Positions 1 to 64,000 of a DNA stretch of 64,000 nt are shown here, piece after piece (within the stretch, counting starts at the first letter, position 1; each line of letters begins with the position of its first letter). Origin of the DNA: a virus; IMG/VR virus record IMGVR_UViG_3300024350_000235, positions 1 through 64,000 of that record. One strand, given 5' to 3'. Under the pieces are notes generated by a model. That model made no database searches. It was not told the DNA's origin and saw only the letters and a list, made by a program, of their open reading frames with translations. A program made the translations under genes and the position numbers.

Positions 1-97
1 GTTACCAACACGCTACGCAACAGGCGACAACGACACCAACAACGTAGTAGACAATCCTAACGTAGGTGGATTGATCGTTGGTAGACCTTGGGCCTAA
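1..97 (+). CDS. C-terminal end of an upstream gene (partial)
   Basis: An open frame runs in from the left edge and ends at a TAA (95-97), three bases before the next ATG. The visible 31 residues are rich in N, D, V and G and end in G-R-P-W-A. Tight spacing to the next gene suggests one late virion operon. No family can be assigned from this fragment. Confidence 0.6.
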   Translation, partial: LPTRYATGDNDTNNVVDNPNVGGLIVGRPWA

Positions 98-100
98 TAG

Positions 101-1432
101 ATGCCAGTCCTATTACCAAACAGCACCAACTATCAGCATCCTTGGGAACCTAACCTAAGCGATCTACATCATGTCATGGAGTATAATGCTCTAGGGCAAC
201 CTGTACTTCGTACCACTCTCAAAGTAGGACAGTCGGATGCGTTTGGTCGCATACGTATGAGTAGTCCTTTTACTCTAGGTGACTACAAACATTTATACGG
301 ATTAGATCCTAACTTTATAGACTACACAGTTAACGGTGGCACAGTAGCCTTTCAATCAAACAAAGCCTGTGCTAGACTGACAACTAGCAACAATTCTAGC
401 AGTCGTGTTGTTCACCAAACTAAATTCTATCATCACTACATGCCAGGTAAGAGCCAACAGATACTTACAAGTTTCTGCTACTATGCGGCCACAGCCAATG
501 TTACAAAGCGCACAGGTTACTTTGATGATAACAACGGTATATTTTTTGAACAAGCAGGTGACGGCACACTCAGTTGGGTTATAAGAACATATACATCGGG
601 TGCTCCTGTAGAAAATCGTGTCACACAGGCAAACTGGAACATCGATCCCTGTAATGGACAAGGCGGCAGTTTGTTTAATCTAGACATTACTAAGACACAG
701 TTGAGCTTTATAGAGTTCCAATGGTTGGGCGTAGGTGCTGTTACTGTAGGATTTGTACACAATGGTGCTTTCATTCCTTGTCATATGTTCTACCACTCAA
801 ACAACCTGACCACAGTTTATATGAGCACACCAAACTTGCCTGTACGCTGTGAGATCGTAAACACAGGAACAACAACAGGTGCTTACTTTGATCAGATCTG
901 TTCTACCGTAGTATCAGAAGGTGGTTATGTAGAAGCAGGACAGGACTGGTCAGTGATCAGTCCTAGCCTAAGAACCATAGCCTCTGGAGCAACATTGACC
1001 ATAATGGCCATAAGATTAAAGACAGCATTTAGAACCTATGCTAACCGTATGATAGTTCGTTCTGGCAACTTAAATGTATTCAGCGACGGCGACAGTATTA
1101 AATGGCGTTTGATCAAACTGCCCAATCAGGCCGCACTAACTGGATCCACTTGGGTAGACGTTGATGATGACAGTGGCGTTCAATATAACGCTACCTGTAC
1201 AGCATTCACAGGCGGCGATGAAATGGACAACGGATTTGTTGGCGCCAGCACACAGGGCAGTCAAAAAGCAGGCGGCGCTCCAGCAAGTAACTTGCCCAGT
1301 GAAGCCAAAAAGAATTACATCGTACAAAACTATGACAGCACAGACAGTGAGATCTATGTTGTAGTAGCAACTAACATAGGCTCACAGAGTACTAACGTGG
1401 GTGTAGGTTGGCAGTGGCGGGAAATATATTAG
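101..1432 (+). CDS. Putative virion structural protein, 443 aa
   Basis: The protein is rich in T, S, N, G and aromatic residues, with no signal peptide or membrane segment. That composition suits a beta-sandwich tail or capsid-surface protein. It opens with M-P-V-L-L-P-N, and a segment near residues 35-65 (S-D-A-F-G-R-I-R-M-S) resembles marine phage structural proteins. It lies three bases after the preceding stop, in a region of other virion-type genes. I do not recognise a named family; the structural role is inferred from composition and context. Confidence 0.6.
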   Translation: MPVLLPNSTNYQHPWEPNLSDLHHVMEYNALGQPVLRTTLKVGQSDAFGRIRMSSPFTLGDYKHLYGLDPNFIDYTVNGGTVAFQSNKACARLTTSNNSSSRVVHQTKFYHHYMPGKSQQILTSFCYYAATANVTKRTGYFDDNNGIFFEQAGDGTLSWVIRTYTSGAPVENRVTQANWNIDPCNGQGGSLFNLDITKTQLSFIEFQWLGVGAVTVGFVHNGAFIPCHMFYHSNNLTTVYMSTPNLPVRCEIVNTGTTTGAYFDQICSTVVSEGGYVEAGQDWSVISPSLRTIASGATLTIMAIRLKTAFRTYANRMIVRSGNLNVFSDGDSIKWRLIKLPNQAALTGSTWVDVDDDSGVQYNATCTAFTGGDEMDNGFVGASTQGSQKAGGAPASNLPSEAKKNYIVQNYDSTDSEIYVVVATNIGSQSTNVGVGWQWREIY

Positions 1433-1472
1433 AAATTATCTAAGAAGTTAGCAAGGAAGGTTCTATTGTTAA

Positions 1473-2108
1473 ATGATACAGTTAACTCCTAATAAACTAG
1501 ACCCTAATGGGTACTGGGACAAACCGATAGGCAAGATGTTGTATATTCCTATAGCAGAAGACCTAGCACTGTTTGATCAGAACGGCTATGACCTAACTGT
1601 ACTAGAACAACATTTTGCCAGCACAAACGATGCTATCACACAACAGCATCGAAAGCATAGAACAGCACTCAAACAAGAATGGTTTACACAAGAACCAAAG
1701 GTAGAAGGTGCTGTACTAAATCACAGCCTGTTGTTCGAACGCAAAGCCTACGCCGGAGCTGCCCTAGAGCAGCTTAAATTTTGGGCTAAAACTCTACCAT
1801 TGATATACAAAATTATAGCCATGCGTCCTAAGTGGGGACTAGATTTTAGCATGGATTACGTCGATCGTGAAGGCAATGCTTTTGAAATCATACATTGGGA
1901 GTATGACGGGTTTAGCTACGAAGAAATATGCGCAGTTAAAGATGCTATAGAACCTATAATTAAAGCTATTGATTTTGAGCAAGCAGGGCGTGATCTGCTT
2001 AAATACAAAGACAAATGGCATCATCTGGATTTCTTCGCACAGAGCGATTGGAAATGTGAATTCTTTGGTATTCCCAAGGAACGATTTAAAATGGTGATCT
2101 GGGAATAA
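1473..2108 (+). CDS. Conserved-looking hypothetical protein, 211 aa
   Basis: A soluble mixed alpha/beta protein rich in W, D, E and K with no signal peptide. The second half has aromatic clusters (M-R-P-K-W-G-L-D-F; F-F-A-Q-S-D-W). The start has AAGGAAGG about 14 bases upstream. The stop lies two bases before the secreted endonuclease gene, so the two are probably co-transcribed. I do not recognise the family. Confidence 0.6.
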   Translation: MIQLTPNKLDPNGYWDKPIGKMLYIPIAEDLALFDQNGYDLTVLEQHFASTNDAITQQHRKHRTALKQEWFTQEPKVEGAVLNHSLLFERKAYAGAALEQLKFWAKTLPLIYKIIAMRPKWGLDFSMDYVDREGNAFEIIHWEYDGFSYEEICAVKDAIEPIIKAIDFEQAGRDLLKYKDKWHHLDFFAQSDWKCEFFGIPKERFKMVIWE

Positions 2109-2110
2109 AA

Positions 2111-2932
2111 ATGAAAAAAATCTTAACAACAATTTTGTTAACACTGGTAGGTTTTACCAGTTCTTATGCTTGGGACCAGAGACCACCATTACCTGTACAG
2201 AGCTGCCAAGTACACAGCCCATACGGATGGGCACAAACACAGCGACAAGCACAACCTATATGTAGGGAAGCATATCTTGTAGCATACGATCCTCCTGCTA
2301 AGATCCCTATGTATGTCGCCTACACACTACTTCCACAAAATGCCTTAGGATGCTTTCCACGTACGAACGCATTCGTCGCAGATCAGTCAATACAGGGCGG
2401 ACCACGTCCAGATGACTACGCAGGCACAGGCTACGACAAAGGACATGCTGCTCCCGATGGTGACCTAAGTTGGTCACAGATCGTGGAGTATGAGAGTTTT
2501 CTCATGACCAACATGTATCCACAGCATGGCAGCTTAAATCGAGGAATATGGAAACTGTTAGAAACTTCGATACGAGGCTGGACGGTACAGCAGAACCGCG
2601 CTTTTACCATATACGTTGGAGCATTATATGGACCTTCAAATGAAAAGATAGGGTCTGGAGTGATAGTGCCAACTGGTTTTTACAAGATCGTTATTGATCA
2701 ACAGACAGGTGCTACAGCCGGTTGGCTGTTTCCGCACACAAAACCTTATCAGAATCTAGGCAACGATCTAACTAAATTCCGCTCACCAATAGCACAGATC
2801 GAACAACTTTCAGGTATTGATTTTCAATTCCCGGCTAATGCTCGTGAATTACAACCTGGTCAAGAATGGCCTGTAGACTATGGTGCGTTGACTAACGCCA
2901 AACGTGCCAAGTGTGGGAAGAACGCAGAATGA
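2111..2932 (+). CDS. Secreted DNA/RNA non-specific endonuclease (NUC family)
   Basis: Residues 1-20 form a signal peptide (K-K-I-L-T-T, hydrophobic core, cleavage near S-S-Y-A-W). The mature protein carries Y-D-K-G-H-A-A-P-D-G-D, matching the catalytic D-R-G-H motif of the Serratia/NucA Endonuclease_NS family with His as general base. Downstream, N-M-Y-P-Q and L-N-R-G-I-W match the Mg-binding Asn region. Family members cut DNA and RNA without sequence specificity. An exported nuclease among virion genes could act in the periplasm on incoming competitor DNA or at lysis; that role is inference. Its TGA overlaps the next ATG. Confidence 0.88.
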   Translation: MKKILTTILLTLVGFTSSYAWDQRPPLPVQSCQVHSPYGWAQTQRQAQPICREAYLVAYDPPAKIPMYVAYTLLPQNALGCFPRTNAFVADQSIQGGPRPDDYAGTGYDKGHAAPDGDLSWSQIVEYESFLMTNMYPQHGSLNRGIWKLLETSIRGWTVQQNRAFTIYVGALYGPSNEKIGSGVIVPTGFYKIVIDQQTGATAGWLFPHTKPYQNLGNDLTKFRSPIAQIEQLSGIDFQFPANARELQPGQEWPVDYGALTNAKRAKCGKNAE

Positions 2933-3765
2933 AAACATTTAGAGATTACTTAAACGAAGAAGATCGCAAAAAGAAAAAAGACGATGAGCCAGAATCACGT
3001 CCAACGGCTGAACCTCAAGAAAAACCTAACATAGATTGGGGTTGGGATTTCAAAGAACCTACAGACGATAATCTACCAGCCAAAGCACCTGAACCAGAAC
3101 CCGACCAACCTCGCGGCAATGATCAACCTAATGATCCTAGACGCAGAGCTTCACAGCGTGATACACAAAGAGCAGCTGGCAATGTAGCACCTAATCAACG
3201 AATGAGAGATCTGTTGAGTCGTATGCGAGATATAGAAGCCGATCCGGACGATCCCGGTTACCCAGAACCAGAAGATGCTAATCTGCCAGCAGTGCGTGTG
3301 GATACAGATAACTTGCCAGCAGTAGCAGGAAGGAATCTAGCGGCCGCAGGAGTAGAAAATCCCGAGTTTCATCAGGTGGCTAACTTGCCTGGAAACATGC
3401 AACGTGCTATCCGTACATTAGGACGACAGCTCTTTAGATCTTTTACCCGTACGGATACTAATGATATATGGATGATTGGCAATCTAAACGGACAAGGACC
3501 TAACACTAGACAAGAAGTAAATGCTGTAGCCAACTGGGCTCGTGAAAACGGTGAGGATGTAGGTACAGGAGATATAGATTTTGATACAACTATTCCAGGA
3601 TATCGAGCACAAATACATCAATATTCTGCGGGAGGAATCCGTTGGCTTCTAGTGCGTGACGAGTTTGGAGACTACATTTATAGCTGGCCTGAACAGGACA
3701 GTGTAGATGCTGAAGCCAATCCTAGAGCCCTAGGACAAGACCGTCCGAGATTACCTAATCGTTAA
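2929..3765 (+). CDS. Candidate capsid-internal protein with T4-type N-terminus, 278 aa
   Basis: The ATG at 2929 overlaps the previous stop (ATGA) and is preferred to an in-frame GTG at 2911. The N-terminus M-K-T-F-R-D-Y-L-N-E closely resembles the capsid-targeting peptide of T4 internal proteins (M-K-T-Y-Q-E-F-I-A-E), with L-N-E fitting the gp21 protease rule (I/L-x-E). Residues about 15-120 are low complexity, rich in D, E, P and R. A folded C-terminal part follows from about residue 140. Likely packaged and processed during head maturation; the function of the mature part is unknown. Confidence 0.65.
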   Translation: MKTFRDYLNEEDRKKKKDDEPESRPTAEPQEKPNIDWGWDFKEPTDDNLPAKAPEPEPDQPRGNDQPNDPRRRASQRDTQRAAGNVAPNQRMRDLLSRMRDIEADPDDPGYPEPEDANLPAVRVDTDNLPAVAGRNLAAAGVENPEFHQVANLPGNMQRAIRTLGRQLFRSFTRTDTNDIWMIGNLNGQGPNTRQEVNAVANWARENGEDVGTGDIDFDTTIPGYRAQIHQYSAGGIRWLLVRDEFGDYIYSWPEQDSVDAEANPRALGQDRPRLPNR

Positions 3766-3777
3766 AACTATAGAGAA

Positions 3778-3784
3778 ATAAATA
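3778..3784 (+). promoter_or_regulatory. T4-like late promoter motif
   Basis: ATAAATA lies only 4 bases upstream of the ATG at 3789. If it is a late -10 element, the mRNA would start at or near the start codon. Confidence 0.5.
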
Positions 3785-3788
3785 CGTT

Positions 3789-4676
3789 ATGAGAATAGAA
3801 ACTTGCCATTTATTTGCCCAATTATGCGAAGGCGTCCTTGCTGAAGTCAGTTCAAGTCTTGACCTAGTTAAAAACCAGCCTGGAGGACAGGAGGTTATAC
3901 AGTATCTACACAAAACACAAGGATTAGGACACGATATCAAGTACGGTCCTGTAGAAAAGATTTCCTGGAGCGAACTAAAGAATGCCTATAGGGGTGCTTG
4001 GGTAGTTATACAAGGAACCAAAGGTGTTGCTGCTATCAAAGCATCACAGGGTAGCTATCATTCTGTAGCCAGCGCAGGCGGTGAGCCAGAAACTTTTAAC
4101 AATGACCGCGGCGGCAATAATATCGATTTTATCAAAGGCAAGATCGGCAAGCTGACCAAATTTTATGTAGGTACTAACACAACAACAGTCACTGATAAAC
4201 GCAAGAAAAGAAAAGAGTATCAAGCTCAGGCAAAGAAGGGAGGGCTGGGCAATGTTACTACAGAATATCTCATAGAGAAATTTAGACCTATGTGGGTCAA
4301 AGCTATGGAAGCTGCTATCGTTAGCTTACGTGGACATATTGTTACTATGATCAAAAATGATGCTTTCAGTAAAGCTAAGAAAAAACTAGATTATGTAGAA
4401 AGATTAGAAAATCAAATAGATGAGATACGCAGAGGCGGCACAGAAGCACCCGGTATCGTGAAAAAAACTATCAATCACGCTGTGCTAATGACCGCAGCAC
4501 ATTATTATCCAGAACAGACAGGAGCATTACAGAGACCACAGTATGCTCGAGGCGATGAATTACAGCCTCAGTTCGAAGAAGGACCAAAGATGTTATTGAA
4601 AGACATCTCTAATGGTGATATGAAAAAGCTAGGAACGATCCTAGGTTTCTTTAAAAGGGTCGTGATATCAGGATGA
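3789..4676 (+). CDS. Hypothetical virion-associated protein, 295 aa
   Basis: N-terminus M-R-I-E-T-C-H-L-F contains L-C-E-G and L-A-E within 20 residues, compatible with head-protease cleavage. The middle is basic and possibly helical (K-K-R-K, K-A-K-K-K-L), followed by a probable coiled-coil near residues 190-220. The stop overlaps the next ATG (ATGA). No recognised family. No Shine-Dalgarno is visible; the start sits beside a late promoter motif. Confidence 0.6.
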   Translation: MRIETCHLFAQLCEGVLAEVSSSLDLVKNQPGGQEVIQYLHKTQGLGHDIKYGPVEKISWSELKNAYRGAWVVIQGTKGVAAIKASQGSYHSVASAGGEPETFNNDRGGNNIDFIKGKIGKLTKFYVGTNTTTVTDKRKKRKEYQAQAKKGGLGNVTTEYLIEKFRPMWVKAMEAAIVSLRGHIVTMIKNDAFSKAKKKLDYVERLENQIDEIRRGGTEAPGIVKKTINHAVLMTAAHYYPEQTGALQRPQYARGDELQPQFEEGPKMLLKDISNGDMKKLGTILGFFKRVVISG

Positions 4677-5788
4677 AACTAAATCAAGTCATATTAGAAG
4701 CCAACGTAGCGGCAAAGATAAAAGATCCACAGATGGTCAAACAGGTCTATCTGGCCCTGATACACGACCATACTATCCCCAAAGGCGATTTGGCTAAATT
4801 AGGGACAAAACCCGAACCAGAAGAAGTAATGAAACTATGGAGTGACCTATTAGATAGATCATTGTCAGCGACTGACTACGGTGATGTATCCACAGATGGC
4901 AAGTTTGATGAGTGGCTGACCAGACTGTATTCAAAAGGTGTAGTTGACTATGAAGATGTAGACGGTGAAGGCGGCGATGCTCTAGGTGCGTGGAAAGCTC
5001 TCAGTCTGCGTAAAAAACTAAAACCAGAACATCAAGATTTTAACAAGTTTAAGAACCTACGTCAGATACAGGCAATCGTACAAGATAGACATTACAGAGA
5101 CGAACTAGAACGCATCAAAGATGCCGGTATCATAGAAAAACACAAGAAAGAAAAGAAAGAAACTATTCTTATAGACGATGATAGATTCTTTGCGGTAATT
5201 CCTTATAACTACGGATCATGTTATACATTTAACAACGCAGCAGGATTCCGTGCTAGTTTCTGTACAGGTTCTAGTTCAGGTATACGTTGGTTCAACAACT
5301 ATGCTCCCGATGGTCCTTTGATCTCAATCGTCGATAAAGCAAACATAGATGATGTTAATGGTAAGTGGCAAATACATGCTCCTACTAATCAAATGAACAA
5401 CGGTAATCAAACCATAAGTTACAGTCGAGGTGATGAAAAATTTGCTGAATTGTTCCCGGGTCTGCTACAACGCATAGCCAAGGCTATGAAAGATAATGCT
5501 CAAGAGATCAAGACTAATTCTAACGAAATTGCTCGCGGCGGGTATGATATCGACAAAGCTATAACTGATTTACAAAATAAGTTTCCACAAAGCTGGAATA
5601 GCAAAGCAGCAGAACCAGAACCAGAAGATCAGCCACAAGAAGGTGTTGGCACTTATCTAGTAACACAGATAGCATCGGGCAGACAAGCTCGCATCGATGG
5701 TGAAAGCCGTGCTGACATCATACAGAAGCTGACCACACGTTTTCCTAACACAACAGAAGCTGACTATCAGATAGAATTCCAAGGTTAA
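4673..5788 (+). CDS. Candidate capsid-internal protein, 371 aa
   Basis: Starts M-K-L-N-Q-V-I-L-E-A, with I-L-E followed by Ala, which fits the T4 prohead protease consensus (I/L-x-E then A/G). The protein is soluble. The C-terminal part carries a P-E-P-E-D linker near residue 310 and a final domain (G-T-Y-L-V-T-Q-I). An aromatic/Gly core around residues 170-230 (Y-N-Y-G-S-C-Y-T-F-N-N) looks folded. Overlaps its upstream neighbour by four bases. Function unknown. Confidence 0.62.
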   Translation: MKLNQVILEANVAAKIKDPQMVKQVYLALIHDHTIPKGDLAKLGTKPEPEEVMKLWSDLLDRSLSATDYGDVSTDGKFDEWLTRLYSKGVVDYEDVDGEGGDALGAWKALSLRKKLKPEHQDFNKFKNLRQIQAIVQDRHYRDELERIKDAGIIEKHKKEKKETILIDDDRFFAVIPYNYGSCYTFNNAAGFRASFCTGSSSGIRWFNNYAPDGPLISIVDKANIDDVNGKWQIHAPTNQMNNGNQTISYSRGDEKFAELFPGLLQRIAKAMKDNAQEIKTNSNEIARGGYDIDKAITDLQNKFPQSWNSKAAEPEPEDQPQEGVGTYLVTQIASGRQARIDGESRADIIQKLTTRFPNTTEADYQIEFQG

Positions 5789-5789
5789 T

Positions 5790-6410
5790 ATGATGCCTAT
5801 AAGGTATGAAACATTACCTTTAGGATACCTATACACTGACGGTCTCTGGAATATAGAAGATCATTATATAGAAATTATGGGACCAGTGTTTGGTGCTATT
5901 ATGTCTAAATGGCATTTGTTTAACGATCTAGAAATATTTGATACCAATAGATACCTAATTAAACAACTAGTCTCTAGCGTTAAAAAGACTACATTAGAAA
6001 AAAACTTTCTAACTAGATTAGAAAAGATTATCAAGCTGTCATTAATATGGAATAGAGATCGCTGCTGGAGAGATCCTATACCTGCTATACGATTAAATGA
6101 CCAACGATATTATGGCGGTATAGATAGAGTAGCTGTAATGAAACACTATGGACAGCAATCATATCGATTTTTAGTCATAGAAAAAGATTATGCTGTAGAA
6201 GCTAATCTAGAAATCATACGTAGTTATTGGACTCCACCTTATGGAGATAATCTTGTTATCAATAATGGTAGCATAGAAAATTCTACAGCCGATATGGAAA
6301 ACTTTAATCCCACACAATTAACAGAATGGCTATCTTCCAAACTGCCGATTTCGTTATATGCTTCAGGAAATAAAAGAAATCAAGCGATTTATCTAATGCG
6401 AAAAATATGA
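5790..6410 (+). CDS. Hypothetical protein, 206 aa
   Basis: Starts one base after the preceding stop; ATG at 5790 and 5793 are both possible. Aromatic and basic residues are abundant and there is no signal peptide. It is the last gene before a terminator hairpin, so it closes the 2.1-6.4 kb transcription unit. I do not recognise the family. Confidence 0.55.
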   Translation: MMPIRYETLPLGYLYTDGLWNIEDHYIEIMGPVFGAIMSKWHLFNDLEIFDTNRYLIKQLVSSVKKTTLEKNFLTRLEKIIKLSLIWNRDRCWRDPIPAIRLNDQRYYGGIDRVAVMKHYGQQSYRFLVIEKDYAVEANLEIIRSYWTPPYGDNLVINNGSIENSTADMENFNPTQLTEWLSSKLPISLYASGNKRNQAIYLMRKI

Positions 6411-6432
6411 AAGGACTCCGAAGAGTCCTTTC
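6410..6432 (+). terminator. Intrinsic terminator
   Basis: AAAGGACTC, loop CGAA, GAGTCCTTT directly after the stop codon. It marks the convergent boundary with the minus-strand operon. Confidence 0.7.
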
Positions 6433-6474
6433 TGTTTACTAATAAAATATATGTAATCCGCTATGCGGTAATAA

Positions 6475-6756
6475 TTACTTCTTCACGCCTGAGTTAACAA
6501 ATGCGTACATTTTCTCGGCAGTTTCTAGTACCTTATCGAGCCCTGGGAATTCAGGCATGCTAACAGTGCTAACGATCTGACCAGTCTTCTCATCACGAGT
6601 AGCAGTCATTTCCCAACCTTGAAACTTGACTTGAAAGTCTTGAGCAACAAGGTCTTTAGCCATAGCCAGAATGTCTGTACGGATTTCATACCCGTTCTTA
6701 TTAAATTTAACTTCTGGGGCTTTGATCATTTCATGTAGTCCGTTTGATTGTGACAT
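6475..6756 (-). CDS. Small soluble protein, 93 aa, last gene of minus-strand operon
   Basis: A strong Shine-Dalgarno (AAAGGAGAAT) precedes the ATG. The protein is amphipathic and helical at the N-terminus, with a beta-like centre (K-F-Q-G-W-E-M-T-A) and a C-terminal helix. Its leader carries the ACACACACAAAGGAGA sequence shared with its neighbours. No recognised family. A phasin-like or host-derived origin is possible given its neighbour, but I cannot show it. Confidence 0.65.
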   Translation of the reverse strand: MSQSNGLHEMIKAPEVKFNKNGYEIRTDILAMAKDLVAQDFQVKFQGWEMTATRDEKTGQIVSTVSMPEFPGLDKVLETAEKMYAFVNSGVKK

Positions 6757-6792
6757 AATATTCTCCTTTGTGTGTGTGTATGTCTAAGACCT

Positions 6793-7014
6793 TTAGGCGG
6801 TCCATTCCTTCTTTGGAAACCAATGTTTGCTAATGGAATCCACAGAATACTTAGCCATGTCGATGGTATTGTTGATAGCCATCTTGGCAAATTGCGTCTG
6901 TGCATCGATGTATGCGTGTGCTGCTTTATTCAATGCTGGATCTTTGAAAATTTGGTCTGCGACAACTTTCTTGGTGTTTTGAAAAGTGTCGACGAAAAAT
7001 TGTGGTGAAAACAT
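6793..7014 (-). CDS. Phasin-like small helical protein, 73 aa
   Basis: The start M-F-S-P-Q-F-F is chosen because AGGAGAG lies 6 bases upstream; an upstream in-frame ATG at 7041 lacks one. The protein is almost all helix with small residues (A-H-A-Y-I-D-A-Q-T-Q-F-A-K), reminiscent of phasins that coat polyhydroxyalkanoate granules. The resemblance is by pattern only. Ends with K-K-E-W-T-A. Confidence 0.6.
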   Translation of the reverse strand: MFSPQFFVDTFQNTKKVVADQIFKDPALNKAAHAYIDAQTQFAKMAINNTIDMAKYSVDSISKHWFPKKEWTA

Positions 7015-7069
7015 AAAACTCTCCTGTGTGTATGTGTACATTATATATCCTCGCTTGTTAACAAGTCAA

Positions 7070-7246
7070 TTATTTATAACCTAATATGCTGGTATCATAA
7101 TATGGAACTTTACCCAATTTCAACATATGATAAGCATAGTCCGCGTCATTTCGATATTCTGTCCTTGCCAGCTGTAACCATTCTTTCTCTTGTACTGGAT
7201 CACAAGAATCAAAAAATGACATGATGGCCTTAACAATATATCTCAT
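7070..7246 (-). CDS. Small hypothetical protein, 58 aa
   Basis: ATG at 7246 (M-R-Y-I-V-K-A-I-M-S-F-F) has GGTGA five bases upstream; an in-frame GTG at 7255 is an alternative overlapping the previous stop. The N-terminal helix is followed by W-L-Q-L-A-R-T-E-Y, resembling tiny host proteins of the DUF3563 type. Part of an overlapping minus-strand operon. Function unknown. Confidence 0.5.
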   Translation of the reverse strand: MRYIVKAIMSFFDSCDPVQEKEWLQLARTEYRNDADYAYHMLKLGKVPYYDTSILGYK

Positions 7247-7247
7247 A

Positions 7248-7367
7248 TCAGTCACCAGTCATCAATTTGAGTGCTGATTCGTAGTCGCCCTTTTGTGCGA
7301 AATGTGCTGCTGCTCTAGCTTTACCAATTTGCTCTAGCCAGCTATAAAATGCTTTAATAAACGTCAT
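7248..7367 (-). CDS. Very small protein, 39 aa
   Basis: ATG (7367-7365) has a strong GGAGGG Shine-Dalgarno 7 bases upstream and overlaps the previous gene's TGA. Sequence M-T-F-I-K-A-F-Y-S-W-L then a basic/Ala helix (K-A-R-A-A-A-H-F-A). The pattern resembles tiny W-L-x-x-x-x-x-R-A proteins common in proteobacteria. Overlap and Shine-Dalgarno make translation likely; function unknown. Confidence 0.6.
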   Translation of the reverse strand: MTFIKAFYSWLEQIGKARAAAHFAQKGDYESALKLMTGD

Positions 7368-7555
7368 TGTGTTGCCCTCCATGAATAGGTCGATTGCTGC
7401 TTATCAAACTCGCGAGTCCAATGTTCTACATCAGCTACGGAAGTGGGATATTTTGATGATACGTACCTATCCAGTTCGGATTGGTAGTTTTGTTTGGGGA
7501 ACATCTCTGCTAGACGTTCTAAGATGCCAAGCATCTTTTCAGATAATTGCTTCAT
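7364..7555 (-). CDS. Small protein, 63 aa, first gene of the minus-strand operon
   Basis: AGGAGAT lies 6 bases upstream of the ATG. An N-terminal helix (L-S-E-K-M-L-G-I-L) is followed by S-E-L-D-R-Y and W-T-R-E-F-D-K, a layout resembling DUF3563-type small proteins of proteobacteria. It is driven by the promoter at 7611-7639 and followed by four overlapping or closely spaced genes. Confidence 0.6.
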   Translation of the reverse strand: MKQLSEKMLGILERLAEMFPKQNYQSELDRYVSSKYPTSVADVEHWTREFDKQQSTYSWRATQ

Positions 7556-7610
7556 TACTATCTCCTGTGTAAGTGTGTTAGAAACTCATGGTTTCTACTG
7601 ACTATTTAGT

Positions 7611-7639
7611 ATTTTAGTGTGCGTCGCACAAAAAATCAA
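7611..7639 (-). promoter_or_regulatory. Host-type promoter with internal palindromic operator
   Basis: On the minus strand, TTGATT and TAAAAT are separated by 17 bp. The spacer holds the perfect palindrome TGTGCGTCGCACA (7618-7630), an obvious candidate repressor site. The predicted start at about 7604 gives a leader with the hairpin AGAAAC...GTTTCT (7580-7596) before the Shine-Dalgarno. Confidence 0.6.
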
Positions 7640-7664
7640 TACTTGTTGTTTCCGAAAAATCGTG

Positions 7665-7671
7665 TTAAATA
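7665..7671 (+). promoter_or_regulatory. Late promoter-like motif
   Basis: TTAAATA lies 20 bases before the ATG at 7692, with an AGGAAGG Shine-Dalgarno between. Confidence 0.4.
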
Positions 7672-7691
7672 TACTGTCAGGAAGGCATAAA

Positions 7692-7973
7692 ATGAAACTA
7701 AGCACAAGATCGATTTTACAAGAACTCAATCAAGTAGCCAGTGTAAGAAACACGGACGCCCTTATGGAAAGCAGGGCTACCAACATAATCAACAGTGCTA
7801 TAAATCTTATAGAATCTTTGAATAAGCACTACGATCCCGAGATGGCCGACGAGCTCGAAAGACGATTGCTCAATGCTATCAAAGGCAAAGACCCTGCTAA
7901 ATTTACTCGCGGAATACGCAAGATAGCTGAGTCTAGAAAACAAAAGAAGAAATTGGATGAGAGTAATGATTGA
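7692..7973 (+). CDS. Candidate capsid-targeted small protein, 93 aa
   Basis: ATG at 7692 has AGGAAGG about 8 bases upstream and is preferred to an earlier in-frame start at 7617. N-terminus M-K-L-S-T-R-S-I-L-Q-E contains L-Q-E, a possible head-protease site. The rest is charged helix with a basic tail (R-K-Q-K-K-K). Overlaps the next gene. A small helical, basic protein entering the capsid is one reading. Confidence 0.6.
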   Translation: MKLSTRSILQELNQVASVRNTDALMESRATNIINSAINLIESLNKHYDPEMADELERRLLNAIKGKDPAKFTRGIRKIAESRKQKKKLDESND

Positions 7974-8745
7974 TCTATTAGAAGGTGGAAATGTATTCAA
8001 GGGTGCTGACAAACAGCCACTGACACGCAGAATAACCAAGGATGAAATCCCCGGAACTATCGCTTATCTAGAACGGATTACCGGATTAGATTTCACATTA
8101 GACAAAGACGAAGCAGGTGTGCCTATTAAATGGTTAGGTACTACAGGACGCAAAGCAGATAGCGGAGACCTAGATCTCAGCGTTGATGCTAACCAAATAG
8201 ACAAAAAAGAATTCGCACAGCAATTGATCGCCAAGTTTGGCAAAGAAAGTGTAAAACTCAGCGGCGACAATGTACACTTAAAAACAGCCGTATTAGGTGA
8301 CCCTGCTAATGGGTTTGCTCAAACAGATTTTATGTTTAGCACCAATCCTAAATTCCAACAAGGCAGTATGTTGGGCGGGTCGGATGCTTATCGTGGTGAA
8401 CATAGACATATACTGCTATCTAGCATCGCTCGGGCTAGAGGACTAAAGTATAGTCCTAAGTTTGGTCTAGTAGATCCAGAGACTAAAGAACCTATCGCTA
8501 ACGGCGATGACTGGAATGTGATAGCCAAGAAACTGTTAGGACAGACAGCTACGGTCAAAGATATTAGATCAGTAGAAAGCATAACTAACTATATCAAGAA
8601 GCTGCCCAACTATGAAGAGCTCATTGCTGCGGCACAAGAAACTCTAGGTCGTTCAGGAATAGAACTGCCAAAGAAAGAAGCTCTAGAACACTACACACCA
8701 AACAGTCCTAGTTGGATGAGAAAGATCATAGACCTAGTAAGATGA
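7957..8745 (+). CDS. Nucleotidyltransferase-fold protein, candidate capsid cargo
   Basis: Start is 7957 or the in-frame ATG at 7966 (M-I-D-L-L-E-G-G, L-L-E then Gly, a good head-protease site). Residues about 50-70 read L-G-T-T-G-R-K-A-D-S-G-D-L-D-L-S-V-D, matching the G-[GS]...D-x-D metal site of polymerase-beta-type nucleotidyltransferases. A third acidic residue appears in Q-T-D-F-M-F. The gene overlaps the ligase-fold gene by four bases, suggesting the two act together, possibly in nucleic-acid end repair. Substrate unknown. Confidence 0.68.
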   Translation: MRVMIDLLEGGNVFKGADKQPLTRRITKDEIPGTIAYLERITGLDFTLDKDEAGVPIKWLGTTGRKADSGDLDLSVDANQIDKKEFAQQLIAKFGKESVKLSGDNVHLKTAVLGDPANGFAQTDFMFSTNPKFQQGSMLGGSDAYRGEHRHILLSSIARARGLKYSPKFGLVDPETKEPIANGDDWNVIAKKLLGQTATVKDIRSVESITNYIKKLPNYEELIAAAQETLGRSGIELPKKEALEHYTPNSPSWMRKIIDLVR

Positions 8746-9974
8746 GAATAAGAGAAGTCATAAACGAGAAATGGAGCGAGAAATACAAACGCTCGATCAA
8801 CTGTTCTAATCCCAAAGGGTTTAGCCAGAAGGCGCATTGTGCTGGTCGCAAGAAAACTAACGAAGCTGCTACTCCTAAAGTTGGCAGAGCATTACAACAC
8901 GCAGAAGACCTAGTCATTGTCGATGGGAGCAAAGGCGCATTAGAAGCCATAGACGAATTAGCCAGCATGGCCAAGAGCGTAGACGATGTCACTGTCAAAT
9001 GGGACGGCAGTCCTGCTGTGTTCTTTGGACGCAACGAACAAGGACAGTTCGTGTTAACAGACAACAGCGGATTCACTGCCAAGGGTTACAATGGTCGTGT
9101 TACCAGCGCAGGCGATCTAGAAACTATGTTGTTGAGCAGAGGCAAGCAGGATCCAGAAAAGGAAGCCAGCCGTAGAGAATTCGCAGGTAGTATGAAAAGT
9201 CTTTGGCCTAGACTAGAAAGCATGATAGAACCTAGCTTTAGAGGTTATATCAAAGGCGATCTATTATATTATGCTCGTCCGCCTGTGGACAAGAACGGTG
9301 ATTATACATTTACTCCTAACACTGTTAGCTATCATATAGATACTAACAGCAGCATAGGACAACGTATCACACAAAGCACAGCTGGTATAGTGGTACACAG
9401 TTATACAGACCTTGAAGGTAACAGCCAGCCATTGACTGGACCTATCAAAGGCATCAAGGAACAAGGTCCTGTTATGATCCAGGGTCCAGTAACTGTCAAT
9501 CATATGCCCACAGTAGATGACAAGAGCATACAGCGAGTCAAACAGTTCGTGGCCAAACATGCCAATGACATCGATTCTCTCCTAGATGATCAGAGACTAG
9601 CAGCAGAAAAACTCAGCGACCTAAAGAATATACTGTATACTTTTGTAAACCAACAGGTAGATACTGGTGATCTTACCAATCTTAATACTAAGTTTGACAG
9701 CTGGCTAACCAGCAGTAAAGTCAGTGCGCCTAAACAGGCCAAGATACAGCAGTATCGTAAAACACATGCCAATTCGTTCGCTGCCATATTCAGTACACTA
9801 GAACAGATCATGGCTGTAAAAGACGATATCATATCACAGCTAGATGCTAGAGCAGAAGTGCGTTCTAGCATAGCAGGTAAACAGGGCGGCGAAGGTTATG
9901 TCAAGAGCGGTAGCAGTATCAAACTAGTGCCTAGATTACACTTTACCCAAGCAAACCGCGCAAAACCACGCTGA
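8742..9974 (+). CDS. Ligase/capping-enzyme-fold protein, candidate capsid cargo
   Basis: ATG at 8742 overlaps the previous stop. Ordered motifs fit the covalent nucleotidyltransferase superfamily (DNA/RNA ligases): motif I K-W-D-G near residue 88, a motif III-like K-G-D-L-L-Y-Y near 165, a motif IV-like G-E-G-Y-V near 386 and a motif V-like I-K-L-V-P-R near 398. N-terminus M-R-I-R-E-V-I-N-E has I-N-E, a head-protease type site. A segment near residues 20-40 (S-I-N-C-S-N-P-K-G-F) carries Cys/His residues. The enzyme would be delivered with the genome if capsid-targeted; ligase activity is untested. Confidence 0.7.
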   Translation: MRIREVINEKWSEKYKRSINCSNPKGFSQKAHCAGRKKTNEAATPKVGRALQHAEDLVIVDGSKGALEAIDELASMAKSVDDVTVKWDGSPAVFFGRNEQGQFVLTDNSGFTAKGYNGRVTSAGDLETMLLSRGKQDPEKEASRREFAGSMKSLWPRLESMIEPSFRGYIKGDLLYYARPPVDKNGDYTFTPNTVSYHIDTNSSIGQRITQSTAGIVVHSYTDLEGNSQPLTGPIKGIKEQGPVMIQGPVTVNHMPTVDDKSIQRVKQFVAKHANDIDSLLDDQRLAAEKLSDLKNILYTFVNQQVDTGDLTNLNTKFDSWLTSSKVSAPKQAKIQQYRKTHANSFAAIFSTLEQIMAVKDDIISQLDARAEVRSSIAGKQGGEGYVKSGSSIKLVPRLHFTQANRAKPR

Positions 9975-9998
9975 TCCTCACGGTTTTTTCCAAAACGA

Positions 9999-10005
9999 AT
10001 AAATA
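9999..10005 (+). promoter_or_regulatory. T4-like late promoter motif
   Basis: ATAAATA followed by a leader with the hairpin AGTCCC...GGGACT and an AAGGAG Shine-Dalgarno before the ATG at 10053. Confidence 0.55.
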
Positions 10006-10052
10006 AACATGCCAGTCCCGGAGCGGGACTATACATTTAAGGAGAACTTATC

Positions 10053-10433
10053 ATGGCATGGACATATACCAACGTTCCAGCACCAGACGCAACAGTCAGT
10101 GCTAACTACAATCTATTTCAAATCGCAAATGGTCTAAACGGTCGCACATTGATCGTTAAGGTCGCATTGACCAACATGACAACCGCAAACCTACGTAGCA
10201 TCTACGCTGCTATCACCCAATCAGGTGGTTCAGGTGGTACTCTACCAGCTGACACAGGTGATGCGTTCACAGTAGCAGGTTTTGGTACAGCAAACGGTTC
10301 GGCTTTCGAAAGCGGCGTAACCGATGTTGTTTACTTCGCTGTACAAGGTACAGGTACATTTGACACTACTGACGCAGCAGCAGGCACAGGCGCAACCGTT
10401 ACTGTTGAAGCAACTTTCGTAGCTAACAAGTAA
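10053..10433 (+). CDS. Small virion protein, probable decoration or tail component, 126 aa
   Basis: A short beta-rich protein dominated by T, A, G, V and N with no charge clusters or signal peptide. A strong AAGGAGAA Shine-Dalgarno lies 7 bases upstream. It has its own late promoter and terminator, a layout typical of an abundantly made structural protein. The sequence does not identify a named family. Confidence 0.6.
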   Translation: MAWTYTNVPAPDATVSANYNLFQIANGLNGRTLIVKVALTNMTTANLRSIYAAITQSGGSGGTLPADTGDAFTVAGFGTANGSAFESGVTDVVYFAVQGTGTFDTTDAAAGTGATVTVEATFVANK

Positions 10434-10460
10434 TCAATAATTCCTAGGGATGGGAATTGA

Positions 10461-10487
10461 GGGCGGAAATTTTTCCGCCCTTTTTTA
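10461..10487 (+). terminator. Intrinsic terminator
   Basis: Near-perfect stem GGGCGGAAA / TTTCCGCCC followed by a run of T. It ends the single-gene unit of the 126-aa virion protein. Confidence 0.85.
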
Positions 10488-10509
10488 TTGACGTAAATAA
10501 TAGCAGATT

Positions 10510-10917
10510 ATGGAAAGCTATAGAGTTACCACCCTAGTGGACATCACAAGATCAAGACCAACGAGATCAGACACCGATCACGTTAGGCAAAGCCAACAGG
10601 CCAATTTCAACAGTCTTATACAGGCCATAGGACTGAGGGCCATAATATTCTCCGATAGAGATCCCGTCTTAAACGAAGGCAGACTGCCTGACCCTTTCGA
10701 AGGCAAGGCTAAACATTGGGTCTATGAGTTTACAGTAGATCGTGATGAAATATTCTTATCAAACAAAGATCCAGTAGGACTGTTAAAACAGGATCTAGAC
10801 GGTGTGCCTATAATAGATCAACTAAATAATGATGTAGGGTTTAAGATACCCGCATTTAGGACCTTGGGATCAGAAATAAACACCAAAATAGAAATTCTGT
10901 CAAATCCTAATAAATAA
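10510..10917 (+). CDS. Hypothetical phage protein, 135 aa
   Basis: A soluble, charged protein (S-R-P-T-R-S-D-T-D; W-V-Y-E-F-T-V-D-R-D) with no Shine-Dalgarno. The ATG is 10 bases after a TAAATA motif (10494-10499), so translation may start on a near-leaderless late mRNA. No recognised family; sits among virion genes. Confidence 0.6.
   Translation: MESYRVTTLVDITRSRPTRSDTDHVRQSQQANFNSLIQAIGLRAIIFSDRDPVLNEGRLPDPFEGKAKHWVYEFTVDRDEIFLSNKDPVGLLKQDLDGVPIIDQLNNDVGFKIPAFRTLGSEINTKIEILSNPNK
10910..10916 (+). promoter_or_regulatory. T4-like late promoter motif
   Basis: ATAAATA at the end of the preceding gene. The following ~90-base leader contains GGCTCGGAGCGAGC, an inverted repeat, before the gene at 11012. 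Confidence 0.5.
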
Positions 10918-11011
10918 AATATCAGGCATCAAGTTAGGCTATCATAAAACACATTAAGGCATCGGCTCGGAGCGAGCATTGTTTTTAATTGGTATTTGAA
11001 TGGAGAGCCTA

Positions 11012-11410
11012 ATGGCAAGAGCAGCTACAGCACTTAGACCGTCTACGACGGAACGAGTAAGTGTACTAGAAACAAAAGTAGATAATATAGACGTCAAGAT
11101 CTGCGAATTAAAAGAAGACGTCAAGGACATGCACGACTGCCTAGATCGTACTCGTGACAGCATCATGGACAAGCTAGAAATAATGAACTCTAGCTATGAA
11201 AAAAATAGAGATCTTTACTACGCACACGCAGACAAATTACACCAAGAACAGACAGCACAACATCACGAGCTAGCTGGCAAGATATCGGAACTAGAAAAAT
11301 TTAAAAATAAAGGTACTATGTATTTTATGGTGTTGTTGGCTTTCCTAGCAGGTGCTGGATGGTTAGGACACATGGATCTCGCAAAGATAATCAAGTTCGT
11401 GGGTTTATAA
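11012..11410 (+). CDS. Coiled-coil protein with C-terminal membrane anchor, 132 aa
   Basis: ATG at 11012 has GGAGAG 4 bases upstream; an in-frame ATG at 11000 is the alternative. Residues about 15-105 form a heptad-rich coiled coil (L-E-T-K-V-D-N-I; L-K-E-D-V-K). A single transmembrane helix near 110-127 (Y-F-M-V-L-L-A-F-L-A-G-A) follows. The layout recalls phage spanin- or tail-associated membrane proteins, but there is no diagnostic motif. Confidence 0.6.
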   Translation: MARAATALRPSTTERVSVLETKVDNIDVKICELKEDVKDMHDCLDRTRDSIMDKLEIMNSSYEKNRDLYYAHADKLHQEQTAQHHELAGKISELEKFKNKGTMYFMVLLAFLAGAGWLGHMDLAKIIKFVGL

Positions 11411-11429
11411 TATACCCAGATATTAAATA

Positions 11430-11451
11430 AAGGACCGTAGGTCCTTTTTTT
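11430..11451 (+). terminator. Intrinsic terminator abutting a start codon
   Basis: AGGACC-GTA-GGTCCT plus a seven-base T run ends one base before the next ATG (11452). A TTAAATA motif (11423-11429) lies just upstream of the stem. The structure may terminate the previous unit or limit expression of the next gene. Confidence 0.7.
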
Positions 11452-11886
11452 ATGAGTAAAGCACAGCAGAATCTAGATCTGGTCGTCAGTAATGTCCACA
11501 GGCAGCTGCTGGACAAGCAGACTCTAATACCTAAAAAAACAGAACGTGGTATTGAAATCGGTAGATATACCATAGTCAGCAACGACTGCCTTAAAGACAT
11601 TTACAAAGGTGATACTCTGGTATTCAAGGATATCAGTTTAAATCGTGTGGCAGTCAAAGTGGCCAATCTGTTAAATTTTGGACAGGATACTAAAATAAAC
11701 GAGTTGATTTCTATGGATCTTAAATTTGGGCAGAGTCTAGTAGATTACAAGATGTTCAAAGACAAGCTGTCAAAAGCACACAAAGAACAGGATCAATTCA
11801 AGATAGATCTTTATCTAGCCAGGTTGATTTTCGCCAAAGACGCAGCAGAATACTACAAACGCGAAGCTAACCGTTTGGCTCTTTAA
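11452..11886 (+). CDS. Hypothetical phage protein, 144 aa
   Basis: A soluble, Lys- and Asp-rich protein with alternating beta/helix pattern (G-R-Y-T-I-V-S-N-D; D-T-L-V-F-K-D-I) and a helical C-terminus (R-L-I-F-A-K-D-A-A-E-Y-Y-K-R). No Shine-Dalgarno; the ATG follows directly on a terminator. No recognised family. Confidence 0.55.
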   Translation: MSKAQQNLDLVVSNVHRQLLDKQTLIPKKTERGIEIGRYTIVSNDCLKDIYKGDTLVFKDISLNRVAVKVANLLNFGQDTKINELISMDLKFGQSLVDYKMFKDKLSKAHKEQDQFKIDLYLARLIFAKDAAEYYKREANRLAL

Positions 11887-11889
11887 GTA

Positions 11890-11896
11890 ATAAATA
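11890..11896 (+). promoter_or_regulatory. T4-like late promoter motif
   Basis: ATAAATA 26 bases before the ATG of the 695-aa virion protein. Confidence 0.5.
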
Positions 11897-11922
11897 TACT
11901 ACAAACCACCGGATGTGCTCAT

Positions 11923-14010
11923 ATGAAAACAAATGATTTATTTGACAGGGTTGACGCTAAAAAGCTCAATGAGACTTTGTCTAAAACCTTTGGTCAAAAA
12001 CTGGATTTAGAATCCTATACTTTACCGCAGCTAGAAGATGCTCGCAACAAGCTAAGGACCCAGATCTATACTTACAAGCAAAAAGCCAATTTCAACGAAA
12101 CTGTAAACAACGAAACATTTACTAAGACACAATGGATGCTGGACACTATCAATAAAGAAATTGCCAGCAGGATAGATGAAAGCACACAAAGAGTAGACGA
12201 ATTTTGGGGGTTGCTGGCCAGAGGCGCAGTAGCAGCATTACCTCATCTAGCTAGAATGTTTGGTACAGTAGGAAGAGGAGCAGCAGCCGGTGCACGTGCG
12301 GCAGCACCAGCAGCAGGTGCTGCTGTTAAAGGTGGTGCTGAGATAGCAGCAAAGAATGCTCATAAACTGGCATTAGCTGATATCATGTATCAAGCATGGG
12401 ATCATGTTGAACCGTTGGTCAAAGACCTAGGCGATGTCCATGAAGTATTCAAAGATGCTGACGAATATATACAAGCTATTAAGAAATATGCTCCTAGTAT
12501 AGCAGCGATGGTGGCAACTACAGACCTAGCTGCTCTAGGTACATTAGCAGCTACATATGCTCTGCCAATTGGGCTGGTGATCGTGTTAGCATGGGGTGGA
12601 AAGAAACTTTGGGATCAATTTACTACTGCTGAAAAACAGCCACAGGGCAAGCCCGCATTGAACATGTCGGAAGATGAAGGCGGTGATTCTTTAAGAAGTG
12701 AAGTTACGCAAATTCTAAGACGGTTCGATCAAAATATGAACGAGATCGGCGGATACGGTGATCCAAATTATGATAAAGTTATTAAATTGTTACAACAGGG
12801 AGAAGTAGAAGCTGCGGTAGAGGAAGTATCTTATTCATATGCCGATAAAGACGGCGGCGAAATCCGTTACATGGATGATTATCTTCAAGACCTAGCAGCA
12901 GATTTTGAAGCTTTGGTTCCTCCCGAGCCCGACACATATCCAGACGAAGGCGGCGAAACAGATGATGGATATGCCCTAGCATCAGCGGGTTTCGGTTCCG
13001 ACGAAGACTACGGTGATTATGGCCAAGATGAAAGTGTAGAAACAGAAGCTGGATACTTTGGCGGTGGCGGCAGTTACGATCGCAATTGGTCTTTTAGCCG
13101 CAGAAATCGAGAAGATGATTGGGACGAAGGCAACACAGAACCGCCAAACAATTTTGCTATCTACATCAATGGCAAGAAATGGAAAGTATTCCAAGGTCAA
13201 GGAACCTATGCCGATGACAACAGAGAAATGGCCCAACTTCGTAGATTACAAGACATGTGCCGCAAAAAATCTGAACAGACTGGTAAGAAGTGGGAAGTGT
13301 CTCGTACAGGTGAAGCAGCAACAGAAAGCATTCAAATGGAGAAGGCACCTCCGGGTGATAAGTACGAACGTATGGTCAAACATATCAAGAAAGGCTATGC
13401 CAAGGATGGCGAGCTAACTGATAAAGAAAGATCCATTGCCTATGCCACAGCATGGAAGCATAAAAACAAAAGCGAATCAACTGAAACAGGAGATAACATG
13501 AATCAAGTTAGAGAAAGCGCCACAGATAAAGCCAGTGCGATCGTTACGGCAAAGTCAATGGTGGACAGAATTACACGTTGGATTGAAGAACTATCCGGCA
13601 TGGAAAACGATCAATTGCTCAGTCTAGGAGATGATATCCGTGACGAGTTCGGACAGCAAGAAGCCAAGGCTTTCTTAAGCCAAGTAGCACCTGCTATCCA
13701 ACAGGCTTTACAAAATCTAAAAGCAACGAGAGAAACTATGGCCAACGGTGTGCGTTCACTATCAGGTGAAGGTGCCCCCGCAGACATGATCGGTGCTGAA
13801 CCAGAAGGCGATATGGCTGCTGATACAGGTAGCATCGATGACCTTGCTCCGCCAGCAGACGCAGGCGCAGACATGGCCGCAGACGCAGAAGCTCCAGCAG
13901 ATGATTTCGCAGCAGCTGAACCAGCAGCCGGCGGCGCTGAAGAAGCAGGCCGTGCTAAAAGAGAAAGCATAGAACAACAAAATCGTTTACTCAAAGTATT
14001 AGCCGGATGA
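11923..14010 (+). CDS. Large candidate capsid-internal protein, 695 aa
   Basis: N-terminus M-K-T-N-D-L-F-D...K-K-L-N-E-T holds L-N-E, a head-protease type site. Residues about 100-130 are Ala/Gly-rich. A hydrophobic stretch near 205-222 (L-P-I-G-L-V-I-V-L-A-W) looks like a membrane segment. The middle is acidic and Gly/Tyr-rich. A short module near 440-490 (M-V-K-H-I-K-K-G-Y-A-K then I-A-Y-A-T-A-W-K) recurs, from memory, in marine T4-like phages. The C-terminus is an Ala/Asp/Glu low-complexity tail. Architecture fits a scaffold or internal head protein ejected with DNA; the precise role is unknown. Confidence 0.6.
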   Translation: MKTNDLFDRVDAKKLNETLSKTFGQKLDLESYTLPQLEDARNKLRTQIYTYKQKANFNETVNNETFTKTQWMLDTINKEIASRIDESTQRVDEFWGLLARGAVAALPHLARMFGTVGRGAAAGARAAAPAAGAAVKGGAEIAAKNAHKLALADIMYQAWDHVEPLVKDLGDVHEVFKDADEYIQAIKKYAPSIAAMVATTDLAALGTLAATYALPIGLVIVLAWGGKKLWDQFTTAEKQPQGKPALNMSEDEGGDSLRSEVTQILRRFDQNMNEIGGYGDPNYDKVIKLLQQGEVEAAVEEVSYSYADKDGGEIRYMDDYLQDLAADFEALVPPEPDTYPDEGGETDDGYALASAGFGSDEDYGDYGQDESVETEAGYFGGGGSYDRNWSFSRRNREDDWDEGNTEPPNNFAIYINGKKWKVFQGQGTYADDNREMAQLRRLQDMCRKKSEQTGKKWEVSRTGEAATESIQMEKAPPGDKYERMVKHIKKGYAKDGELTDKERSIAYATAWKHKNKSESTETGDNMNQVRESATDKASAIVTAKSMVDRITRWIEELSGMENDQLLSLGDDIRDEFGQQEAKAFLSQVAPAIQQALQNLKATRETMANGVRSLSGEGAPADMIGAEPEGDMAADTGSIDDLAPPADAGADMAADAEAPADDFAAAEPAAGGAEEAGRAKRESIEQQNRLLKVLAG

Positions 14011-14432
14011 GATTCGACGAATTTGCCCCTGTTTCAGAAAAAGAGAAGCTGGATGAATTCCTTCCAGCTCTTGCCGCTGTAGGTGGGGCTTTGGCCAGAG
14101 GCGCATCGGCGATAGGCCAAGGTGCTGTAAAAGTCGGTCAGGGTGCTGTGAAAGGTGCGCAGGCACTAGGAAGTCTAGCAGTTAAAGGTGGACGAGCAGT
14201 CGGAAATGTAGCAAAGAATGTAGCCACTGTAGCAACTGGCGGAGGATCATCAGATACTACAGCGACCGCAGCACAGACCGGTGCCAACACTACGGCAGGA
14301 CAGCAACAACAGCAGCAGGCAGATCAACAGGCCATACAGGCCGCAGCCAAACAGCAACAAGATTTACAGTCTTATATACAAAACATAGAAAAATCTTTAG
14401 CAGCATTAAAACAAACAGCAGGCGTAAAATGA
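14007..14432 (+). CDS. Candidate capsid-targeted Ala/Gly/Gln-rich protein, 141 aa
   Basis: Overlaps the previous stop (ATGA). N-terminus M-R-F-D-E-F...E-K-L-D-E-F contains L-D-E. Residues 25-70 repeat G-A-x-x-x-G-Q-G-A-V-K-like units (low-complexity, possibly membrane-interacting). A poly-Gln tract (Q-Q-Q-Q-Q) lies near residue 97, followed by a C-terminal helix. It resembles the Ala/Gly segment of its larger neighbour, suggesting shared ancestry or role. Confidence 0.6.
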   Translation: MRFDEFAPVSEKEKLDEFLPALAAVGGALARGASAIGQGAVKVGQGAVKGAQALGSLAVKGGRAVGNVAKNVATVATGGGSSDTTATAAQTGANTTAGQQQQQQADQQAIQAAAKQQQDLQSYIQNIEKSLAALKQTAGVK

Positions 14433-14788
14433 GATTTTATGAATTCCAAGTTGAAGGCGATGATGAGTTCGTCCTATTATTAAAAAACCTAGTGGGACGT
14501 GCTCAAAGCAAAAAGGCTCCTGCTAAGTTCAACTGGGCAAGCATAAACACTCTATTAAAAAATACCAATCAGGGACAACTAGATTACGATGCTTTTAAGC
14601 AGATGTATGACATGAGCCCTGTCTTACAAAAACTAGTCTATAACTTCAATGCAGATGGTATAGAATTAAATGTTCCTGGCGTAGGCCAAGACCAGAACCC
14701 ATCACAGAGTCAAGTAGATAAATCTAAAGAAGAAGTCAATAAAATCGCTGCGCAAGCTGCGCCTAAAATGATTGACAAAGGCCTTTAA
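14429..14788 (+). CDS. Small hypothetical protein with shared N-terminal motif, 119 aa
   Basis: Overlaps the upstream gene by four bases. Begins M-R-F-Y-E-F-Q-V-E, matching the M-R-F-x-E-F start of genes at 14007 and 41592. Otherwise helical and soluble, with a polar C-terminal tail (S-Q-S-Q-V-D-K-S-K-E-E). Probably a virion-associated protein; function unknown. Confidence 0.58.
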   Translation: MRFYEFQVEGDDEFVLLLKNLVGRAQSKKAPAKFNWASINTLLKNTNQGQLDYDAFKQMYDMSPVLQKLVYNFNADGIELNVPGVGQDQNPSQSQVDKSKEEVNKIAAQAAPKMIDKGL

Positions 14789-14808
14789 TTTATTGTAAAC
14801 TTGACTAT

Positions 14809-15534
14809 ATGACTACATTCACACCCCCACCTTACGTAGAAAGATATCAATATAAAAACTGTAAACAGATAACAGATCCTGTGACAGGTAAGAGAGTCTA
14901 TCAGACTCCAGACGGTGATACTACTCCTAGCGTGACTACCATACTAGGTGCTACCAAAGATATGACAGCACTTAACGAATGGAAGAAACGTGTGGGTGAG
15001 CAAAATGCCAAACAGATCACCCAAGAAGCTGCGGGCATAGGCACAGCGATGCATTCCAATCTAGAACGTTTCATGGTCGGCGAAACCAGACAACCCGGAA
15101 ATGCTCCTGTACATCAACAGGCACACAAGATGGCCGATCAAATCATTATCAACGCATTGAGTCAAGTAGACGAAGTATGGGCTATGGAACAGAGTTTGTA
15201 TTTCCCTGGACTGTATTCGGGAACTACTGATTTGGTTTGTGTTTATAAAGGTAATCCCAGCGTCTGTGACTACAAACAGACTAACAAGCCTAAAAAAGCA
15301 GAATGGGTCGAAGATTACTACTTACAATTAACTGCTTATATTATGGCTCACAACGAAGTATATGGATCCGATATACGCGAAGGACACGTATTCATGTGTT
15401 CTCGAGATTTACAATATCAGCAGTTTGACCTTTGGCCTGATGATTTTAATATGTGGCAGGACAAATGGTTGGCTAGAGTTGAAGATTACTACACAAAAGG
15501 TCTACAGGGCTACAAGCAACTGCTCACGCAATAG
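14809..15534 (+). CDS. PD-(D/E)XK superfamily exonuclease, 241 aa
   Basis: The core reads G-T-T-D-L-V-C-V-Y-K-G-N-P-S-V-C-D-Y-K-Q-T-N-K near residues 138-160, the D...(D/E)-x-K metal site of RecB/Cas4-like nucleases. An upstream G-T-A-M-H-S-N-L-E matches the conserved N-terminal helix, and Q-L-T-A-Y the downstream Q-x-x-x-Y motif. Such phage enzymes degrade or process DNA in replication or recombination. No Shine-Dalgarno is visible; a TTGACA lies at 14772-14777 with a weak -10-like TAAACT near 14797. Confidence 0.8.
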   Translation: MTTFTPPPYVERYQYKNCKQITDPVTGKRVYQTPDGDTTPSVTTILGATKDMTALNEWKKRVGEQNAKQITQEAAGIGTAMHSNLERFMVGETRQPGNAPVHQQAHKMADQIIINALSQVDEVWAMEQSLYFPGLYSGTTDLVCVYKGNPSVCDYKQTNKPKKAEWVEDYYLQLTAYIMAHNEVYGSDIREGHVFMCSRDLQYQQFDLWPDDFNMWQDKWLARVEDYYTKGLQGYKQLLTQ

Positions 15535-15535
15535 A

Positions 15536-15542
15536 ATAAATA
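15536..15542 (+). promoter_or_regulatory. T4-like late promoter motif
   Basis: ATAAATA 25 bases before the tail-fibre gene start, with AAGGGTA in between as a weak Shine-Dalgarno. Confidence 0.55.
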
Positions 15543-15567
15543 CTCTATATAACAAGGGTATCGTTCT

Positions 15568-17136
15568 ATGGCTGTAGTCCAAATTTCAAAAATACAAGTA
15601 AGAAGAGGTAGGAAACTCGGTGAATCCGGTATTCCCCAGCTATCCAGCGGAGAAATGGCTTGGACTGTAGATACCCAAGAACTGTTTATAGGTAACGGTG
15701 CTGTAGCCGAAGGTGCTCCCGCAGTAGGCAATACCAAAGTATTGACCGAGCATGATAACTTACTTGAACTGATTCAAAGCTATCGTTTTGGTAGGAACAG
15801 TCCTAGCATCACTAAGAGTGTGTTTAGGACACTACAGTCTAAACTAGACGATCGAGTTAACGTTAAAGATTTTGGTGCTAAAGGCGATGGCGTGGCCGAT
15901 GATACTGAAGCATTTCAAAACGCACTAGATCAGCTGTTTAGAAATACAGACAATGAATTTCGAAAACAGCTTTTCGTGCCTACAGGTCATTATAGGATAC
16001 TAGGCAACATAACTATACCATCGGCTGCTTATATCACTGGTGAATCAGACATTGGTACCATAATCGCTTTTAACGCAGTCACGGTATCGTTTACTTCTTT
16101 CAACGGTACACAACCTATTAATTTTTCTTCATCAGATAGACCACATGATGTTTATATCAATAATCTAACGATGAGATTCACAACAGGACATTGTGACTTA
16201 ACAGGTCTAGCTGACAGCACGTTTGAAGCAGTGATTTTCCAAGGAGCAGAAGCCACGCTGCTCAATGCTATCAACACAACCAATCAACATTCATTGATCA
16301 TGATGACCAACACAGACAACATAGGTACTGTGATCAGTAATGTAGAATTCAAAGCCTGTGTTTTCAAAAATGCGTGGAATGCTGTATTCTTCGAACAGAC
16401 ACAGTCATATCATTCAGAAGTATATTTCAGTCAGTGTAAGTTTAATACATTGAACACAGGCATCATAGTAGACGGCCAATCTGGACAGATCAATGCTTGG
16501 GGTATATCCGAGTCACTGTTTCAATCTATAGGTTCACAGGCGATCAGATCCATCTACGGATCAGGAATGAAAATCGTCGACAGCAAATTTATAGATTGCG
16601 GTAACGGTATCAACTTAGCTAACAACCCAGAAGACTATATCATAACATTTCTCGAGCCCTATGACAATGTGGTATTAAACTGCTATTTTAATAGACAACA
16701 GAATGCCTATGCGGATGTTGCCATCGGCGACCAACGTAGAGCAATACAAGAAGTGTTCAATGGTAGCATGGTCACGATAGCAGATCAAATCAAACAAGAT
16801 CTTTATAATTCACTTTCTATCTCTCCGTTGGCAATGTTTTCAGCACTGAATAGATCTACTACATTAGACTATACTATAAACTTTGCTTCCGGTAGCGCAA
16901 GGTCAGGAACACTGACTATCACTATAGGTGATAATACTCTCAATCCTGTGTTGACAGATAGTTATGCTGTTACACAAGGTGATTTGGATGCCGAAGCTGT
17001 GGAATTCGTCATACAGCTATTAGATAGAAGTGACTCTACTGCCGGATCAGAAACTATAATATTAAACTACAAGAATCCCAATAACCCTGGAATCAATCCA
17101 GATCAATTGACTTATTTTGTAAAATACAGTGTTTGA
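15568..17136 (+). CDS. Tail fibre/tailspike with pectate-lyase-type beta-helix, 522 aa
   Basis: The N-terminal ~60 residues (Q-I-S-K-I-Q-V-R-R-G; L-S-S-G-E-M-A-W-T-V-D; Q-E-L-F-I-G-N-G) are the attachment module seen on many marine phage fibre and structural proteins. N-V-K-D-F-G-A-K-G-D-G-V-A-D-D-T near residue 93 is the classic opening of the Pectate_lyase_3 right-handed beta-helix, which runs to about residue 400. A final ~90 residues form a separate beta domain. Likely receptor-binding or glycan-degrading. Its stop overlaps the next gene. Confidence 0.85.
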   Translation: MAVVQISKIQVRRGRKLGESGIPQLSSGEMAWTVDTQELFIGNGAVAEGAPAVGNTKVLTEHDNLLELIQSYRFGRNSPSITKSVFRTLQSKLDDRVNVKDFGAKGDGVADDTEAFQNALDQLFRNTDNEFRKQLFVPTGHYRILGNITIPSAAYITGESDIGTIIAFNAVTVSFTSFNGTQPINFSSSDRPHDVYINNLTMRFTTGHCDLTGLADSTFEAVIFQGAEATLLNAINTTNQHSLIMMTNTDNIGTVISNVEFKACVFKNAWNAVFFEQTQSYHSEVYFSQCKFNTLNTGIIVDGQSGQINAWGISESLFQSIGSQAIRSIYGSGMKIVDSKFIDCGNGINLANNPEDYIITFLEPYDNVVLNCYFNRQQNAYADVAIGDQRRAIQEVFNGSMVTIADQIKQDLYNSLSISPLAMFSALNRSTTLDYTINFASGSARSGTLTITIGDNTLNPVLTDSYAVTQGDLDAEAVEFVIQLLDRSDSTAGSETIILNYKNPNNPGINPDQLTYFVKYSV

Positions 17137-17552
17137 TGTTTGATGTCCACAAGACTGACAGGATAAAAGTCTGGAGAGATTTCAGAGACAGCCTCGAAAT
17201 GGCTGAGAATCCACTGCGCGATGTCGCAGAATTTTGGAGCAAGGCTCCTTTCGTTTCCAAATACTTAGATCCATATCGGCCAGACATTTGGCCCGATCCT
17301 TGGCATTTGGTTGTCGAAAACCGCTACGACAACCTTGCTATCGCCTTGGGCATGTGTTATACTCTTCAATTAACAGAACGTTTTAAGGCTTCAGGTTTCG
17401 AGATACATATGTCTATATCACCCAAGGACAATTCATATGTATTACTAGTCGATAATTGTTCACTATTGAACCTGGAACCAAGGGCAGTGAAGGATGTCAG
17501 TGAGATTCCATACAATTCTATAAAAATATGGAGCGGAGGTGGGCCTTTATAA
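17136..17552 (+). CDS. Conserved small phage protein, 138 aa
   Basis: ATG at 17136 overlaps the fibre gene's TGA by one base. Aromatic/Pro-rich (P-D-I-W-P-D-P-W-H-L-V) with no signal peptide, ending W-S-G-G-G-P-L. I recall proteins of this look next to nrd or tail genes of marine T4-like phages but cannot name a family. Confidence 0.6.
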   Translation: MFDVHKTDRIKVWRDFRDSLEMAENPLRDVAEFWSKAPFVSKYLDPYRPDIWPDPWHLVVENRYDNLAIALGMCYTLQLTERFKASGFEIHMSISPKDNSYVLLVDNCSLLNLEPRAVKDVSEIPYNSIKIWSGGGPL

Positions 17553-17555
17553 ATA
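17548..17555 (+). promoter_or_regulatory. Consensus T4-like late promoter (TATAAATA)
   Basis: An exact TATAAATA overlapping the end of the preceding gene, 18 bases before the nrdA start. Confidence 0.65.
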
Positions 17556-17573
17556 CTCACCCGGAAATGAAAT

Positions 17574-19931
17574 ATGTTAGAGGCGACAAATGAAATGATT
17601 ACAGTAGTGAAAAGAAATGGTTCTAGAGAACCGCTAGACTTAACGAAATGGCAGACACAGGTAGCAAAAGTATGTAGAGGTATAGCTGACGTAAGTCAGA
17701 GCATGATCGAAATAAAAGCATCGCCTCACTTTTATGATGGGATCACAACTAAAGAAGTAGATGCTCTTACATTGAGAGCCATCGTTGATCTTATCGATGT
17801 AGAAAACAATCCAGATGTAGGCAATACCAATTATCAGTATGTGGCCGGCAAGCAACGTCTCAGTATGTTGCGCAAGGATGTGTATGGCCAATACGAACCT
17901 CCCCACCTCTATGACATCGTAAAGAAGAATGTAGAGGTAGGTCTATATACTCCAGAGTTACTGTCTTGGTACAGCCAGGATGACTGGAACAAGATGAATG
18001 ACATGCTCGATCATTCTAAAGATGAGGAGTATTCATATGCTGCTATCGAGCAGTTGATTGAAAAATATTTGGTACGCAATCGTGCCACAAAGGAAATTTA
18101 TGAAACACCGCAAGTCCGATACATGGTTGCTGCCGCAACTGTTTTCCACAAGGAAGAACCAAACACCGCAAGAATGCGATACATCAAAGAATACTATAAC
18201 GCCGCTTCTGATGGCCTATTTACTCTCGCTACTCCTGTTCTTGCTGGGCTTGGGACCCCTACAAAGCAGTTCAGTAGCTGTGTACTCATTCGTAGTGATG
18301 ATGATCTTGACTCCATTTTCGCTTCTGGAGAAATGATGGCCAAGTATGCTAGCAAACGTGCTGGCATTGGTCTAGAGATTGGTCGTCTTCGTCCTTTAGG
18401 ATCTCCGATCCGTGGTGGAGAAATCATGCACACTGGCATGATTCCCTTCCTTAAGAAGTGGTTCGGGGACCTACGTTCGTGTTCACAAGGAGGTATCCGT
18501 AATGCGAGTGCTACTGTTTTTTATCCTATTTGGCATCATCAGTTTGATGATCTCATCGTTCTTAAAAACAATCAAGGAACAGAAGAAACCCGAGTTAGGC
18601 ACATGGACTATGGAGTTGTCTTATCCGCCTTCTTCTGGAGACGATTTCGAAATAAGGAGAATATAACATTCTTCGATCCTAACGAAGTTCCTGACCTCTA
18701 CGAAGCATTTTACAAAGACACAGAGCTGTTTGAACAGCTATATGTAAAGTATGAAAAGCGCAAGGATCTACGTAAGAAGACTATGAACGCAGAAGATGTG
18801 TTCAAAGGTGGCATACTGAAAGAGCGCACTGATACTGGACGCATCTATCTAGTGTTCATAGATAACGTTATGAACCAAGGACCATTTGATCCTGAGTATC
18901 ACACTATCTATCAAAGTAACTTATGCTGTGAAATACTATTACCTACTAAACCTTTTAAACGTCTCGATGACGCTGACGGCCGCATCGCTCTATGTACGTT
19001 GGGCAGTATCAACTGGGGAGCATTCCGTAATCCAGAAGATATGCGCCGTGCTTGCCGCATTTTACAGCGCAGTCTATGTAACATACTTGATTACCAAGAT
19101 TTCCTAAGCATACAAAGCAAACTAAGCAATGACGAGATCCAGCCACTAGGCATTGGTGTTACTAATCTTGCCTACTGGCATGCCAAGCGTGGTTTGAAGT
19201 ATGGCGACAAAGATGCCCTACAAGATGTTAAGTCTTGGATGGAACATCAGGCCTACTACTTAACAGAAGCTACAGTTGAACTTGCCCGAGAGCGTGGACC
19301 TTGTCTGCATAGCGCACATACACGATACGGCAAGGGAGAGTTTCCATGGGAACATCGTGCCAAGGGCGTAAATCAACTAGCTGACTTCCGACCAGAACTA
19401 GACTGGGAATCACTAAGAGAGGAAATGAAGATCCATGGTGTTAGAAATGCGACTCTTATGGCTATCGCTCCTGTGGAAAGCAGTAGCGTGGTTATTAATT
19501 CTACCAATGGTATTGAGCTTCCGATGAGTCTTATCAGTGTGAAAGAATCTAAAGCAGGATCATTCACACAGGTAGTACCAGAATACGCTAAACTTAAAAA
19601 CAAATACCAATTGATGTGGGAGCAGAAAGACTGTGTTGGATATCTTAAAACTGCGGCTGTTCTTGCTGCTTACGTGGATCAGAGCATCAGTACTAATACT
19701 TTCTATAACCCTGCTCACTACGCAGATCGTAAAGTACCTACAACGTTGATAGCCAAGAATTTGATGCAGGCACACCTATGGGGATTGAAGACTTTCTATT
19801 ACAGTCTAATCAACAAAGCAGGTGCCAAGAAAGAATTTGAAGAACCACAGATCAACGGTTTCCATATCGAAACTAATGGTCATAACATATACGAATTAGA
19901 CGAAGAAGATTGTGAGGCATGTAAACTATGA
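17574..19931 (+). CDS. nrdA: Ribonucleoside-diphosphate reductase alpha subunit (class Ia)
   Basis: Catalytic large subunit that converts NDPs to dNDPs. At 785 aa it matches class Ia NrdA. An N-terminal ATP-cone-like segment (V-V-K-R-N-G-S-R-E-P) precedes the reductase barrel. S-S-C-V-L-I near residue 235 and N-L-C-C-E-I near 450 supply active-site Cys; the tail C-E-A-C carries the shuttle thiols. P-V-E-S-S-S near 640 is typical. ATG at 17574 or 17595 could start it. It overlaps nrdB and is followed by glutaredoxin, a full dNTP supply operon. Confidence 0.95.
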   Translation: MLEATNEMITVVKRNGSREPLDLTKWQTQVAKVCRGIADVSQSMIEIKASPHFYDGITTKEVDALTLRAIVDLIDVENNPDVGNTNYQYVAGKQRLSMLRKDVYGQYEPPHLYDIVKKNVEVGLYTPELLSWYSQDDWNKMNDMLDHSKDEEYSYAAIEQLIEKYLVRNRATKEIYETPQVRYMVAAATVFHKEEPNTARMRYIKEYYNAASDGLFTLATPVLAGLGTPTKQFSSCVLIRSDDDLDSIFASGEMMAKYASKRAGIGLEIGRLRPLGSPIRGGEIMHTGMIPFLKKWFGDLRSCSQGGIRNASATVFYPIWHHQFDDLIVLKNNQGTEETRVRHMDYGVVLSAFFWRRFRNKENITFFDPNEVPDLYEAFYKDTELFEQLYVKYEKRKDLRKKTMNAEDVFKGGILKERTDTGRIYLVFIDNVMNQGPFDPEYHTIYQSNLCCEILLPTKPFKRLDDADGRIALCTLGSINWGAFRNPEDMRRACRILQRSLCNILDYQDFLSIQSKLSNDEIQPLGIGVTNLAYWHAKRGLKYGDKDALQDVKSWMEHQAYYLTEATVELARERGPCLHSAHTRYGKGEFPWEHRAKGVNQLADFRPELDWESLREEMKIHGVRNATLMAIAPVESSSVVINSTNGIELPMSLISVKESKAGSFTQVVPEYAKLKNKYQLMWEQKDCVGYLKTAAVLAAYVDQSISTNTFYNPAHYADRKVPTTLIAKNLMQAHLWGLKTFYYSLINKAGAKKEFEEPQINGFHIETNGHNIYELDEEDCEACKL

Positions 19932-21028
19932 GCAAAGCTCAATATAACTTAAACACAAAGACAGACTATTTGAAACGTCAAATGTTTTTGGATCCACAGG
20001 GTCCTGTTACCATACAGCGTTTTGAAGAATTCCGTTACCCCAAGGTAGCCAAGTTCGAAGAAACAGCACGTGGTTTCTTTTGGGTTCCGGAAGAAATTTC
20101 ATTGACTAAAGATGCTAGCGATTTCAAAGATGCTAGCGACACTGTCAAACATATCTTTACCAGCAACCTATTAAGACAGACAGCATTAGACAGTATCCAA
20201 GGTCGTGGACCAACGCAGATCTTTACGCCTGTGGTAAGTGTGCCGGAGATGGAAGCATTGTGTTTGCTTTGGGGATTCTTTGAAACTAATCTACATTCAA
20301 AGAGCTACAGCCACATCATCCGTAATATCTACAACGTGCCTAAAGATGTGTTCAACACTATTCACGACACTAATGAGATCATCGGCATGGCTGCTGCTGT
20401 TGGCAAGTACTATGATGAGCTACATGAAATCAACTGTAAAGCAGAAATGGGTGAAACTATTCCTGAAAAAGAATACATCCGTGCTATCTGGATGGCACTA
20501 CATGCCAGCTATGCTCTAGAAGGTCTGCGTTTCATGGTGTCATTTGCCACCAGCTTGGCTATGGTAGAGAATAAGATTTTTATCGGTAATGGCAATATCA
20601 TTAGCCTGATCCTACAGGATGAGATCCTACATAGAGATTGGACTGCTTATATCATCAATCAGGTAGTAAAGGATGATCCACGTTTCCTAGAAGCCAAAAA
20701 CGAATGCGTTGACGAAGTGTACAAATTGTACATGGATGTGATCCAAGAAGAAAAAAATTGGGCAGACTATCTATTCCAAAAAGGACCAGTTATTGGACTA
20801 AATGCCAACATCCTAAAAGACTTCATGGATTATACAGCAGCCAACACGCTAAAAGAAATCGGCATCAAATACAATCAACCTGCTCCAAAGACTACGCCTA
20901 TTCCTTGGTTCAACAAGCATAGCGACACGCACAAGAAACAGACAGCTCTACAGGAAAACGAATCGACCAATTATGTCATTGGTGTGATGAGTGATCAGAT
21001 AAATTATGATGAGCTACCAGTTTTATAA
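19928..21028 (+). CDS. nrdB: Ribonucleoside-diphosphate reductase beta subunit
   Basis: The 366-aa diiron/tyrosyl-radical subunit. Metal ligands appear in F-F-E-T-N-L-H-S-K-S-Y (Glu-x-x-His then the radical Tyr) and Q-D-E-I-L-H-R-D-W, with a further E in Y-A-L-E-G-L-R-F. The conserved C-terminal tail needed for NrdA docking is present (N-Y-D-E-L-P-V-L). Overlaps nrdA by four bases and is followed nine bases later by a glutaredoxin. Confidence 0.95.
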   Translation: MSKAQYNLNTKTDYLKRQMFLDPQGPVTIQRFEEFRYPKVAKFEETARGFFWVPEEISLTKDASDFKDASDTVKHIFTSNLLRQTALDSIQGRGPTQIFTPVVSVPEMEALCLLWGFFETNLHSKSYSHIIRNIYNVPKDVFNTIHDTNEIIGMAAAVGKYYDELHEINCKAEMGETIPEKEYIRAIWMALHASYALEGLRFMVSFATSLAMVENKIFIGNGNIISLILQDEILHRDWTAYIINQVVKDDPRFLEAKNECVDEVYKLYMDVIQEEKNWADYLFQKGPVIGLNANILKDFMDYTAANTLKEIGIKYNQPAPKTTPIPWFNKHSDTHKKQTALQENESTNYVIGVMSDQINYDELPVL

Positions 21029-21036
21029 GGAAAGAG

Positions 21037-21267
21037 ATGAAAGCTATCGTTTGGAGCAAGGATCAATGTCCATTTTGTGATCAGGCCAAAAACCTGCTCA
21101 AGATGAAGAACATTGAATTTGAAGAAAGAAATATACAGAAAGAGTGGACCAAAGAGCAACTGCTAGAAGCTGTTCCTGGAGCACGTACAGTACCGCAGAT
21201 TTTCCTAGACGGAGAATTGGTAGGCGGTTTCACAGAACTCAAGAAAAGGTTTACAAATGTTAATTGA
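21037..21267 (+). CDS. Glutaredoxin (NrdH/NrdC type)
   Basis: A compact 76-aa thioredoxin-fold protein with the C-P-F-C redox site at residues 11-14, the cis-Pro segment T-V-P-Q-I-F and the G-G-F-T-E-L glutathione-binding end. It probably reduces the phage ribonucleotide reductase encoded just upstream (AAGGAAAGAG Shine-Dalgarno). Overlaps the next gene by 11 bases. Confidence 0.93.
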   Translation: MKAIVWSKDQCPFCDQAKNLLKMKNIEFEERNIQKEWTKEQLLEAVPGARTVPQIFLDGELVGGFTELKKRFTNVN

Positions 21268-21544
21268 TAAAGGAATATCAGCTGGCGAAGTGATCACGCT
21301 CAAGCTGACCAGCGGAGAAGAATTGATCGCGAGACTGTCAGAAGAAACGCCCACAGCCTACAAGCTGACCAAGCCTATGGTTATTGGTATGGGACAGAAA
21401 GGACCAGGATTGATGCCCTATCTGTTTACAGTATCTCCTGACAAGGAAATCCCATTACTAAAAACTGCCGTGGCTATGATAGTACACAGCGATAAATCAT
21501 TCGCAGATCAATATCTTCAGAGTACTACTAATCTAGTGATATAA
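21257..21544 (+). CDS. Small beta-rich protein, possible Sm/SH3-like, 95 aa
   Basis: Begins M-L-I-D-K-G-I and carries V-I-T-L-K-L-T-S-G-E-E-L-I-A-R-L, an opening strand pattern like Sm/Hfq-like barrels. No catalytic motif. Overlaps the glutaredoxin gene, so it is co-expressed with the nrd operon. I recall similar short proteins in T4-like marine phages near tail genes; function unknown. Confidence 0.6.
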   Translation: MLIDKGISAGEVITLKLTSGEELIARLSEETPTAYKLTKPMVIGMGQKGPGLMPYLFTVSPDKEIPLLKTAVAMIVHSDKSFADQYLQSTTNLVI

Positions 21545-21555
21545 GGAGATAAAAT

Positions 21556-22317
21556 ATGCCAGCCGTTCCACCAGTCTATGTACCACCAACAGTACCTCCT
21601 GCGTTTGATGCAACTAATATTCAAAGCGTACCACTCAGTGCTGGCACGGCCGCCGGGGTTGGCCTTCCAAATTATACTCTCCAGCTTAGTTCTATTGCTG
21701 GTTCTTTGTATTCTATCGCGGTCAATTTACAGCAATATCTACAACTAGAAGCAAGCGTAACTGCTGCGGGAACTGGATCGTCATATAATGTTCAAGCTGT
21801 TATAGCCAATTCTCTAGATGGTATCATGCAAAATCTAGATTCTATGAATCAGCTGAGTGCTACCAGCACAGGCGCACTGGCAGACATGCAAAAAGCATTC
21901 GCAGGCATCAACACTTCGTTGAATGACATGACTGCTAACATACAGCTGGCAGCATCTAATCAGATCGACAAAGCAGAATTTGACAAGGCAGCTACTAACG
22001 CAGCATTGAAGAGAAACAATCTTCCAGAAGTGGAAGTAGCCGAAAGTACAGTAAGCACGTCTATCAGCAAGTCTGCTGGTAGAGCAGTCACTATGGCAAC
22101 AGCAGTACAGACTACCTCGCTGGTCAGCACAGCTATCCAGAAAGGTACTACATTTGCTGGACAACAGGTGGATCAATATGTAGTAACACCAGCTACTAAC
22201 TTGTTTACAAAGATATTTGGTTCTACAGCCAAAGCAGCTAGCCCTGACGCATTGGCATCGAAAAGTACTACTGAAACCAAAAAAGGTGTAAACTCAACTA
22301 AATTGTTTGGACCATGA
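21556..22317 (+). CDS. Hypothetical virion protein upstream of PAAR tip, 253 aa
   Basis: A Pro/Val-rich start (P-P-V-Y-V-P-P-T-V-P-P) is followed by Ala/Ser/Thr-rich predicted helices. No signal peptide. AAGGAG lies 9 bases upstream. The stop overlaps the PAAR gene (ATGA), suggesting tail-spike assembly. A fibrous or chaperone-like role is possible; no family assigned. Confidence 0.6.
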   Translation: MPAVPPVYVPPTVPPAFDATNIQSVPLSAGTAAGVGLPNYTLQLSSIAGSLYSIAVNLQQYLQLEASVTAAGTGSSYNVQAVIANSLDGIMQNLDSMNQLSATSTGALADMQKAFAGINTSLNDMTANIQLAASNQIDKAEFDKAATNAALKRNNLPEVEVAESTVSTSISKSAGRAVTMATAVQTTSLVSTAIQKGTTFAGQQVDQYVVTPATNLFTKIFGSTAKAASPDALASKSTTETKKGVNSTKLFGP

Positions 22318-22562
22318 GCAAAGGTATAGCCAGAGTAGCCAATGACATAGCAGACACCAACATACAAAGTGGTGCTACGTCTATCATTTCCAACAACTTC
22401 GTGACTGCGCACGAAGGCAGCATCATGAGCTCCGGCAGTTCTATCGCTCAAGGATCTAGGACAGTGTTCGTGGAAAACAAACCTGTGGCTAGACAAAGCG
22501 ATCTAACCAATAACGGAGAAGCACTGCGTACAGGCAGTGAAAATATAATAGTAGGTGGTTGA
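22314..22562 (+). CDS. PAAR-repeat spike tip protein, 82 aa
   Basis: A short beta protein with the PAAR pattern: repeated turns, G-S-S-I-A-Q-G-S-R-T-V-F-V-E-N-K-P-V-A-R near residues 40-60, and an N-terminal V-A-N-D-I-A. PAAR proteins cap and sharpen the central spike of contractile tails (T4 gp5.4). Overlaps both neighbours by four bases. Confidence 0.8.
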   Translation: MSKGIARVANDIADTNIQSGATSIISNNFVTAHEGSIMSSGSSIAQGSRTVFVENKPVARQSDLTNNGEALRTGSENIIVGG

Positions 22563-22972
22563 TGAAAAAGATTCTATGGAACACATTGGGTTTTGCCAGT
22601 CTTGGCATGGCCTATATTGGATTTGTCACACCCGGCATACCGTTTAGTATCTTTCTAGTATTTTCAGCTTACTGTTTTGCCAAAGTCAATCCCAAGATGC
22701 ATGCGTGGCTATACAATCACAAATGGTTTGGACCTTTCCTTACCAATTGGGGTGAGAAGCGTGTGTTTCCATTCTACGGCAAGATAGCCATGGTGTTGGT
22801 CATGGACAGCAGTTTGATCATCATGTGGTTCACTACTAAAAATCCTGTAGCAGTAGCAGCTACAGGCATCACTATGTTGTTGGTAGCTATTTGGGCATGG
22901 CGCTTTCCATCTACCGTGGAAGAATGGAAGAGACGCAAAGACGCAGGTGAGAAGATTGGATGGTTTAGATGA
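22559..22972 (+). CDS. DUF454 (YbaN-like) inner membrane protein, 137 aa
   Basis: G-F-A-S-L-G-M-A-Y-I-G then P-G-I-P-F-S-I-F-L-V-F-S-A-Y-C-F-A and W-L-Y-N-H-K-W-F-G match the DUF454 family, usually ~120 aa. There are three predicted membrane helices, two at the N-terminus and one near residues 90-115. Function of the family is unknown. An unusual gene to find between a tail-tip protein and an oxygenase. Confidence 0.75.
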   Translation: MMKKILWNTLGFASLGMAYIGFVTPGIPFSIFLVFSAYCFAKVNPKMHAWLYNHKWFGPFLTNWGEKRVFPFYGKIAMVLVMDSSLIIMWFTTKNPVAVAATGITMLLVAIWAWRFPSTVEEWKRRKDAGEKIGWFR

Positions 22973-23616
22973 AATCCGATGTGTTAGGTCTGTTTGCGGT
23001 ACCGCTTTATCGCTCTAGCATCGATCCTATAGATCCTATTACTCTTAACAGGCTGTTCAATTTCGAATATGAAAAAAGTTCATACGATCAAGACATAATC
23101 ACACATAAAGAAACTGCCGAAAGGCATCTATTAGATCGTCCAGAATTCGCTGGCCTGAAGAAAAGCCTACAGGCCAAGATAGATGAATATGCTTATGAAT
23201 ATCTAGGCACAGATAAAAACCTGTCTTGGCAGATCACTACCAGTTGGGTCAATAAAGCAGAACCTGGCGGCTATCATGCTGCTCATGTACATAGCAACAG
23301 TCTCTTGAGTGGTGTGCTGTATCTCAAGACCAATCCAAAATCCGGTGCTATCTGTTTCTATAAAAATTCAGCTTATCATACATTATTCACCCAAACAATC
23401 AATGTAGATTTTGATAAAACTACAGATTGGAATATGGAAAGCGTAGGCTTGACACCCAAGGACTTTGATGTTTTAATATTTCCATCAACACTTAGTCATT
23501 CAGTGATGAGCAATGACTCGCAGGAAGATCGATACAGTTTGGCATTCAATGTATTTCCTGTAGGGACTGTCGCTGTTGGCAGCAACAGCGAACTAACCAT
23601 AGGGAGAAAGATATGA
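22969..23616 (+). CDS. 2-oxoglutarate/Fe(II)-dependent oxygenase-like protein, 215 aa
   Basis: The jelly-roll iron site is visible: H-A-A-H-V-H-S-N-S-L-L-S-G-V (His at ~104-107) and the distal L-S-H-S-V-M-S-N with a downstream Arg (R-Y-S-L-A-F-N). Such proteins are common in marine T4-like phages, where substrates are unknown. Overlaps the genes on both sides by ATGA, so translation is coupled. Confidence 0.8.
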   Translation: MKSDVLGLFAVPLYRSSIDPIDPITLNRLFNFEYEKSSYDQDIITHKETAERHLLDRPEFAGLKKSLQAKIDEYAYEYLGTDKNLSWQITTSWVNKAEPGGYHAAHVHSNSLLSGVLYLKTNPKSGAICFYKNSAYHTLFTQTINVDFDKTTDWNMESVGLTPKDFDVLIFPSTLSHSVMSNDSQEDRYSLAFNVFPVGTVAVGSNSELTIGRKI

Positions 23617-23804
23617 TAGTCAATATAGCTAACAAGATCGGACAGGCACACGGAAAGTTTTTTCTGTGGCTGAGCAAGAAAGCTGAAAGCCATCCTTTGT
23701 GGGCAGTGGCATTGACGCTGTGGGCATTGTATGAAATCTTTGAACACATAGCACTACCGACGATTGGTGTGTTATGGGCGACAGGTGACCTCACACTGCG
23801 CTAG
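23613..23804 (+). CDS. Small membrane protein, 63 aa, running into the tRNA gene
   Basis: ATG overlaps the oxygenase stop. A basic amphipathic N-terminus is followed by a hydrophobic helix (W-A-V-A-L-T-L-W-A-L-Y) and P-T-I-G-V-L-W. Its TAG stop (23802-23804) lies inside the 5' acceptor strand of the tRNA, so the two overlap by seven bases. Function unknown. Confidence 0.6.
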   Translation: MIVNIANKIGQAHGKFFLWLSKKAESHPLWAVALTLWALYEIFEHIALPTIGVLWATGDLTLR

Positions 23805-23871
23805 AAGCTCAATGGATAGGCAGAGACTTCTAAACTCTCGATAGCAGGTTCGATTCCTGTCTGGCGCACCA
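23798..23871 (+). tRNA. Divergent tRNA, tRNA-Arg(UCU) favoured, CUA alternative
   Basis: Acceptor GCGCTAG pairs fully (one G-U) with CTGGCGC, followed by A73 and an encoded CCA. The T-arm GCAGG-TTCGATT-CCTGT is good. Oddities: A instead of T at position 8, a three-pair D stem, and an anticodon stem of four pairs with two registers. One register reads TCT (Arg; the G-G-A of the D loop gives A20, an arginine identity base). The other reads CTA, which would decode amber. Position 26 continuity favours CTA; identity bases favour Arg. I cannot settle it by eye. Confidence 0.85.
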
Positions 23872-23885
23872 TTTAAGGAAACTGT

Positions 23886-24338
23886 ATGAAAATTCAAACG
23901 GCAACTATTACTCATGTATATCCTACTGAAGTTTGGTTCGAAAAAGATTTCTTCGGAACTATACATATCAAGATACAACACATGGCTCCGGGTGAAAAAC
24001 CATTTACTTTCATCCAGTTACATTACAATTATGCCTACACCAGCAACAGCCATCAACGAGACATGGCCAAGCAGATTGGAAAGTTGCTAGGGCAGGATGA
24101 CATCCAGGAGCGTCCTTATGACATGCCCAATATAATGCCAGCTAACGATGATAGCGAAACTGACTGTTACTGTTTTAACTGTAACAAAGACAAAAAGACT
24201 TTCTCGGGCATTCCTTTTGTTGCCACTGTGATGATAGTATGTCCTACCTGCGGCAACAAACGCTGCCCACACGCAACTGATCACAATCTAGAATGTACAG
24301 GTTCTAACGAACCCGGACAACCAGGAAGTAGGTATTAA
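23886..24338 (+). CDS. Zinc-ribbon phage protein, 150 aa
   Basis: The N-terminal ~90 residues form an alpha/beta domain. The C-terminus has C-Y-C-F-N-C, then C-P-T-C-G-N-K-R-C-P-H-A, then L-E-C-T-G-S-N-E and a Gly-rich tail, a metal-binding layout I recognise from T4-like phage proteins of unknown function. Follows the tRNA by 14 bases with a TAAGGAA Shine-Dalgarno. Confidence 0.72.
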   Translation: MKIQTATITHVYPTEVWFEKDFFGTIHIKIQHMAPGEKPFTFIQLHYNYAYTSNSHQRDMAKQIGKLLGQDDIQERPYDMPNIMPANDDSETDCYCFNCNKDKKTFSGIPFVATVMIVCPTCGNKRCPHATDHNLECTGSNEPGQPGSRY

Positions 24339-24358
24339 AATTCATAAGACAAAATCGC

Positions 24359-24365
24359 ATAAATA
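24359..24365 (+). promoter_or_regulatory. T4-like late promoter motif
   Basis: ATAAATA followed by a strong CAGGAGGGA Shine-Dalgarno and the 52-aa gene. Confidence 0.55.
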
Positions 24366-24385
24366 CACTACAGGAGGGACTGGCT

Positions 24386-24544
24386 ATGAAACAGAAAAAA
24401 CTGCTTCAGAAACTGTATCAGGCTTGTCTTTCACACGATGAAGAAGCGATTTCCAAACTCCGTAAAAAAGAGTTTGCCAAGATACTGAAACACCGCGCTG
24501 AAGGCAAACCATTTGGTACAAAGTGGACTTTGGTAAGGATTTAG
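24386..24544 (+). CDS. Small basic protein, 52 aa
   Basis: AGGAGGG lies 8 bases upstream of the ATG, giving a near-ideal start. The protein is Lys/Leu-rich (K-Q-K-K-L-L-Q-K-L-Y; K-L-R-K-K-E-F-A-K) and helical. The end (F-G-T-K-W-T-L-V-R-I) is a short strand. No recognised family; possibly a regulatory nucleic-acid-binding peptide by charge alone. Ends in TAG. Confidence 0.65.
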   Translation: MKQKKLLQKLYQACLSHDEEAISKLRKKEFAKILKHRAEGKPFGTKWTLVRI

Positions 24545-24576
24545 TTTCGTAACAGAAACGTAATCTTTCTACGTCG

Positions 24577-24622
24577 ATGCTGCGATAAATATGGGTATGA
24601 TGCCTAAGACTTATCGCAGCAT
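24577..24622 (+). promoter_or_regulatory. Perfect 12-bp inverted repeat enclosing the next gene's start codons
   Basis: ATGCTGCGATAA (24577-24588) and TTATCGCAGCAT (24611-24622) form a perfect stem with a 22-base loop that carries all three candidate ATG codons of the next gene. The 3' arm is followed by T-rich sequence, so it could act as a terminator. ATAAATA (24584-24590) overlaps the 5' arm. Layout suits control of start accessibility. Confidence 0.6.
24584..24590 (+). promoter_or_regulatory. T4-like late promoter motif
   Basis: ATAAATA directly abuts the ATG at 24591, so if used the ATG would be upstream of or at the 5' end of the transcript; it may therefore be fortuitous. Confidence 0.35.
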
Positions 24623-25394
24623 TTTTATTTCAGATGTTCACCTTGGTACTCGTGACTGTAAGGCTGAACAGCTCAACAACTTCCTCAAACACAACACCTG
24701 CGAAACGCTCTACATGGTAGGCGATATAATCGACGCATGGAAAATCCAACAGAACAAATGGCGCTGGAAGCAGAGCCATACCAATGTGGTACGCCGTATC
24801 ATGGGGCATGCCAAGCGTGGTACCCGTGTGGTCTACATAGCAGGCAATCACGATGAGTTCCTGCGCCCTTTGATGCCCTATGGTATTGGGTTTGGTTTGA
24901 TAGAAGTCTGTAATCAAACAGAACATGTGGGGCTGGATGGCAAACACTATTTGGTCACACACGGTGATCTATTTGACGGCATCACTAGACTGGCACCATG
25001 GTTATCATTCCTAGGTGATAAAGCCTATGATTTTGTCTTAGCCGTCAATAGCAAATACAACTGGATACGACATCGTCTAGGCTTTGGCTACTGGAGTCTC
25101 AGCAAATATCTCAAAGGACGAGTCAAGAAGGCCGTGGACTTCATGTTCCAGTTTGAACGAAACCTAGCTGCCTACTGTAAGAAGCGAGGCTTTGATGGTG
25201 TCATCTGCGGACACATACATCACGCAGAAATCAAAGACATAGATGGTATAACATACATGAACGACGGCGACTGGGTTGAGTCCATGACTGCTCTAGTCGA
25301 ACATTGGGACGGCCGTTGGGAAATAGTTACATGGACTAAACAGAATGACAAAGACGATACTGATAATAACAGACAACCTGCCGGAACAGATTAA
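24591..25394 (+). CDS. PlcP/LpxH-like metallophosphoesterase
   Basis: A calcineurin-type phosphoesterase: S-D-V-H-L-G, V-G-D-I-I-D, G-N-H-D-E, T-H-G-D and G-H-I-H-H are all present in order across residues 14-207. This group is often annotated as UDP-2,3-diacylglucosamine hydrolase, but includes PlcP, which cleaves phospholipid head groups in phosphate-starved alphaproteobacteria. The gene overlaps an Agt-like glycosyltransferase by 50 bases, the PlcP/Agt pairing known from lipid remodelling. Start is 24591, 24597 or 24600; no Shine-Dalgarno. Confidence 0.85.
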   Translation: MGMMPKTYRSIFISDVHLGTRDCKAEQLNNFLKHNTCETLYMVGDIIDAWKIQQNKWRWKQSHTNVVRRIMGHAKRGTRVVYIAGNHDEFLRPLMPYGIGFGLIEVCNQTEHVGLDGKHYLVTHGDLFDGITRLAPWLSFLGDKAYDFVLAVNSKYNWIRHRLGFGYWSLSKYLKGRVKKAVDFMFQFERNLAAYCKKRGFDGVICGHIHHAEIKDIDGITYMNDGDWVESMTALVEHWDGRWEIVTWTKQNDKDDTDNNRQPAGTD

Positions 25395-26349
25395 TGGCGT
25401 GGTTACCACTTACAAAAATATTGAAGCGTGTGCGACTCTGGACGGTTATAACATTGTGGTGCTTCATCCCGGGTGGTTCCGCTACATTGATTGCCCTTTC
25501 TATAACGAAGTCAAACTTGCCTATCCCCGGGCGTTGGGCAAGAAGATTGAGGAGATACGTCCGGATCATATCCATATCGCCACAGAGGGTCCTCTTGGTC
25601 TGTGGGCTAGAGCATATCTTTCATTGGATACTAGCTATTCTGGGCGTAGGTACAATACTGCTTACCATACTAAGTTCCCTGAAGGTCTAAAGAAACTCTT
25701 AGGTATCCCCGAATGGATCACGTGGCTGTACATACGTTGGTTCCATAAACACGCAGGCAAGGTCTTGACCACTACAGATACCATGGTGCGAGAGCTACAC
25801 GCACACGGATTAGAAATGCCCATAGTGCCTTGGACACGCGGTGTTGATCGTGACATATTCAATCCCAGCTCTAGGACGACCACACAGTGTACCAAACCCT
25901 TGATGGTCTGTGTCAGCCGAGTTAGCAAAGAAAAGAATCTAGAAAAGTTCTTTGAACTGGATCATCCTGGCACCAAGATCATGGTAGGCGGCGGTCCTAT
26001 GTTGGAAACCTACAAACGGAAATATCCTGATGTACATTTCGTAGGGCCAAAAACTGGCAAAGATCTTGCCAAATATTTTGCCAATGCTGATGTGTTTGTG
26101 TTCCCTAGTCGTTGGGAAACGTTTGGATTGGTCATGATAGAAGCCATGGCCTGCGGTACACCTGTTGCTGCCTATCCCTGCCAAGGACCACTCGATGTCG
26201 TGGAAGAAGGTGTCACGGGCTGTATGAACGAAAGTCTAGAACAGGCCGTACAAGATGCTCTCAAGCTGGATCGCGATCGAGTATTAGAAGGCAGCTATCG
26301 TTGGACCTGGGAACGAGCCTGGGAAATCTTTAAAATCAATTTGGTCTAA
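25345..26349 (+). CDS. GT4 glycosyltransferase, Agt/SqdX-like
   Basis: A 334-aa GT-B enzyme. N-terminal N-G-V-V-T-T-Y and A-T-E-G-P-L-G match the acceptor domain of diacylglycerol glucosyl/sulfoquinovosyl transferases. The donor site has V-S-R-V-S-K-E-K-N-L and W-E-T-F-G-L-V-M-I-E-A-M-A-C-G-T-P (the E-x7-E motif, ~residues 250-262). Next to a PlcP-like hydrolase it likely glycosylates the diacylglycerol released, giving phosphorus-free glycolipids. Activity is inferred from family and context. Confidence 0.83.
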   Translation: MTKTILIITDNLPEQINGVVTTYKNIEACATLDGYNIVVLHPGWFRYIDCPFYNEVKLAYPRALGKKIEEIRPDHIHIATEGPLGLWARAYLSLDTSYSGRRYNTAYHTKFPEGLKKLLGIPEWITWLYIRWFHKHAGKVLTTTDTMVRELHAHGLEMPIVPWTRGVDRDIFNPSSRTTTQCTKPLMVCVSRVSKEKNLEKFFELDHPGTKIMVGGGPMLETYKRKYPDVHFVGPKTGKDLAKYFANADVFVFPSRWETFGLVMIEAMACGTPVAAYPCQGPLDVVEEGVTGCMNESLEQAVQDALKLDRDRVLEGSYRWTWERAWEIFKINLV

Positions 26350-26373
26350 TCGCTCAAAACGTAGTATTGGGTC

Positions 26374-26402
26374 TTGACGGGCCCACAGTTTAGCTATACA
26401 CT
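26374..26402 (+). promoter_or_regulatory. Possible host-type promoter
   Basis: TTGACG and TACACT with 17-bp spacing precede the AAA ATPase gene; four of six bases fit the -10 consensus. Confidence 0.4.
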
Positions 26403-26434
26403 ATACAAGCATTAACTAACTTCGAAAGAGCGAA

Positions 26435-27511
26435 ATGACTTACTTTCTCAAATCAGGCAATACCTATCGTGTTTCTAAGAAAGAAGCACTGGATCTACGC
26501 GAAACTCTTCCTGCTGGCAACTATGTCATCAAGAAGAACGAACTGACCGGTGAGCTTTTCTTAGAAGCTATCGATAAGTTTGAGATCAAGGGCAAGGTCT
26601 ACGGTGACACTACTAAACGTGCGGATCGTATCCTTTATTCTTTTAACGATCGTCCTGCGACCACTGGTGTGATGCTTACTGGCGAAAAGGGTTCTGGTAA
26701 GACCCTGCTGGCCAAGATGCTGTCAGTCAAAGGCTACGACCAAGGCATCCCTACTATCGTTATCAATCAACCTTGGTGTGGTGAATCTTTCAATGCTTTT
26801 ATCCAAAGCATCGAGCAGCCTGTGATCGTTGTGTTCGACGAATTCGAAAAGGTCTACGATGAGCAAGAACAGGAAATGATGCTGACTTTGCTGGATGGTG
26901 TGTACCCAACCAAGAAGCTGTTTGTGTTGACCTGTAACGACAAGTGGCGTGTTAATCAACACATGCGCAATCGTCCTGGTCGTATCTTCTACAGCCTAGA
27001 GTACAAAGGTCTTGAAGCAGAGTTCATCCGTGAATACTGCGAAGACAATCTCAATGCCAAAGAACATATCGATCGTATCATCGGTATCGCTGGTACGTTT
27101 GATCAGTTCAACTTTGACATGCTGAAAGCATTGGTTGAAGAAATGAATCGCTTTGGTGAAACACCTCAAGAAGCTATGACCATGCTCAACACCAAACCAG
27201 AATACAGCAGCGAGTCTCGTTATAAGATCAAACTGCTGGTTAATGGTGAGGAAGTTGGCGATGCTGACTTCGAAGATAAAGAGTGGCATGGTAACCCGCT
27301 GAACAAGCGTGTGCGTATTAGCTACAAGAGCTACTCACCAGATCCTGAAGCAGATGGTGACTGGGATTGGGACACGCTGACCTTCGAGCCTCAACAGCTC
27401 AAGAAGATCGATGACAATGGCAATAAGTATGTGTTCGCTAACACAGATGGCGCACAGCTGGTATTGACCAAAGTCAAAGAACAAAGCTACCGTTACTGGG
27501 ACGCTTTCTAA
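26435..27511 (+). CDS. AAA-family ATPase, 358 aa
   Basis: Walker A G-E-K-G-S-G-K-T at residues 83-90, Walker B I-V-V-F-D-E-F-E-K near 132, sensor-1 T-C-N-D-K-W near 170 and an Arg-rich R-N-R-P-G-R-I-F-Y. The C-terminal ~100 residues form a separate beta-rich domain. From memory, proteins like this are encoded in many marine T4-like phages; role unknown, possibly remodelling of a phage complex. Confidence 0.8.
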   Translation: MTYFLKSGNTYRVSKKEALDLRETLPAGNYVIKKNELTGELFLEAIDKFEIKGKVYGDTTKRADRILYSFNDRPATTGVMLTGEKGSGKTLLAKMLSVKGYDQGIPTIVINQPWCGESFNAFIQSIEQPVIVVFDEFEKVYDEQEQEMMLTLLDGVYPTKKLFVLTCNDKWRVNQHMRNRPGRIFYSLEYKGLEAEFIREYCEDNLNAKEHIDRIIGIAGTFDQFNFDMLKALVEEMNRFGETPQEAMTMLNTKPEYSSESRYKIKLLVNGEEVGDADFEDKEWHGNPLNKRVRISYKSYSPDPEADGDWDWDTLTFEPQQLKKIDDNGNKYVFANTDGAQLVLTKVKEQSYRYWDAF

Positions 27512-27525
27512 TTAAATAAAAACAT

Positions 27526-27542
27526 GGGGGTGAAAGTCCCCC
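27526..27542 (+). other. GGGGG/CCCCC hairpin
   Basis: A perfect five-pair GC stem with loop TGAAAGT between the AAA ATPase and the following gene. No T-run follows, so it may be an mRNA-stability or partial-termination structure. Confidence 0.5.
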
Positions 27543-27565
27543 AACTAACTTAAAGGAAAAACAAA

Positions 27566-28141
27566 ATGAAATAGATTGAATATGCTTGTAAGGACGTAGT
27601 GTTCCATTTTAACAAAAAACACTTAGAAGACCAAACCATACCCATGTGGGTCTTAAAATTTCATGGGGAGACGTTATACGTCAATCATGTGGATTGTTCA
27701 GTTCCTTGGAGTACTAAGGAAACACCTGATAACAGTCATACAAAAGGTAGTATCAAAGTCAAAGATGTTTTATTACAAATTGACGATGAAAACAACGCTA
27801 CTATTAAAACTCTCACACTCGTAGACAAATACAGACTTCGTAATCAGAAGTTGGGTATCACACGAGTCATGTTTAGTCCCCACAGCGCCTTTCATAAGGC
27901 CCTACAGAAAAACGAGTTCAAACACAGTCCATTTAAGACTATCATAGGTCGTTGTTCTAGTTCGTTCATTATCTGTGATCTGCTGAACAAGTCTGATATC
28001 ACTATAGCAGCGTTGAAGTATACTGATAAGTTCCGTATCGTCAAACCAAACGAAAGTTACTTTACTGAGTATGACGAAATCAAAGGAGATAACATTCCTG
28101 TAGATTACGGACATCCTAGCACACCTTACGAGTACAGTTGA
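27566..28141 (+). CDS. Hypothetical protein with in-frame amber at codon 3
   Basis: A good AAAGGAAAAA Shine-Dalgarno precedes ATG-AAA-TAG, after which the frame stays open for 188 codons (I-E-Y-A-C-K-D-V-V-F-H-F...). Either the amber is read through or mutated, or translation starts at GTG 27599, where AAGGA sits four bases upstream. The protein is soluble and beta-rich, with no recognised family. It ends at TGA before a strong terminator and probably forms a unit with the AAA ATPase. Confidence 0.6.
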
Positions 28142-28148
28142 TCGGTTC

Positions 28149-28178
28149 AAAAATAGGGCTGTAAAGGCCCTATTTTTA
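28149..28178 (+). terminator. Intrinsic terminator
   Basis: AAAATAGGGC, loop, GCCCTATTTTT directly after the stop codon. Confidence 0.88.
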
Positions 28179-28221
28179 TGGCTAGACCCATTAAATATGT
28201 ATATGGCCTGGGAGCAATGTC

Positions 28222-29007
28222 ATGGATCCAGTGACCCTATTTGCCCTAGCCAACGGAGCGGTTAGTGCCGTTAAGGCGGGGTGTAAACTTTATAAAGATA
28301 TAAAAAGTGCTGCTGGGGACGTTAAAGACGTCCTCAAGGATCTGGACGCCCAATTCCATAAAGCCTACGAAGGCAAAGGCAAAGCACCCCCTCCCGAAGC
28401 TGTCAAGCAACTAAAAGAAGAAAAAGCCCGTGTAGTCGAGCTTAATAAAAAAGCCAACAACAATGAACAATCTAACATCTATACAGAAATCGGCAACGAG
28501 CTGGGCAAGTACTACGACAATTATTACAAATGTCAAGCGATATTCGAAGAAGAAGAACGACGCAGTCGTACTGAAGCTTACCACGGCGATGACAGTCTAG
28601 GCAAACGTGCTTTACAAAGAGTCTTGATGCGCAAACAGCTAGAGCAAATGGGCACAGAGCTGCGTGAAATTATGGTCTATCAAAGCCCACCAGAACTTGG
28701 CGCACTCTATACAGAAGTAGAAGAAATGATGAAAGTCATGGGTAAAGAACAAAAAGCTGCCATGGCTCGAGAAATACAACAATATCAAAGAGAAGAACGC
28801 AGACGACAAATTAGAAAAGAACAGTTAACCAAACAGTTTACAGTAGGTATAGGCATCATGATAGTGATATTTGTCACTATGTTCATGTTCATGTATGTCA
28901 TAGATTATAGACAAGAGCGTTTTCCTGATTTAGGTAATTGCCCTATGCCAAAAGGATCTTGGCTATACAAAAAATGGACTAATACTATTTGGGCTACCTG
29001 TGAATAA
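28222..29007 (+). CDS. Coiled-coil protein with C-terminal membrane segment, 261 aa
   Basis: The helical N-terminal region is rich in Lys and Glu. A long charged coiled coil covers roughly residues 80-205 (E-E-E-R-R-S-R; Q-R-E-E-R-R-R-Q). One transmembrane helix follows near 213-232 (I-G-I-M-I-V-I-F-V-T-M-F). A short Cys-containing tail (L-G-N-C-P-M-P; W-A-T-C-E) ends it. No signal peptide. Unknown family, possibly a virion membrane or lysis-related protein. Confidence 0.6.
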   Translation: MDPVTLFALANGAVSAVKAGCKLYKDIKSAAGDVKDVLKDLDAQFHKAYEGKGKAPPPEAVKQLKEEKARVVELNKKANNNEQSNIYTEIGNELGKYYDNYYKCQAIFEEEERRSRTEAYHGDDSLGKRALQRVLMRKQLEQMGTELREIMVYQSPPELGALYTEVEEMMKVMGKEQKAAMAREIQQYQREERRRQIRKEQLTKQFTVGIGIMIVIFVTMFMFMYVIDYRQERFPDLGNCPMPKGSWLYKKWTNTIWATCE

Positions 29008-29012
29008 AAGCT

Positions 29013-29043
29013 CTTGACAGAATATAAATAAACCTGCTACAGT
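29013..29043 (+). promoter_or_regulatory. Promoter region of the tmRNA gene
   Basis: TTGACA (29013-29018) is followed by an extended -10-like TGC-TACAGT (29035-29043). A consensus late motif TATAAATA (29023-29030) lies between them. The gene may thus be read both early and late. Confidence 0.55.
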
Positions 29044-29049
29044 GTAGCA

Positions 29050-29416
29050 CTATTGCTGTATGAAGCGATGAAAAAGGTGTTCTGGACGCCGGGGCAGTAC
29101 CGGCCAGGTCCACCAAAAGCACAGAGGTTAGAGATGATTTTTTTACTTTGGAATTGGTTTGCTTACTCGAATCAAGATTCGGGTGATCTAAGTAGACACC
29201 GTAAACACACTACATTGTATGAAGATCTCTGTATGTGATCTGTGTTTTTGATGGGCCTGAATTAGGTTCGACAGGGCAATGAGTATCAGAGTGGACAGCA
29301 GGGTAGGCGATGACCCTAAATCAAGCAAACAAACTAGACGCAAACGACAACGTTTACGCACTAGCTGCCTGAACAAGGTAAGCAGGGGCTGGTAAGCCTG
29401 GCAACAGAAACTTCCA
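29050..29416 (+). ncRNA. ssrA: Circularly permuted (two-piece) tmRNA
   Basis: The acceptor piece comes first: T-arm GCCGG-GGCAGTA-CCGGC (29088-29104), then CAGGTCC-A-CCA (to 29115). The coding piece follows from 29253 (GGGCCTGAATTAGGTTCGAC). GGGCCTG pairs with CAGGTCC across all seven acceptor positions with one G-U, as expected when the 3' part precedes the 5' part. The tag frame (29325-29372) encodes ANKLDANDNVYALAA then TGA, ending in the protease signal ALAA. The ~137-base segment between pieces would be excised. Permuted ssrA is typical of alphaproteobacteria. Confidence 0.93.
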
Positions 29417-29447
29417 AGATAGGCTACTTCGGTAGCCTATCTCTTTT
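29417..29447 (+). terminator. tmRNA terminator
   Basis: AGATAGGCTAC-TTCG-GTAGCCTATCT, a perfect 11-bp stem with a UUCG loop, followed by CTTTTAT. Confidence 0.9.
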
Positions 29448-29468
29448 ATGACAGAAAAGGAGAAAGAA

Positions 29469-29834
29469 ATGTCATATTGGGGGTATCATTTGATTTTGGA
29501 CTGCGGAGATTGTAATGTAGACGCTATCCAAGACTACAATACGATCTATAATTTTACCAAGCAGTTGGTCAAAGACATTGACATGGTAGCTTTTGGTGAA
29601 CCTCAGATCGTGAATTTTGGCACTGGTAATAAAGCCGGTTACACATTGGTACAGCTGATCGAAACCAGCAACATCTGCGCACACTTTGTTCCAGATGACG
29701 GCAAGGGTGGCAATGCTATGTATCTGGATGTGTTTTCCTGTAAAACATACGATGACCAAACTGTAATCGATTTGGTTAGAAAGTATTTTGGTGCTAAGAC
29801 TATACGTCCATCATATCTAACTAGACAGGCGTGA
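29469..29834 (+). CDS. S-adenosylmethionine decarboxylase-like protein (SpeD family)
   Basis: ATG at 29469 has AAGGAG 7 bases upstream and is preferred to 29448. The 121-aa length and G-Y-H-L-I-L-D-C-G start fit bacterial SpeD, and L-D-V-F-S-C matches the D-x-F-T-C motif. The autocleavage region reads I-E-T-S-N-I-C-A-H-F instead of the usual E-S-H-I-x-I-H-T, so the pyruvoyl-forming Ser is probably in T-S-N. SpeD makes decarboxylated AdoMet for spermidine; some phage homologues act on other amino acids. Specificity here is open. Confidence 0.72.
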   Translation: MSYWGYHLILDCGDCNVDAIQDYNTIYNFTKQLVKDIDMVAFGEPQIVNFGTGNKAGYTLVQLIETSNICAHFVPDDGKGGNAMYLDVFSCKTYDDQTVIDLVRKYFGAKTIRPSYLTRQA

Positions 29835-29875
29835 TCTGCCAGTTTTATGGCAGTCTTAGACCGTTAATGATATAT

Positions 29876-29912
29876 AAAATCGTGTGTCGCTAAAAAGCGT
29901 ACACGATTTTTT
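29876..29912 (+). terminator. Intrinsic terminator
   Basis: AAAATCGTGT / ACACGATTTT stem with an inner CGC...GCG pairing, then T residues; lies between the SpeD-like gene and the beta-barrel gene. Confidence 0.8.
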
Positions 29913-29929
29913 ATCTATAAGGAAAAACA

Positions 29930-30382
29930 ATGAAGAAATTTGTATTGGCATTTTTGCTCGCTTCAGGTCTTTCTTCAGCTGCTATGGCAGCAGAAGTTGG
30001 CGTTCGCGGCAGCTATGATTGGGGCTCAAACCCAGAACGTGGTGGCTATGGTGTAACATTGGGACAGAAGTTCGGTCCAGCAGGTGTGGAACTTGGTTTT
30101 GATCGTTATACTAAGAACGAAGATTTGAACAAGTGGAGCGTGGTGGGTTCATACGATGTTCTAACAGTGAACAACGCTACTTTCGCAGTCAAGGCCGGTG
30201 GCGCATATCTAGATCCATCAGTTTCAAAGAACGGTTATGCTGCTTTGGTTGGCGCAGGAGTTACTATTCCTGTAACCAAATCATTGGCCGCTACAGTTGA
30301 CTACCGCTATCAAATTGGACAAGATCGTGTTAGTCAATTCGACGGCAGTTCTGTTCTCGCTGGTTTCAAGTATTCATTCTAA
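29930..30382 (+). CDS. Outer-membrane beta-barrel-like protein with signal peptide, 150 aa
   Basis: Signal peptide 1-20 (K-K-F-V-L-A-F-L-L-A; cleavage at A-M-A-A). The mature part has about eight amphipathic strands and ends in F-K-Y-S-F, an aromatic outer-membrane insertion signal. The pattern (G-V-R-G-S-Y-D-W-G; A-T-V-D-Y-R-Y) matches small OmpA/OmpW-like barrels. A phage-made barrel could alter host surface or superinfection; role is inference. It has its own leader and terminators on both sides. Confidence 0.82.
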   Translation: MKKFVLAFLLASGLSSAAMAAEVGVRGSYDWGSNPERGGYGVTLGQKFGPAGVELGFDRYTKNEDLNKWSVVGSYDVLTVNNATFAVKAGGAYLDPSVSKNGYAALVGAGVTIPVTKSLAATVDYRYQIGQDRVSQFDGSSVLAGFKYSF

Positions 30383-30395
30383 TTCTTGATATTGA

Positions 30396-30421
30396 AAAGG
30401 GCTGCTTCGGCGGCCCTTTCT
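30396..30421 (+). terminator. Intrinsic terminator
   Basis: AAAGGGC, TTCG-containing loop, GCCCTTT followed by CTCTT. Confidence 0.8.
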
Positions 30422-30476
30422 CTTGACTAATTTTCCTATTTGTTATAAACTGTAACAAAACTTGTAGGAGAATCTC

Positions 30477-30860
30477 ATGTCGATGCATTTGGTTGGTCCC
30501 TGGTTATCAACTACCAGTACCAAGAAACGCAAGCATATCAAATTTAAAAGCGCAGAGCACAAGCGCAAGTACGAGGAAGAACGAGCAGAATGGGAAAAGC
30601 TAGTCAAGAAATATGGCATAGACAAGCTGCCCAAAACTACCAAATCCAAAGATACTTTCAAACCTACTGAAAGCTATCGTAGAGAAACTCCGCATATCCC
30701 TAGCTTAGATCCTACCAATATGGCTCCTTGCCTCAAGAAGGAAAGCCACAAATATACAGGTACGTTGATCAAGGGTATAGCCACGATGCACAAGAGCAAT
30801 GCGGTTCCTGTGCTTAACGATGAACAGGCTATAGAAATTTCCAAAATGCGCAGAGGTTGA
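30477..30860 (+). CDS. Basic conserved marine-phage protein, 127 aa
   Basis: Starts M-S-M-H-L-V-G-P-W-L-S-T-T and is Lys-rich (K-K-R-K-H-I-K-F-K). I recall this kind of start (M-S-M-x-L-V-G-P-x-L-x-T-T) from marine T4-like phages. A TTGACT / TATAAA pair with 15-bp spacing lies upstream (30423-30449), and GTAGGAGA serves as the Shine-Dalgarno. Function unknown; a nucleic-acid-binding role is only suggested by charge. Confidence 0.62.
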   Translation: MSMHLVGPWLSTTSTKKRKHIKFKSAEHKRKYEEERAEWEKLVKKYGIDKLPKTTKSKDTFKPTESYRRETPHIPSLDPTNMAPCLKKESHKYTGTLIKGIATMHKSNAVPVLNDEQAIEISKMRRG

Positions 30861-30886
30861 CAACTACTGTTGAAAAACTGTATAAT
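30857..30886 (+). promoter_or_regulatory. Near-consensus host-type promoter
   Basis: TTGACA (30857-30862) and TATAAT (30881-30886) with an 18-bp spacer, at the stop of the preceding gene. The predicted start near 30893 heads a non-coding transcript. Confidence 0.75.
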
Positions 30887-30892
30887 ATGCGT

Positions 30893-31168
30893 ATATTAAG
30901 TAAAAAAACAGTCAAAATCGACCTATATACTGGACGATCAGGACTAATTACTTTAAATATTATGCGGAAGAAACTCCGTGTAGCAATGAGCAAGGTGTTA
31001 GCAGGTAACTGCGAAACATCAAGCGATAGGGATCTTCGGAAGATTCCATCGTTGACAACTGGTATTGGTACATATGATCATCTGATAGCAAAGATGAAAG
31101 TGTGCCCGAGAGAGTATGCCAAAGATCGGTCCGAGGTCCGTGAAAATTCTCTGTCCATATGTCAACGC
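30893..31168 (+). ncRNA. RNase P RNA-like transcript (divergent)
   Basis: Between a near-consensus promoter and an intrinsic terminator lies ~280 nt with ordered similarity to bacterial RNase P RNA. GGAAGAAACTCCGTG resembles the CR-I block (GGAGGAAAGTCCGGG), followed by GCAAGGTGTTAGCAGGTAAC (cf. GCAGGGTGCC-AGGTAAC). Later come GATGAAAGTGTGC (cf. GGTGAAAGGGTGC) and GAGTATGCCAAA. P4 is imperfect (AAACTCC for AAAGTCC). An open frame of 131 codons also spans it, but its first ATG touches the -10 box. Needs a covariance-model test. Confidence 0.45.
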
Positions 31169-31202
31169 ATCGGTACGCTCAAAAAGTGTTACCGATTTTT
31201 TG
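31169..31202 (+). terminator. Intrinsic terminator
   Basis: ATCGGTA / TACCGAT with six T residues; closes the RNase P-like transcript. Confidence 0.8.
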
Positions 31203-31223
31203 TTTCCGATAGTGACGATATAG

Positions 31224-31248
31224 TTCACACCTGTATTTTAAGTGTGAA
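31224..31248 (+). other. TTCACAC/GTGTGAA hairpin in leader of the hydrolase gene
   Basis: A seven-pair inverted repeat 28 bases upstream of the SleB-like gene; could be a leader hairpin or an operator. Confidence 0.35.
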
Positions 31249-31275
31249 TTAAACAATAACATAGGAGGTTATTTT

Positions 31276-31839
31276 ATGGATAAAATCATTAGGATAGGAG
31301 CCGCTGCCCTAGGGTTTTTTGTAGTATTTTGTATCGTGTCTTCAGTGACACAGGCCAAGATGTTAAAGCTCAAGGAAAGCAATGCCCAAACTACTGATGT
31401 AGTCACAGTAAAGACCAGAGAAAAGCAACTGGACTGTTTGGCCATCAACATCTACCGAGAAGCCGGTGGTGAATCATTCGAAGGCAAGGTCGCAGTAGCA
31501 CAGGTCACGATAAACAGGACAGAGTCGGGTAAGTTCCCTAAAGACATTTGCTCTGTGGTTTATCAAAAGAATGTCATAATGGAAAAAGTCGTATGCCAAT
31601 TTTCTTGGGCATGTGGTCCAGATCATCTGAGAGCCCCAGTCAAGAATGACGCATATCGCGAAAGCTATGAAGTAGCCAAGAAGGTGCTTCTGGAAGGTTT
31701 CCGTTTAGACATGCTCAAGCAGGCATTGTATTATCATGCCGATTATGTTAACCCAAGGTGGCCTTTTGAAAAGATCGGCAAAGTCGGTCAACACGTTTTC
31801 TATAAGGCACCGTTCTTAGGAGAAACAAATGGATCTTAA
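31276..31839 (+). CDS. SleB-type cell wall hydrolase (Hydrolase_2), candidate endolysin
   Basis: An uncleaved N-terminal hydrophobic segment (residues ~7-25, A-A-A-L-G-F-F-V-V-F) is followed by the Hydrolase_2 domain: I-Y-R-E-A-G-G-E-S with the likely catalytic Glu, V-A-V-A-Q-V-T-I-N-R-T, C-Q-F-S-W and a late A-L-Y-Y-H-A. The fold cleaves peptidoglycan. The N-terminal anchor suggests export as a signal-anchor lysin. AGGAGG lies 7 bases upstream. The next gene is a small membrane protein that could be its holin. Confidence 0.85.
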   Translation: MDKIIRIGAAALGFFVVFCIVSSVTQAKMLKLKESNAQTTDVVTVKTREKQLDCLAINIYREAGGESFEGKVAVAQVTINRTESGKFPKDICSVVYQKNVIMEKVVCQFSWACGPDHLRAPVKNDAYRESYEVAKKVLLEGFRLDMLKQALYYHADYVNPRWPFEKIGKVGQHVFYKAPFLGETNGS

Positions 31840-32152
31840 ATCTCTAAAATTTGATTTTGATTTAGAGAAGTTCCGTAACAACATTAGTGAAACATTTTCA
31901 CATATTTCAGCAGAGACTTTGGGATGGGTCGCTATTTTGCTACTACACGCATCCACTATACCCAGTCTACTTGCTGTGATGAGCGGCTTGACTGATAGGA
32001 TGCCGCCAGTGGACATCGTTCTTTTAGTATGGACTGGCTTAACACTGTTATTCATCCGAGCAGCCATCCAAAAAGACATGCTTAATTTAATTACTATAGG
32101 TGTTGGTTTTATCGTCCAATCAGCACTTATGGCATTTATATTCTTTAAGTAA
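31829..32152 (+). CDS. Small multi-pass membrane protein, candidate holin, 107 aa
   Basis: Overlaps the hydrolase end by 11 bases with its own AGGAG. After a polar N-terminus (~28 residues) there are three predicted membrane helices (W-V-A-I-L-L-L-H-A; V-L-L-V-W-T-G-L-T; I-G-V-G-F-I-V-Q-S). Size, topology and position after a lysin fit a class I holin, but I recall similar proteins of unknown function in marine phages. Confidence 0.6.
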   Translation: MDLKSLKFDFDLEKFRNNISETFSHISAETLGWVAILLLHASTIPSLLAVMSGLTDRMPPVDIVLLVWTGLTLLFIRAAIQKDMLNLITIGVGFIVQSALMAFIFFK

Positions 32153-32159
32153 TTTGGTA

Positions 32160-32200
32160 AACACCACTATTGACTTCGGTTGGTAGTGGTGTTATCATTT
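32160..32200 (+). terminator. Hairpin, probable terminator
   Basis: AACACCACTA / TAGTGGTGTT perfect 10-bp stem followed by ATCATTT; lies after the lysis gene pair. Confidence 0.65.
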
Positions 32201-32232
32201 AAGCTATCAGTAATTCACACAGAAAGGCACAA

Positions 32233-32709
32233 ATGAAAAAGGCACTATTAATGGTACCAGTACTGGCTGCGTTGACAGCTTGTTCCACCATGAAAGAAAT
32301 CGAAGAACGCAAGACTTATGCCCAACCGAGTTGGTATTCCGACTGCGCACAAGAAGGTGTCAAAGGTTGGTTCTGGTGGTCTAAAGATTATGTCTATGCC
32401 TGTGGTGCTGGCGAATCAACATTTTCGCAGGCAGCAGAAGAACAGATGGACGCTATCGCGATGAATAACTTTGCCAAGCGTATCAACGGCACAGTTAATT
32501 CCGAAACTGTTATCGATATCAAAGACGACAAGAAAACTACTCGTACTATGATTAGTTACAAAGTCGATAATACAGCCATCCGCAAACACGTTAAGACTGA
32601 AAAAGGTCATTTCACTATGAATGGACGTCATTACACGTTTGTTCGTTTAGAAATGCCCAAGGATACATTCGAACAATTGGTCACCGAAGCTAAAGCCAAA
32701 GGCCAATAA
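32233..32709 (+). CDS. Lipoprotein, LPP20-like, 158 aa
   Basis: Signal peptide with lipobox L-T-A-C-S (Cys ~17). The mature part carries P-S-W-Y-S-D-C, Y-A-C-G-A-G-E-S and repeated A-A-E-E-Q-type helices, the layout of LPP20-type lipoproteins. Overlaps the next gene by one base, the first of three consecutive envelope proteins. Confidence 0.7.
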   Translation: MKKALLMVPVLAALTACSTMKEIEERKTYAQPSWYSDCAQEGVKGWFWWSKDYVYACGAGESTFSQAAEEQMDAIAMNNFAKRINGTVNSETVIDIKDDKKTTRTMISYKVDNTAIRKHVKTEKGHFTMNGRHYTFVRLEMPKDTFEQLVTEAKAKGQ

Positions 32710-33080
32710 TGAATCCTTATCGATTGAAAGAGATCTTTTGGGTGGTGATCGCACTACTCTATTGTATTCTATTTCTGATCCTTGGGGGTTGTTCTTCGGT
32801 ACCTCAATCAAAGATGTCTCCGGCTATGGCGGAACCTCAGTTTTGTTATACCAAAAAAACTATAGAGGTACAAGACGATGAACAAGTGTCAAGTCGGACT
32901 GTAGTAGAATGCGATGACGATCGAGTTGGCAGAGTGGCTATCAAGCGAGCTGGGTTGGCACAGAATTGTGGTGTTTATAACTATTGGATGAAACGCGGAA
33001 ATGACATTGTTTGGAAAAAAGGCGTCAGTTGTTTCAAGCCTGATGGTACTTGGGAAATTATTGATACTGACTTTCGCTAG
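32709..33080 (+). CDS. Putative lipoprotein, 123 aa
   Basis: An N-terminal hydrophobic segment (W-V-V-I-A-L-L-Y-C-I-L-F) ends in a lipobox-like I-L-G-G-C-S-S. The mature domain has four Cys (F-C-Y-T-K; V-E-C-D-D; N-C-G-V-Y; V-S-C-F-K), which may form disulphides in the periplasm. Its 3' end overlaps the start of the surface-antigen-like gene by 38 bases. No named family. Confidence 0.65.
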   Translation: MNPYRLKEIFWVVIALLYCILFLILGGCSSVPQSKMSPAMAEPQFCYTKKTIEVQDDEQVSSRTVVECDDDRVGRVAIKRAGLAQNCGVYNYWMKRGNDIVWKKGVSCFKPDGTWEIIDTDFR

Positions 33081-33423
33081 TTCAACTGCGTTGGCTGGTG
33101 AACCGTTCAAGTATGATTCTACCCTAGTAAACAGGCCAGCTGATCTTTCATTTGGTTGGTTTAAAAAACTGGATGAAGATCAAGAAACGGCCTATGTTTC
33201 ATCTATGGTACATGCCTTGATGTATGCGGATAACGGTCAAAGAGTAGAATGGTATAAAAACGGTGCTTATGGGTTTGCTGTGCCAGTTTATACTAAATCT
33301 ACAGGGGGTGGCTATTGTAGGCGCATACAGGCCTATGTATATGCTTTTAATCAGGAAAGGCAATTTAGCGAAACTGCCTGTTATACTAATTTCAACGACA
33401 GTTGGAGATGGGTAGTTGAGTAA
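33043..33423 (+). CDS. Surface-antigen-like protein (RT0821/Lpp0805 type), 126 aa
   Basis: ATG at 33043 gives a clean signal peptide (V-L-G-K-L-L-I-L-T-F-A-S-S-T-A-L-A). The mature part contains A-L-M-Y-A-D-N-G-Q-R-V-E-W-Y, Y-G-F-A-V-P-V-Y and G-G-Y-C-R-R-I-Q-A-Y, the pattern of an alphaproteobacterial surface protein family. Ends W-R-W-V-V-E. A host-like envelope gene on a phage; supports an alphaproteobacterial host. Confidence 0.7.
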   Translation: MVLGKLLILTFASSTALAGEPFKYDSTLVNRPADLSFGWFKKLDEDQETAYVSSMVHALMYADNGQRVEWYKNGAYGFAVPVYTKSTGGGYCRRIQAYVYAFNQERQFSETACYTNFNDSWRWVVE

Positions 33424-33429
33424 TAAATA
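33423..33429 (+). promoter_or_regulatory. T4-like late promoter motif
   Basis: ATAAATA at 33423-33429, 7 bases before the ATG at 33437; the resulting mRNA would have almost no leader. Confidence 0.45.
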
Positions 33430-33436
33430 TACAACG

Positions 33437-34768
33437 ATGAAAATAAGAATCACAGATAAAATAATTGCCTATTTGACTCTATTAAGCGGCCTTAGCATCA
33501 GTGCTGTGGCCGTTTATTATTCTGTGGCGGGATTGGTATCTATATTTGCTGCCGCTGCTGTACCTATTATGGTCATGGGCATCACACTGGAAGTCAGCAA
33601 ACTAATAGCCACTGTATGGCTAAAGCAGAATTGGTCTATAGCACCTAAATTAATCAGAGCCTATTTAATGATAGCGGTATTCACGCTGATGTTGATTACC
33701 TCTATGGGTATTTTTGGATACCTTTCAAAGGCACATCTTGATCAAGCAGTGCCAACTGGTGACGTAGCCGCAAAAATTGAACTGATCGACGAAAAGATAA
33801 AAACACAAAGAGATAACATCTCTACCGCTCAGGCTGCTATCAGGCAAATGGATAATCAAGTCAACGAGATGTTGAGCCGTAGTACCGATAATAAAGGTAC
33901 AGAACGTGCTGTTCAGATTCGACGTAACCAAGCCAAGGAAAGAGAAAAGCTAGCAGCAGATATTGGTAGAGCCCAAACAGAAATAGCCAAGCTCAACGAA
34001 GAACGAGCTCCTATAGCCAAAGAGCTTCGCAAAGTAGAAGCCGAAGTTGGACCTATCAAATATATTGCTGCCTTGATATATGATACCAACCCCGGCCCCG
34101 AACTGTTAGAAAAAGCAGTACGTTGGGTTATCATATTGATCGTGTTCATCTTCGATCCTTTGGCCGTGGTGTTGCTACTGGCCAGTCAATACAGCTTCAG
34201 TTGGTTTAGAAAACGTGAAGATGAAGAATTTGAACAAGAATTAGAAAAGAAACGAGCAGTCGCAGAAGCACTAGATAAGAAAGAAGATCTGCCAGTGCCT
34301 ACGACTATAGTTCCTGTAAACCTAGACAATGAAGATGCCGACAACGATGTTGTAGTTGTTAAAGAAGATCATACCCAATCATGGCCTCCAGTTTCTGACA
34401 AATGGCCGTTTCCGGTAGCTCAACGTCCGGATGAAGAAAAAGAACCTGAGATTACAGCTGACAGTTTGAATCCTGTTGACCAATGGAACAAACTGATAGC
34501 AGAAGCTGAAAAAGCTGCCGAAGAAGAAAATAAAAAACTAAAAGAAGAAGATCCTATCGAAGAAGAAGGCGATACCGAAGAACTAGTAAAAGCCAAGACA
34601 CAGTGGAAACAGGATCATCCCGATGACAGCCTCAAACATCAAAGACAACTGCTAGAGCTTGGTGTTATCAAAGTTCTACCTTGGACAGTACCGCCATATT
34701 TTGATCCAACTCCTACTGGTTTACAGATCATACCTGACCTCGAAGAAGATCTAAAAAAAAAGATCTGA
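33437..34768 (+). CDS. Phage membrane/coiled-coil protein, 443 aa (zero-frame product)
   Basis: Three membrane helices occupy residues ~8-85 and a fourth lies near 230-250 (W-V-I-I-L-I-V-F-I-F-D-P-L). Between them is a charged coiled coil (~105-200). A long acidic, Pro-rich tail follows and stops at TGA 34766. The last codons read C-TA AAA AAA AAG, containing the dnaX-type slippery heptamer A-AAA-AAG. The -1 frame stays open past the stop, so a longer product is likely. I recall such proteins from T4-like marine phages; role unknown. Confidence 0.72.
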   Translation: MKIRITDKIIAYLTLLSGLSISAVAVYYSVAGLVSIFAAAAVPIMVMGITLEVSKLIATVWLKQNWSIAPKLIRAYLMIAVFTLMLITSMGIFGYLSKAHLDQAVPTGDVAAKIELIDEKIKTQRDNISTAQAAIRQMDNQVNEMLSRSTDNKGTERAVQIRRNQAKEREKLAADIGRAQTEIAKLNEERAPIAKELRKVEAEVGPIKYIAALIYDTNPGPELLEKAVRWVIILIVFIFDPLAVVLLLASQYSFSWFRKREDEEFEQELEKKRAVAEALDKKEDLPVPTTIVPVNLDNEDADNDVVVVKEDHTQSWPPVSDKWPFPVAQRPDEEKEPEITADSLNPVDQWNKLIAEAEKAAEEENKKLKEEDPIEEEGDTEELVKAKTQWKQDHPDDSLKHQRQLLELGVIKVLPWTVPPYFDPTPTGLQIIPDLEEDLKKKI

Positions 34769-35082
34769 CCTACATTGAAAAAATAGGCAAGGATCAAATA
34801 ACTAAAACTGTTTCTTATGTACAAAATGCCGAGCAAGGTAACAGCACTATATGGGCTAAATTGAACAAGAACGCCGAAACTGTTCGATTCCAATATCTTA
34901 ATAATCTATACGGCTATCTAAACAATGACAAGATTGATGCTTACGAATTTCCTGAAGTAGAAGATGAAGAATATAAACGTATAGTAGGCATGATTATACA
35001 ATTAAGAAATAGGTTGATTACTCCAGATGATCTCAACAATGACGATCTAGTCACTATCGTAGAAATATTAGCCAAGATATGA
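34756..35082 (+). CDS. -1 frame extension of the membrane protein (107 codons)
   Basis: The -1 frame from the slippery run A-AAA-AAG (34756-34762) is open to TAA/TGA-free coding until 35082 and reads D-L-T-Y-I-E-K-I-G-K-D-Q-I... It has no ATG, no Shine-Dalgarno and only a TTG at 34861, so independent translation is unlikely. Either programmed -1 frameshifting yields a ~548-aa fusion, or one A in the nine-A run is a sequencing indel. Its end overlaps the next start (ATGA). Confidence 0.7.
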   Translation, partial: KKDLTYIEKIGKDQITKTVSYVQNAEQGNSTIWAKLNKNAETVRFQYLNNLYGYLNNDKIDAYEFPEVEDEEYKRIVGMIIQLRNRLITPDDLNNDDLVTIVEILAKI

Positions 35083-35447
35083 TTACTATAGTAACACCGC
35101 CAGATAACAACCTAGGAGACGAATTTAAGATACTCTTAGTAGGGCTTACCGCGGAACAAACGGATACTGCTAGCAAAGCACTGTTAGATCACGAAGGTCC
35201 AGATATCATAGTCTATATGTGGACACAAGGCGAAACACATTGGCTCTTAGATAAAAAGCTCAAGAGCGATCTTATCGTATTCAATGCCGAACACGATGAC
35301 CAAATAGTAGTGGGATATATGGCTGCTCAATTAAATGCTTATTATTTTGGTAATCTCAGATCTTTGAACAGTATTAACAAACGTGTATTATATACACAGT
35401 CAGATTTTTCTGATATTCTAAGGAGAACTATTAACTCACATGAGTAA
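35079..35447 (+). CDS. Hypothetical alpha/beta protein, 122 aa
   Basis: Begins M-I-T-I-V-T-P-P-D-N and has alternating strands and helices (F-K-I-L-L-V-G-L; S-D-L-I-V-F-N-A-E) like a small flavodoxin- or receiver-type fold, but without phosphorylation motifs. Overlaps the preceding stop and the bS21 gene. Function unknown. Confidence 0.6.
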   Translation: MITIVTPPDNNLGDEFKILLVGLTAEQTDTASKALLDHEGPDIIVYMWTQGETHWLLDKKLKSDLIVFNAEHDDQIVVGYMAAQLNAYYFGNLRSLNSINKRVLYTQSDFSDILRRTINSHE

Positions 35448-35691
35448 ACATTTTAACAACGGCGACTTTCCTAAGAAAGGTACCAAAGTCTATCTCAGAG
35501 AAGGTGAGCCTATCGAACGAGCTTTAAAGAAGCTCAAAAACAAAGTCAATGACGCTAAGATTTTTGATGCTCTAAGAGAAAAAGAGCATTACGTGAAACC
35601 GTCCGAACGCAGGAAGAAAGCCAAATCGGCTGCTGTGGCAAGATGGAAGAAATTCCTAAAAAGCCAAGATCTACCAAAAAGAATGTATTGA
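35440..35691 (+). CDS. rpsU: Ribosomal protein bS21 homologue
   Basis: An 83-aa basic protein with the bS21 core V-Y-L-R-E-G-E-P-I-E-R-A-L-K-K-L-K then R-E-K-E-H-Y-V-K-P-S-E-R-R-K-K and the A-A-V-A-R-W-K end. bS21 sits by the anti-Shine-Dalgarno and affects initiation; phage bS21 genes are known from large phages and may replace host bS21 to favour phage mRNAs. Slightly longer than bacterial bS21 (~70 aa) at both ends. AAGGAGA lies upstream. Confidence 0.92.
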   Translation: MSKHFNNGDFPKKGTKVYLREGEPIERALKKLKNKVNDAKIFDALREKEHYVKPSERRKKAKSAAVARWKKFLKSQDLPKRMY

Positions 35692-35717
35692 CAAATACTT
35701 AAGAAAGGTGTTATAAT
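35688..35717 (+). promoter_or_regulatory. Near-consensus host-type promoter
   Basis: TTGACA (35688-35693), 18-bp spacer, TATAAT (35712-35717). The exonuclease ATG begins seven bases after the -10 box, at the expected transcription start, implying a leaderless mRNA. Confidence 0.8.
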
Positions 35718-35723
35718 AATATC

Positions 35724-36305
35724 ATGAATACAGATATCATGATAGACCTTGAAACATTGGCCACATCACCTGATGCGGCCATTCTCACAATTGGTGCTGT
35801 TCGTTTTGATCCATTTGGTATGGATCTTAAAGAGCCCAAGATGGATAGTTTTTATGTCAAGGTTGACATAGACACCTGTCACAATATTGGATTGACGACC
35901 AGCGATGCTACACTAGATTGGTGGGCATCACAATCCCCAGAAGCACAAGCAGAAGCGTTCGGAGCAGAAGGTCGCATAGCTATTCACGAAGCTATGAATC
36001 AGCTGTATAAATTCTGTTGGGGTGCTAAACGTGTTTGGAGTCACGGTGCTGGCTTCGATGTCGTTATCTGCGAAAATATCTTTAGAAAGCTCAATAAGGC
36101 TATTCCCTGGAACTTTTGGCAGGTACGTGACACACGTACACTTTATGACCTCGGCTTAGAATTCGATAGGCCGCAGGTACTCAAACATCATGCTCTACAT
36201 GATGCTTATAGTCAAGCAGTAGGCGTACAAAACATCATCCGTAAATTGCGTGGTTCTACTACCTACGACGGACAGATGATACAACCATTCAAAGAGTTCA
36301 AATGA
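35724..36305 (+). CDS. DEDDh 3'-5' exonuclease, 193 aa
   Basis: I-M-I-D-L-E-T-L (residues ~5-11) gives the first Asp-Glu pair, H-G-A-G-F-D-V-V-I the second Asp, and H-H-A-L-H-D-A the His and last Asp: the DnaQ/RNase T superfamily. This subgroup (with I-L-T-I-G-A-V-R-F and W-W-A-S-Q-S) is common in phages and prophages. Likely trims DNA or RNA 3' ends in replication or recombination. The start codon sits at the predicted transcript 5' end; ATG 35739 is an alternative. Confidence 0.85.
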   Translation: MNTDIMIDLETLATSPDAAILTIGAVRFDPFGMDLKEPKMDSFYVKVDIDTCHNIGLTTSDATLDWWASQSPEAQAEAFGAEGRIAIHEAMNQLYKFCWGAKRVWSHGAGFDVVICENIFRKLNKAIPWNFWQVRDTRTLYDLGLEFDRPQVLKHHALHDAYSQAVGVQNIIRKLRGSTTYDGQMIQPFKEFK

Positions 36306-36475
36306 AAAAGTTTTTATCTTGGTTCCAGCAACATAGACAGACTATCGGTTATACTATTGGTGCGTTAAACGCACTGACAGGAGTAGCCAACATCGCGATA
36401 GGTCATTTCTTAGAAGGAATTTTCTGGGTCGTGATCGGGACAGCTATCATCGTAGATACAAAATACTTCAAATGA
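36302..36475 (+). CDS. Small membrane protein, 57 aa
   Basis: Overlaps the exonuclease stop (ATGA). Basic N-terminus K-K-F-L-S-W-F-Q-Q-H-R-Q, then two hydrophobic stretches (I-G-Y-T-I-G-A-L-N-A-L; I-F-W-V-V-I-G-T-A-I-I-V) of a short helical hairpin. No recognised family. Confidence 0.62.
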   Translation: MKKFLSWFQQHRQTIGYTIGALNALTGVANIAIGHFLEGIFWVVIGTAIIVDTKYFK

Positions 36476-36486
36476 TGGGTTGATCG

Positions 36487-37506
36487 ATGAGAATCGAAGA
36501 CGAAATTAAACTTGATTTCAGCGACGTGCTGATTAGACCAAAACGCAGTACTCTAGCAAGCCGTAAAGAAGTAGATCTAACTCGCACATACAAATTTAAA
36601 CACAGTGGGTTTGAATGGACTGGTGTACCGGTTATGGCATCCAACATGGATGGAGTCGGTACTATTGAGATGGCTCGGGCATTGTACAAGCATCAGCTGT
36701 TTACCTGTTTGGTCAAAAGCTACGCAGAAGATGATCTATATGAACTAGCAAGTAAATTTGGCGGAAACTATTTTGCTGTTAGCACAGGTACCAGTGACGC
36801 CGATTTCAATAAGCTGAAAAGAATCTTAAATTCTTACCCCGAAGTACACTTTATCTGTATAGACATAGCTAATGGATATAGTGAACATTTTGGTGACTAT
36901 GTTGCTAGAGTAAGAACAGAATTTCCTAAAGCAACAATTATCGCAGGTAATGTAGTTACCGCTGATATGACACAGGAGTTGATTCTACGTGGCGCAGATA
37001 TTATCAAAGTTGGGATTGGGCCAGGAAGCGTATGTACGACTAGGGTTCAAACTGGTGTTGGGTATCCTCAGCTTTCCGCTATTATTGAATGTGCTGATGC
37101 TGCTCATGGCCTTGGCGGACACATCATTGCTGATGGAGGATGTACCTGTCCTGGAGACATCGCAAAAGCTTTTGGTGCTGGCGCTGATTTTGTCATGCTT
37201 GGCGGTATGCTAGCAGGGCACGATGAGGGCGGTGGCACAGTAGAAAACGATATGGTAACATTTTATGGAATGAGTTCAGATACTGCTATGAACAAACATC
37301 ACGGTGGTGTTGCTGAATATCGTAGTAGCGAAGGACGTACAGTTAGTATTCCATATCGCGGAGCAGTAAAAGACACAGTACTAAATATTCTAGGCGGGTT
37401 GCGTAGTACCTGTACATATGTTGGCGCACCCACGCTAAAACAGCTTTCAAAGTGTACTACATTTATTCGTGTCAGTAGACAAATAAATGATGTATTTCTG
37501 AGATAA
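36487..37506 (+). CDS. guaC: GMP reductase (IMPDH/GMPR family)
   Basis: A 339-aa TIM barrel with N-M-D-G-V-G-T near 58, the [11 protein letters not shown] catalytic loop (Cys ~183) and [13 protein letters not shown]. There is no CBS insert, as in GMPR. It converts GMP to IMP, feeding the purine pool and, with the nrd genes, dATP supply. Two dnaK/hsp20-type leaders lie downstream, so it ends its own unit. Confidence 0.9.
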
Positions 37507-37509
37507 ATA
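37503..37509 (+). promoter_or_regulatory. T4-like late promoter motif
   Basis: ATAAATA overlapping the guaC stop, six bases before the dnaK leader hairpin. Confidence 0.55.
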
Positions 37510-37514
37510 AATTT

Positions 37515-37541
37515 GTTACGGTGCCCAGGTGGGGCTGTAAC
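37515..37541 (+). promoter_or_regulatory. dnaK 5' leader hairpin (twin of the hsp20 leader)
   Basis: GTTAC-GGT-GCCC-AGGTG-GGGC-T-GTAAC: outer stem GTTAC/GTAAC, inner stem GCCC/GGGC. The hsp20 leader keeps the core but changes the outer stem to GTGCG/CGCAC, a compensatory change. A second stem GGGCA-GT-TGCCC follows at 37544-37555. CTTATTAAAGGAGAAAAC is also shared downstream. Confidence 0.7.
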
Positions 37542-37586
37542 AGGGGCAGTTGCCCAAAACTTACTCGCTTATTAAAGGAGAAAACG

Positions 37587-39476
37587 ATGAGTAAAATCAT
37601 AGGTATCGATCTAGGTACCACTAATTCATGCGTTGCTATTATCGAAAGCAACATTCCAAAAGTAATCGAAAACAGCGAGGGTGCTAGAACTACACCGTCT
37701 ATTATCGCTTATAGTGATGACGAAGTCCTAGTAGGAGCACCAGCTAAACGACAAGCTGTAACAAACCCTAAAAATACTCTATATGCTGTCAAGCGTTTGA
37801 TTGGACGCAAGTTCAAAGAAGATGCTGTACAGAAAGATATCGACTTGATGCCGTTTGAGATCATGGAATCTAAGAATGGCGATGCTTGGGTAAAGGCTAA
37901 CGGAAAAGAATTGGCTCCTCCACAAGTATCAGCAGAAGTTCTGCGCAAGATGAAAAAGACCGCAGAAGACTATCTCGGTCATGAAGTCACCCAAGCAGTT
38001 ATTACTGTACCTGCGTACTTCAACGACAGCCAACGCCAAGCTACTAAGGACGCTGGCAAGATCGCAGGACTAGAAGTACTGCGTATTATCAATGAACCAA
38101 CAGCAGCCGCACTGGCCTACGGTGTTGACAAAGCAGACAAGCGTGATCGTAAGATTGCGGTCTACGACTTAGGTGGTGGTACATTTGATATTTCAATCAT
38201 CGAAATCGCTAACGTCGACGGCGACAAGCAAATCGAAGTGTTGTCTACAAACGGTGACACATTCCTGGGTGGTGAAGACTTTGACCAACGTATCATGGAC
38301 TACCTAGTAGATGAGTTCAAAAAAGAAAGTGGTATCGATCTCAAGAAAGACACATTGGCGCTACAGCGTTTGAAAGATTCAGCTGAAAAGGCCAAGATCG
38401 AACTGTCTAGCAGTTCACAAACTGAAGTCAACTTGCCATACATCACAGCTGATGCTTCAGGTCCTAAGCATCTAAATGTCAAGATCACTCGCGCTAAGTT
38501 TGAAGCATTAGTTGACGATTTGATCAAACGTTCTCTAGAACCTTGTAAGACCGCTATGAAAGACGCGGGTGTAAGTGCCAGCGACATTGACGAAGTTATC
38601 CTAGTCGGTGGTCAGACACGTATGCCTAAAGTACAAGAAGCAGTTGAGAAACTGTTTGGTAAAGCACCACGTAAAGATGTCAATCCAGACGAAGCAGTAG
38701 CAGCTGGTGCTGCTATCCAAGGTGCCGTACTAGGTGGCGATCGCACAGACGTTCTATTGCTAGACGTTACACCATTGAGTCTTGGTATCGAAACCATGGG
38801 CGGTGTGTTTGCTAGATTGATCGACAAGAACACTACTATTCCTACCAAGAAGAGTCAGATCTTTAGCACAGCAGAAGATAATCAACCTGCTGTTACTATT
38901 AAGGTATATCAAGGCGAACGTGATTTGGTACAATACAATAAGATGTTGGGTGTGTTCAATCTAGAAGGTATCGCCCCTGCTCCTAGAGGTATTCCGCAGA
39001 TTGAAGTGACCTTTGATATCGATGCTAATGGTATCATGAACATCGGTGCTAAAGACAAAGGTACTAACAAGGAAGCCAAGATCACTATCAAAAGCGATAG
39101 CGGTCTAAGCGAATCCGAGATCCAGACGATGATCAAGGAAGCAGAAGAAAACGCCGAGAGCGATAAGAAACAACGTGAACTTATCGAAGCTCGCAACAGT
39201 GCTGAAGCTTTGATTAACTCTACCAAGAAAGATTTGGAAGAACTCAAAGATCAGTTGACAGCTGATGATATCACTAAGTTAGAAGAAGCTGTCAAGGCAG
39301 CAGAAGACTCATTAGGCTCCGACGATAAAGAAACTATCGGCGAAAAGGTCAATGAAATCTACGCTGCTTCTAAACCTCTGTTTGACGCCAAAGCCAAGAA
39401 AATGGAAGACAGCCAAAAAACAGAGGATAAGAAAGACGATAATGTGGTTGACGCAGAGTTCAAGCAGACTACATAA
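37587..39476 (+). CDS. dnaK: Hsp70 chaperone DnaK
   Basis: 629 aa, full length. ATG 37587 ([14 protein letters not shown]) has AAAGGAG 6 bases upstream. All ATPase landmarks are present (Y-D-L-G-G-G-T-F-D near 193, V-G-G-Q-T-R-M-P), the linker [11 protein letters not shown], the substrate domain and an acidic tail ending V-V-D-A-E-F. A complete, cell-like DnaK is unusual in a phage; DnaJ/GrpE are not seen here, so it probably uses host co-chaperones, or helps fold virion proteins. Confidence 0.97.
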
Positions 39477-39483
39477 TCGTATA

Positions 39484-39508
39484 GTGCGGTGCCCGGGTGG
39501 GGCCGCAC
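39484..39508 (+). promoter_or_regulatory. hsp20 5' leader hairpin (twin of the dnaK leader)
   Basis: GTGCG-GT-GCCC-GGGTG-GGGC-CGCAC, the same core as at 37515-37541 with a co-varied outer stem. The following GCTTATTAAAGGAGAAAAC is nearly identical to the dnaK leader. Confidence 0.7.
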
Positions 39509-39539
39509 ATAACGTTCTTGCTTATTAAAGGAGAAAACT

Positions 39540-39980
39540 ATGAACGCATTAAATAGATTTGACGCAAACGCTCTTAATAGGGCTCTAATTGGTTTTGATA
39601 CAATGTTCGATCAACTCGAACGTCGTTTCGCTAACCAAATCCAAAACAATTATCCACCTCACAATATTATCAGGACTGGTGAAAACACCTACGCCATCGA
39701 AGTGGCTGTAGCTGGCTTTGCCAAGAATGAAGTTTCAGTCACCATCGAAAATAATGAACTTTCGATCAAGGGCGAAAAGGTAGATACCGTCGTAGACGAA
39801 AATATCCAGTATCTACATCGCGGGCTAGCTAGTCGCGATTTTGTTCGCGTGTTCCCTCTTGCTGAACACATCGAAGTTAAAGGTGCCGAAATCAAGGACG
39901 GAATTCTCACAGTTAAGTTGGAGCGAATCGTCCCTGAAGAACTGAAACCACGTGTTATCGACGTAGTGGAAGTCAAGTAA
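39540..39980 (+). CDS. Small heat shock protein Hsp20/IbpA
   Basis: A 146-aa alpha-crystallin protein: A-I-E-V-A-V-A-G-F-A-K-N-E-V near 52, L-S-I-K-G-E-K, and the C-terminal D-G-I-L-T-V-K-L-E. An I-x-I/V-type tail follows (P-R-V-I-D-V-V). Common in T4-like marine phages, where it may protect virion assembly. The leader is shared with dnaK, implying joint control. Confidence 0.93.
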   Translation: MNALNRFDANALNRALIGFDTMFDQLERRFANQIQNNYPPHNIIRTGENTYAIEVAVAGFAKNEVSVTIENNELSIKGEKVDTVVDENIQYLHRGLASRDFVRVFPLAEHIEVKGAEIKDGILTVKLERIVPEELKPRVIDVVEVK

Positions 39981-39991
39981 ATAGTAAAACA

Positions 39992-40013
39992 GAGGGAGGG
40001 GAAACTCTCCCTC
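39992..40013 (+). other. GAGGGAG/CTCCCTC hairpin between hsp20 and clpS
   Basis: A seven-pair stem after the hsp20 stop. The 3' arm lies six bases before clpS's GGAG Shine-Dalgarno. No T-run, so partial termination or mRNA processing is more likely than full termination. Confidence 0.5.
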
Positions 40014-40028
40014 ACCATGGAGCCTAAA

Positions 40029-40328
40029 ATGACAACTGATATTCAAATTGATCAAAAGATTAAAATCGAAATTTCACCTCCTAAGTACTGGAAAGTGATT
40101 TTTCTGAATGACGATCAAACGCCAATGGAATTCGTAATTGACGTTCTAAAAACTATTTTTAGGCACGACGAAGGCAAAGCACGTGAACTAACTTTAGAAG
40201 TACATGAATCTGGTTCTGCTGTAGCAGGTGTTTATACATATGAAATCGCAGAACACAAAGGTACTGAAGCTAGTAGAGCTGCTTTAGAAAATGGATTTCC
40301 TCTACAGATTCGTGTAGAAGAAGAATAA
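40029..40328 (+). CDS. clpS: ClpS adaptor (N-degron recognition)
   Basis: ATG 40029 has GGAG six bases upstream and is preferred to 40017. 99 aa. W-K-V-I-F-L-N-D-D-Q-T-P-M-E-F-V matches the ClpS signature, with the Asp-Asp and Met lining the N-degron pocket; a late H-K-G-T-E-A and L-Q-I-R-V-E-E complete the fold. It directs N-degron substrates to ClpAP and can block other ClpA substrates. With the phage ClpP and tmRNA it suggests control of host proteolysis. Confidence 0.92.
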   Translation: MTTDIQIDQKIKIEISPPKYWKVIFLNDDQTPMEFVIDVLKTIFRHDEGKARELTLEVHESGSAVAGVYTYEIAEHKGTEASRAALENGFPLQIRVEEE

Positions 40329-40352
40329 TTTTTCGGCCACCGTCCAGGCTCA

Positions 40353-40360
40353 CTAAATAC
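40353..40360 (+). promoter_or_regulatory. Late promoter-like motif
   Basis: ACTAAATA 20 bases before the heme oxygenase ATG, with TAGGAGA in between. Confidence 0.45.
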
Positions 40361-40380
40361 CTTGACATTTAGGAGACAGC

Positions 40381-40929
40381 ATGAGCCTTAAAGAACTCAC
40401 ACAAGAAAAACACAAAGACGCAGAACGTACCGCTTTTGCTAAATTGTTACTAAGCGGTTCTATTGATAAAGAACAATATGCCAACTATCTTTTACAGATG
40501 TTGGAAATCTACAGCGTGTTAGAATACCACGCTGCCAATCATGGGTTGCTTACAGACCTAACAGGTCTACCTAGATCAAAAGCTATCTATGAAGATCTAA
40601 TCGAACTATCAGAAGATGGTACAGGTCGAGTGTTACAGGCAACAGTAGACTATGTTAGCTATCTACATCAATTGGCTGAAACTAATCCTAACAATCTAAT
40701 GGCTCACTTGTATGTCCGCCACATGGGTGATCTATATGGCGGCCAGATGATAGCTAAAAAAGTACCTGGTAAAGGTAAGTTTTATCAGTTCACAGACAAA
40801 GACGGACTCATAGCCAAGATTCGTGCCAAACTAGACGACAGTATGGGTGACGAAGCCAACGTAGCATTTGATCACGCTATCAATATCATGAAGGAACTAA
40901 ATGAGTCAAGTTTGGTCCACGCTGATTGA
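40381..40929 (+). CDS. Heme oxygenase, biliverdin-forming
   Basis: 182 aa, slightly shorter than bacterial HO. L-T-Q-E-K-H-K-D-A-E-R supplies the proximal His (~11). Y-V-R-H-M-G-D-L-Y-G-G-Q-M matches the distal helix (usually Y-x-R-Y-L-G-D-L-S-G-G-Q). It opens heme to biliverdin IXa, CO and iron using ferredoxin. The PcyX-like gene overlaps its end by 29 bases, so biliverdin is probably passed on to a phycobilin. Confidence 0.92.
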   Translation: MSLKELTQEKHKDAERTAFAKLLLSGSIDKEQYANYLLQMLEIYSVLEYHAANHGLLTDLTGLPRSKAIYEDLIELSEDGTGRVLQATVDYVSYLHQLAETNPNNLMAHLYVRHMGDLYGGQMIAKKVPGKGKFYQFTDKDGLIAKIRAKLDDSMGDEANVAFDHAINIMKELNESSLVHAD

Positions 40930-41581
40930 TATTCAGCATTTGCTAGAAGAAAGGTTTAATGCCACAGGAACCGAGATCAACGAACCAGGAATGGATAGGT
41001 TTAATCAGCCTGGTTGGGTTAATCGTGTGTGGACTTCTGATGTTTATCGTCGTGCTCACATCGATGTGGTAGATGCTCGTGAAACTCGCAGCCTATGGAT
41101 GATGCACTGCTGTATATTTCCCCACACACATAATCCTGCTCCTATATGGGGTTTTGATGTAGTAGCTGGTAAAAACAAAATCACGGGCTGTTTCCACGAC
41201 TACTCGGCAGCAGGAGACAAACATCATCCTATGATGGATTGGTTTGGCGATTATGTCAGTAATCTAGAATGGCGCAAGGTACGTGAATTACCTGACTGGG
41301 CACAGCGTATATTCAGCCCACATATGGTGGCTGCTAGCAATATACAAGCAGAAGAAGAACTAGAACAGATCACACAGATGGCCCGAGATACGCTAGAACA
41401 CTATCTTAGCACAGTAGCTGAAACTAATAACACCCACGCAGATACCACAGAATATCAAAATTACTATGCTATAAATCAAAAGCAAAACCCGCATACACCG
41501 CGTGTAATGGCTAGTTTAGGGTTAGATGAAGAAGATGTACGTGTTTTTATCCAAGATTGCCTGTTCCCAGAGATTCGATAA
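40901..41581 (+). CDS. pcyX: Ferredoxin-dependent bilin reductase, PcyX-like
   Basis: 226 aa. M-M-H-C-C-I-F-P and W-G-F-D-V-V-A-G align with the PcyA active site: His69 and Asp86 keep the 17-residue spacing of PcyA His88/Asp105. The PcyA Glu76 position appears to be Asp55 (H-I-D), so the protein departs from plain PcyA. Next to heme oxygenase this fits PcyX, described from viral metagenomes as making phycoerythrobilin and attributed to phages of alphaproteobacteria. Product should be confirmed; PebS/PcyA assignment is less likely. Confidence 0.85.
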   Translation: MSQVWSTLIDIQHLLEERFNATGTEINEPGMDRFNQPGWVNRVWTSDVYRRAHIDVVDARETRSLWMMHCCIFPHTHNPAPIWGFDVVAGKNKITGCFHDYSAAGDKHHPMMDWFGDYVSNLEWRKVRELPDWAQRIFSPHMVAASNIQAEEELEQITQMARDTLEHYLSTVAETNNTHADTTEYQNYYAINQKQNPHTPRVMASLGLDEEDVRVFIQDCLFPEIR

Positions 41582-41584
41582 ATA
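41578..41584 (+). promoter_or_regulatory. T4-like late promoter motif
   Basis: ATAAATA, seven bases before the ATG at 41592; another near-leaderless arrangement. Confidence 0.45.
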
Positions 41585-41591
41585 TTAAACT

Positions 41592-43172
41592 ATGAGATTT
41601 TTCGAATTCAAACTTCCCAGTGCTAACTCACCTCTTTTAAACAAGATCGTAAGCTCTATTACAGATCTTGTAAATTCTGCTAAAAAACTGCCCGAAAATG
41701 ATCCAGCACGTAAAGAAGCCGACGATCTCATTAATTCTCTTAAAAATAAAGCAGGTATAACAGAATCCGATGCTATTTCAGAATTAGAACATGATATGAT
41801 TGTTGCCATAGCCAAAGCATTGATTTCGACAGGAAATCAACAGGCAACATTAAGTTTGATTGATATAGAAAAAATCAAGAAAAATATCGAAGTACAACAA
41901 AAAACTAAAAAGGTAGCACAAGCACATCAAGAGCTTGGTAAACAGCAATACGTAAAATCTCAAGAAACTGATACTAGCGATCTTGACGAGATAGGAGCAG
42001 CGATCGAGAAAAAATTAGGAACACCTAAAGGATGGACTAAATCTAAAATCATTAATCCTTTATTGTCTGTAGGAATTGACAAAGAACTACTTTATGTGTT
42101 TCTAGATCAATGTGCGTCCGGCACGGCTATGAATTGGAATTTCAACGATGGAATTCACCCTATCACTGATTTTAAATCGTTAATGTCTGACGAATCTAAA
42201 GAAATATTTTCTAACAAACAAGCTAAAGATATTCTTTTAACAGCCAGGTGGTCAGAAGCCGGCGGCGAAGGCGACGGAGAAGTGATGATAGGATTACTAG
42301 CAGATGCTAGCCATCCAGAGAAAGGTGATATCACAGTCAAAGGTGTTCCTTATGAAGTCAAAGCCACAGGATGGAGATTTAACAAAAAAGGCGATGTTAG
42401 TGGTACAGAAGCATGGTTAGATGCTGGTCCTTACTCGTCTAATATCGAAGGTGTTAAAGCTATCTTTAAGAAATTAATTAATGCCAGGGGTATTACTGCT
42501 TCTGAAGAAAATATAGCATTAGCTGATTTTAGAAAAGCAGGAACACAAAGTCTTAAACAGATAATGTCTCGTGTTAAAGATCCTGTTGATTTAATGTCGT
42601 CTTTACATTCTGCTGTGTTCCCTAATGCTGATAAAAATCAAATCAAACAGGCTTCTGAAAATATTGTAGCATCACAATATGATTACAGAGTATCGGCTAA
42701 GGAACAGGGATTACTAGCTATGGCAGAATATGCTGCCGAGCATGACAATTTTGGTTTTGTTTTTATCGATAAAACTAATTTTAGTGGAATGATTTCTAAA
42801 AACGCAGTAGGAGAAAGTGAAGCATTTACATTTAGTTCTCCTATGACTATGTCAACAGCCAAAACCACAGATGCTACAACTACTACTAAGAAAAGAAAAG
42901 CTAGTCCAGGAATAATGACTGGTTCTAGAGCACAAGCACAAAAGACTCTAGGTTGGCAATCTAAAAGACAACCAGCACAACCAGCAGTATCTACAGCGTT
43001 AGCTAATGATCCAAAAAAGGGATTTTATTCTAAGTACGACAAAGCTACTATGGATCAAATCCTAACAACTTTTAAAGATAGAAAACAATTAGTCGCCGAT
43101 TACAAAAGTTTAACTCTGCCAGAGTTTGAAAAGAAGTATGTAGAACCCATACTTCAACCTAAACTTATATAA
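41592..43172 (+). CDS. Large nuclease-like protein, candidate virion cargo, 526 aa
   Basis: Begins M-R-F-F-E-F-K-L, like the genes at 14007 and 14429. The middle contains E-A-G-G-E-G-D-G-E-V-M-I-G-L-L (~residues 217-232) then G-D-I-T-V-K-G-V-P-Y-E-V-K-A (~245-258), a D...E-x-K layout resembling PD-(D/E)XK nucleases. The N-terminal ~110 residues are helical. The C-terminal part has a Thr/Ser/Lys-rich linker. Convergent with the next gene (8-bp overlap). A DNA-acting virion protein is the best guess. Confidence 0.6.
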   Translation: MRFFEFKLPSANSPLLNKIVSSITDLVNSAKKLPENDPARKEADDLINSLKNKAGITESDAISELEHDMIVAIAKALISTGNQQATLSLIDIEKIKKNIEVQQKTKKVAQAHQELGKQQYVKSQETDTSDLDEIGAAIEKKLGTPKGWTKSKIINPLLSVGIDKELLYVFLDQCASGTAMNWNFNDGIHPITDFKSLMSDESKEIFSNKQAKDILLTARWSEAGGEGDGEVMIGLLADASHPEKGDITVKGVPYEVKATGWRFNKKGDVSGTEAWLDAGPYSSNIEGVKAIFKKLINARGITASEENIALADFRKAGTQSLKQIMSRVKDPVDLMSSLHSAVFPNADKNQIKQASENIVASQYDYRVSAKEQGLLAMAEYAAEHDNFGFVFIDKTNFSGMISKNAVGESEAFTFSSPMTMSTAKTTDATTTTKKRKASPGIMTGSRAQAQKTLGWQSKRQPAQPAVSTALANDPKKGFYSKYDKATMDQILTTFKDRKQLVADYKSLTLPEFEKKYVEPILQPKLI

Positions 43173-44241
43173 TCTTTTCCCAAGAAATATATTCAGGATC
43201 TGTAAATTCCTGTAGACGTGCTGTAGGATTTGTCTTGAACATGCCGCTGGCATATCTCACATAAACATCTAGCAGTGCGTTATTCTCCGCACCAGGTTTG
43301 CCTATCTTGGCAACGAACAACTGTCCAGTACCGTCTGGATTCCCATATTTGAGATCATTAAGACTCAATTCGCCTACTTGCTCTTTAGTAGGCACGAGGT
43401 AGAGACTGTCACCGTTGGTATAGAAGTAAGGAGTGTCTGTAAACTGTAGCAGATCAACTAATAGATCACTGTTCTGTAGATGACCTTTGATCGTGGTTTC
43501 AAACTTTTCTGCTATCTCTGAAAAGTATGGTTTGATGAGATCTCTGTAAGTTTCCCAATTGGCATTAAACCAATCACCGAACACACGCTGCCATGTCTTG
43601 TTCTGTTTGAGATTACTTAAAATCTGCTCTCTAGTAAAGTCTTTGATTTTTACACCATTACTGATCTCATAACCAGTTTCTGTAGTCCTGATAAAATACT
43701 TGGCATCATCGGATGGCCATACATTGGCTACTGTGATATGATCTAGAAGATCAGTAAACACCTTGTGTTTGATAGATACCCATTGTTCGACATTGCCATA
43801 TGTGACAAAGATATCTTCACCGCGTACAGTTTCCAAACCTAAAGATTTAGGTTTAAGGTTAGCCAACATCTTAGAGCCAGCTTTTACCTGTATACCGCCT
43901 GTAGCAGCATCGTGGAATCGAACGTCATATGGACCACCGGCGATATTATTACCAGCTGCCCAACTGTATTTGGTATTATTTGTAATACCGCCACGTTTTT
44001 CTAAAGTGGGTTTTTGTTGTTTGGCTGTAGCTGCCCAACTGTTGAATACTTCGGGTTCGTATGCTTTAGCCAAAAAAGTCTTTATATAACCATATACTTT
44101 GTTAGGATCATATAGCTTATCAGATGGCAGTGATTTTTCAGGTTCTAGTGGGTCGAAATTTCCGGAACCTATAAGCCCGAATAGGTAACCCACTTCGCTG
44201 TTAAATCTTACTGTGTTTGTAGATTTACGTTCTTTAGTCAT
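43165..44241 (-). CDS. Putative nuclease-fold protein, 358 aa
   Basis: Minus strand, tail-to-tail with the 526-aa protein. G-G-P-Y-D-V-R-F-H-D near residue 100 followed by G-G-I-Q-V-K-A-G-S fits a degenerate D...Q-x-K nuclease core (PD-(D/E)XK type, Gln for Glu). The rest is mixed alpha/beta with aromatic clusters. A conserved W-V-S-I-K-H-K is also present. No start signal stands out. Possibly a DNA-processing or restriction-like enzyme; unrecognised family. Confidence 0.5.
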   Translation of the reverse strand: MTKERKSTNTVRFNSEVGYLFGLIGSGNFDPLEPEKSLPSDKLYDPNKVYGYIKTFLAKAYEPEVFNSWAATAKQQKPTLEKRGGITNNTKYSWAAGNNIAGGPYDVRFHDAATGGIQVKAGSKMLANLKPKSLGLETVRGEDIFVTYGNVEQWVSIKHKVFTDLLDHITVANVWPSDDAKYFIRTTETGYEISNGVKIKDFTREQILSNLKQNKTWQRVFGDWFNANWETYRDLIKPYFSEIAEKFETTIKGHLQNSDLLVDLLQFTDTPYFYTNGDSLYLVPTKEQVGELSLNDLKYGNPDGTGQLFVAKIGKPGAENNALLDVYVRYASGMFKTNPTARLQEFTDPEYISWEKII

Positions 44242-44309
44242 ATTACGTTAATTTTAGCATTATACAGATAATTTGTAAAGTCTGTTTTTAATTTATAGCC
44301 GGGATTGGG

Positions 44310-44316
44310 TAAATAC
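44310..44316 (+). promoter_or_regulatory. Late promoter-like motif before the curli block
   Basis: TAAATAC followed by CGTCCCGGGAGTGAAC, with GGGAG as Shine-Dalgarno before the csgF ATG at 44348. Confidence 0.45.
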
Positions 44317-44347
44317 CTATAAGAAAGATTCGTCCCGGGAGTGAACA

Positions 44348-44791
44348 ATGTATAAAAGGATATGTATTCTTCTAGTAGCACTGACTACGTCAGCACAGGC
44401 TACAGAACTGGTACATCAATTCCAAAGTCCGGCCTTTATACCGGGCAATGGATACTCCTCTCATGTCCTAGCTATTGAGCAGCTAGAGTCGCAGCGCAAA
44501 CAAAAGATCAAAGATGACGAAAAAGCAGCCATAGAAGCAGAAGCATTGGCTAAGAAAAATACGAACCTATCCAAGTTTCTAGTAAACGTAGAAGCTAGAA
44601 TATATGCGCAGTTATCTAAGCAGCTAGCAGATCAGCTGTTTGCCGAAGGTGGAGCTACGAACGGCACTATGAACTTCCAGGGAACCAATATTAGTTGGGT
44701 TAAGACAGGCACAGAAGTTACTTTAACCATTATCGAATCTAATGGCAGCAAAACAGAAATAACAGTACCTATAGCGAGCTTTTCTTTCTAA
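44348..44791 (+). CDS. csgF: CsgF-like curli assembly protein
   Basis: Signal peptide 1-18 (C-I-L-L-V-A-L-T-T-S-A-Q-A). The mature N-terminus T-E-L-V-H-Q-F-Q-S-P-A-F matches the CsgF segment that plugs the CsgG pore. A polar helix (Q-L-E-S-Q-R-K-Q-K) and a C-terminal beta domain (W-V-K-T-G-T-E-V-T-L) follow, as in CsgF (~130 aa). CsgF couples curlin secretion to nucleation at the outer membrane. The stop overlaps csgG. Confidence 0.82.
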   Translation: MYKRICILLVALTTSAQATELVHQFQSPAFIPGNGYSSHVLAIEQLESQRKQKIKDDEKAAIEAEALAKKNTNLSKFLVNVEARIYAQLSKQLADQLFAEGGATNGTMNFQGTNISWVKTGTEVTLTIIESNGSKTEITVPIASFSF

Positions 44792-45969
44792 TGAAAAAAA
44801 TATTATTGATACCGCTGCTAGCATTGGTTTTGTCTGGGTGTGCTACAGTTCACATGGAACTGGCACAGGAAGAACCTGTGGCTATACAACCAAAACAAAA
44901 CCTGTATGATAAGATACCACCATTAGATGGTCCACCTATGACTGTAGCAGTGTATGGTTTTACTGACAAAACTGGACAGATGAAACCCAATGATAAATTG
45001 GCAGTTTTCAGTAAAGCGGTAACACAAGGAGCAGAAGTATTTCTTATCAAAGCTCTACAAGATACCAAATGGTTCCGTGTAGTAGAACGTGTTGGTCTTG
45101 ATAATCTAATCAAAGAACGCCAGCTGATACGCAATCAACGAGAAGTATATGAAGGTAAAGATGCTAAACCATTAGCACCTATGGTAGTAGCCGGAGTGAT
45201 GATCGAAGGTGGTATCATAGGCTACGACAGTAACATTAGATCAGGTGGTAATGGTGCTAGATTCTTAGGTATCGGAGGAAGCCAACAATACAGAGTAGAT
45301 GAGATAGTTATATCTATGCGTTTGATCAGTGTAAACACAGGAGAAGTTATATTAACTAACTCTGTTAGTAAAACAATTTATAGCACACAGCATAATGTGG
45401 GTGTGCTACGTTTCGTAGATGCAGGTACCAAAGCAGTAGAGCTAGAAAATGGTCAAGCATTAAACGAACCAACTACTTATGCTGTTCGTGTTGCGATCGA
45501 ACAGGCTGTTTATGACATGATCATGGACGGACAACGCAGAGGTTTTTGGCGTTTCAAACTTCCATTGCGTCAAACACCTCCTTTACCTGAGGAGAAAAAA
45601 GATGAGTTGGTTCAACCACAGAGCGAGACGCAGAAAGAAACCAATCCAGCCGCCGCCACAAGAGCAGCGCCTGCCGCAGAAACCAAACCAGCAGTAGTAG
45701 CAACTCCTGCTGAAACCAGATTAATAGTTACACCATCACAACAGGCACAATTAGTTGGCAAAAAAGGCAAAATGAAAGACACGATTTATGTTAGGAGAGA
45801 ACCTAACGAAACTTCTACTCGAGTTTGGCTGTTTACAAAAAGCACAGTAGTAAATGTAACAGAAGAAAACGGAGAGTGGATCAAAATAGTTGCCGAGGAC
45901 GGCAAGAAAGGATATGTTAAGAGAGATAGCATAACTGTAGATAGTAGTACCAACAATACTGGTCGATAA
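44791..45969 (+). CDS. csgG: CsgG-like curli secretion lipoprotein with C-terminal SH3-like domain
   Basis: Lipobox L-V-L-S-G-C-A. The CsgG core (residues ~50-265) includes V-A-V-Y-G-F-T-D-K-T-G-Q, F-L-I-K-A-L-Q-D-T-K-W-F and V-V-E-R-V-G-L-D-N-L, then G-G-I-I-G-Y-D-S-N. A Pro/Ala linker follows. The last ~70 residues (I-Y-V-R-R-E-P-N-E-T; W-I-K-I-V-A-E-D-G) look like a bacterial SH3 domain, an addition not found in standard CsgG (~277 aa). It would form the nine-fold export pore. Confidence 0.87.
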   Translation: MKKILLIPLLALVLSGCATVHMELAQEEPVAIQPKQNLYDKIPPLDGPPMTVAVYGFTDKTGQMKPNDKLAVFSKAVTQGAEVFLIKALQDTKWFRVVERVGLDNLIKERQLIRNQREVYEGKDAKPLAPMVVAGVMIEGGIIGYDSNIRSGGNGARFLGIGGSQQYRVDEIVISMRLISVNTGEVILTNSVSKTIYSTQHNVGVLRFVDAGTKAVELENGQALNEPTTYAVRVAIEQAVYDMIMDGQRRGFWRFKLPLRQTPPLPEEKKDELVQPQSETQKETNPAAATRAAPAAETKPAVVATPAETRLIVTPSQQAQLVGKKGKMKDTIYVRREPNETSTRVWLFTKSTVVNVTEENGEWIKIVAEDGKKGYVKRDSITVDSSTNNTGR

Positions 45970-45989
45970 ATTGGCCAAGGCGGAGCGAA

Positions 45990-46652
45990 ATGAAAACGAG
46001 AATGACGGGTATAGGCAAACCTAGCACAATTGCCTTAGTAGCGGCAATGCTATTTTCAAGCGTAGCATTAGCCAACGATCTTTACATCGAACAATCGGGC
46101 GATGATACGGCTGTGACTATCTTACAAGACGGATCGCAGAATAAGATCGAAGGACTTACTCCTGGAGATAATGCTTATATCGGAGGTGGCGGTAACGTTG
46201 TTAATATCCAACAAGTTGGCGCTAACAACCTTATTTCTCTATCTTTGAATAACCCTAACATGGGTGGAGTGGGTACAGGTACAGCTCTTACGATAAATCA
46301 GCTTGGTAACGATAATATTTCTACTGTACAATGCGGTACATCTTTGGCTGCTACCTGTAATGCTTCAGTTATCACTCAAAACATCACTGGTAGTAGCAAC
46401 GATGTAACTCAGACCTTGACAGGTGGCGGTGCTTACAGCAGCGTGGTCAATGTCACAGGCGATTGGACCAAAGTCACTCATACACAAACAGGTGCAGGAG
46501 CGCACACAGGAAACATCACCGTGAACAGCACAGCGACTTCGCTAGCTGATAAAAATAATGTATCCTTGACGCAGACAGGAGCGATAGCGAAAAGTGCCAC
46601 GATCAGCAGTTCAGGAGCTAATATTAATATTTCTGTTACTCAGCACGACTAA
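45990..46652 (+). CDS. Curlin-like secreted repeat protein, 220 aa
   Basis: A signal peptide ends near residue 29 (S-V-A-L-A). The body repeats N/Q/G/T-rich curlin-style units (I-E-Q-S-G; I-L-Q-D-G-S-Q-N; I-Q-Q-V-G-A-N-N; I-N-Q-L-G-N-D-N; T-Q-T-G-A-G), as in CsgA/CsgB amyloid subunits. It follows csgF-csgG, so it is the likely cargo. CGGAGCGAA precedes the ATG. Amyloid formation is inferred. Confidence 0.82.
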   Translation: MKTRMTGIGKPSTIALVAAMLFSSVALANDLYIEQSGDDTAVTILQDGSQNKIEGLTPGDNAYIGGGGNVVNIQQVGANNLISLSLNNPNMGGVGTGTALTINQLGNDNISTVQCGTSLAATCNASVITQNITGSSNDVTQTLTGGGAYSSVVNVTGDWTKVTHTQTGAGAHTGNITVNSTATSLADKNNVSLTQTGAIAKSATISSSGANINISVTQHD

Positions 46653-47691
46653 TGTCTGGGCAGGAGTAGGAACAGTAACTGAACAAACTGGTCCTACAGA
46701 AATATTTAGAGCTAAGAAATCTATACCTTCGAGCCTAAACACGGCTGTGGAAATGAATGACGCAGTTTCCACAGCCAAGGCTACTGCTCAGCTGACCTTT
46801 GAAGACAAGACTACAGTAAAGATCAACGAGCATAGCAAAATAGTCATAGATGATTTTGTCTACGATCCTAACAAAGGTTCAGGAAAACTGGCCATGAAGA
46901 TGGCCATAGGCACTGCTCGCTATACGTCAGGACAGATAGCTAAAAATAGTCCACAACAGGTAGCCATCAATACTCCTACAGCCAGTGTAGGTGTGCGTGG
47001 TACTGATTTTTCTATGACTGTAGACGAGATGGGGCGCAGTCTTATCGTGCTATTACCTAGCTGCGATAAAAAAGGCTGTGTAACTGGTGCTATCGAAGTG
47101 CGCAATGAAGGAGGTGTTGTCATATTAGATGTTCCTTTCCAAGCTACCATGGTCAACACTGCTTATCAAGCACCTAGCCAACCAGTGGTAGTTAGATTAG
47201 ATCAAGCTAGTATCAGTAATATGTTGATCATCAGTAAACCAGCAGAAATACAAGATGACGGTAGTGAACATAAAAAAGCTCTAAGAGAAAGAGGACTACT
47301 TGACTTTGATAAACTAGATGTAGATCTATTGAAATATACCAAGCTAGATGAAAATAAACTAGATGATAACAGAGCACTAGATCGTAACGATCTTAATGCT
47401 GACCTACTGGCTTTTTATGCGTGGAACGAGTTAGACGCACAGAATAAAACACTGTTAGCTAATGACATGGATAATAGTCTGTTACCTAACTATAATGCTG
47501 CTAGCGGCCTATTATATTATTTCAATGAAGATCAAAGCAAAGTCACGCTATACCGTGTGACTAATCATACAGCCGTAGTCACACTGCCTACTACACAAAA
47601 TACTACGCTGAGTATAAACCAAGACGGCCAGCAGGTCGTACAGCAGGTAAACAAGGGTGCTACATCCACTATTACTATAACTCAAAAGTAA
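46594..47691 (+). CDS. FecR-domain secreted protein, 365 aa
   Basis: The frame overlaps the curlin gene by 59 bases; GTG 46594 is the most likely start and gives a signal peptide (L-I-L-I-F-L-L-L-S-T-T-N-V-W-A). The FecR domain spans ~25-190: G-T-A-R-Y-T-S-G, V-A-I-N-T-P-T-A-S-V-G-V-R-G-T-D-F. A polar region and beta tail follow. FecR proteins of this kind are often encoded near CHASE2 cyclases in bacteria, and one occurs 5 kb downstream. Confidence 0.82.
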   Translation: MPRSAVQELILIFLLLSTTNVWAGVGTVTEQTGPTEIFRAKKSIPSSLNTAVEMNDAVSTAKATAQLTFEDKTTVKINEHSKIVIDDFVYDPNKGSGKLAMKMAIGTARYTSGQIAKNSPQQVAINTPTASVGVRGTDFSMTVDEMGRSLIVLLPSCDKKGCVTGAIEVRNEGGVVILDVPFQATMVNTAYQAPSQPVVVRLDQASISNMLIISKPAEIQDDGSEHKKALRERGLLDFDKLDVDLLKYTKLDENKLDDNRALDRNDLNADLLAFYAWNELDAQNKTLLANDMDNSLLPNYNAASGLLYYFNEDQSKVTLYRVTNHTAVVTLPTTQNTTLSINQDGQQVVQQVNKGATSTITITQK

Positions 47692-47717
47692 TAGTTTAAT
47701 TTTTACCGACTTATCTT

Positions 47718-47723
47718 TAAATA
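47718..47723 (+). promoter_or_regulatory. Late promoter-like motif
   Basis: TAAATA within TTTAAATAAC, 26 bases before the ATG; GGGAGCGA precedes the start. Confidence 0.4.
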
Positions 47724-47749
47724 ACTATACTAACCGGGAGCGAATCGGT

Positions 47750-50311
47750 ATGAAAATTAAAAGAAGCCTTCTGGCGGTTGCCATCACCGCCTTATTGTCA
47801 GGTACGGCCATGGCGCAAAACTATGGTTTCGAGGATGGAACATTAACAGGATGGACAGTCGGTGGTGACACTGGCGCTACTCCAACAACAGGTACTGTAA
47901 ATGGTTTTACAGGCACTGTTAACAATATTACACAACAAGGCATGGGAGTTAAGCTCTTAAACGGTCCTATCGCCTTCCAAGCAGGTTCACACCCAGCAGT
48001 AGGTACGCCAGGTACTGATTATTATCAACCTGCTGTTACTCCAAAGACTTGGGTATTCAGTCCTTATGGTAACTACATGGTTGGTCTACAACCTAACCAA
48101 GGACAAAGCTCAGCAGCATTTACAGCATTGGGTCTAACAAGTTCTTCTGTAGCAGCTATCAATCAAACGATCACGGATCAAAAGAACGCAGCTGGTTATG
48201 GTATGACTGGTATCACAACAGCAGCATGGATCTATCGTGATGTTGCTATGACCCCAGGAACTACTGTGAAGTTTGGTTGGAACTATATCGGTACAGACTA
48301 TGTGCCATTCAATGATGGTTCTATAGCATCATTGGTCCACACAACGGACAACACCATACTAGGTACGGTCAACAACTATAATGCTCAGTATGCGTTATTA
48401 GGTTTTACTAATCCTAAGACAGGTGACTACTCAGCAGGAACATTTGGTTCTACTGGTTGGCAGATCGCTACATTCGATGTCACAACAGCAGGTACATATA
48501 AACTAGGTTTTGCTTCTTTCAACCTAGGCGACACTGCTCTTAGTCCACTACTGCTAGTAGACGAATGGCAAGGCGCTACAGTGACCTGTGTCACAGGAAC
48601 TTGTACTACATTTGGTGTAGTTGCTCCTAACAACTCAACAGCACCAACAGCAGACTCAGCCGGTGGTTCGGGTTCGGGAGGCAGTGGTTCGAGTGGAAGT
48701 GGATCAGGTGGCGGATCAAGTGGTCCTACATTAGTCAACAATATCACTGGCGCGGTAACAACAGCGACTCTAGACACAGCACCTAAGTTCAACGGTGGTA
48801 CACTGACAGTATCAGACGGTGACATTATTGTCAAGAACTTTACTGTGGCAACAGCTGGTGGTACGATCAACACAGGTACAGGCGCAGTATCACAGATAAA
48901 CGGTGTCATCAGCAATGACGGAACAGATACCGCAGGTCCTATAACAGTAACAGGTAACGGCACACTTAAACTAAATGCTGCCAATACCTACACAGGCGCG
49001 ACCACTATCGACAATGGCGCTACAGTGGTAGCACTGAACTCAAATGCTCTAGGGGGAAGTTCCAGTGTTACTAACAATGGTGGCTTGAACATCACTGGCA
49101 CAGGCGCTACTGGCCTTAATGTAAACAGCTACACACAGGGTGCTAATGGCGGCTTGATCGGAAAACTATGGGCTAACGGAGATGCTACTAAAATCAACTC
49201 CACAGGTCCAGTGAGCCTAGCAGGCACATACTCATTGTATGGCGATGCTACAGGCACATATAGCATTGGCAAGTATCCATTGATCACCGGATCTAGTGTG
49301 TCTGGACAGTTTGACACATTTGCCAGCAACTTGGGCAACTACACAGATCTAGGCTACTACTTAAAGTATACACCAACAGGCGTACAACTTTGGATGACTC
49401 CTAATGCTGCTGCCACACAGGCCAGCATCGACACAACGGCCAACAGCATTAGCAGTAACAACAGCCTACAGGCCAGCGTGTTGAACAGCAGTCTAGGCAA
49501 TGACTCTAATATGTACGGTGATACAAACAGTTCTGTAACAGTCAGTTACGGTAACACTAAAGTTGGCACAGGCGATCTAAACACAGCAGGCATCACAGCT
49601 TCTAAGAAGATCAACGACAACTGGCGTGTTGGCGTGTTTGCTGATCAACCATTGAACAGCTCAACAGTCGGTGGCGTCACACAAAAGAACGACATGGGCT
49701 TTGGTGGATTTGTAGCATGGAATCAAAATGCTGATCAGACAGGTCTAGGCATACAGGCCAGTGCTGTACAGAACAAAGGCGAAGCTACCATTACACGTAC
49801 AGGTCCAGAGACAGGTGTAGGCAAGGCAGCTACAGAAGGCAAGGCATATCAAGTTAAAGTTTCCTATGCTAAACCAATCAATGAAAAAACTACCGTAACT
49901 CCTTATGTTGGCATCCGTCAGACCGAAGTCAAGACAAATGGTTACACAGAACAAGGCGCGGTGTTTCCTTTGACTGTGAACAGCAATACACATTCAACGA
50001 CAGATGCTCTAGCAGGTGTTGGTGTTAGCCATAAACTAACAGACAAACTAACAGCTACAGGCGCAGTTGGTGTTACACAGAATGTGAGTTCTAGCACAGG
50101 CAGCTTCAGCGGCACAAGCGACATTGCTGGCAAAGGCACATTCAACAACGCATTACCTAACAATGGTAAGACCAGCGTTGGTGTAGGTGCTGGACTAAGC
50201 TATCAGCTAACCAAGAACTCAAAGATCGGCGTAAATGTAGGTTTCCAAGACAAGACACCTAGCGGTAATAATGTAGGATCAATAGGCATAAGCTATACAC
50301 TAGCGTTCTAA
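47750..50311 (+). CDS. Autotransporter-like outer-membrane protein, 853 aa
   Basis: A signal peptide ends A-M-A-Q near 23. An N-terminal beta domain (Y-G-F-E-D-G-T-L-T-G-W) is followed by a Gly/Ser linker near residue 305. An autotransporter-associated repeat (L-N-A-A-N-T-Y-T-G-A-T-T-I-D-N-G) comes next. The last ~280 residues form a beta barrel ending I-S-Y-T-L-A-F, the classic terminal Phe. It would display a passenger on the host surface. Large secreted proteins of this type are rare in phages. Confidence 0.8.
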   Translation: MKIKRSLLAVAITALLSGTAMAQNYGFEDGTLTGWTVGGDTGATPTTGTVNGFTGTVNNITQQGMGVKLLNGPIAFQAGSHPAVGTPGTDYYQPAVTPKTWVFSPYGNYMVGLQPNQGQSSAAFTALGLTSSSVAAINQTITDQKNAAGYGMTGITTAAWIYRDVAMTPGTTVKFGWNYIGTDYVPFNDGSIASLVHTTDNTILGTVNNYNAQYALLGFTNPKTGDYSAGTFGSTGWQIATFDVTTAGTYKLGFASFNLGDTALSPLLLVDEWQGATVTCVTGTCTTFGVVAPNNSTAPTADSAGGSGSGGSGSSGSGSGGGSSGPTLVNNITGAVTTATLDTAPKFNGGTLTVSDGDIIVKNFTVATAGGTINTGTGAVSQINGVISNDGTDTAGPITVTGNGTLKLNAANTYTGATTIDNGATVVALNSNALGGSSSVTNNGGLNITGTGATGLNVNSYTQGANGGLIGKLWANGDATKINSTGPVSLAGTYSLYGDATGTYSIGKYPLITGSSVSGQFDTFASNLGNYTDLGYYLKYTPTGVQLWMTPNAAATQASIDTTANSISSNNSLQASVLNSSLGNDSNMYGDTNSSVTVSYGNTKVGTGDLNTAGITASKKINDNWRVGVFADQPLNSSTVGGVTQKNDMGFGGFVAWNQNADQTGLGIQASAVQNKGEATITRTGPETGVGKAATEGKAYQVKVSYAKPINEKTTVTPYVGIRQTEVKTNGYTEQGAVFPLTVNSNTHSTTDALAGVGVSHKLTDKLTATGAVGVTQNVSSSTGSFSGTSDIAGKGTFNNALPNNGKTSVGVGAGLSYQLTKNSKIGVNVGFQDKTPSGNNVGSIGISYTLAF

Positions 50312-50317
50312 TAAATA
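50311..50317 (+). promoter_or_regulatory. T4-like late promoter motif
   Basis: ATAAATA at the end of the autotransporter gene, 20 bases before the next ATG with AGGGAGA in between. Confidence 0.5.
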
Positions 50318-50337
50318 TTAGCAGAAGGGAGACAGCC

Positions 50338-50661
50338 ATGCGTACAAAAATATACATGGCGTTCCTATTTTGCTTGACCAGCTCTATAGCCAACGCCGAT
50401 TCGGTATTATTTCAAACTAACAAACCAGTCGTTTGTTCTGATTTAAAATCTATTGTTGAAACTTTAGGTGAGTCTGAAATAGATGAAAAGCCTATCTTCA
50501 AAGGTAAAGATGATAGAGCTACTTATTTTCTCAGTCTGAATAAGAAAACCGGATCCTGGACTATGGTACAATTTAGAGAAGATGTTGCCTGTATCCTAGG
50601 ATTTGGTAAAGATGGAAAGACTTATAATCTAGACGAAGTATTATCTAAGCGTAGAGATTAA
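50338..50661 (+). CDS. Small secreted protein, 107 aa
   Basis: Signal peptide 1-20 (M-A-F-L-F-C-L-T-S-S-I-A-N-A). The mature part has two Cys (V-V-C-S-D; V-A-C-I-L) and a strand pattern, with W-T-M-V-Q-F. Its end overlaps the SGNH-like gene on the opposite strand by four bases. Unknown family. Confidence 0.65.
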   Translation: MRTKIYMAFLFCLTSSIANADSVLFQTNKPVVCSDLKSIVETLGESEIDEKPIFKGKDDRATYFLSLNKKTGSWTMVQFREDVACILGFGKDGKTYNLDEVLSKRRD

Positions 50662-51491
50662 AGATTAGCTTTCCACCCAAAAAGGGCCGTCTTTGCGTTC
50701 TTGCGCAATATGTCGGTCCTTTCTTGTGATCGCTTCTCGCTCAATTCTTTTTTGATAAACTCTGGATCTAGGATAGTTTTCTCTGTCAAAATACCTTGTA
50801 TGAATCCTTCAGTGACATCTAACGGAACGCCGTTTGTAAATGTATCAAATAACTTTTGTGCGAACACTTCGTGATTGCTAAGACACATGTGATTAAATCT
50901 AGGATCAAACATCTTGATCACTCTGTTATAATCATCACCGTCTTTGATATTTGGTATTTCTTTGAAGCTTACACATTCGGTTAGATCGCCCGTACCGAAT
51001 ATGATATGTTCATATTCTTTTGCTATAAAGTAATCCTGCTTGTGGGCGTTGATAACTATAGGTCTACGCCATTTGCGGAAGTATGTATTGTAAGCCAACC
51101 ATCCCAATCTGTTTTCTACTTCTGTACTATCTAATAAAGGACGTTGTATGTGTTTATCCCACAGTTCTCCGGCCTTGGCCAGATCCCAAGATACCTTGCC
51201 TTCTCTAGCATAGACATGTAGGTGCGCGGGTTTACCGATAGAAGGGTCATCGTGTACGTACCATTTACGAGCAGGATGCGTCATTACGATGACCTGATAA
51301 TCATCGGGTTGTATTTCTTTACACAACGCATGTTGCGCAGCAAAAGTATATTCTTGGCTGCTGCCTAACACACCATAATTTCTAACTTCAGTGATACCTA
51401 ATTTAGTCGCCAACAGTCCCGGCCAGCAATTCATCTCTCCTTTTGTCTCGAAGTTGACAAAACTATCTCCCCACACCCACAATCTACTCAT
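50658..51491 (-). CDS. SGNH-hydrolase-like protein, copy 2, 277 aa
   Basis: Begins with V-W-G-D-S-F (block I G-D-S nucleophile motif). A further G-V-L-G-S-S, and a late N-H-M-C-L-S-N-H (His of the catalytic pair) complete an SGNH/GDSL layout. Shares organisation with its neighbour (T-H-P-x-R; R-L-G-W-L; W-R-x-P-I; F-N/Y-N-H-M-C-L-S-N-H), so the two arose by duplication. It may remove acyl groups from surface polysaccharides; substrate unknown. Confidence 0.7.
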   Translation of the reverse strand: MSRLWVWGDSFVNFETKGEMNCWPGLLATKLGITEVRNYGVLGSSQEYTFAAQHALCKEIQPDDYQVIVMTHPARKWYVHDDPSIGKPAHLHVYAREGKVSWDLAKAGELWDKHIQRPLLDSTEVENRLGWLAYNTYFRKWRRPIVINAHKQDYFIAKEYEHIIFGTGDLTECVSFKEIPNIKDGDDYNRVIKMFDPRFNHMCLSNHEVFAQKLFDTFTNGVPLDVTEGFIQGILTEKTILDPEFIKKELSEKRSQERTDILRKNAKTALFGWKANL

Positions 51492-52315
51492 TTTCTTAAC
51501 CCTAACTTTTCTGCCCAGGGCACACGGAATTCGTTTTTGCTCTGTTTGAATACTTCTACCCTAGCTTTACATAATTCATTTTCTACAAATGTTGAATCGT
51601 CTATACGAGACCTATCTATGATGTCTGCGATAAATCCTGTGGTTAGATCTATATCTTTTCCTTCGGTCATATATGATTTTATCTTATCAGCTAGTATAGC
51701 ATGATTGGATAAGCACATATGATTGTACCTGACATCTCTACCTTTGAATAATGAACTACGAAACTCGTAGGTTTTAGGTCCTATAGGTTCGCCGTCGGCT
51801 ATATCATTTAGACAACCGTTAGCAAAAGTTAAACCAGGATATAACGAACGATCTTCTATAAATTGATCAAAGGCTAACAGGATAATAGGTTTGCGCCATC
51901 CATGTATAGTAACCATATGATTCAACCAACCTAGCCTATGTTCTAATTGTAGACTGTCTAGTTGCATTCTCTGTATATGTTTGATATAAAGTTCTGCTGC
52001 TTTAAGTCTTTCTGGTTCGATTACTTTGTCAATGTCCGCGATATGGATATTAGTCGCTCCAGGTCTATCTTCAAAAAACCAATATCTGCTAGGATGTGTA
52101 AGTACAATTAGTAACTGATCATCTTTGGTAAGATTTGGACGGAGTCTGTTTATACCCTCCCATGACCAATCTTGGCTAACGCCTGCTTGGCTGTAGTTCT
52201 TTAGCGTATAGCCGAGATCATTGGCTACTTTGTAAAACCATACATTTGGATTGTCGTCGTCGGGCTCTGAAAAACTGAAACTGTCTCCAGTGACCCATAA
52301 TGTTGAATTAGGCAT
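51488..52315 (-). CDS. SGNH-hydrolase-like protein, copy 1, 275 aa
   Basis: Starts with T-L-W-V-T-G-D-S-F-S-F, the block I serine motif. Shares with copy 2 the T-H-P-S-R-Y-W, H-I-Q-R-M, R-L-G-W-L and N-H-M-C-L-S-N-H segments at equivalent positions. Overlaps copy 2 by four bases on the minus strand, a tandem pair under one promoter. The catalytic Asp is not obvious. Confidence 0.7.
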   Translation of the reverse strand: MPNSTLWVTGDSFSFSEPDDDNPNVWFYKVANDLGYTLKNYSQAGVSQDWSWEGINRLRPNLTKDDQLLIVLTHPSRYWFFEDRPGATNIHIADIDKVIEPERLKAAELYIKHIQRMQLDSLQLEHRLGWLNHMVTIHGWRKPIILLAFDQFIEDRSLYPGLTFANGCLNDIADGEPIGPKTYEFRSSLFKGRDVRYNHMCLSNHAILADKIKSYMTEGKDIDLTTGFIADIIDRSRIDDSTFVENELCKARVEVFKQSKNEFRVPWAEKLGLRK

Positions 52316-52399
52316 AATCTAATTTATGCTTTAGAAATTTTACGTTCAAAGATCTAGGTTTTATGTGTGCTAAATATTCTAGCATTATGGATTCTACGT

Positions 52400-52552
52400 A
52401 TGAAACTTAAAACTTCTGTGATTATCTTGATATCAAGTATATTACTATCCGGCTGCGCAGGCATACGTTTCTGCGAAAAAGAAGAATCATCTAAAACTGG
52501 TTGTCGTCCTTGGGATCCTGCTACGAGATCAGGGGGGTCAGTTAGATCATGA
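52400..52552 (+). CDS. Small lipoprotein, 50 aa
   Basis: ATG at 52400 gives K-L-K-T-S-V-I-I-L-I-S-S-I-L-L-S-G-C, a signal with lipobox Cys. The mature 30 residues include two more Cys (R-F-C-E-K; G-C-R-P-W-D). Overlaps the cyclase start by four bases, so it probably is co-translated with it. Shine-Dalgarno weak. Confidence 0.6.
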   Translation: MKLKTSVIILISSILLSGCAGIRFCEKEESSKTGCRPWDPATRSGGSVRS

Positions 52553-54618
52553 AAAAGTTTCTAAAAAATATTTTATTATCGCCATGGACAGCATTGCTAA
52601 CATTGGCCCTTGTATTAAGTATAAGAATTACTGATCCTGCCTTTGTAGAAAGTATAAGACTACGTTATTTTGATACTCTGATAGCGGCCAAAGAACCGAC
52701 AGTTAATAATATCTTCACAGTAAATATCGACGAAGCAGCATTAGACAAATATGGACAGTGGCCTTTACCTAGAGCAGAATATGCCAAAATCATACGAGAT
52801 CTATACCAGAGGGGAGCAGGTCTTGTGGTACTTAATGTACTCATGCCAGAACCGGACCGTACAGGTGGTGACGGTGCGCTGGGTCAAGCTCTAAAAGAAT
52901 TTCCTGTAGTGCTAGGATCTGCTCCTAGCCAAAAGACTAAAAATACTCCTAAAGTTCCCGGCAGTGCTGTACTCAATCCAGAATGGTTAGATCAGATTGT
53001 ACAATATCCTGGATTGATAGCCAACGTTCCGCAAATAGAACAAAACGCTGCTGGAGTGGGTATCACTAATACACTGCCAGAGATAGATGGTGTTAACCGT
53101 AGGATACCATTGATAGTCGCAGTAGACGATAAATTGTATCCAGGATTATCTTTAGAAACTCTGCGTGTAGCTACAGGCAATGATACATTCCAGGTTAAAT
53201 TGTTCGAAGGCGGAGTTGAAAAAATGCGCTTGCCGGGAGATATCGGTATCATACCTACAGATAATTTAGGCCGTGTATGGATAGATTGGAGTCAAAAATC
53301 TCAGTCAATGAGTCTTTCTGATGCCATGTCTATAAAAACGTTCGAAGGTGCTATAGTAGTTTTAGGACCAACCGCAGCTGGCATAGGCAATCCTGTGCCT
53401 ACTAGTATAGGTGCTGTGTTTCCTCACGAAGTACAGGCTGCTGTCATCGGCACTATGATCAATAAAACAAACATACAGCGACCTGATTGGGCAGACGGAG
53501 CAGAGATACTTACATTGGCCTTGTTGGGATTGATAATCATTGGAATGTCGAGGTGGACTTATGTGGGTATTTTTACAACTGTTGGTGGTATCGCTGCCGT
53601 TGTTTTTGCCAGTCGTTATGGTTTCACTAACTACCAAATCTTGGGAGACGCGACGGCAAGCACAGCTGGCCTTGTGCTCGTGGCTCTTCATACTTATGGG
53701 ATTAAGTTTATAAGCGAGTTTTTACAAAAGCAACAGATCAAGAAACAATTCGGCACTTATCTTAGCCCAGACCTTGTGGCAAGACTACAACGTCAACCAG
53801 AACTACTACAGCTAGGAGGTGATAGCCGTGAACTGTCAATCATGTTTACAGATGTTAGAGGATTTACTAGTATTTCTGAACACTACGGTAAAGATGTTCA
53901 AGGACTTACTAAGATCATGAATCGTTATATGACTGCCATGACTAAAAAGATTCTAGAAAATCATGGCACGTTAGACAAGTACATCGGAGACGCACAGATG
54001 GCGTTCTGGAATGCTCCGTTGGATAATGCTAAACACGCCAAAGATGCTGTAAAGACAGCTTTAGAAATGTTAGGAAGTCTCGATGAGTTTAATAGAGAAA
54101 TCAAAGAAGAAGGTGTCCCACCTTTTGGTATGGGGCTGGGAATTAATACTGATGTTGTCGTGGTTGGCAATATGGGCAGCGATCAGCGGTTTGACTATAC
54201 TTGCCTTGGTGATGGAGTCAACCTTGCGTCAAGGTTAGAAGGACAGAGCAAGCCTTACCATGTTGCTATGGTTATAGGACCTAAGACACACGAATATGTC
54301 AAAGATGAATACTATTGCCTAGAACTAGATTGTCTAGCTGTCAAAGGCAAGCACGAAGGAGTTAATGTTTATACAGTGTTGGGTCGTATAGACGAATTAA
54401 AAATCCCATTATCAGACACACAGATGCACGCTGCCATGTTACATCTATACAGAAATCAAAACTTCGTAAGAGCTATTACATTCTGTAAAGATCTCAAAGG
54501 TCGTTTCAACGGAGCGATGGATGGGTACTACGATATGTGGATAGAACGCTGCGAGGAGATGAAAGATGCAGGACTACCAAAAGATTGGGACGGAGTATTT
54601 AGGACTAATACAAAGTAA
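52549..54618 (+). CDS. CHASE2-domain adenylate/guanylate cyclase, 689 aa
   Basis: Domains in order: an N-terminal membrane helix (~15-30); periplasmic CHASE2 sensor (~35-300, F-D-T-L-I-A-A, D-E-A-A-L-D-K-Y-G-Q-W-P); two to three membrane helices (~310-390); class III cyclase (~425-615) with I-M-F-T-D-V-R-G-F-T, D-K-Y-I-G-D-A-Q-M-A-F-W and N-L-A-S-R-L-E-G. Metal-binding Asp residues are visible. It would turn an envelope signal into cAMP/cGMP. Phage-borne cyclases of this type are uncommon; the FecR protein is a likely partner. Confidence 0.88.
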   Translation: MKKFLKNILLSPWTALLTLALVLSIRITDPAFVESIRLRYFDTLIAAKEPTVNNIFTVNIDEAALDKYGQWPLPRAEYAKIIRDLYQRGAGLVVLNVLMPEPDRTGGDGALGQALKEFPVVLGSAPSQKTKNTPKVPGSAVLNPEWLDQIVQYPGLIANVPQIEQNAAGVGITNTLPEIDGVNRRIPLIVAVDDKLYPGLSLETLRVATGNDTFQVKLFEGGVEKMRLPGDIGIIPTDNLGRVWIDWSQKSQSMSLSDAMSIKTFEGAIVVLGPTAAGIGNPVPTSIGAVFPHEVQAAVIGTMINKTNIQRPDWADGAEILTLALLGLIIIGMSRWTYVGIFTTVGGIAAVVFASRYGFTNYQILGDATASTAGLVLVALHTYGIKFISEFLQKQQIKKQFGTYLSPDLVARLQRQPELLQLGGDSRELSIMFTDVRGFTSISEHYGKDVQGLTKIMNRYMTAMTKKILENHGTLDKYIGDAQMAFWNAPLDNAKHAKDAVKTALEMLGSLDEFNREIKEEGVPPFGMGLGINTDVVVVGNMGSDQRFDYTCLGDGVNLASRLEGQSKPYHVAMVIGPKTHEYVKDEYYCLELDCLAVKGKHEGVNVYTVLGRIDELKIPLSDTQMHAAMLHLYRNQNFVRAITFCKDLKGRFNGAMDGYYDMWIERCEEMKDAGLPKDWDGVFRTNTK

Positions 54619-54796
54619 TCCGTTTTATCAGTTATGGGAACATCAAATTTGTAATACGATTGATTTGGCTGTTTGGTTTATGTTACAATCGTATTTCTTC
54701 TTTCCTTATGTCGTAAGTAAACAAGACGATTGGGGTAAGTGGATTTCTATTTCTAGCCTTAATGGGTTGAAAGGCAATATCTGTAGACCAAGTTAA
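54566..54796 (+). CDS. Possible small membrane protein overlapping the cyclase end, 76 aa
   Basis: ATG 54566 follows GAGGAG by 8 bases, but its first 17 codons lie inside the cyclase gene in another frame. A hydrophobic stretch (A-V-W-F-M-L-Q-S-Y-F-F-F-P-Y-V-V) is present. The sequence includes the inverted repeat AATACGATTG...CAATCGTATT (54655-54704), which could instead be a hairpin between convergent genes. Uncertain. Confidence 0.35.
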   Translation: MQDYQKIGTEYLGLIQSNPFYQLWEHQICNTIDLAVWFMLQSYFFFPYVVSKQDDWGKWISISSLNGLKGNICRPS

Positions 54797-55092
54797 GAAG
54801 CTTTCTTTTCTTCTTCGACTTCGTTGATTTTCTTTTCAGCTTCTACACGCTCATGATCTATAGTCTTACCTCTAAGGTGTAGGACTACATCTACTTTCTG
54901 ATTGAGCCTAATAAGATCATTATCTAACATACGGATACGATCTATTAGAGCTATCAACACAGTATTAGCATTGCTCAGGACCGGCTTGACTTCTTTCGTG
55001 GCCCATGTCCAGACGTAATATATCATATAGCCCATGCCACCTGCTGCTACTATCGGAAAACCATACTTGTTGATTAGCTCTACTAAATCCAT
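54793..55092 (-). CDS. Small membrane protein with cytoplasmic coiled coil, 99 aa
   Basis: Residues 1-30 hold E-L-I-N-K-Y-G-F-P-I-V-A-A-G-G-M-G-Y with a membrane helix, followed by an R-M-L-D-N-D-L-I-R-L coiled coil and a charged tail (E-K-K-I-N-E-V-E-E). Related to the gene at 55836-56117 (same G-F-P-I-x-A-A core and V-D-x-V). A holin-like or virion-membrane role is possible. Confidence 0.62.
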   Translation of the reverse strand: MDLVELINKYGFPIVAAGGMGYMIYYVWTWATKEVKPVLSNANTVLIALIDRIRMLDNDLIRLNQKVDVVLHLRGKTIDHERVEAEKKINEVEEEKKAS

Positions 55093-55101
55093 AACTCTAC
55101 C

Positions 55102-55635
55102 TCAAATGAATAAGAAATATCCTTGTGCTAACAAAGCAGCACCTAGAGCACCTACCCATATGCTGGCTTTGAACATGCGATTATCTACAGCCAAGATACT
55201 GGCAGACAATAGCACGATAGCCAATTGAAACAGCATACCAGAAAATGTTAACCAAGGACCATGTGCTCTGGCCGCATCTCGTTCTGCTTCTAATTGTTTA
55301 GCTTTGGCTAATAGCTCTTTCTTGCCTTCGCCTGTTAGTGGATCGCTTTCATAGCGATCAATCTTGGCCTGTAGTTGATCTATTCTAGACTTGTTACCTA
55401 CTTGTCTAGCATCTTCTAATTGGCCTTCTGCTATGCTCTGTTTGATGCTCTTGGCTTGATAAAAGCCATAGGTGTTAGTTGCTTGTAAAAGTTTAGTCTG
55501 TGCTGTACCACTGAATCCGTTAGCTAGATAAGTGTTACCCGCTAGGAACAGGGCCATGATAACGATGACTAATCCTGCTTTATCTTTGATAGCAGCTTCT
55601 CTTTCGCTGCGCGATGGCTTTTTTACTTCTTCCAT
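55102..55635 (-). CDS. Membrane protein, 177 aa
   Basis: Hydrophobic segments near residues 22-42 (L-V-I-V-I-M-A-L-F), 130-146 and 155-175 (W-V-G-A-L-G-A-A-L-L). A charged helical domain (~60-118, K-S-I-K-Q-S-I-A-E; Q-L-E-A-E-R-D-A) lies between the first two. Lies between two related small membrane genes in one minus-strand operon. Family unknown. Confidence 0.6.
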   Translation of the reverse strand: MEEVKKPSRSEREAAIKDKAGLVIVIMALFLAGNTYLANGFSGTAQTKLLQATNTYGFYQAKSIKQSIAEGQLEDARQVGNKSRIDQLQAKIDRYESDPLTGEGKKELLAKAKQLEAERDAARAHGPWLTFSGMLFQLAIVLLSASILAVDNRMFKASIWVGALGAALLAQGYFLFI

Positions 55636-55637
55636 TA

Positions 55638-55835
55638 TCAGTCCTTTCTATAGGCTTCTTCGCCTTCTTTGATAAATTTTACTAACGGATCTACTTTCCT
55701 CAAGATCTGTCTCCCGTTGACATTGATCAGTTGAAAATAATCTCCACCCTTCCATCCTAGAGCATCAGAGTTAAACTCTTCGTCTAGGATAATTCCATTT
55801 GGGCTCACATCCCAATTGTAGTCTATGTATAGCAT
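55638..55835 (-). CDS. Small soluble protein, 65 aa
   Basis: Y-N-W-D-V-S-P-N-G-I-I-L-D-E-E-F and W-K-G-G-D-Y-F-Q-L form a beta-rich unit. Spaced one base from the upstream stop and two from the downstream start. Unknown function. Confidence 0.58.
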   Translation of the reverse strand: MLYIDYNWDVSPNGIILDEEFNSDALGWKGGDYFQLINVNGRQILRKVDPLVKFIKEGEEAYRKD

Positions 55836-56117
55836 TTAGTCCCTTCTGGCATCATTTTTACCGTCTGCTCTAGCGATCCTGTTAATATCAGGTTTGAGAC
55901 CCAATGCGTTAGATACGACAGTGTCTATTCTTATGACATCATGATTCATAGTCTTGACACGGTTGTCTAGAGCTGTGATGATTCCAGCTAGGCCCTGTAC
56001 AGAACCCATAACACCTGCCAAAATAAACTTTAGTGTTAGAAAAATGAAATAGCCGCCCGCACAAGCTGCTGCTATTGGAAATCCTACTTCTGCTACTAAT
56101 TTGAAAAATTCTGTCAT
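55836..56117 (-). CDS. Small membrane protein, 93 aa, paralogue of 54793-55092
   Basis: ATG 56117 (M-T-E-F-F-K-L-V-A-E-V-G-F-P-I-A-A-A) is preferred to 56159 because GGAGCGAG lies five bases upstream. One or two membrane helices (A-C-A-G-G-Y-F-I-F-L-T-L) precede a helical R-V-K-T-M-N-H-D-V-I-R-I tail. The pair probably forms a hetero-oligomeric membrane component. Confidence 0.62.
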   Translation of the reverse strand: MTEFFKLVAEVGFPIAAACAGGYFIFLTLKFILAGVMGSVQGLAGIITALDNRVKTMNHDVIRIDTVVSNALGLKPDINRIARADGKNDARRD

Positions 56118-56136
56118 GTTCTCGCTCCGTACATGG

Positions 56137-56143
56137 TATTTAT
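56137..56143 (-). promoter_or_regulatory. T4-like late promoter motif (minus strand)
   Basis: ATAAATA on the minus strand, 19 bases before the ATG at 56117. Confidence 0.55.
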
Positions 56144-56146
56144 TAA

Positions 56147-56175
56147 TTGACAAGCCCAAAATACGAAGCTATAAT
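56147..56175 (+). promoter_or_regulatory. Perfect-consensus host-type promoter
   Basis: TTGACA, 17-bp spacer, TATAAT driving the + strand genes from 56204; back-to-back with the minus-strand late promoter. Confidence 0.88.
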
Positions 56176-56203
56176 AGTAGCATATATTAAATACGGATAC
56201 CCT

Positions 56204-56779
56204 ATGAAAAACGAACTAGATAACTATCTCTGTCAGACTTATCCCAAGATTTTTGCGGATAGACACAAGCCCATGACTGAGACTTGTATGTGCTGGGGAT
56301 TTGAATGCGGTGACGGTTGGTTCAATATCCTCAACCATCTGTGTTCTAACATACAGCATCATATCGATTGGTCCATTAAAAACAATCAGTGGGATCAAGA
56401 TTGGAATGATGCTGTACACGCAGGACTAGCTGGTAATCTAGAACCTCTAGAAAAGCGATTTGGATCGTTTGTTAATGCTGATGAACGTATCCAAGAAGCA
56501 CTAGAAAATGGTGTCCGTACAGTCAGGCCAGTTATTCCTCAAGTAATAGCACAGCAGGTCAAAGAAAAGTTTGGTACTTTGCGTTTCTATTATCAAGGAG
56601 GCGACGACTACATCAACGGGTTAGTTGCTATGGCCGAAAGCCTAAGCGGTAATACCTGCGAAACTTGCGGCAAGCCAGGACACAGGACTAGTGGTGGTTG
56701 GATCAAGACTGCGTGTGTAGAACACGGTGGTAAAGATCTAACCGAAGAAGACTATCTTAAACAAGGTTTCGAAGGATGA
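56204..56779 (+). CDS. Hypothetical protein with Cys motifs, 191 aa
   Basis: ATG 56204 (M-K-N-E-L-D-N-Y-L-C) lies 29 bases after the -10 box. W-G-F-E-C-G-D-G-W near 28, K-F-G-T-L-R-F-Y-Y near 125, and a C-E-T-C-G-K-P-G-H-R segment near 155, the first half of a zinc site, are seen. From memory, similar proteins occur in marine phages. Function unknown. Confidence 0.65.
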   Translation: MKNELDNYLCQTYPKIFADRHKPMTETCMCWGFECGDGWFNILNHLCSNIQHHIDWSIKNNQWDQDWNDAVHAGLAGNLEPLEKRFGSFVNADERIQEALENGVRTVRPVIPQVIAQQVKEKFGTLRFYYQGGDDYINGLVAMAESLSGNTCETCGKPGHRTSGGWIKTACVEHGGKDLTEEDYLKQGFEG

Positions 56780-57576
56780 AAATAAAATTAGTATCAGATC
56801 TACATCTTGAGTTTTCCGATATAAACATCAAGAACGACAACGACTACGATGTGCTCATCCTAGGCGGCGATATCCTTGTGGCTGAATATCTCAAGAGAGA
56901 AAACGGAGAGCGAGGCAAACGTTTTCATGATTTCCTCAAGCGTGTGAGCTTTCAGTTTCCGCACGTAGTCTATGTTGCCGGTAACCACGAGTTTTACAAT
57001 GGCAAGTTTTATGACTGCCTTGATATATTAGAAAGTCTTAAAGACCTTTATCCTAACATCTACTTCTTGGAAAATGGTGCTAGGACTATAGGCGATGTGA
57101 CTTTCATCGGCTGTACTCTTTGGACAGATATGAACAAGGCTGATCCACTTACACTGTTACATGTCAGCCAAATGATGAATGACTTTAGAGCTATCCGTAA
57201 TGACAAGGCCGGATATCGTCCTTGGTCTACGGAGGACGCAGTAAGACGTCATAGACTCAGTCTTGAGTACATCAGCGCAGTGGTAGCCGAAAAGCATGAT
57301 CAAAAGTTCGTAGTGGTCGGACATCATAGTCCTAGCCATCAGAGCATACATCCACAGTATCATTACGATCAGATCATGAACGGTGGATACCACAGCAACT
57401 TAGATGAGTTTATCTTAGATAGACCGCAGATTAAACTTTGGACACATGGTCATACCCATCATCCTTTCGATTATATGATCGGTGAGACTCGTATAGTATG
57501 TAACCCACGTGGCTATGAAGATGGCCACTACAGCGAGAACACAGGATGGGATCCAAATATAGTAATCGAAGTCTAG
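56776..57576 (+). CDS. Calcineurin-type metallophosphoesterase, 266 aa
   Basis: V-S-D-L-H-L-E at the start, then L-G-G-D-I-L, A-G-N-H-E-F-Y, V-G-H-H-S-P-S and T-H-G-H-T-H-H provide every metal ligand in order. Different from the PlcP-like enzyme upstream; similar phage and bacterial proteins are simply metallophosphatases. Overlaps the preceding gene by ATGA. Confidence 0.87.
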   Translation: MKIKLVSDLHLEFSDINIKNDNDYDVLILGGDILVAEYLKRENGERGKRFHDFLKRVSFQFPHVVYVAGNHEFYNGKFYDCLDILESLKDLYPNIYFLENGARTIGDVTFIGCTLWTDMNKADPLTLLHVSQMMNDFRAIRNDKAGYRPWSTEDAVRRHRLSLEYISAVVAEKHDQKFVVVGHHSPSHQSIHPQYHYDQIMNGGYHSNLDEFILDRPQIKLWTHGHTHHPFDYMIGETRIVCNPRGYEDGHYSENTGWDPNIVIEV

Positions 57577-57608
57577 AAGATCAGATAGTCGAATCTCTAG
57601 GAAACGAA

Positions 57609-57821
57609 ATGCGGAAAGAGATTGACTTTGAAGTCATGACTGGTCTCTTACAGGAACTAGGATGGCGCAAAGTCGTTCTCTCTCCCATGACGCACGAAAA
57701 AGGCGAAGCTATCGATCGTTGGGTCAAAGACAACTGTAAAGACCGTGTACACACTATGGGTTTGGTTTGGGTTTTCGAAAACGACAAAGAAGCCAATTGG
57801 TTTACTCTAAAATGGGCGTAA
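57609..57821 (+). CDS. LKWA-family small protein, copy 1, 70 aa
   Basis: ATG 57609 has AGGAAA 7 bases upstream; an earlier in-frame ATG (57546) overlaps the metallophosphoesterase. W-V-K-D-N-C-K then W-V-F-E-N-D-K-E-A-N-W-F-T-L-K-W-A at the C-terminus defines a family with four further copies nearby. Each copy is ~70-130 aa with this end. Function unknown. Confidence 0.68.
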   Translation: MRKEIDFEVMTGLLQELGWRKVVLSPMTHEKGEAIDRWVKDNCKDRVHTMGLVWVFENDKEANWFTLKWA

Positions 57822-58211
57822 ATGAAAATACATCCTTGGCAAATAGATATGCTTGATAAAATGACAAAATACAAAGGGCGCGGCATGGTACAGGTAACTG
57901 GTAGACAGATCGGTAAAAGCATGGTATCGGCATTAAACGCTGTCTTTCGTGATGTCTATTATCCACAGCTTACAGATATAGTGTTATCTGAAGGTAAAGT
58001 CTACGGTGCTAGATACTATACCGCACAGCCTATAGGCGGCAACTGGCACGAAATGACCGCATGGTGTTTAGAACATTTTGGTTCTTCTGGAAGCAACATG
58101 TGGGGAGAAGATAAGGCTCCCGAACCTGCTGAACGTTGGTATATGAATAATCGCAAGTTTTGGTTCCGCGATGAAATGGATCGTATGATTTTTGTGTTGA
58201 AGTGGAGATAA
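57822..58211 (+). CDS. P-loop fragment fused to an LKWA-type domain, 129 aa
   Basis: Residues 1-42 read H-P-W-Q-I-D-M-L-D-K-M then V-T-G-R-Q-I-G-K-S-M, resembling the start of a terminase-like ATPase with the Walker A G-R-Q-x-G-K-S; no Walker B follows. The remainder (W-H-E-M-T-A-W-C-L-E-H; F-W-F-R-D-E-M-D-R-M-I-F-V-L-K-W-R) belongs to the neighbouring LKWA family. Looks like a gene fusion. Confidence 0.65.
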   Translation: MKIHPWQIDMLDKMTKYKGRGMVQVTGRQIGKSMVSALNAVFRDVYYPQLTDIVLSEGKVYGARYYTAQPIGGNWHEMTAWCLEHFGSSGSNMWGEDKAPEPAERWYMNNRKFWFRDEMDRMIFVLKWR

Positions 58212-58212
58212 C

Positions 58213-58494
58213 ATGAAAAAGAAAAGGCTATTGACAGATAGAGAAGGACAGTATCAATTGCCTTTTGGAATGATCGGATTATCTTGGTCGCGAACACGAG
58301 AACATCCTATCACTTTAGAATGCCAGGCTCTTTACGAAAACGGTGCCGTGACTATGACTGGACTTAGAGAAGAAACATTTGTAGAAATAGCCAACTGGTG
58401 TTCAGAACACAACTGCGGTAAACGCATGGCTTGGAACCAATTTCAATTCAAAAGTGAAAAACAAGTAACTATGTTTTTGTTAAAATGGGCGTAA
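58213..58494 (+). CDS. LKWA-family small protein, copy 3, 93 aa
   Basis: Starts one base after the previous stop. Contains W-C-S-E-H-N-C-G-K-R-M-A-W and ends F-Q-F-K-S-E-K-Q-V-T-M-F-L-L-K-W-A. The N-terminus (L-L-T-D-R-E-G-Q-Y-Q-L) differs from the other copies, consistent with N-terminal diversification. Confidence 0.68.
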   Translation: MKKKRLLTDREGQYQLPFGMIGLSWSRTREHPITLECQALYENGAVTMTGLREETFVEIANWCSEHNCGKRMAWNQFQFKSEKQVTMFLLKWA

Positions 58495-58736
58495 AAGTAG
58501 CTGACATCAGATCTATACTATCTACACGATCTCGCGCCACGTTTCCTTATAGGATTAATTTTGATACTGTGGGTTACGAAACTTTGCCGAAGATGAACAA
58601 GTGGTGCGAAGAACAGTGTAAAGGATTATGGAGAGCTCAATCAGTACATGCTCTTTACTGGCAGTTTGAAAATGATCACGATGCTACTATGTTTATGTTA
58701 AAATGGGCCAATGCTGAAGGGAACAAAATAAAATGA
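58485..58736 (+). CDS. LKWA-family small protein, copy 4, 83 aa
   Basis: Overlaps copy 3 by ten bases. Shares M-N-K-W-C-E-E-Q-C-K-G and Y-W-Q-F-E-N-D-H-D-A-T-M-F-M-L-K-W-A, then an extra A-N-A-E-G-N-K tail. Start may be ATG 58485. Overlaps the nucleotidase by ATGA. Confidence 0.68.
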   Translation: MGVKVADIRSILSTRSRATFPYRINFDTVGYETLPKMNKWCEEQCKGLWRAQSVHALYWQFENDHDATMFMLKWANAEGNKIK

Positions 58737-59224
58737 ATATCTATGTCGACATGGACGATGTTGTAGCCGATTGGTTTGGCTATGCTAGAGAATATCTTAA
58801 CGAACCTTTGTTCAAGGACGGAGACATACTGCCAGACGCTACTTGGCAAAAGCTCAAAGATGATCAACGCATGTATAGCAAACTACCAGTCAAGGAAGGA
58901 GCATACCAATTGATCAATTGGTTAACTGCTTATGCTACAGAACATGCCTGTGGTCTATACTTCTTAACTGCTATCCCCAAAGGCAACGACATGCCTTGGG
59001 CGCCAACTGACAAAATATTTTGGGCTAACAAATATTTTCCACAAGTGCCTGTATTCTTGGGACCATACAGTTTCGACAAATGGGTTCGCTGCCAACCCGG
59101 AGATATCTTGATCGACGATCGCAAATCTAACTGTGAAGATTGGAAACGTGCCGGAGGCAGGGCACACATGTATAGATCTTGGGAAGAATGTAAGCCATGG
59201 CTGGAAGAGACCCTTGGGGTGTAA
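58733..59224 (+). CDS. HAD-type 5'-nucleotidase (NT5C/deoxyribonucleotidase-like)
   Basis: Y-V-D-M-D-D-V-V-A-D-W near residue 4 is the D-x-D-x-V motif of NT5C nucleotidases, with a downstream F-L-T-A (Thr) and the I-D-D-R-K acidic loop near 127. It dephosphorylates (d)NMPs, fitting the nucleotide theme. Sits inside the LKWA gene row. Confidence 0.8.
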   Translation: MNIYVDMDDVVADWFGYAREYLNEPLFKDGDILPDATWQKLKDDQRMYSKLPVKEGAYQLINWLTAYATEHACGLYFLTAIPKGNDMPWAPTDKIFWANKYFPQVPVFLGPYSFDKWVRCQPGDILIDDRKSNCEDWKRAGGRAHMYRSWEECKPWLEETLGV

Positions 59225-59577
59225 GCGATAGGATGATCAACCATTGGCTACACGAATCGTGGTGTAGCCAAGATCCTGGCAGGATTCGATATCCTGTGAT
59301 AAACAACTATATGCTTATAGATGACAAACTGTACGAAGTAAAAGAAATCACAGTACATGAGTTTACCATGGGCGATGTAGAAGATCCTGATCTATATGCT
59401 GCCGAACCTTTATACAATTGGCAAAAAAGTGAACAAGGGCAATGGGTAATGAAAAATGCTCTCGAAACCCCCAGTTGGTACAGGATGACGGACCATGTAG
59501 CATTTGGATACAAGTATGCCATACGTGCTAAATTCATAGGTCCAAAAATCACTGAGTGGTATCTTAAATTCAAATGA
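59197..59577 (+). CDS. Hypothetical protein, 126 aa
   Basis: Overlaps the nucleotidase end by 28 bases; ATG 59233 is an alternative start. Aromatic-rich, with Y-M-L-I-D-D-K-L-Y-E-V-K-E-I and T-E-W-Y-L-K-F-K. Two strong hairpins (GGCTACAC/GTGTAGCC and CAGGA/TCCTG) lie inside the coding region. No recognised family. Confidence 0.58.
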   Translation: MAGRDPWGVSDRMINHWLHESWCSQDPGRIRYPVINNYMLIDDKLYEVKEITVHEFTMGDVEDPDLYAAEPLYNWQKSEQGQWVMKNALETPSWYRMTDHVAFGYKYAIRAKFIGPKITEWYLKFK

Positions 59578-59807
59578 AAGTAGTTGCCTATGGTCAACTT
59601 AATCTTTTAGACGATCAACGACTGATGTCGTTGCTCGATACATATCATCCAATAAAGTCTTTCGATGATCAATTTCCAGAAAAATTAGTTTGGTGTTTGG
59701 AACACTGTAATAGCAAATTTAGAGATATCAAAGATGAAAATTATCGAATTTGGTATTTCCAAAATGAGCATGATGCTACTATGTTTGCTATGCGATGGGC
59801 TTCTTGA
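59574..59807 (+). CDS. LKWA-family small protein, copy 5, 77 aa
   Basis: Overlaps the upstream gene by ATGA. Has L-V-W-C-L-E-H-C-N-S-K-F and Y-F-Q-N-E-H-D-A-T-M-F-A-M-R-W-A-S. Best match to copy 4 at the C-terminus (H-D-A-T-M-F). The promoter for the next unit starts within its last codons. Confidence 0.68.
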   Translation: MKVVAYGQLNLLDDQRLMSLLDTYHPIKSFDDQFPEKLVWCLEHCNSKFRDIKDENYRIWYFQNEHDATMFAMRWAS

Positions 59808-59832
59808 CTTTTCAATTTAGCTGTGCTATAAT
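59804..59832 (+). promoter_or_regulatory. Near-consensus host-type promoter
   Basis: TTGACT, 17-bp spacer, TATAAT; then AAAGGAG and ATG 59856. Confidence 0.85.
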
Positions 59833-59855
59833 ATAGAACACTTAAAGGAGTCTAT

Positions 59856-60257
59856 ATGAAAATCGGTTTCAGTCTCGGTCGTTGTGTTCGTGACATCGTC
59901 GAAGGATATCTGTCTGTGGATGATGTAGCATTTATCATAGCGGCTACAGCTATCGATGATGAAAAGCATCTAGTAGGTGTTATCAAAAATTATATGGGGC
60001 GCCCCGGATATCTATACGGGCTTGACGAAGAAATCTGTTTAGATGTAGCACATCAGTTATGGTATGCTAATAAGATCCTACAGCCTCGCAAGCAAGGTAT
60101 TATGCGACACATGCAACCTGAAAACGCAATTTGGGTAGACATGTATCCTACACAACTAAGTGAAAACGAATCTGTCAAGAAAGCCTGGGACGCTTATCGT
60201 TTCATGTTACACATGACAGAAAATGTTGATAACGAAGCTATGGAGGCATTCCAATAG
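59856..60257 (+). CDS. Hypothetical protein, 133 aa
   Basis: AAAGGAG seven bases before the ATG. Begins M-K-I-G-F-S-L-G-R-C-V-R-D-I-V-E-G and contains V-A-F-I-I-A-A-T-A-I. From memory, such M-K-x-x-F-S-x-G-R-C-V-R-D-I proteins occur in T4-like marine phages. Stop TAG is followed by TGA one codon later. Confidence 0.65.
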   Translation: MKIGFSLGRCVRDIVEGYLSVDDVAFIIAATAIDDEKHLVGVIKNYMGRPGYLYGLDEEICLDVAHQLWYANKILQPRKQGIMRHMQPENAIWVDMYPTQLSENESVKKAWDAYRFMLHMTENVDNEAMEAFQ

Positions 60258-60514
60258 TGAAAGATAAATTACGAGAATTGTTAAAACATCTCAAACCTTC
60301 AAATCTAGATAAAGAAACTTTGCCCGTAGTGGTCATAGTTCTTGTCTGCGCAGGAATATTGTTGTTTAGCGATCTTGGTAAAGGCAGTACCAGAGTCTAT
60401 GATTGTCGCCTAGCTGAAATCAGTCCAGACTTTCCACCAAAGGTCAGAGATGAGTGCCGCAAGCGTAGAATGGAATACCAAAAAAACAGTAACGAAAACG
60501 CACAAGGAATCTAA
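60257..60514 (+). CDS. Small membrane protein, 85 aa
   Basis: GTG start overlapping the previous TAG by one base. One membrane helix (V-V-V-I-V-L-V-C-A-G-I-L-L-F) then a soluble domain with two Cys (V-Y-D-C-R-L-A-E-I-S; D-E-C-R-K-R). I recall similar T4-like phage proteins of unknown role. Confidence 0.65.
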   Translation: MKDKLRELLKHLKPSNLDKETLPVVVIVLVCAGILLFSDLGKGSTRVYDCRLAEISPDFPPKVRDECRKRRMEYQKNSNENAQGI

Positions 60515-60515
60515 T

Positions 60516-60773
60516 ATGTTTTTTAAAAGAAACCGAAAGGAAAATGTAATGACGTCAAATTCACAGCCTCCGACAAAAGAAACCCGAGAAGAATACTTTA
60601 GAGTAGGCGCCACTACAGATGGACGTACCACTTTGACGTTGACAGATGGTACTACCAGCATGACGCTGACTATGAACCAACTAGCTTGTGAGCAGATGAT
60701 TCGTATGATTAGAGCTACGTATGTCGAAGAGCAAAAAAATGAAGTAACCGAGGAAGCAAAGGAAGAAGCATGA
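60516..60773 (+). CDS. Small soluble phage protein, 85 aa
   Basis: ATG 60516 follows AAGGA by 8 bases; ATG 60549 (AAGGAAAA upstream) is also possible. Beta-rich core (T-T-L-T-L-T-D-G-T-T-S-M-T-L) then an acidic helix (E-E-Q-K-N-E-V-T-E-E). Overlaps the next gene by ATGA. Unknown. Confidence 0.62.
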   Translation: MFFKRNRKENVMTSNSQPPTKETREEYFRVGATTDGRTTLTLTDGTTSMTLTMNQLACEQMIRMIRATYVEEQKNEVTEEAKEEA

Positions 60774-61306
60774 TCACCCTCAAGCAATGGTTGGAAGTCT
60801 GTGACTATCGCATCACTGAAGGTAGCGATTACCAATGGCAATGTTTTGGCCCTACAGCCTATCGTCTAGATAGCTGGAACGGTGACCACGACGGACATAC
60901 AGTCACTATCTTGTTTGATACTGCTACACAAGAAGTCTATCAAGTGGAAGCATTTGACTACAAGCGTGAACGTGCTTATCGTATGACCAATCCAGAATAC
61001 CTCGAAGCGTTTGAAGCCGAATGTAAACAACGTGCCGTTATCGACGAAGCATGGGAACGCGACGACGGTACACCGGTCAAGTTCACCGATCTTGATGTTG
61101 AAGAAGATTGGATCGAAAAAGCCGTTGCTATCGTTAACGAAGAAGATTACGACACCCGAGTACAGGTGCCAGTTAACTTCACAGATGAAGAATTGCTTAC
61201 TTATATGAAGATGGCTCATGAACGCGACATGACTTTTAACGAGTTTGTCGAACACGCACTCAAGTCAGCTATAGAGGCACATGATGAACTTACAGCAGAT
61301 AATTGA
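60770..61306 (+). CDS. Hypothetical protein with ribbon-helix-helix-like C-terminus, 178 aa
   Basis: An N-terminal alpha/beta domain (S-D-Y-Q-W-Q-C-F-G; L-F-D-T-A-T-Q-E-V-Y) precedes V-N-F-T-D-E-E-L-L-T-Y-M-K-M-A-H then T-F-N-E-F-V-E-H-A-L, which looks like the strand-helix-helix of CopG-type DNA-binding domains. A phage transcription regulator is possible. Confidence 0.65.
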   Translation: MITLKQWLEVCDYRITEGSDYQWQCFGPTAYRLDSWNGDHDGHTVTILFDTATQEVYQVEAFDYKRERAYRMTNPEYLEAFEAECKQRAVIDEAWERDDGTPVKFTDLDVEEDWIEKAVAIVNEEDYDTRVQVPVNFTDEELLTYMKMAHERDMTFNEFVEHALKSAIEAHDELTADN

Positions 61307-61448
61307 TTCTATAGCATCTCTAAACGATCAAGAATTGCTCGAGTTAGCTGAGGGTCTATTTAAATATGATCCTGTATTGGCAAGTGATCTAGAATTCTTG
61401 ATACATGTCTGCCAAATGGACGAAACTTTTTCTAAGGAAGATTTATGA
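61281..61448 (+). CDS. Small acidic protein, 55 aa
   Basis: ATG at 61281 or 61284 with GAGG upstream, overlapping the previous gene by 26 bases and the next by ATGA. Helical and Leu/Asp/Glu-rich (L-Q-Q-I-I-D-S-I-A-S-L; L-L-E-L-A-E-G-L). Coupling at both ends supports it. Unknown. Confidence 0.6.
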   Translation: MMNLQQIIDSIASLNDQELLELAEGLFKYDPVLASDLEFLIHVCQMDETFSKEDL

Positions 61449-62197
61449 TAGTTGTTTTCGGCAAAGGTATAGTAGGTCAAGCCACAGGTCTTGTTTTTAA
61501 CAAGGAAGTGTCTTATATAGATCCAGCATTTGGTTTATCTATCGATGATCTTAAACCATATAAACATGCTGTGATCACTGTGCCTACACCTGCGGCCGAA
61601 CATGGACTAGATCATTCTGGTATAGTTAGATGTATCGACGAACTTAAACAAAAAGGGTTTGGTGGTATTGTGATCATACGTTCTACCTGCCAAACTGAGT
61701 TTCTTGCCAACATAAGCGATCATTATCATTCTGTCGTTTATTGGCCAGAATTCTTACGTGAAGAAAATTACAAATATGAAGCCATCCATCCTAGTATCGT
61801 TGTGTTAGGTGGATCCAATCATATGTGTCAGTCTGTTGAATCTCTGCTTAAAGAATATCAACATGGTACACGATCTAAATGGCATCTGACAGATATCGTA
61901 ACTGCCAGTATCATAAAGCTAGGTTTGAACACAGCATTAGCAGCCAAAATAACCATGTTCAACAGCTTATATTCCATAGCAGAAAAAAATGAAGCAAATT
62001 GGAATGTAATACACGATGCTATCTGCGAAGATTGGCGTATCGGTTTTGGGCAAAGCGAAGTACCTGGGCCAGATGGCAAAGTCGGGTTCGGGGGTAAATG
62101 TCTACCAAAAGATGTAGCTACTATGGCTAATATGGATGTGGACAACGTTTACCTTCAATCGATAATGTCGTATAATAAACTACTAAGGGATGAGTGA
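61445..62197 (+). CDS. UDP-glucose dehydrogenase-like protein, truncated, 250 aa
   Basis: V-F-G-K-G-I-V-G-Q-A-T-G is the NAD-binding Gly motif; T-V-P-T-P and S-T-C follow. G-F-G-G-K-C-L-P-K-D carries the catalytic Cys. Family members run 390-450 aa with a C-terminal UDP-binding domain, absent here. It may act with a reduced or altered substrate, or on UDP-sugars of the host surface. Overlaps neighbours by ATGA. Confidence 0.78.
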   Translation: MIVVFGKGIVGQATGLVFNKEVSYIDPAFGLSIDDLKPYKHAVITVPTPAAEHGLDHSGIVRCIDELKQKGFGGIVIIRSTCQTEFLANISDHYHSVVYWPEFLREENYKYEAIHPSIVVLGGSNHMCQSVESLLKEYQHGTRSKWHLTDIVTASIIKLGLNTALAAKITMFNSLYSIAEKNEANWNVIHDAICEDWRIGFGQSEVPGPDGKVGFGGKCLPKDVATMANMDVDNVYLQSIMSYNKLLRDE

Positions 62198-62562
62198 CTG
62201 AAATGATAACAGACGAAGTTATAGTAATTTTGGCGTTGTTAGCTATCAAGCACTTTTTGATAGATTTTGTTTTCCAAACTAACGAACAGGTAAAACAAAA
62301 AGGTGTATATGGTAATCTAGTGGGTATCACACATAGTTTCCAACACGGAGTTGGTACTATTATAGTTTTCCTGATCTATCTGAACTTTTGGTTTTCTCTA
62401 ATCTTTGCTATTTTTGACAGTCTTATACATTATCATATAGATTGGATTAAATCTAAATTCGGTGAAAAGGATATCACCAAAAAATCTTTTTGGATTTGGT
62501 TCGGCGGTGATCAACTTTTACACTGGATGACTTACATTTGGTTTATATGGATCTTACTCTAG
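62194..62562 (+). CDS. DUF3307 membrane protein, 122 aa
   Basis: K-H-F-L-I-D-F-V-F-Q-T near residue 18, H-S-F-Q-H-G near 48, H-Y-H-I-D-W-I-K near 80 and G-G-D-Q-L-L-H-W near 104 match DUF3307, with four membrane helices. Family function unknown; also found in other large phages. Confidence 0.77.
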   Translation: MTEMITDEVIVILALLAIKHFLIDFVFQTNEQVKQKGVYGNLVGITHSFQHGVGTIIVFLIYLNFWFSLIFAIFDSLIHYHIDWIKSKFGEKDITKKSFWIWFGGDQLLHWMTYIWFIWILL

Positions 62563-62583
62563 GCTAAGTAATACAAATACTAT

Positions 62584-63156
62584 ATGGAGCCAAGGTTGAA
62601 AAAATTCCACGAGTTCAACGCAGAAGATCGCATTGACCTCAAACTATTAGAGAATTCGATGTATTTCCTCACGGGCGAAATCGATGAAGAAACTATCACA
62701 CCCGCTATCAAATGGATCACTTACGAGAATCTCGAATCTAAAGACAAGGTTCTGACCCTTTATATAAATTCTACGGGTGGTGATCTGTATCAAGCATTTG
62801 CTCTAATAGATGTCATGCGCTCTAGTCCACATACGATTAGAACCGTCGCTATAGGTTGCGCCATGAGCGCAGCTTTCTTGATTTTTACCAGCGGTGATAG
62901 AGGACAGAGATACGTGTCCAAAAATGCCAGTTTGATGTGTCATCAATTCACTGAAACTATGGATGCTAAATATCATGACCTTAAAGCCACTATGAGAGAA
63001 AATGATTTGTGTAATGACAAGATGCTAAACATTTTGAAAGAAGCTACAGGATTAGCACCTAGCGTGATAAAGAAGAAACTTCTAGCAGCCAGTGATGTAT
63101 ATCTCACAGTTGAAGAAGCAATTGGATTGAATATCGCAGATCATCTGTTGTCATAA
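62584..63156 (+). CDS. clpP: ClpP-like serine protease
   Basis: 190 aa, standard ClpP size. Catalytic triad visible: Ser95 in G-C-A-M-S-A-A, His120 in M-C-H-Q-F and Asp171 in [17 protein letters not shown] near 61 forms the oxyanion strand. The N-terminal loops are shorter than those that dock ClpX/ClpA, so partnering is uncertain. ATG 62584 or TTG 62596 starts it. Overlaps infA by one base. Confidence 0.9.
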
Positions 63157-63371
63157 TGGCTAAGCAAGATCTTATTACTGCCGAGGGGAAGGTCGTTGAC
63201 GTTCTTCCGAATACGATGTTTAAGGTTCAGCTAAATGAGGGACCGAATATTATCGCTCATTTGAGCGGTAAGATGAGACAGAATAACATAAAGGTGTTAT
63301 TGGGCGATGAAGTCAAAATAGAGCTTAGTGTATATGACCTCTCTAAAGGACGCATTATTTACAGAAAGTGA
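63156..63371 (+). CDS. infA: Translation initiation factor IF-1
   Basis: 71 aa, the size of bacterial IF-1. [20 protein letters not shown], then [18 protein letters not shown] and a D-L-S-K-G-R-I end match the OB fold. A phage IF-1 would bind the 30S A-site and could bias initiation. Adjacent to clpP and part of the translation set in this window. Confidence 0.95.
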
Positions 63372-63996
63372 TATCATTGATCCCTTTTGGGTGATACGAT
63401 ATCTCGAAAATCATGTTCCTCTAGAAAAGATCAGTGCTAAATCTCTGATACAGATCATACGCAGAATGAAGCGCCGCCATATGGTAGGCATCAAAGTAAC
63501 TTATCGTAGAGTGTCAGGATTAAAGGATTGTTTTACCATACACGGATTCTACGAAAAAACTCATAAGAAATCTATAGAGCTACAGGTCTGCTGTTCTAGC
63601 GAAAAGAAAAAATTCAATCTCACAGAAAAACTACACAGGCTGTTGATCAACGAAATAGCCGATGCTCTGTGTCACGAGAGCATACATAGATATCAATTTC
63701 AATTTAAAGACTATCAAGAAAGCTGTATACACAACGGCACTGAAGAACAGATCTATTACAGCGATAAAGATGAAATGTTCTGTTTCGCTGTAAACATAGC
63801 TCACAATCTTTATAGGCAATACGGAATAGAGTCATTAAGACAGTTACAACATCTTACCGAAGCTGTTAAGTTTGATCCTTATCTAGCAGACTACTATAGC
63901 CTGTTTTCACACACTAAGATTTTTAATAAGGTAATTAAAATGGTATACCTTAACATTCTCGCCATAGACAGAGGAGAGATATGTCATAGACCATGA
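63334..63996 (+). CDS. HExxH putative metallopeptidase-like protein, 220 aa
   Basis: ATG 63334 overlaps infA; a GTG lies two codons earlier. [18 protein letters not shown] near residue 110 gives the HExxH zinc motif, and a basic N-terminus (R-R-M-K-R-R-H) precedes it. A third ligand is not evident. Could be a protease or a metal-bound structural protein. Ends at 63996. Confidence 0.6.
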
Positions 63997-64000
63997 TTAA

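Follow-up and report, generated by a model that had tools for sequence, protein, structure and literature searches.

A phage-encoded, circularly permuted tmRNA gene that is probably functional and apparently mosaic

Genes for tmRNA (ssrA) have been described in a range of phages. The phage ssrA genes known in 2014 were listed together with the case of DS6A (PMC4131195), a tmRNA database of 2025 holds 79 bacteriophage sequences and includes the RF04321 model (PMC11915505), and huge phages with tmRNA and SmpB have been mentioned (PMC7162821). Methylophilales phage Melnitz, which infects an OM43 host, carries a two-piece ssrA with a glutamine riboswitch (PMC9004378; MZ577097.1); its authors describe this tmRNA as alpha-type and count 53 two-piece candidates among 133 unique phage tmRNA structures (PMC9004378). 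A permuted tmRNA in a phage is therefore not new as such (PMC9004378; PMC11915505).

The gene considered here lies in a 64,000-nucleotide stretch of DNA (the window), positions 1 to 64,000 of IMG/VR virus record IMGVR_UViG_3300024350_000235. The original prediction of a phage-encoded, circularly permuted tmRNA, made from the letters alone, is confirmed. ARAGORN calls a permuted tmRNA at 29023-29463 on the + strand with the tag ANDNVYALAA, and the Rfam model tmRNA_permuted (RF04321; gathering score 47) matches 29054-29372 (+) over its full length, positions 1-213, with 138.7 bits (E 3.8e-27). In cmscan, beta_tmRNA (RF01850) matches 29000-29444 with 114 bits, so that the covariance-model search named at the outset as a check came out in favour of the gene with both models. 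ARAGORN and Rfam place the acceptor half before the coding half, and the positions first assigned to the two halves, 29088-29115 for the acceptor half and 29253 to the stop at 29372 for the coding half, are right (Table 1). Across the permutation, the acceptor strands pair at all seven positions (GGGCCTG with CAGGTCC), as had been claimed, with G3 opposite U70 and an encoded CCA. The phage context is borne out by the full 84,371-base virus record and its gene for a virion structural protein at 101-1432 (PHROG 1645, 369 bits); the window also has genes for a tail-spike-like protein and a ribonucleotide reductase. An ssrA attachment-site fragment, which would have one gene end only, was ruled out, as both halves are present and the full model is matched.

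Table 1. Features of the permuted tmRNA gene and its flanks, in window coordinates
Feature	Position	Strand	Basis or detail
Sigma-70-like promoter candidate	29014..29043	+	TTGACA - 18 - TACAGT, TG before second hexamer; 10/12 matches
5' part of acceptor-half RNA	29054..29083	+	Pairs with coding half at ~29290-29302 in Rfam models (RF04321, RF01850 alignments)
GGAC, T-arm and acceptor 3' strand	29084..29115	+	Sequence and Rfam alignments
T-stem; T-loop GGCAGTA	29088-29092/29100-29104; 29093-29099	+	
Acceptor 3' strand CAGGTCC; A73; CCA	29105-29111; 29112; 29113-29115	+	
Intervening segment, 137 nt	29116..29252	+	Helix 29116-29125 with 29239-29248, then TGAT 29249-29252
Acceptor 5' strand GGGCCTG and D-loop AATTAGGTTCGACA	29253..29273 (29253-29259 and 29260-29273)	+	
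Pseudoknot-1 hairpin region	29300..29317	+	GGGTAGGCGATGACCC in window, CGGTAGGCGATGACCG in 9 relatives
Tag ANDNVYALAA with stop	29340..29372	+	Tag 29340-29369; resume codon GCA 29340-29342; stop TGA 29370-29372
3' part of coding-half RNA	29373..29416	+	Within beta model match (RF01850 to 29444)
Intrinsic terminator	29417..29445	+	11-pair stem, UUCG-containing loop, T-rich tail

The window's gene shares with that of Melnitz its phage setting, its permuted order, a complete tag (ANDNYVPVDYALAA in Melnitz), the T-loop GGCAGTA and a D-loop of the same kind (AGGTTCGAC). Both genomes also hold an adenylate/guanylate cyclase gene; the window's, at 52549-54618, shares 39.5% identity with the Melnitz gene and 37.6% with its counterpart in Pelagibacter phage HTVC008M. 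Unlike the Melnitz gene, which is alpha-type and has a riboswitch (106.7 bits for the alpha-type tmRNA and 52.8 bits for the glutamine riboswitch after the gene in our re-scoring), the window's appears mosaic, and a search that recovered the positive control, L608, found no glutamine riboswitch in the window stretch (E up to 1) or at 19 other tmRNA loci. The tmRNAs of mycobacteriophages Bxz1, Wildcat and others and of Bacillus phage G are likewise phage-encoded, but they are one-piece, whereas this gene is permuted. The phage-encoded TLD-only RNA described for DS6A (PMC4131195) differs in another way, the window's gene having a complete coding half; an RNA of that sort, without a tag reading frame, was ruled out here because the tag frame is present.

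The tag was one point on which the original prediction erred: it had given 15 residues, and the actual tag has 10, because the resume codon comes only after the residues ANKLD (29325-29339). In ARAGORN's call the tag begins with the GCA at 29340, and the beta_tmRNA alignment sets GCAAACGA against the model's GCcAACGA. The predicted ALAA end is present, so that the gene has its resume codon, tag frame, stop and degron-like end.

The gene has candidate signals for a transcript of its own. The promoter candidate is by itself not above chance, with one promoter-like site in the region against a shuffle mean of 1.6, and 7 of 200 mononucleotide-shuffled versions of the upstream sequence match equally well. 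Of 29 relatives, 4 (L039, L165, L187 and L192) have a perfect TTGACA-16/17-TATAAT upstream, in three of them at the same place; most of the others have 9-11 of 12 matches, about half of the 29 do no better than shuffles, and L183 has too little upstream sequence for the scan. Terminator-like sites, counted on both strands of the region, number 3 against a shuffle mean of 0.4. None of 100 shuffles reaches the folding stability of the whole precursor, 29049-29445 (z -6.1), whose predicted minimum-energy structure omits pseudoknots and is not to be taken literally. Within the precursor, AAAGCACAGA directly after the CCA pairs with TCTGTGTTTT in a helix of 10 pairs that adjoins the acceptor stem, TGAT and G1 coming next. 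In the 28 unique phage tmRNAs whose gap is long enough, standard pairs make up 93% of the same register at nine positions, compared with 22-72% for four adjacent registers, and most positions show several pair types, that is, covariation. Bacterial genes have this helix in a weaker form (75% of cells paired, 90 genes). The intervening segment has a median length of 84 nt in the 29 relatives and 86 nt in 62 phage genes recognized by T-loop pattern, compared with 30 nt in 136 bacterial genes.

A S-adenosylmethionine (SAM) decarboxylase-like gene (29448-29834) follows directly after the terminator; of its two possible starts, the ATG at 29448 lies beside the terminator tail, and the one at 29469, preceded by GGAG, looks likelier.

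The gene recurs widely among related phages. A scan with the neighbouring ATPase returned 72 loci in viral contigs, 61 of which were covered by the Rfam search. Among the 18 related virus contigs with a length of at least 100 kb, 17 score above the RF04321 cut-off (15 of 16, plus G041 and G059). They are not all independent: L156, L158, L159, L182 and L184 represent one tmRNA, as do L167 and L194-L196. One of the relatives, G001 (169 kb), has an ATPase 100% identical to the window's and an identical tmRNA match. In a second record set, mostly of short fragments, 19 of 50 exceeded the cut-off and both named phages fell below it; fragmentation may account for the lack of a match in most of the smaller contigs. 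The named phages that share the ATPase, Pumpernickel (56%) and vB_OspM_OC (39%), gave no RF04321 match, and none of the named phages had a near DNA match to 28900-29500. These records outline a phage group, with sizes up to 372 kb, that has a permuted tmRNA almost as a fixed trait.

Records reached via the ATPase or the SAM decarboxylase gene yielded 29 unique parsed tmRNAs, with a parser whose minimum was 6 of 7 pairs in the acceptor stem and 4 of 5 in the T-stem and which left 11 of 251 ARAGORN calls unparsed, none of them in this group. G1-C72, G2-C71 and G3-U70 are each found in 29 of 29. The next acceptor pairs vary on both sides (C-G or G-C at position 4; C-G, G-C, A-U or U-A at position 5; U-A, C-G or A-U at position 6), and T-stem positions 49-51 likewise change on both sides. 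L167 and L168, whose RF04321 matches ARAGORN missed, also have seven acceptor pairs and G3-U70. The tags were compared in a phage family of at least 120 contigs that bear the pseudoknot-1 signature, the tag start being set by position alone. Among the contigs listed, AA ends are found in 89 of 93 unique tag coding sequences, or 60 of 64 unique peptides; three contigs have no GC codon at the tag-start position and one has no stop. Among unique phage tags called by ARAGORN, whose own choice of frame may favour such ends, 68 of 71 end in AA. Together, the constancy of G3-U70 and the AA ends argue that alanine identity and a degron-like tag end are kept in the phage relatives.

From these features, we consider it probable that the phage has here a functioning two-piece ssrA gene in permuted order, with ordinary trans-translation during infection as its likeliest function; the tmRNA of the window itself is probably functional. 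We propose that it would be made as a short transcript of its own, probably by a host-type RNA polymerase, from the promoter candidate at 29014-29043 to the terminator at 29417-29445. As the covariation shows, the acceptor strands and the flanking helix pair in the precursor; by analogy with known two-piece tmRNAs, host RNases would then cut out the intervening segment, and the acceptor and coding pieces would stay joined by base pairs. Host alanyl-tRNA synthetase would charge the RNA through G3-U70, an identity element that is present. Together with host SmpB, it would enter ribosomes stalled on cut or unfinished mRNAs, add ANDNVYALAA, terminate at its own TGA and free the ribosome for further work, and a host protease that recognizes -LAA, in all likelihood ClpXP, would receive the tagged product. 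The phage would gain ribosomes while mRNAs are undergoing destruction. Transfer RNA genes in G001 fit this picture: 33 tRNA calls covering all 20 amino acids fall within 40 kb (62000-101999; L612, L613), a count in which a call at the cut between stretches may be incomplete.

SmpB (PF01668) was found in 0 of 17 phage records, which may be fragments, under a search whose controls matched in 10 of 14 genomes; the phage tmRNA therefore presumably uses the SmpB of the host, which it would have to fit, a point against the main reading. The same result counts in favour of a decoy, a phage RNA that would block host trans-translation by binding up SmpB or by sitting on stalled ribosomes. Such a role has a precedent in the TLD-only tmRNA of mycobacteriophage DS6A, a similar molecule having strongly inhibited tmRNA, perhaps by titrating SmpB (PMC4131195, PMC11915505). 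The window's gene, however, has a full coding half with resume codon, tag and stop, and its relatives keep AA-ending tags, for which a decoy would have no need; we judge this role very unlikely. Alternatively, the gene could be a passenger, a host ssrA recently picked up by imprecise excision or transduction and left unused: ssrA is a common integration site, and the authors of Melnitz weigh an exchange with a temperate phage (PMC9004378). Conservation across the phage group, with covariation and diverged tags, speaks against this, as does the mRNA-like part, whose identity with 136 bacterial permuted tmRNAs (a mostly alphaproteobacterial set with one clear beta-type gene, L444) never exceeds 0.67 but reaches 0.91 with that of a phage relative, and we regard it as highly improbable. 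Returning to trans-translation, the targets of tmRNA are stalled ribosomes and not completed proteins, and nothing here favours in particular a main use in sensing host state or in tagging and degrading host proteins as an amino-acid source, a reading of similarly slight probability. Its precedents are the amino-acid source proposed for Melnitz (PMC9004378) and the sensing of host state mentioned for huge phages (PMC7162821).

The ancestry of the gene appears to be mixed. We had considered the T-loop GGCAGTA as a deviant novelty and dropped the idea, since alphaproteobacterial permuted tmRNAs usually have this T-loop; what stays is the pairing of T-loop with D-loop and the mosaic. Both the T-loop and the D-loop of the window (AGGTTCGAC) are of the alphaproteobacterial kind. 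Across 211 unique parsed genes, many of them picked by T-loop and none by D-loop, the first D-loop position is A in 191 of 191 genes with the T-loop GGCNGTN, G in 18 of 18 with TTCGAYT and A in 2 of 2 with TGCAAYT; among the papers listed by a literature search on T-loop with D-loop in alphaproteobacterial tmRNA, none was on the subject by its title. As in alphaproteobacterial two-piece tmRNAs (RF01849), the elbow combines GGCNGTN with a D-loop in AGG. Unlike in that type, the window's mRNA-like part and 5' strand resemble those of phage relatives with the other elbow, and its tag has 10 residues and ends YALAA. With betaproteobacterial two-piece tmRNAs (RF01850) it shares overall layout and length but not the T-loop and D-loop.

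Neither lineage model is clearly better for the window's gene. In one kind of search it scores 98.8 bits with alpha_tmRNA (RF01849, cut-off 50) and 97.6 with the beta model (cut-off 84), beside the 114 bits for beta in cmscan; G007 scores 93.0 and 120.5 bits, respectively. Of 26 phage records to which both models were applied, 18 favour beta over alpha by more than 20 bits, and most other ATPase relatives do far better with beta, G059 and G062-G064 better with alpha. By blocks, the elbow is identical (1.00) to that of L160, followed at 0.89 by phages with the alpha elbow and at 0.85 by the best phage with the other elbow; the 5' strand is 0.94 identical both to L160 and to L033, which has the other elbow; and the mRNA-like part is 0.91 identical to L181 (other elbow, same tag) and 0.90 to L160. 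A tree of 126 genes (111 columns, elbow and tag left out, bacteria thinned to about one in four) sets the window next to L160 and then to L181, L162, L187 and L037, all four with the other elbow. It needs four elbow changes, two of which are forced by well-supported branches, and the window falls within no well-supported set smaller than half of the tree. Judged by sequence, then, the gene is a mosaic of an alphaproteobacterial-type elbow on a beta-like phage body, and the swap likely occurred in the phage line. Permutation joins T-arm, acceptor stem and D-arm in one contiguous block of the gene, so that a single event could exchange the whole elbow.

The original prediction had taken the permuted type as a pointer to host range and gene origin. 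This did not hold: the window's alpha and beta scores are nearly equal in the same kind of search, and the alpha-type tmRNA of Melnitz occurs in a phage of an OM43 host. The mosaic argues against inferring either host or origin from whether a phage tmRNA is of alpha or beta type, and we caution against reading the host from this. Whether host SmpB tells the two elbow types apart becomes a testable question.

Some relatives carry much longer tags. Among the contigs listed of the pseudoknot-1 family, 18 of 93 unique tag coding sequences encode at least 19 residues (21-31), whereas bacterial tags mostly have 9-15 residues and exceed 15 in 2 of 72 unique cases, both resembling doubled ANDN units. 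Tags of 21-31 residues occur in L155, L156, L161, L165, L168, L179, L183, L185, L494, L496, L507, L511, L523, L525, L541, L548, L555, L583, L587, L590, L599 and L600. Groups of them share motifs, such as ANADTFDFSAMSFTGNTV... and ANASTFEYFTVEGF..., and most end like ordinary tags; TF[DEK][FY], FTGNTV and VTVSGK.VKFSARTAK also recur. Codon differences comprise 21 synonymous and 41 non-synonymous changes in 6 pairs that are not independent. Derivation from a phage protein found no support: tblastn with the 18 long tags against the loci analysed gave 123 matches, all but one beside a tmRNA signature by a loose test, and the exception sits at a contig start.

We speculate, while considering it unlikely, that the phages of this group own a modular tmRNA, in which a single recombination would swap the elbow, the side that faces SmpB, and leave the phage mRNA-like part in place. 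The window's gene would be one such swap, and sister phages would have exchanged their tags for long peptides of 21-31 residues that either have a role as peptides or guide products to a protease other than ClpXP, possibly Lon. The long tags may resemble Lon degrons. A possible parallel is Mesoplasma, where a longer tmRNA tag is read by Lon (PMC9382460). Against the modular reading stand Melnitz, with its alpha-type elbow in a phage that nevertheless infects an OM43 host, and the small number of supported forks in the tree. The variability of the tags makes it testable where the long ones send proteins.

The phage had also been credited with clpP and clpS, as support for Clp-directed tagging. 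ClpS (PF02617) and ClpP-like (PF00574) genes each occur in 14 of 17 records. The window's clpS stands (40017-40328, 96 bits), well conserved and with NDD.TPMEFV kept; its clpP is present only as a divergent gene (62584-63156, 105 bits) whose best PHROG is 'head maturation protease' and which may encode a prohead protease. Its Ser, His and Asp align with the ClpP triad. Two ClpP-like genes each are found in G003, G004, G007 and G013, the first near ClpP (220-280 bits), the second of the divergent kind seen in the window. The pair does little for the argument that it was meant to strengthen, as ClpS promotes N-degron substrates and inhibits ClpAP degradation of ssrA-tagged ones (PMC9663308); a phage ClpS would, because of this inhibition, rather keep tagged proteins from ClpAP.

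Upstream of the tmRNA, ARAGORN reports a 'tRNA-Pyl (cta)' with a CUA anticodon at 23798-23871, and a CUA-anticodon tRNA recurs upstream of the tmRNA in relatives (L002, L004, L009, L025, L030, L035 and others). Coupling of an amber-suppressor tRNA to the tmRNA found no support. TAG shows no sign of reassignment, ending 12 of 160 long ORFs, and the frequency of back-up stops in the next five codons is not clearly raised after TAG (6 of 12) relative to TGA (27 of 57) or TAA (30 of 91). The tRNA of the window is possibly Arg(UCU) with a mismatched closing pair. Elsewhere in the window, the protein encoded at 37521-39476 shares 65% identity, along most of its length, with a gene that phage-collection records annotate as chaperone DnaK.
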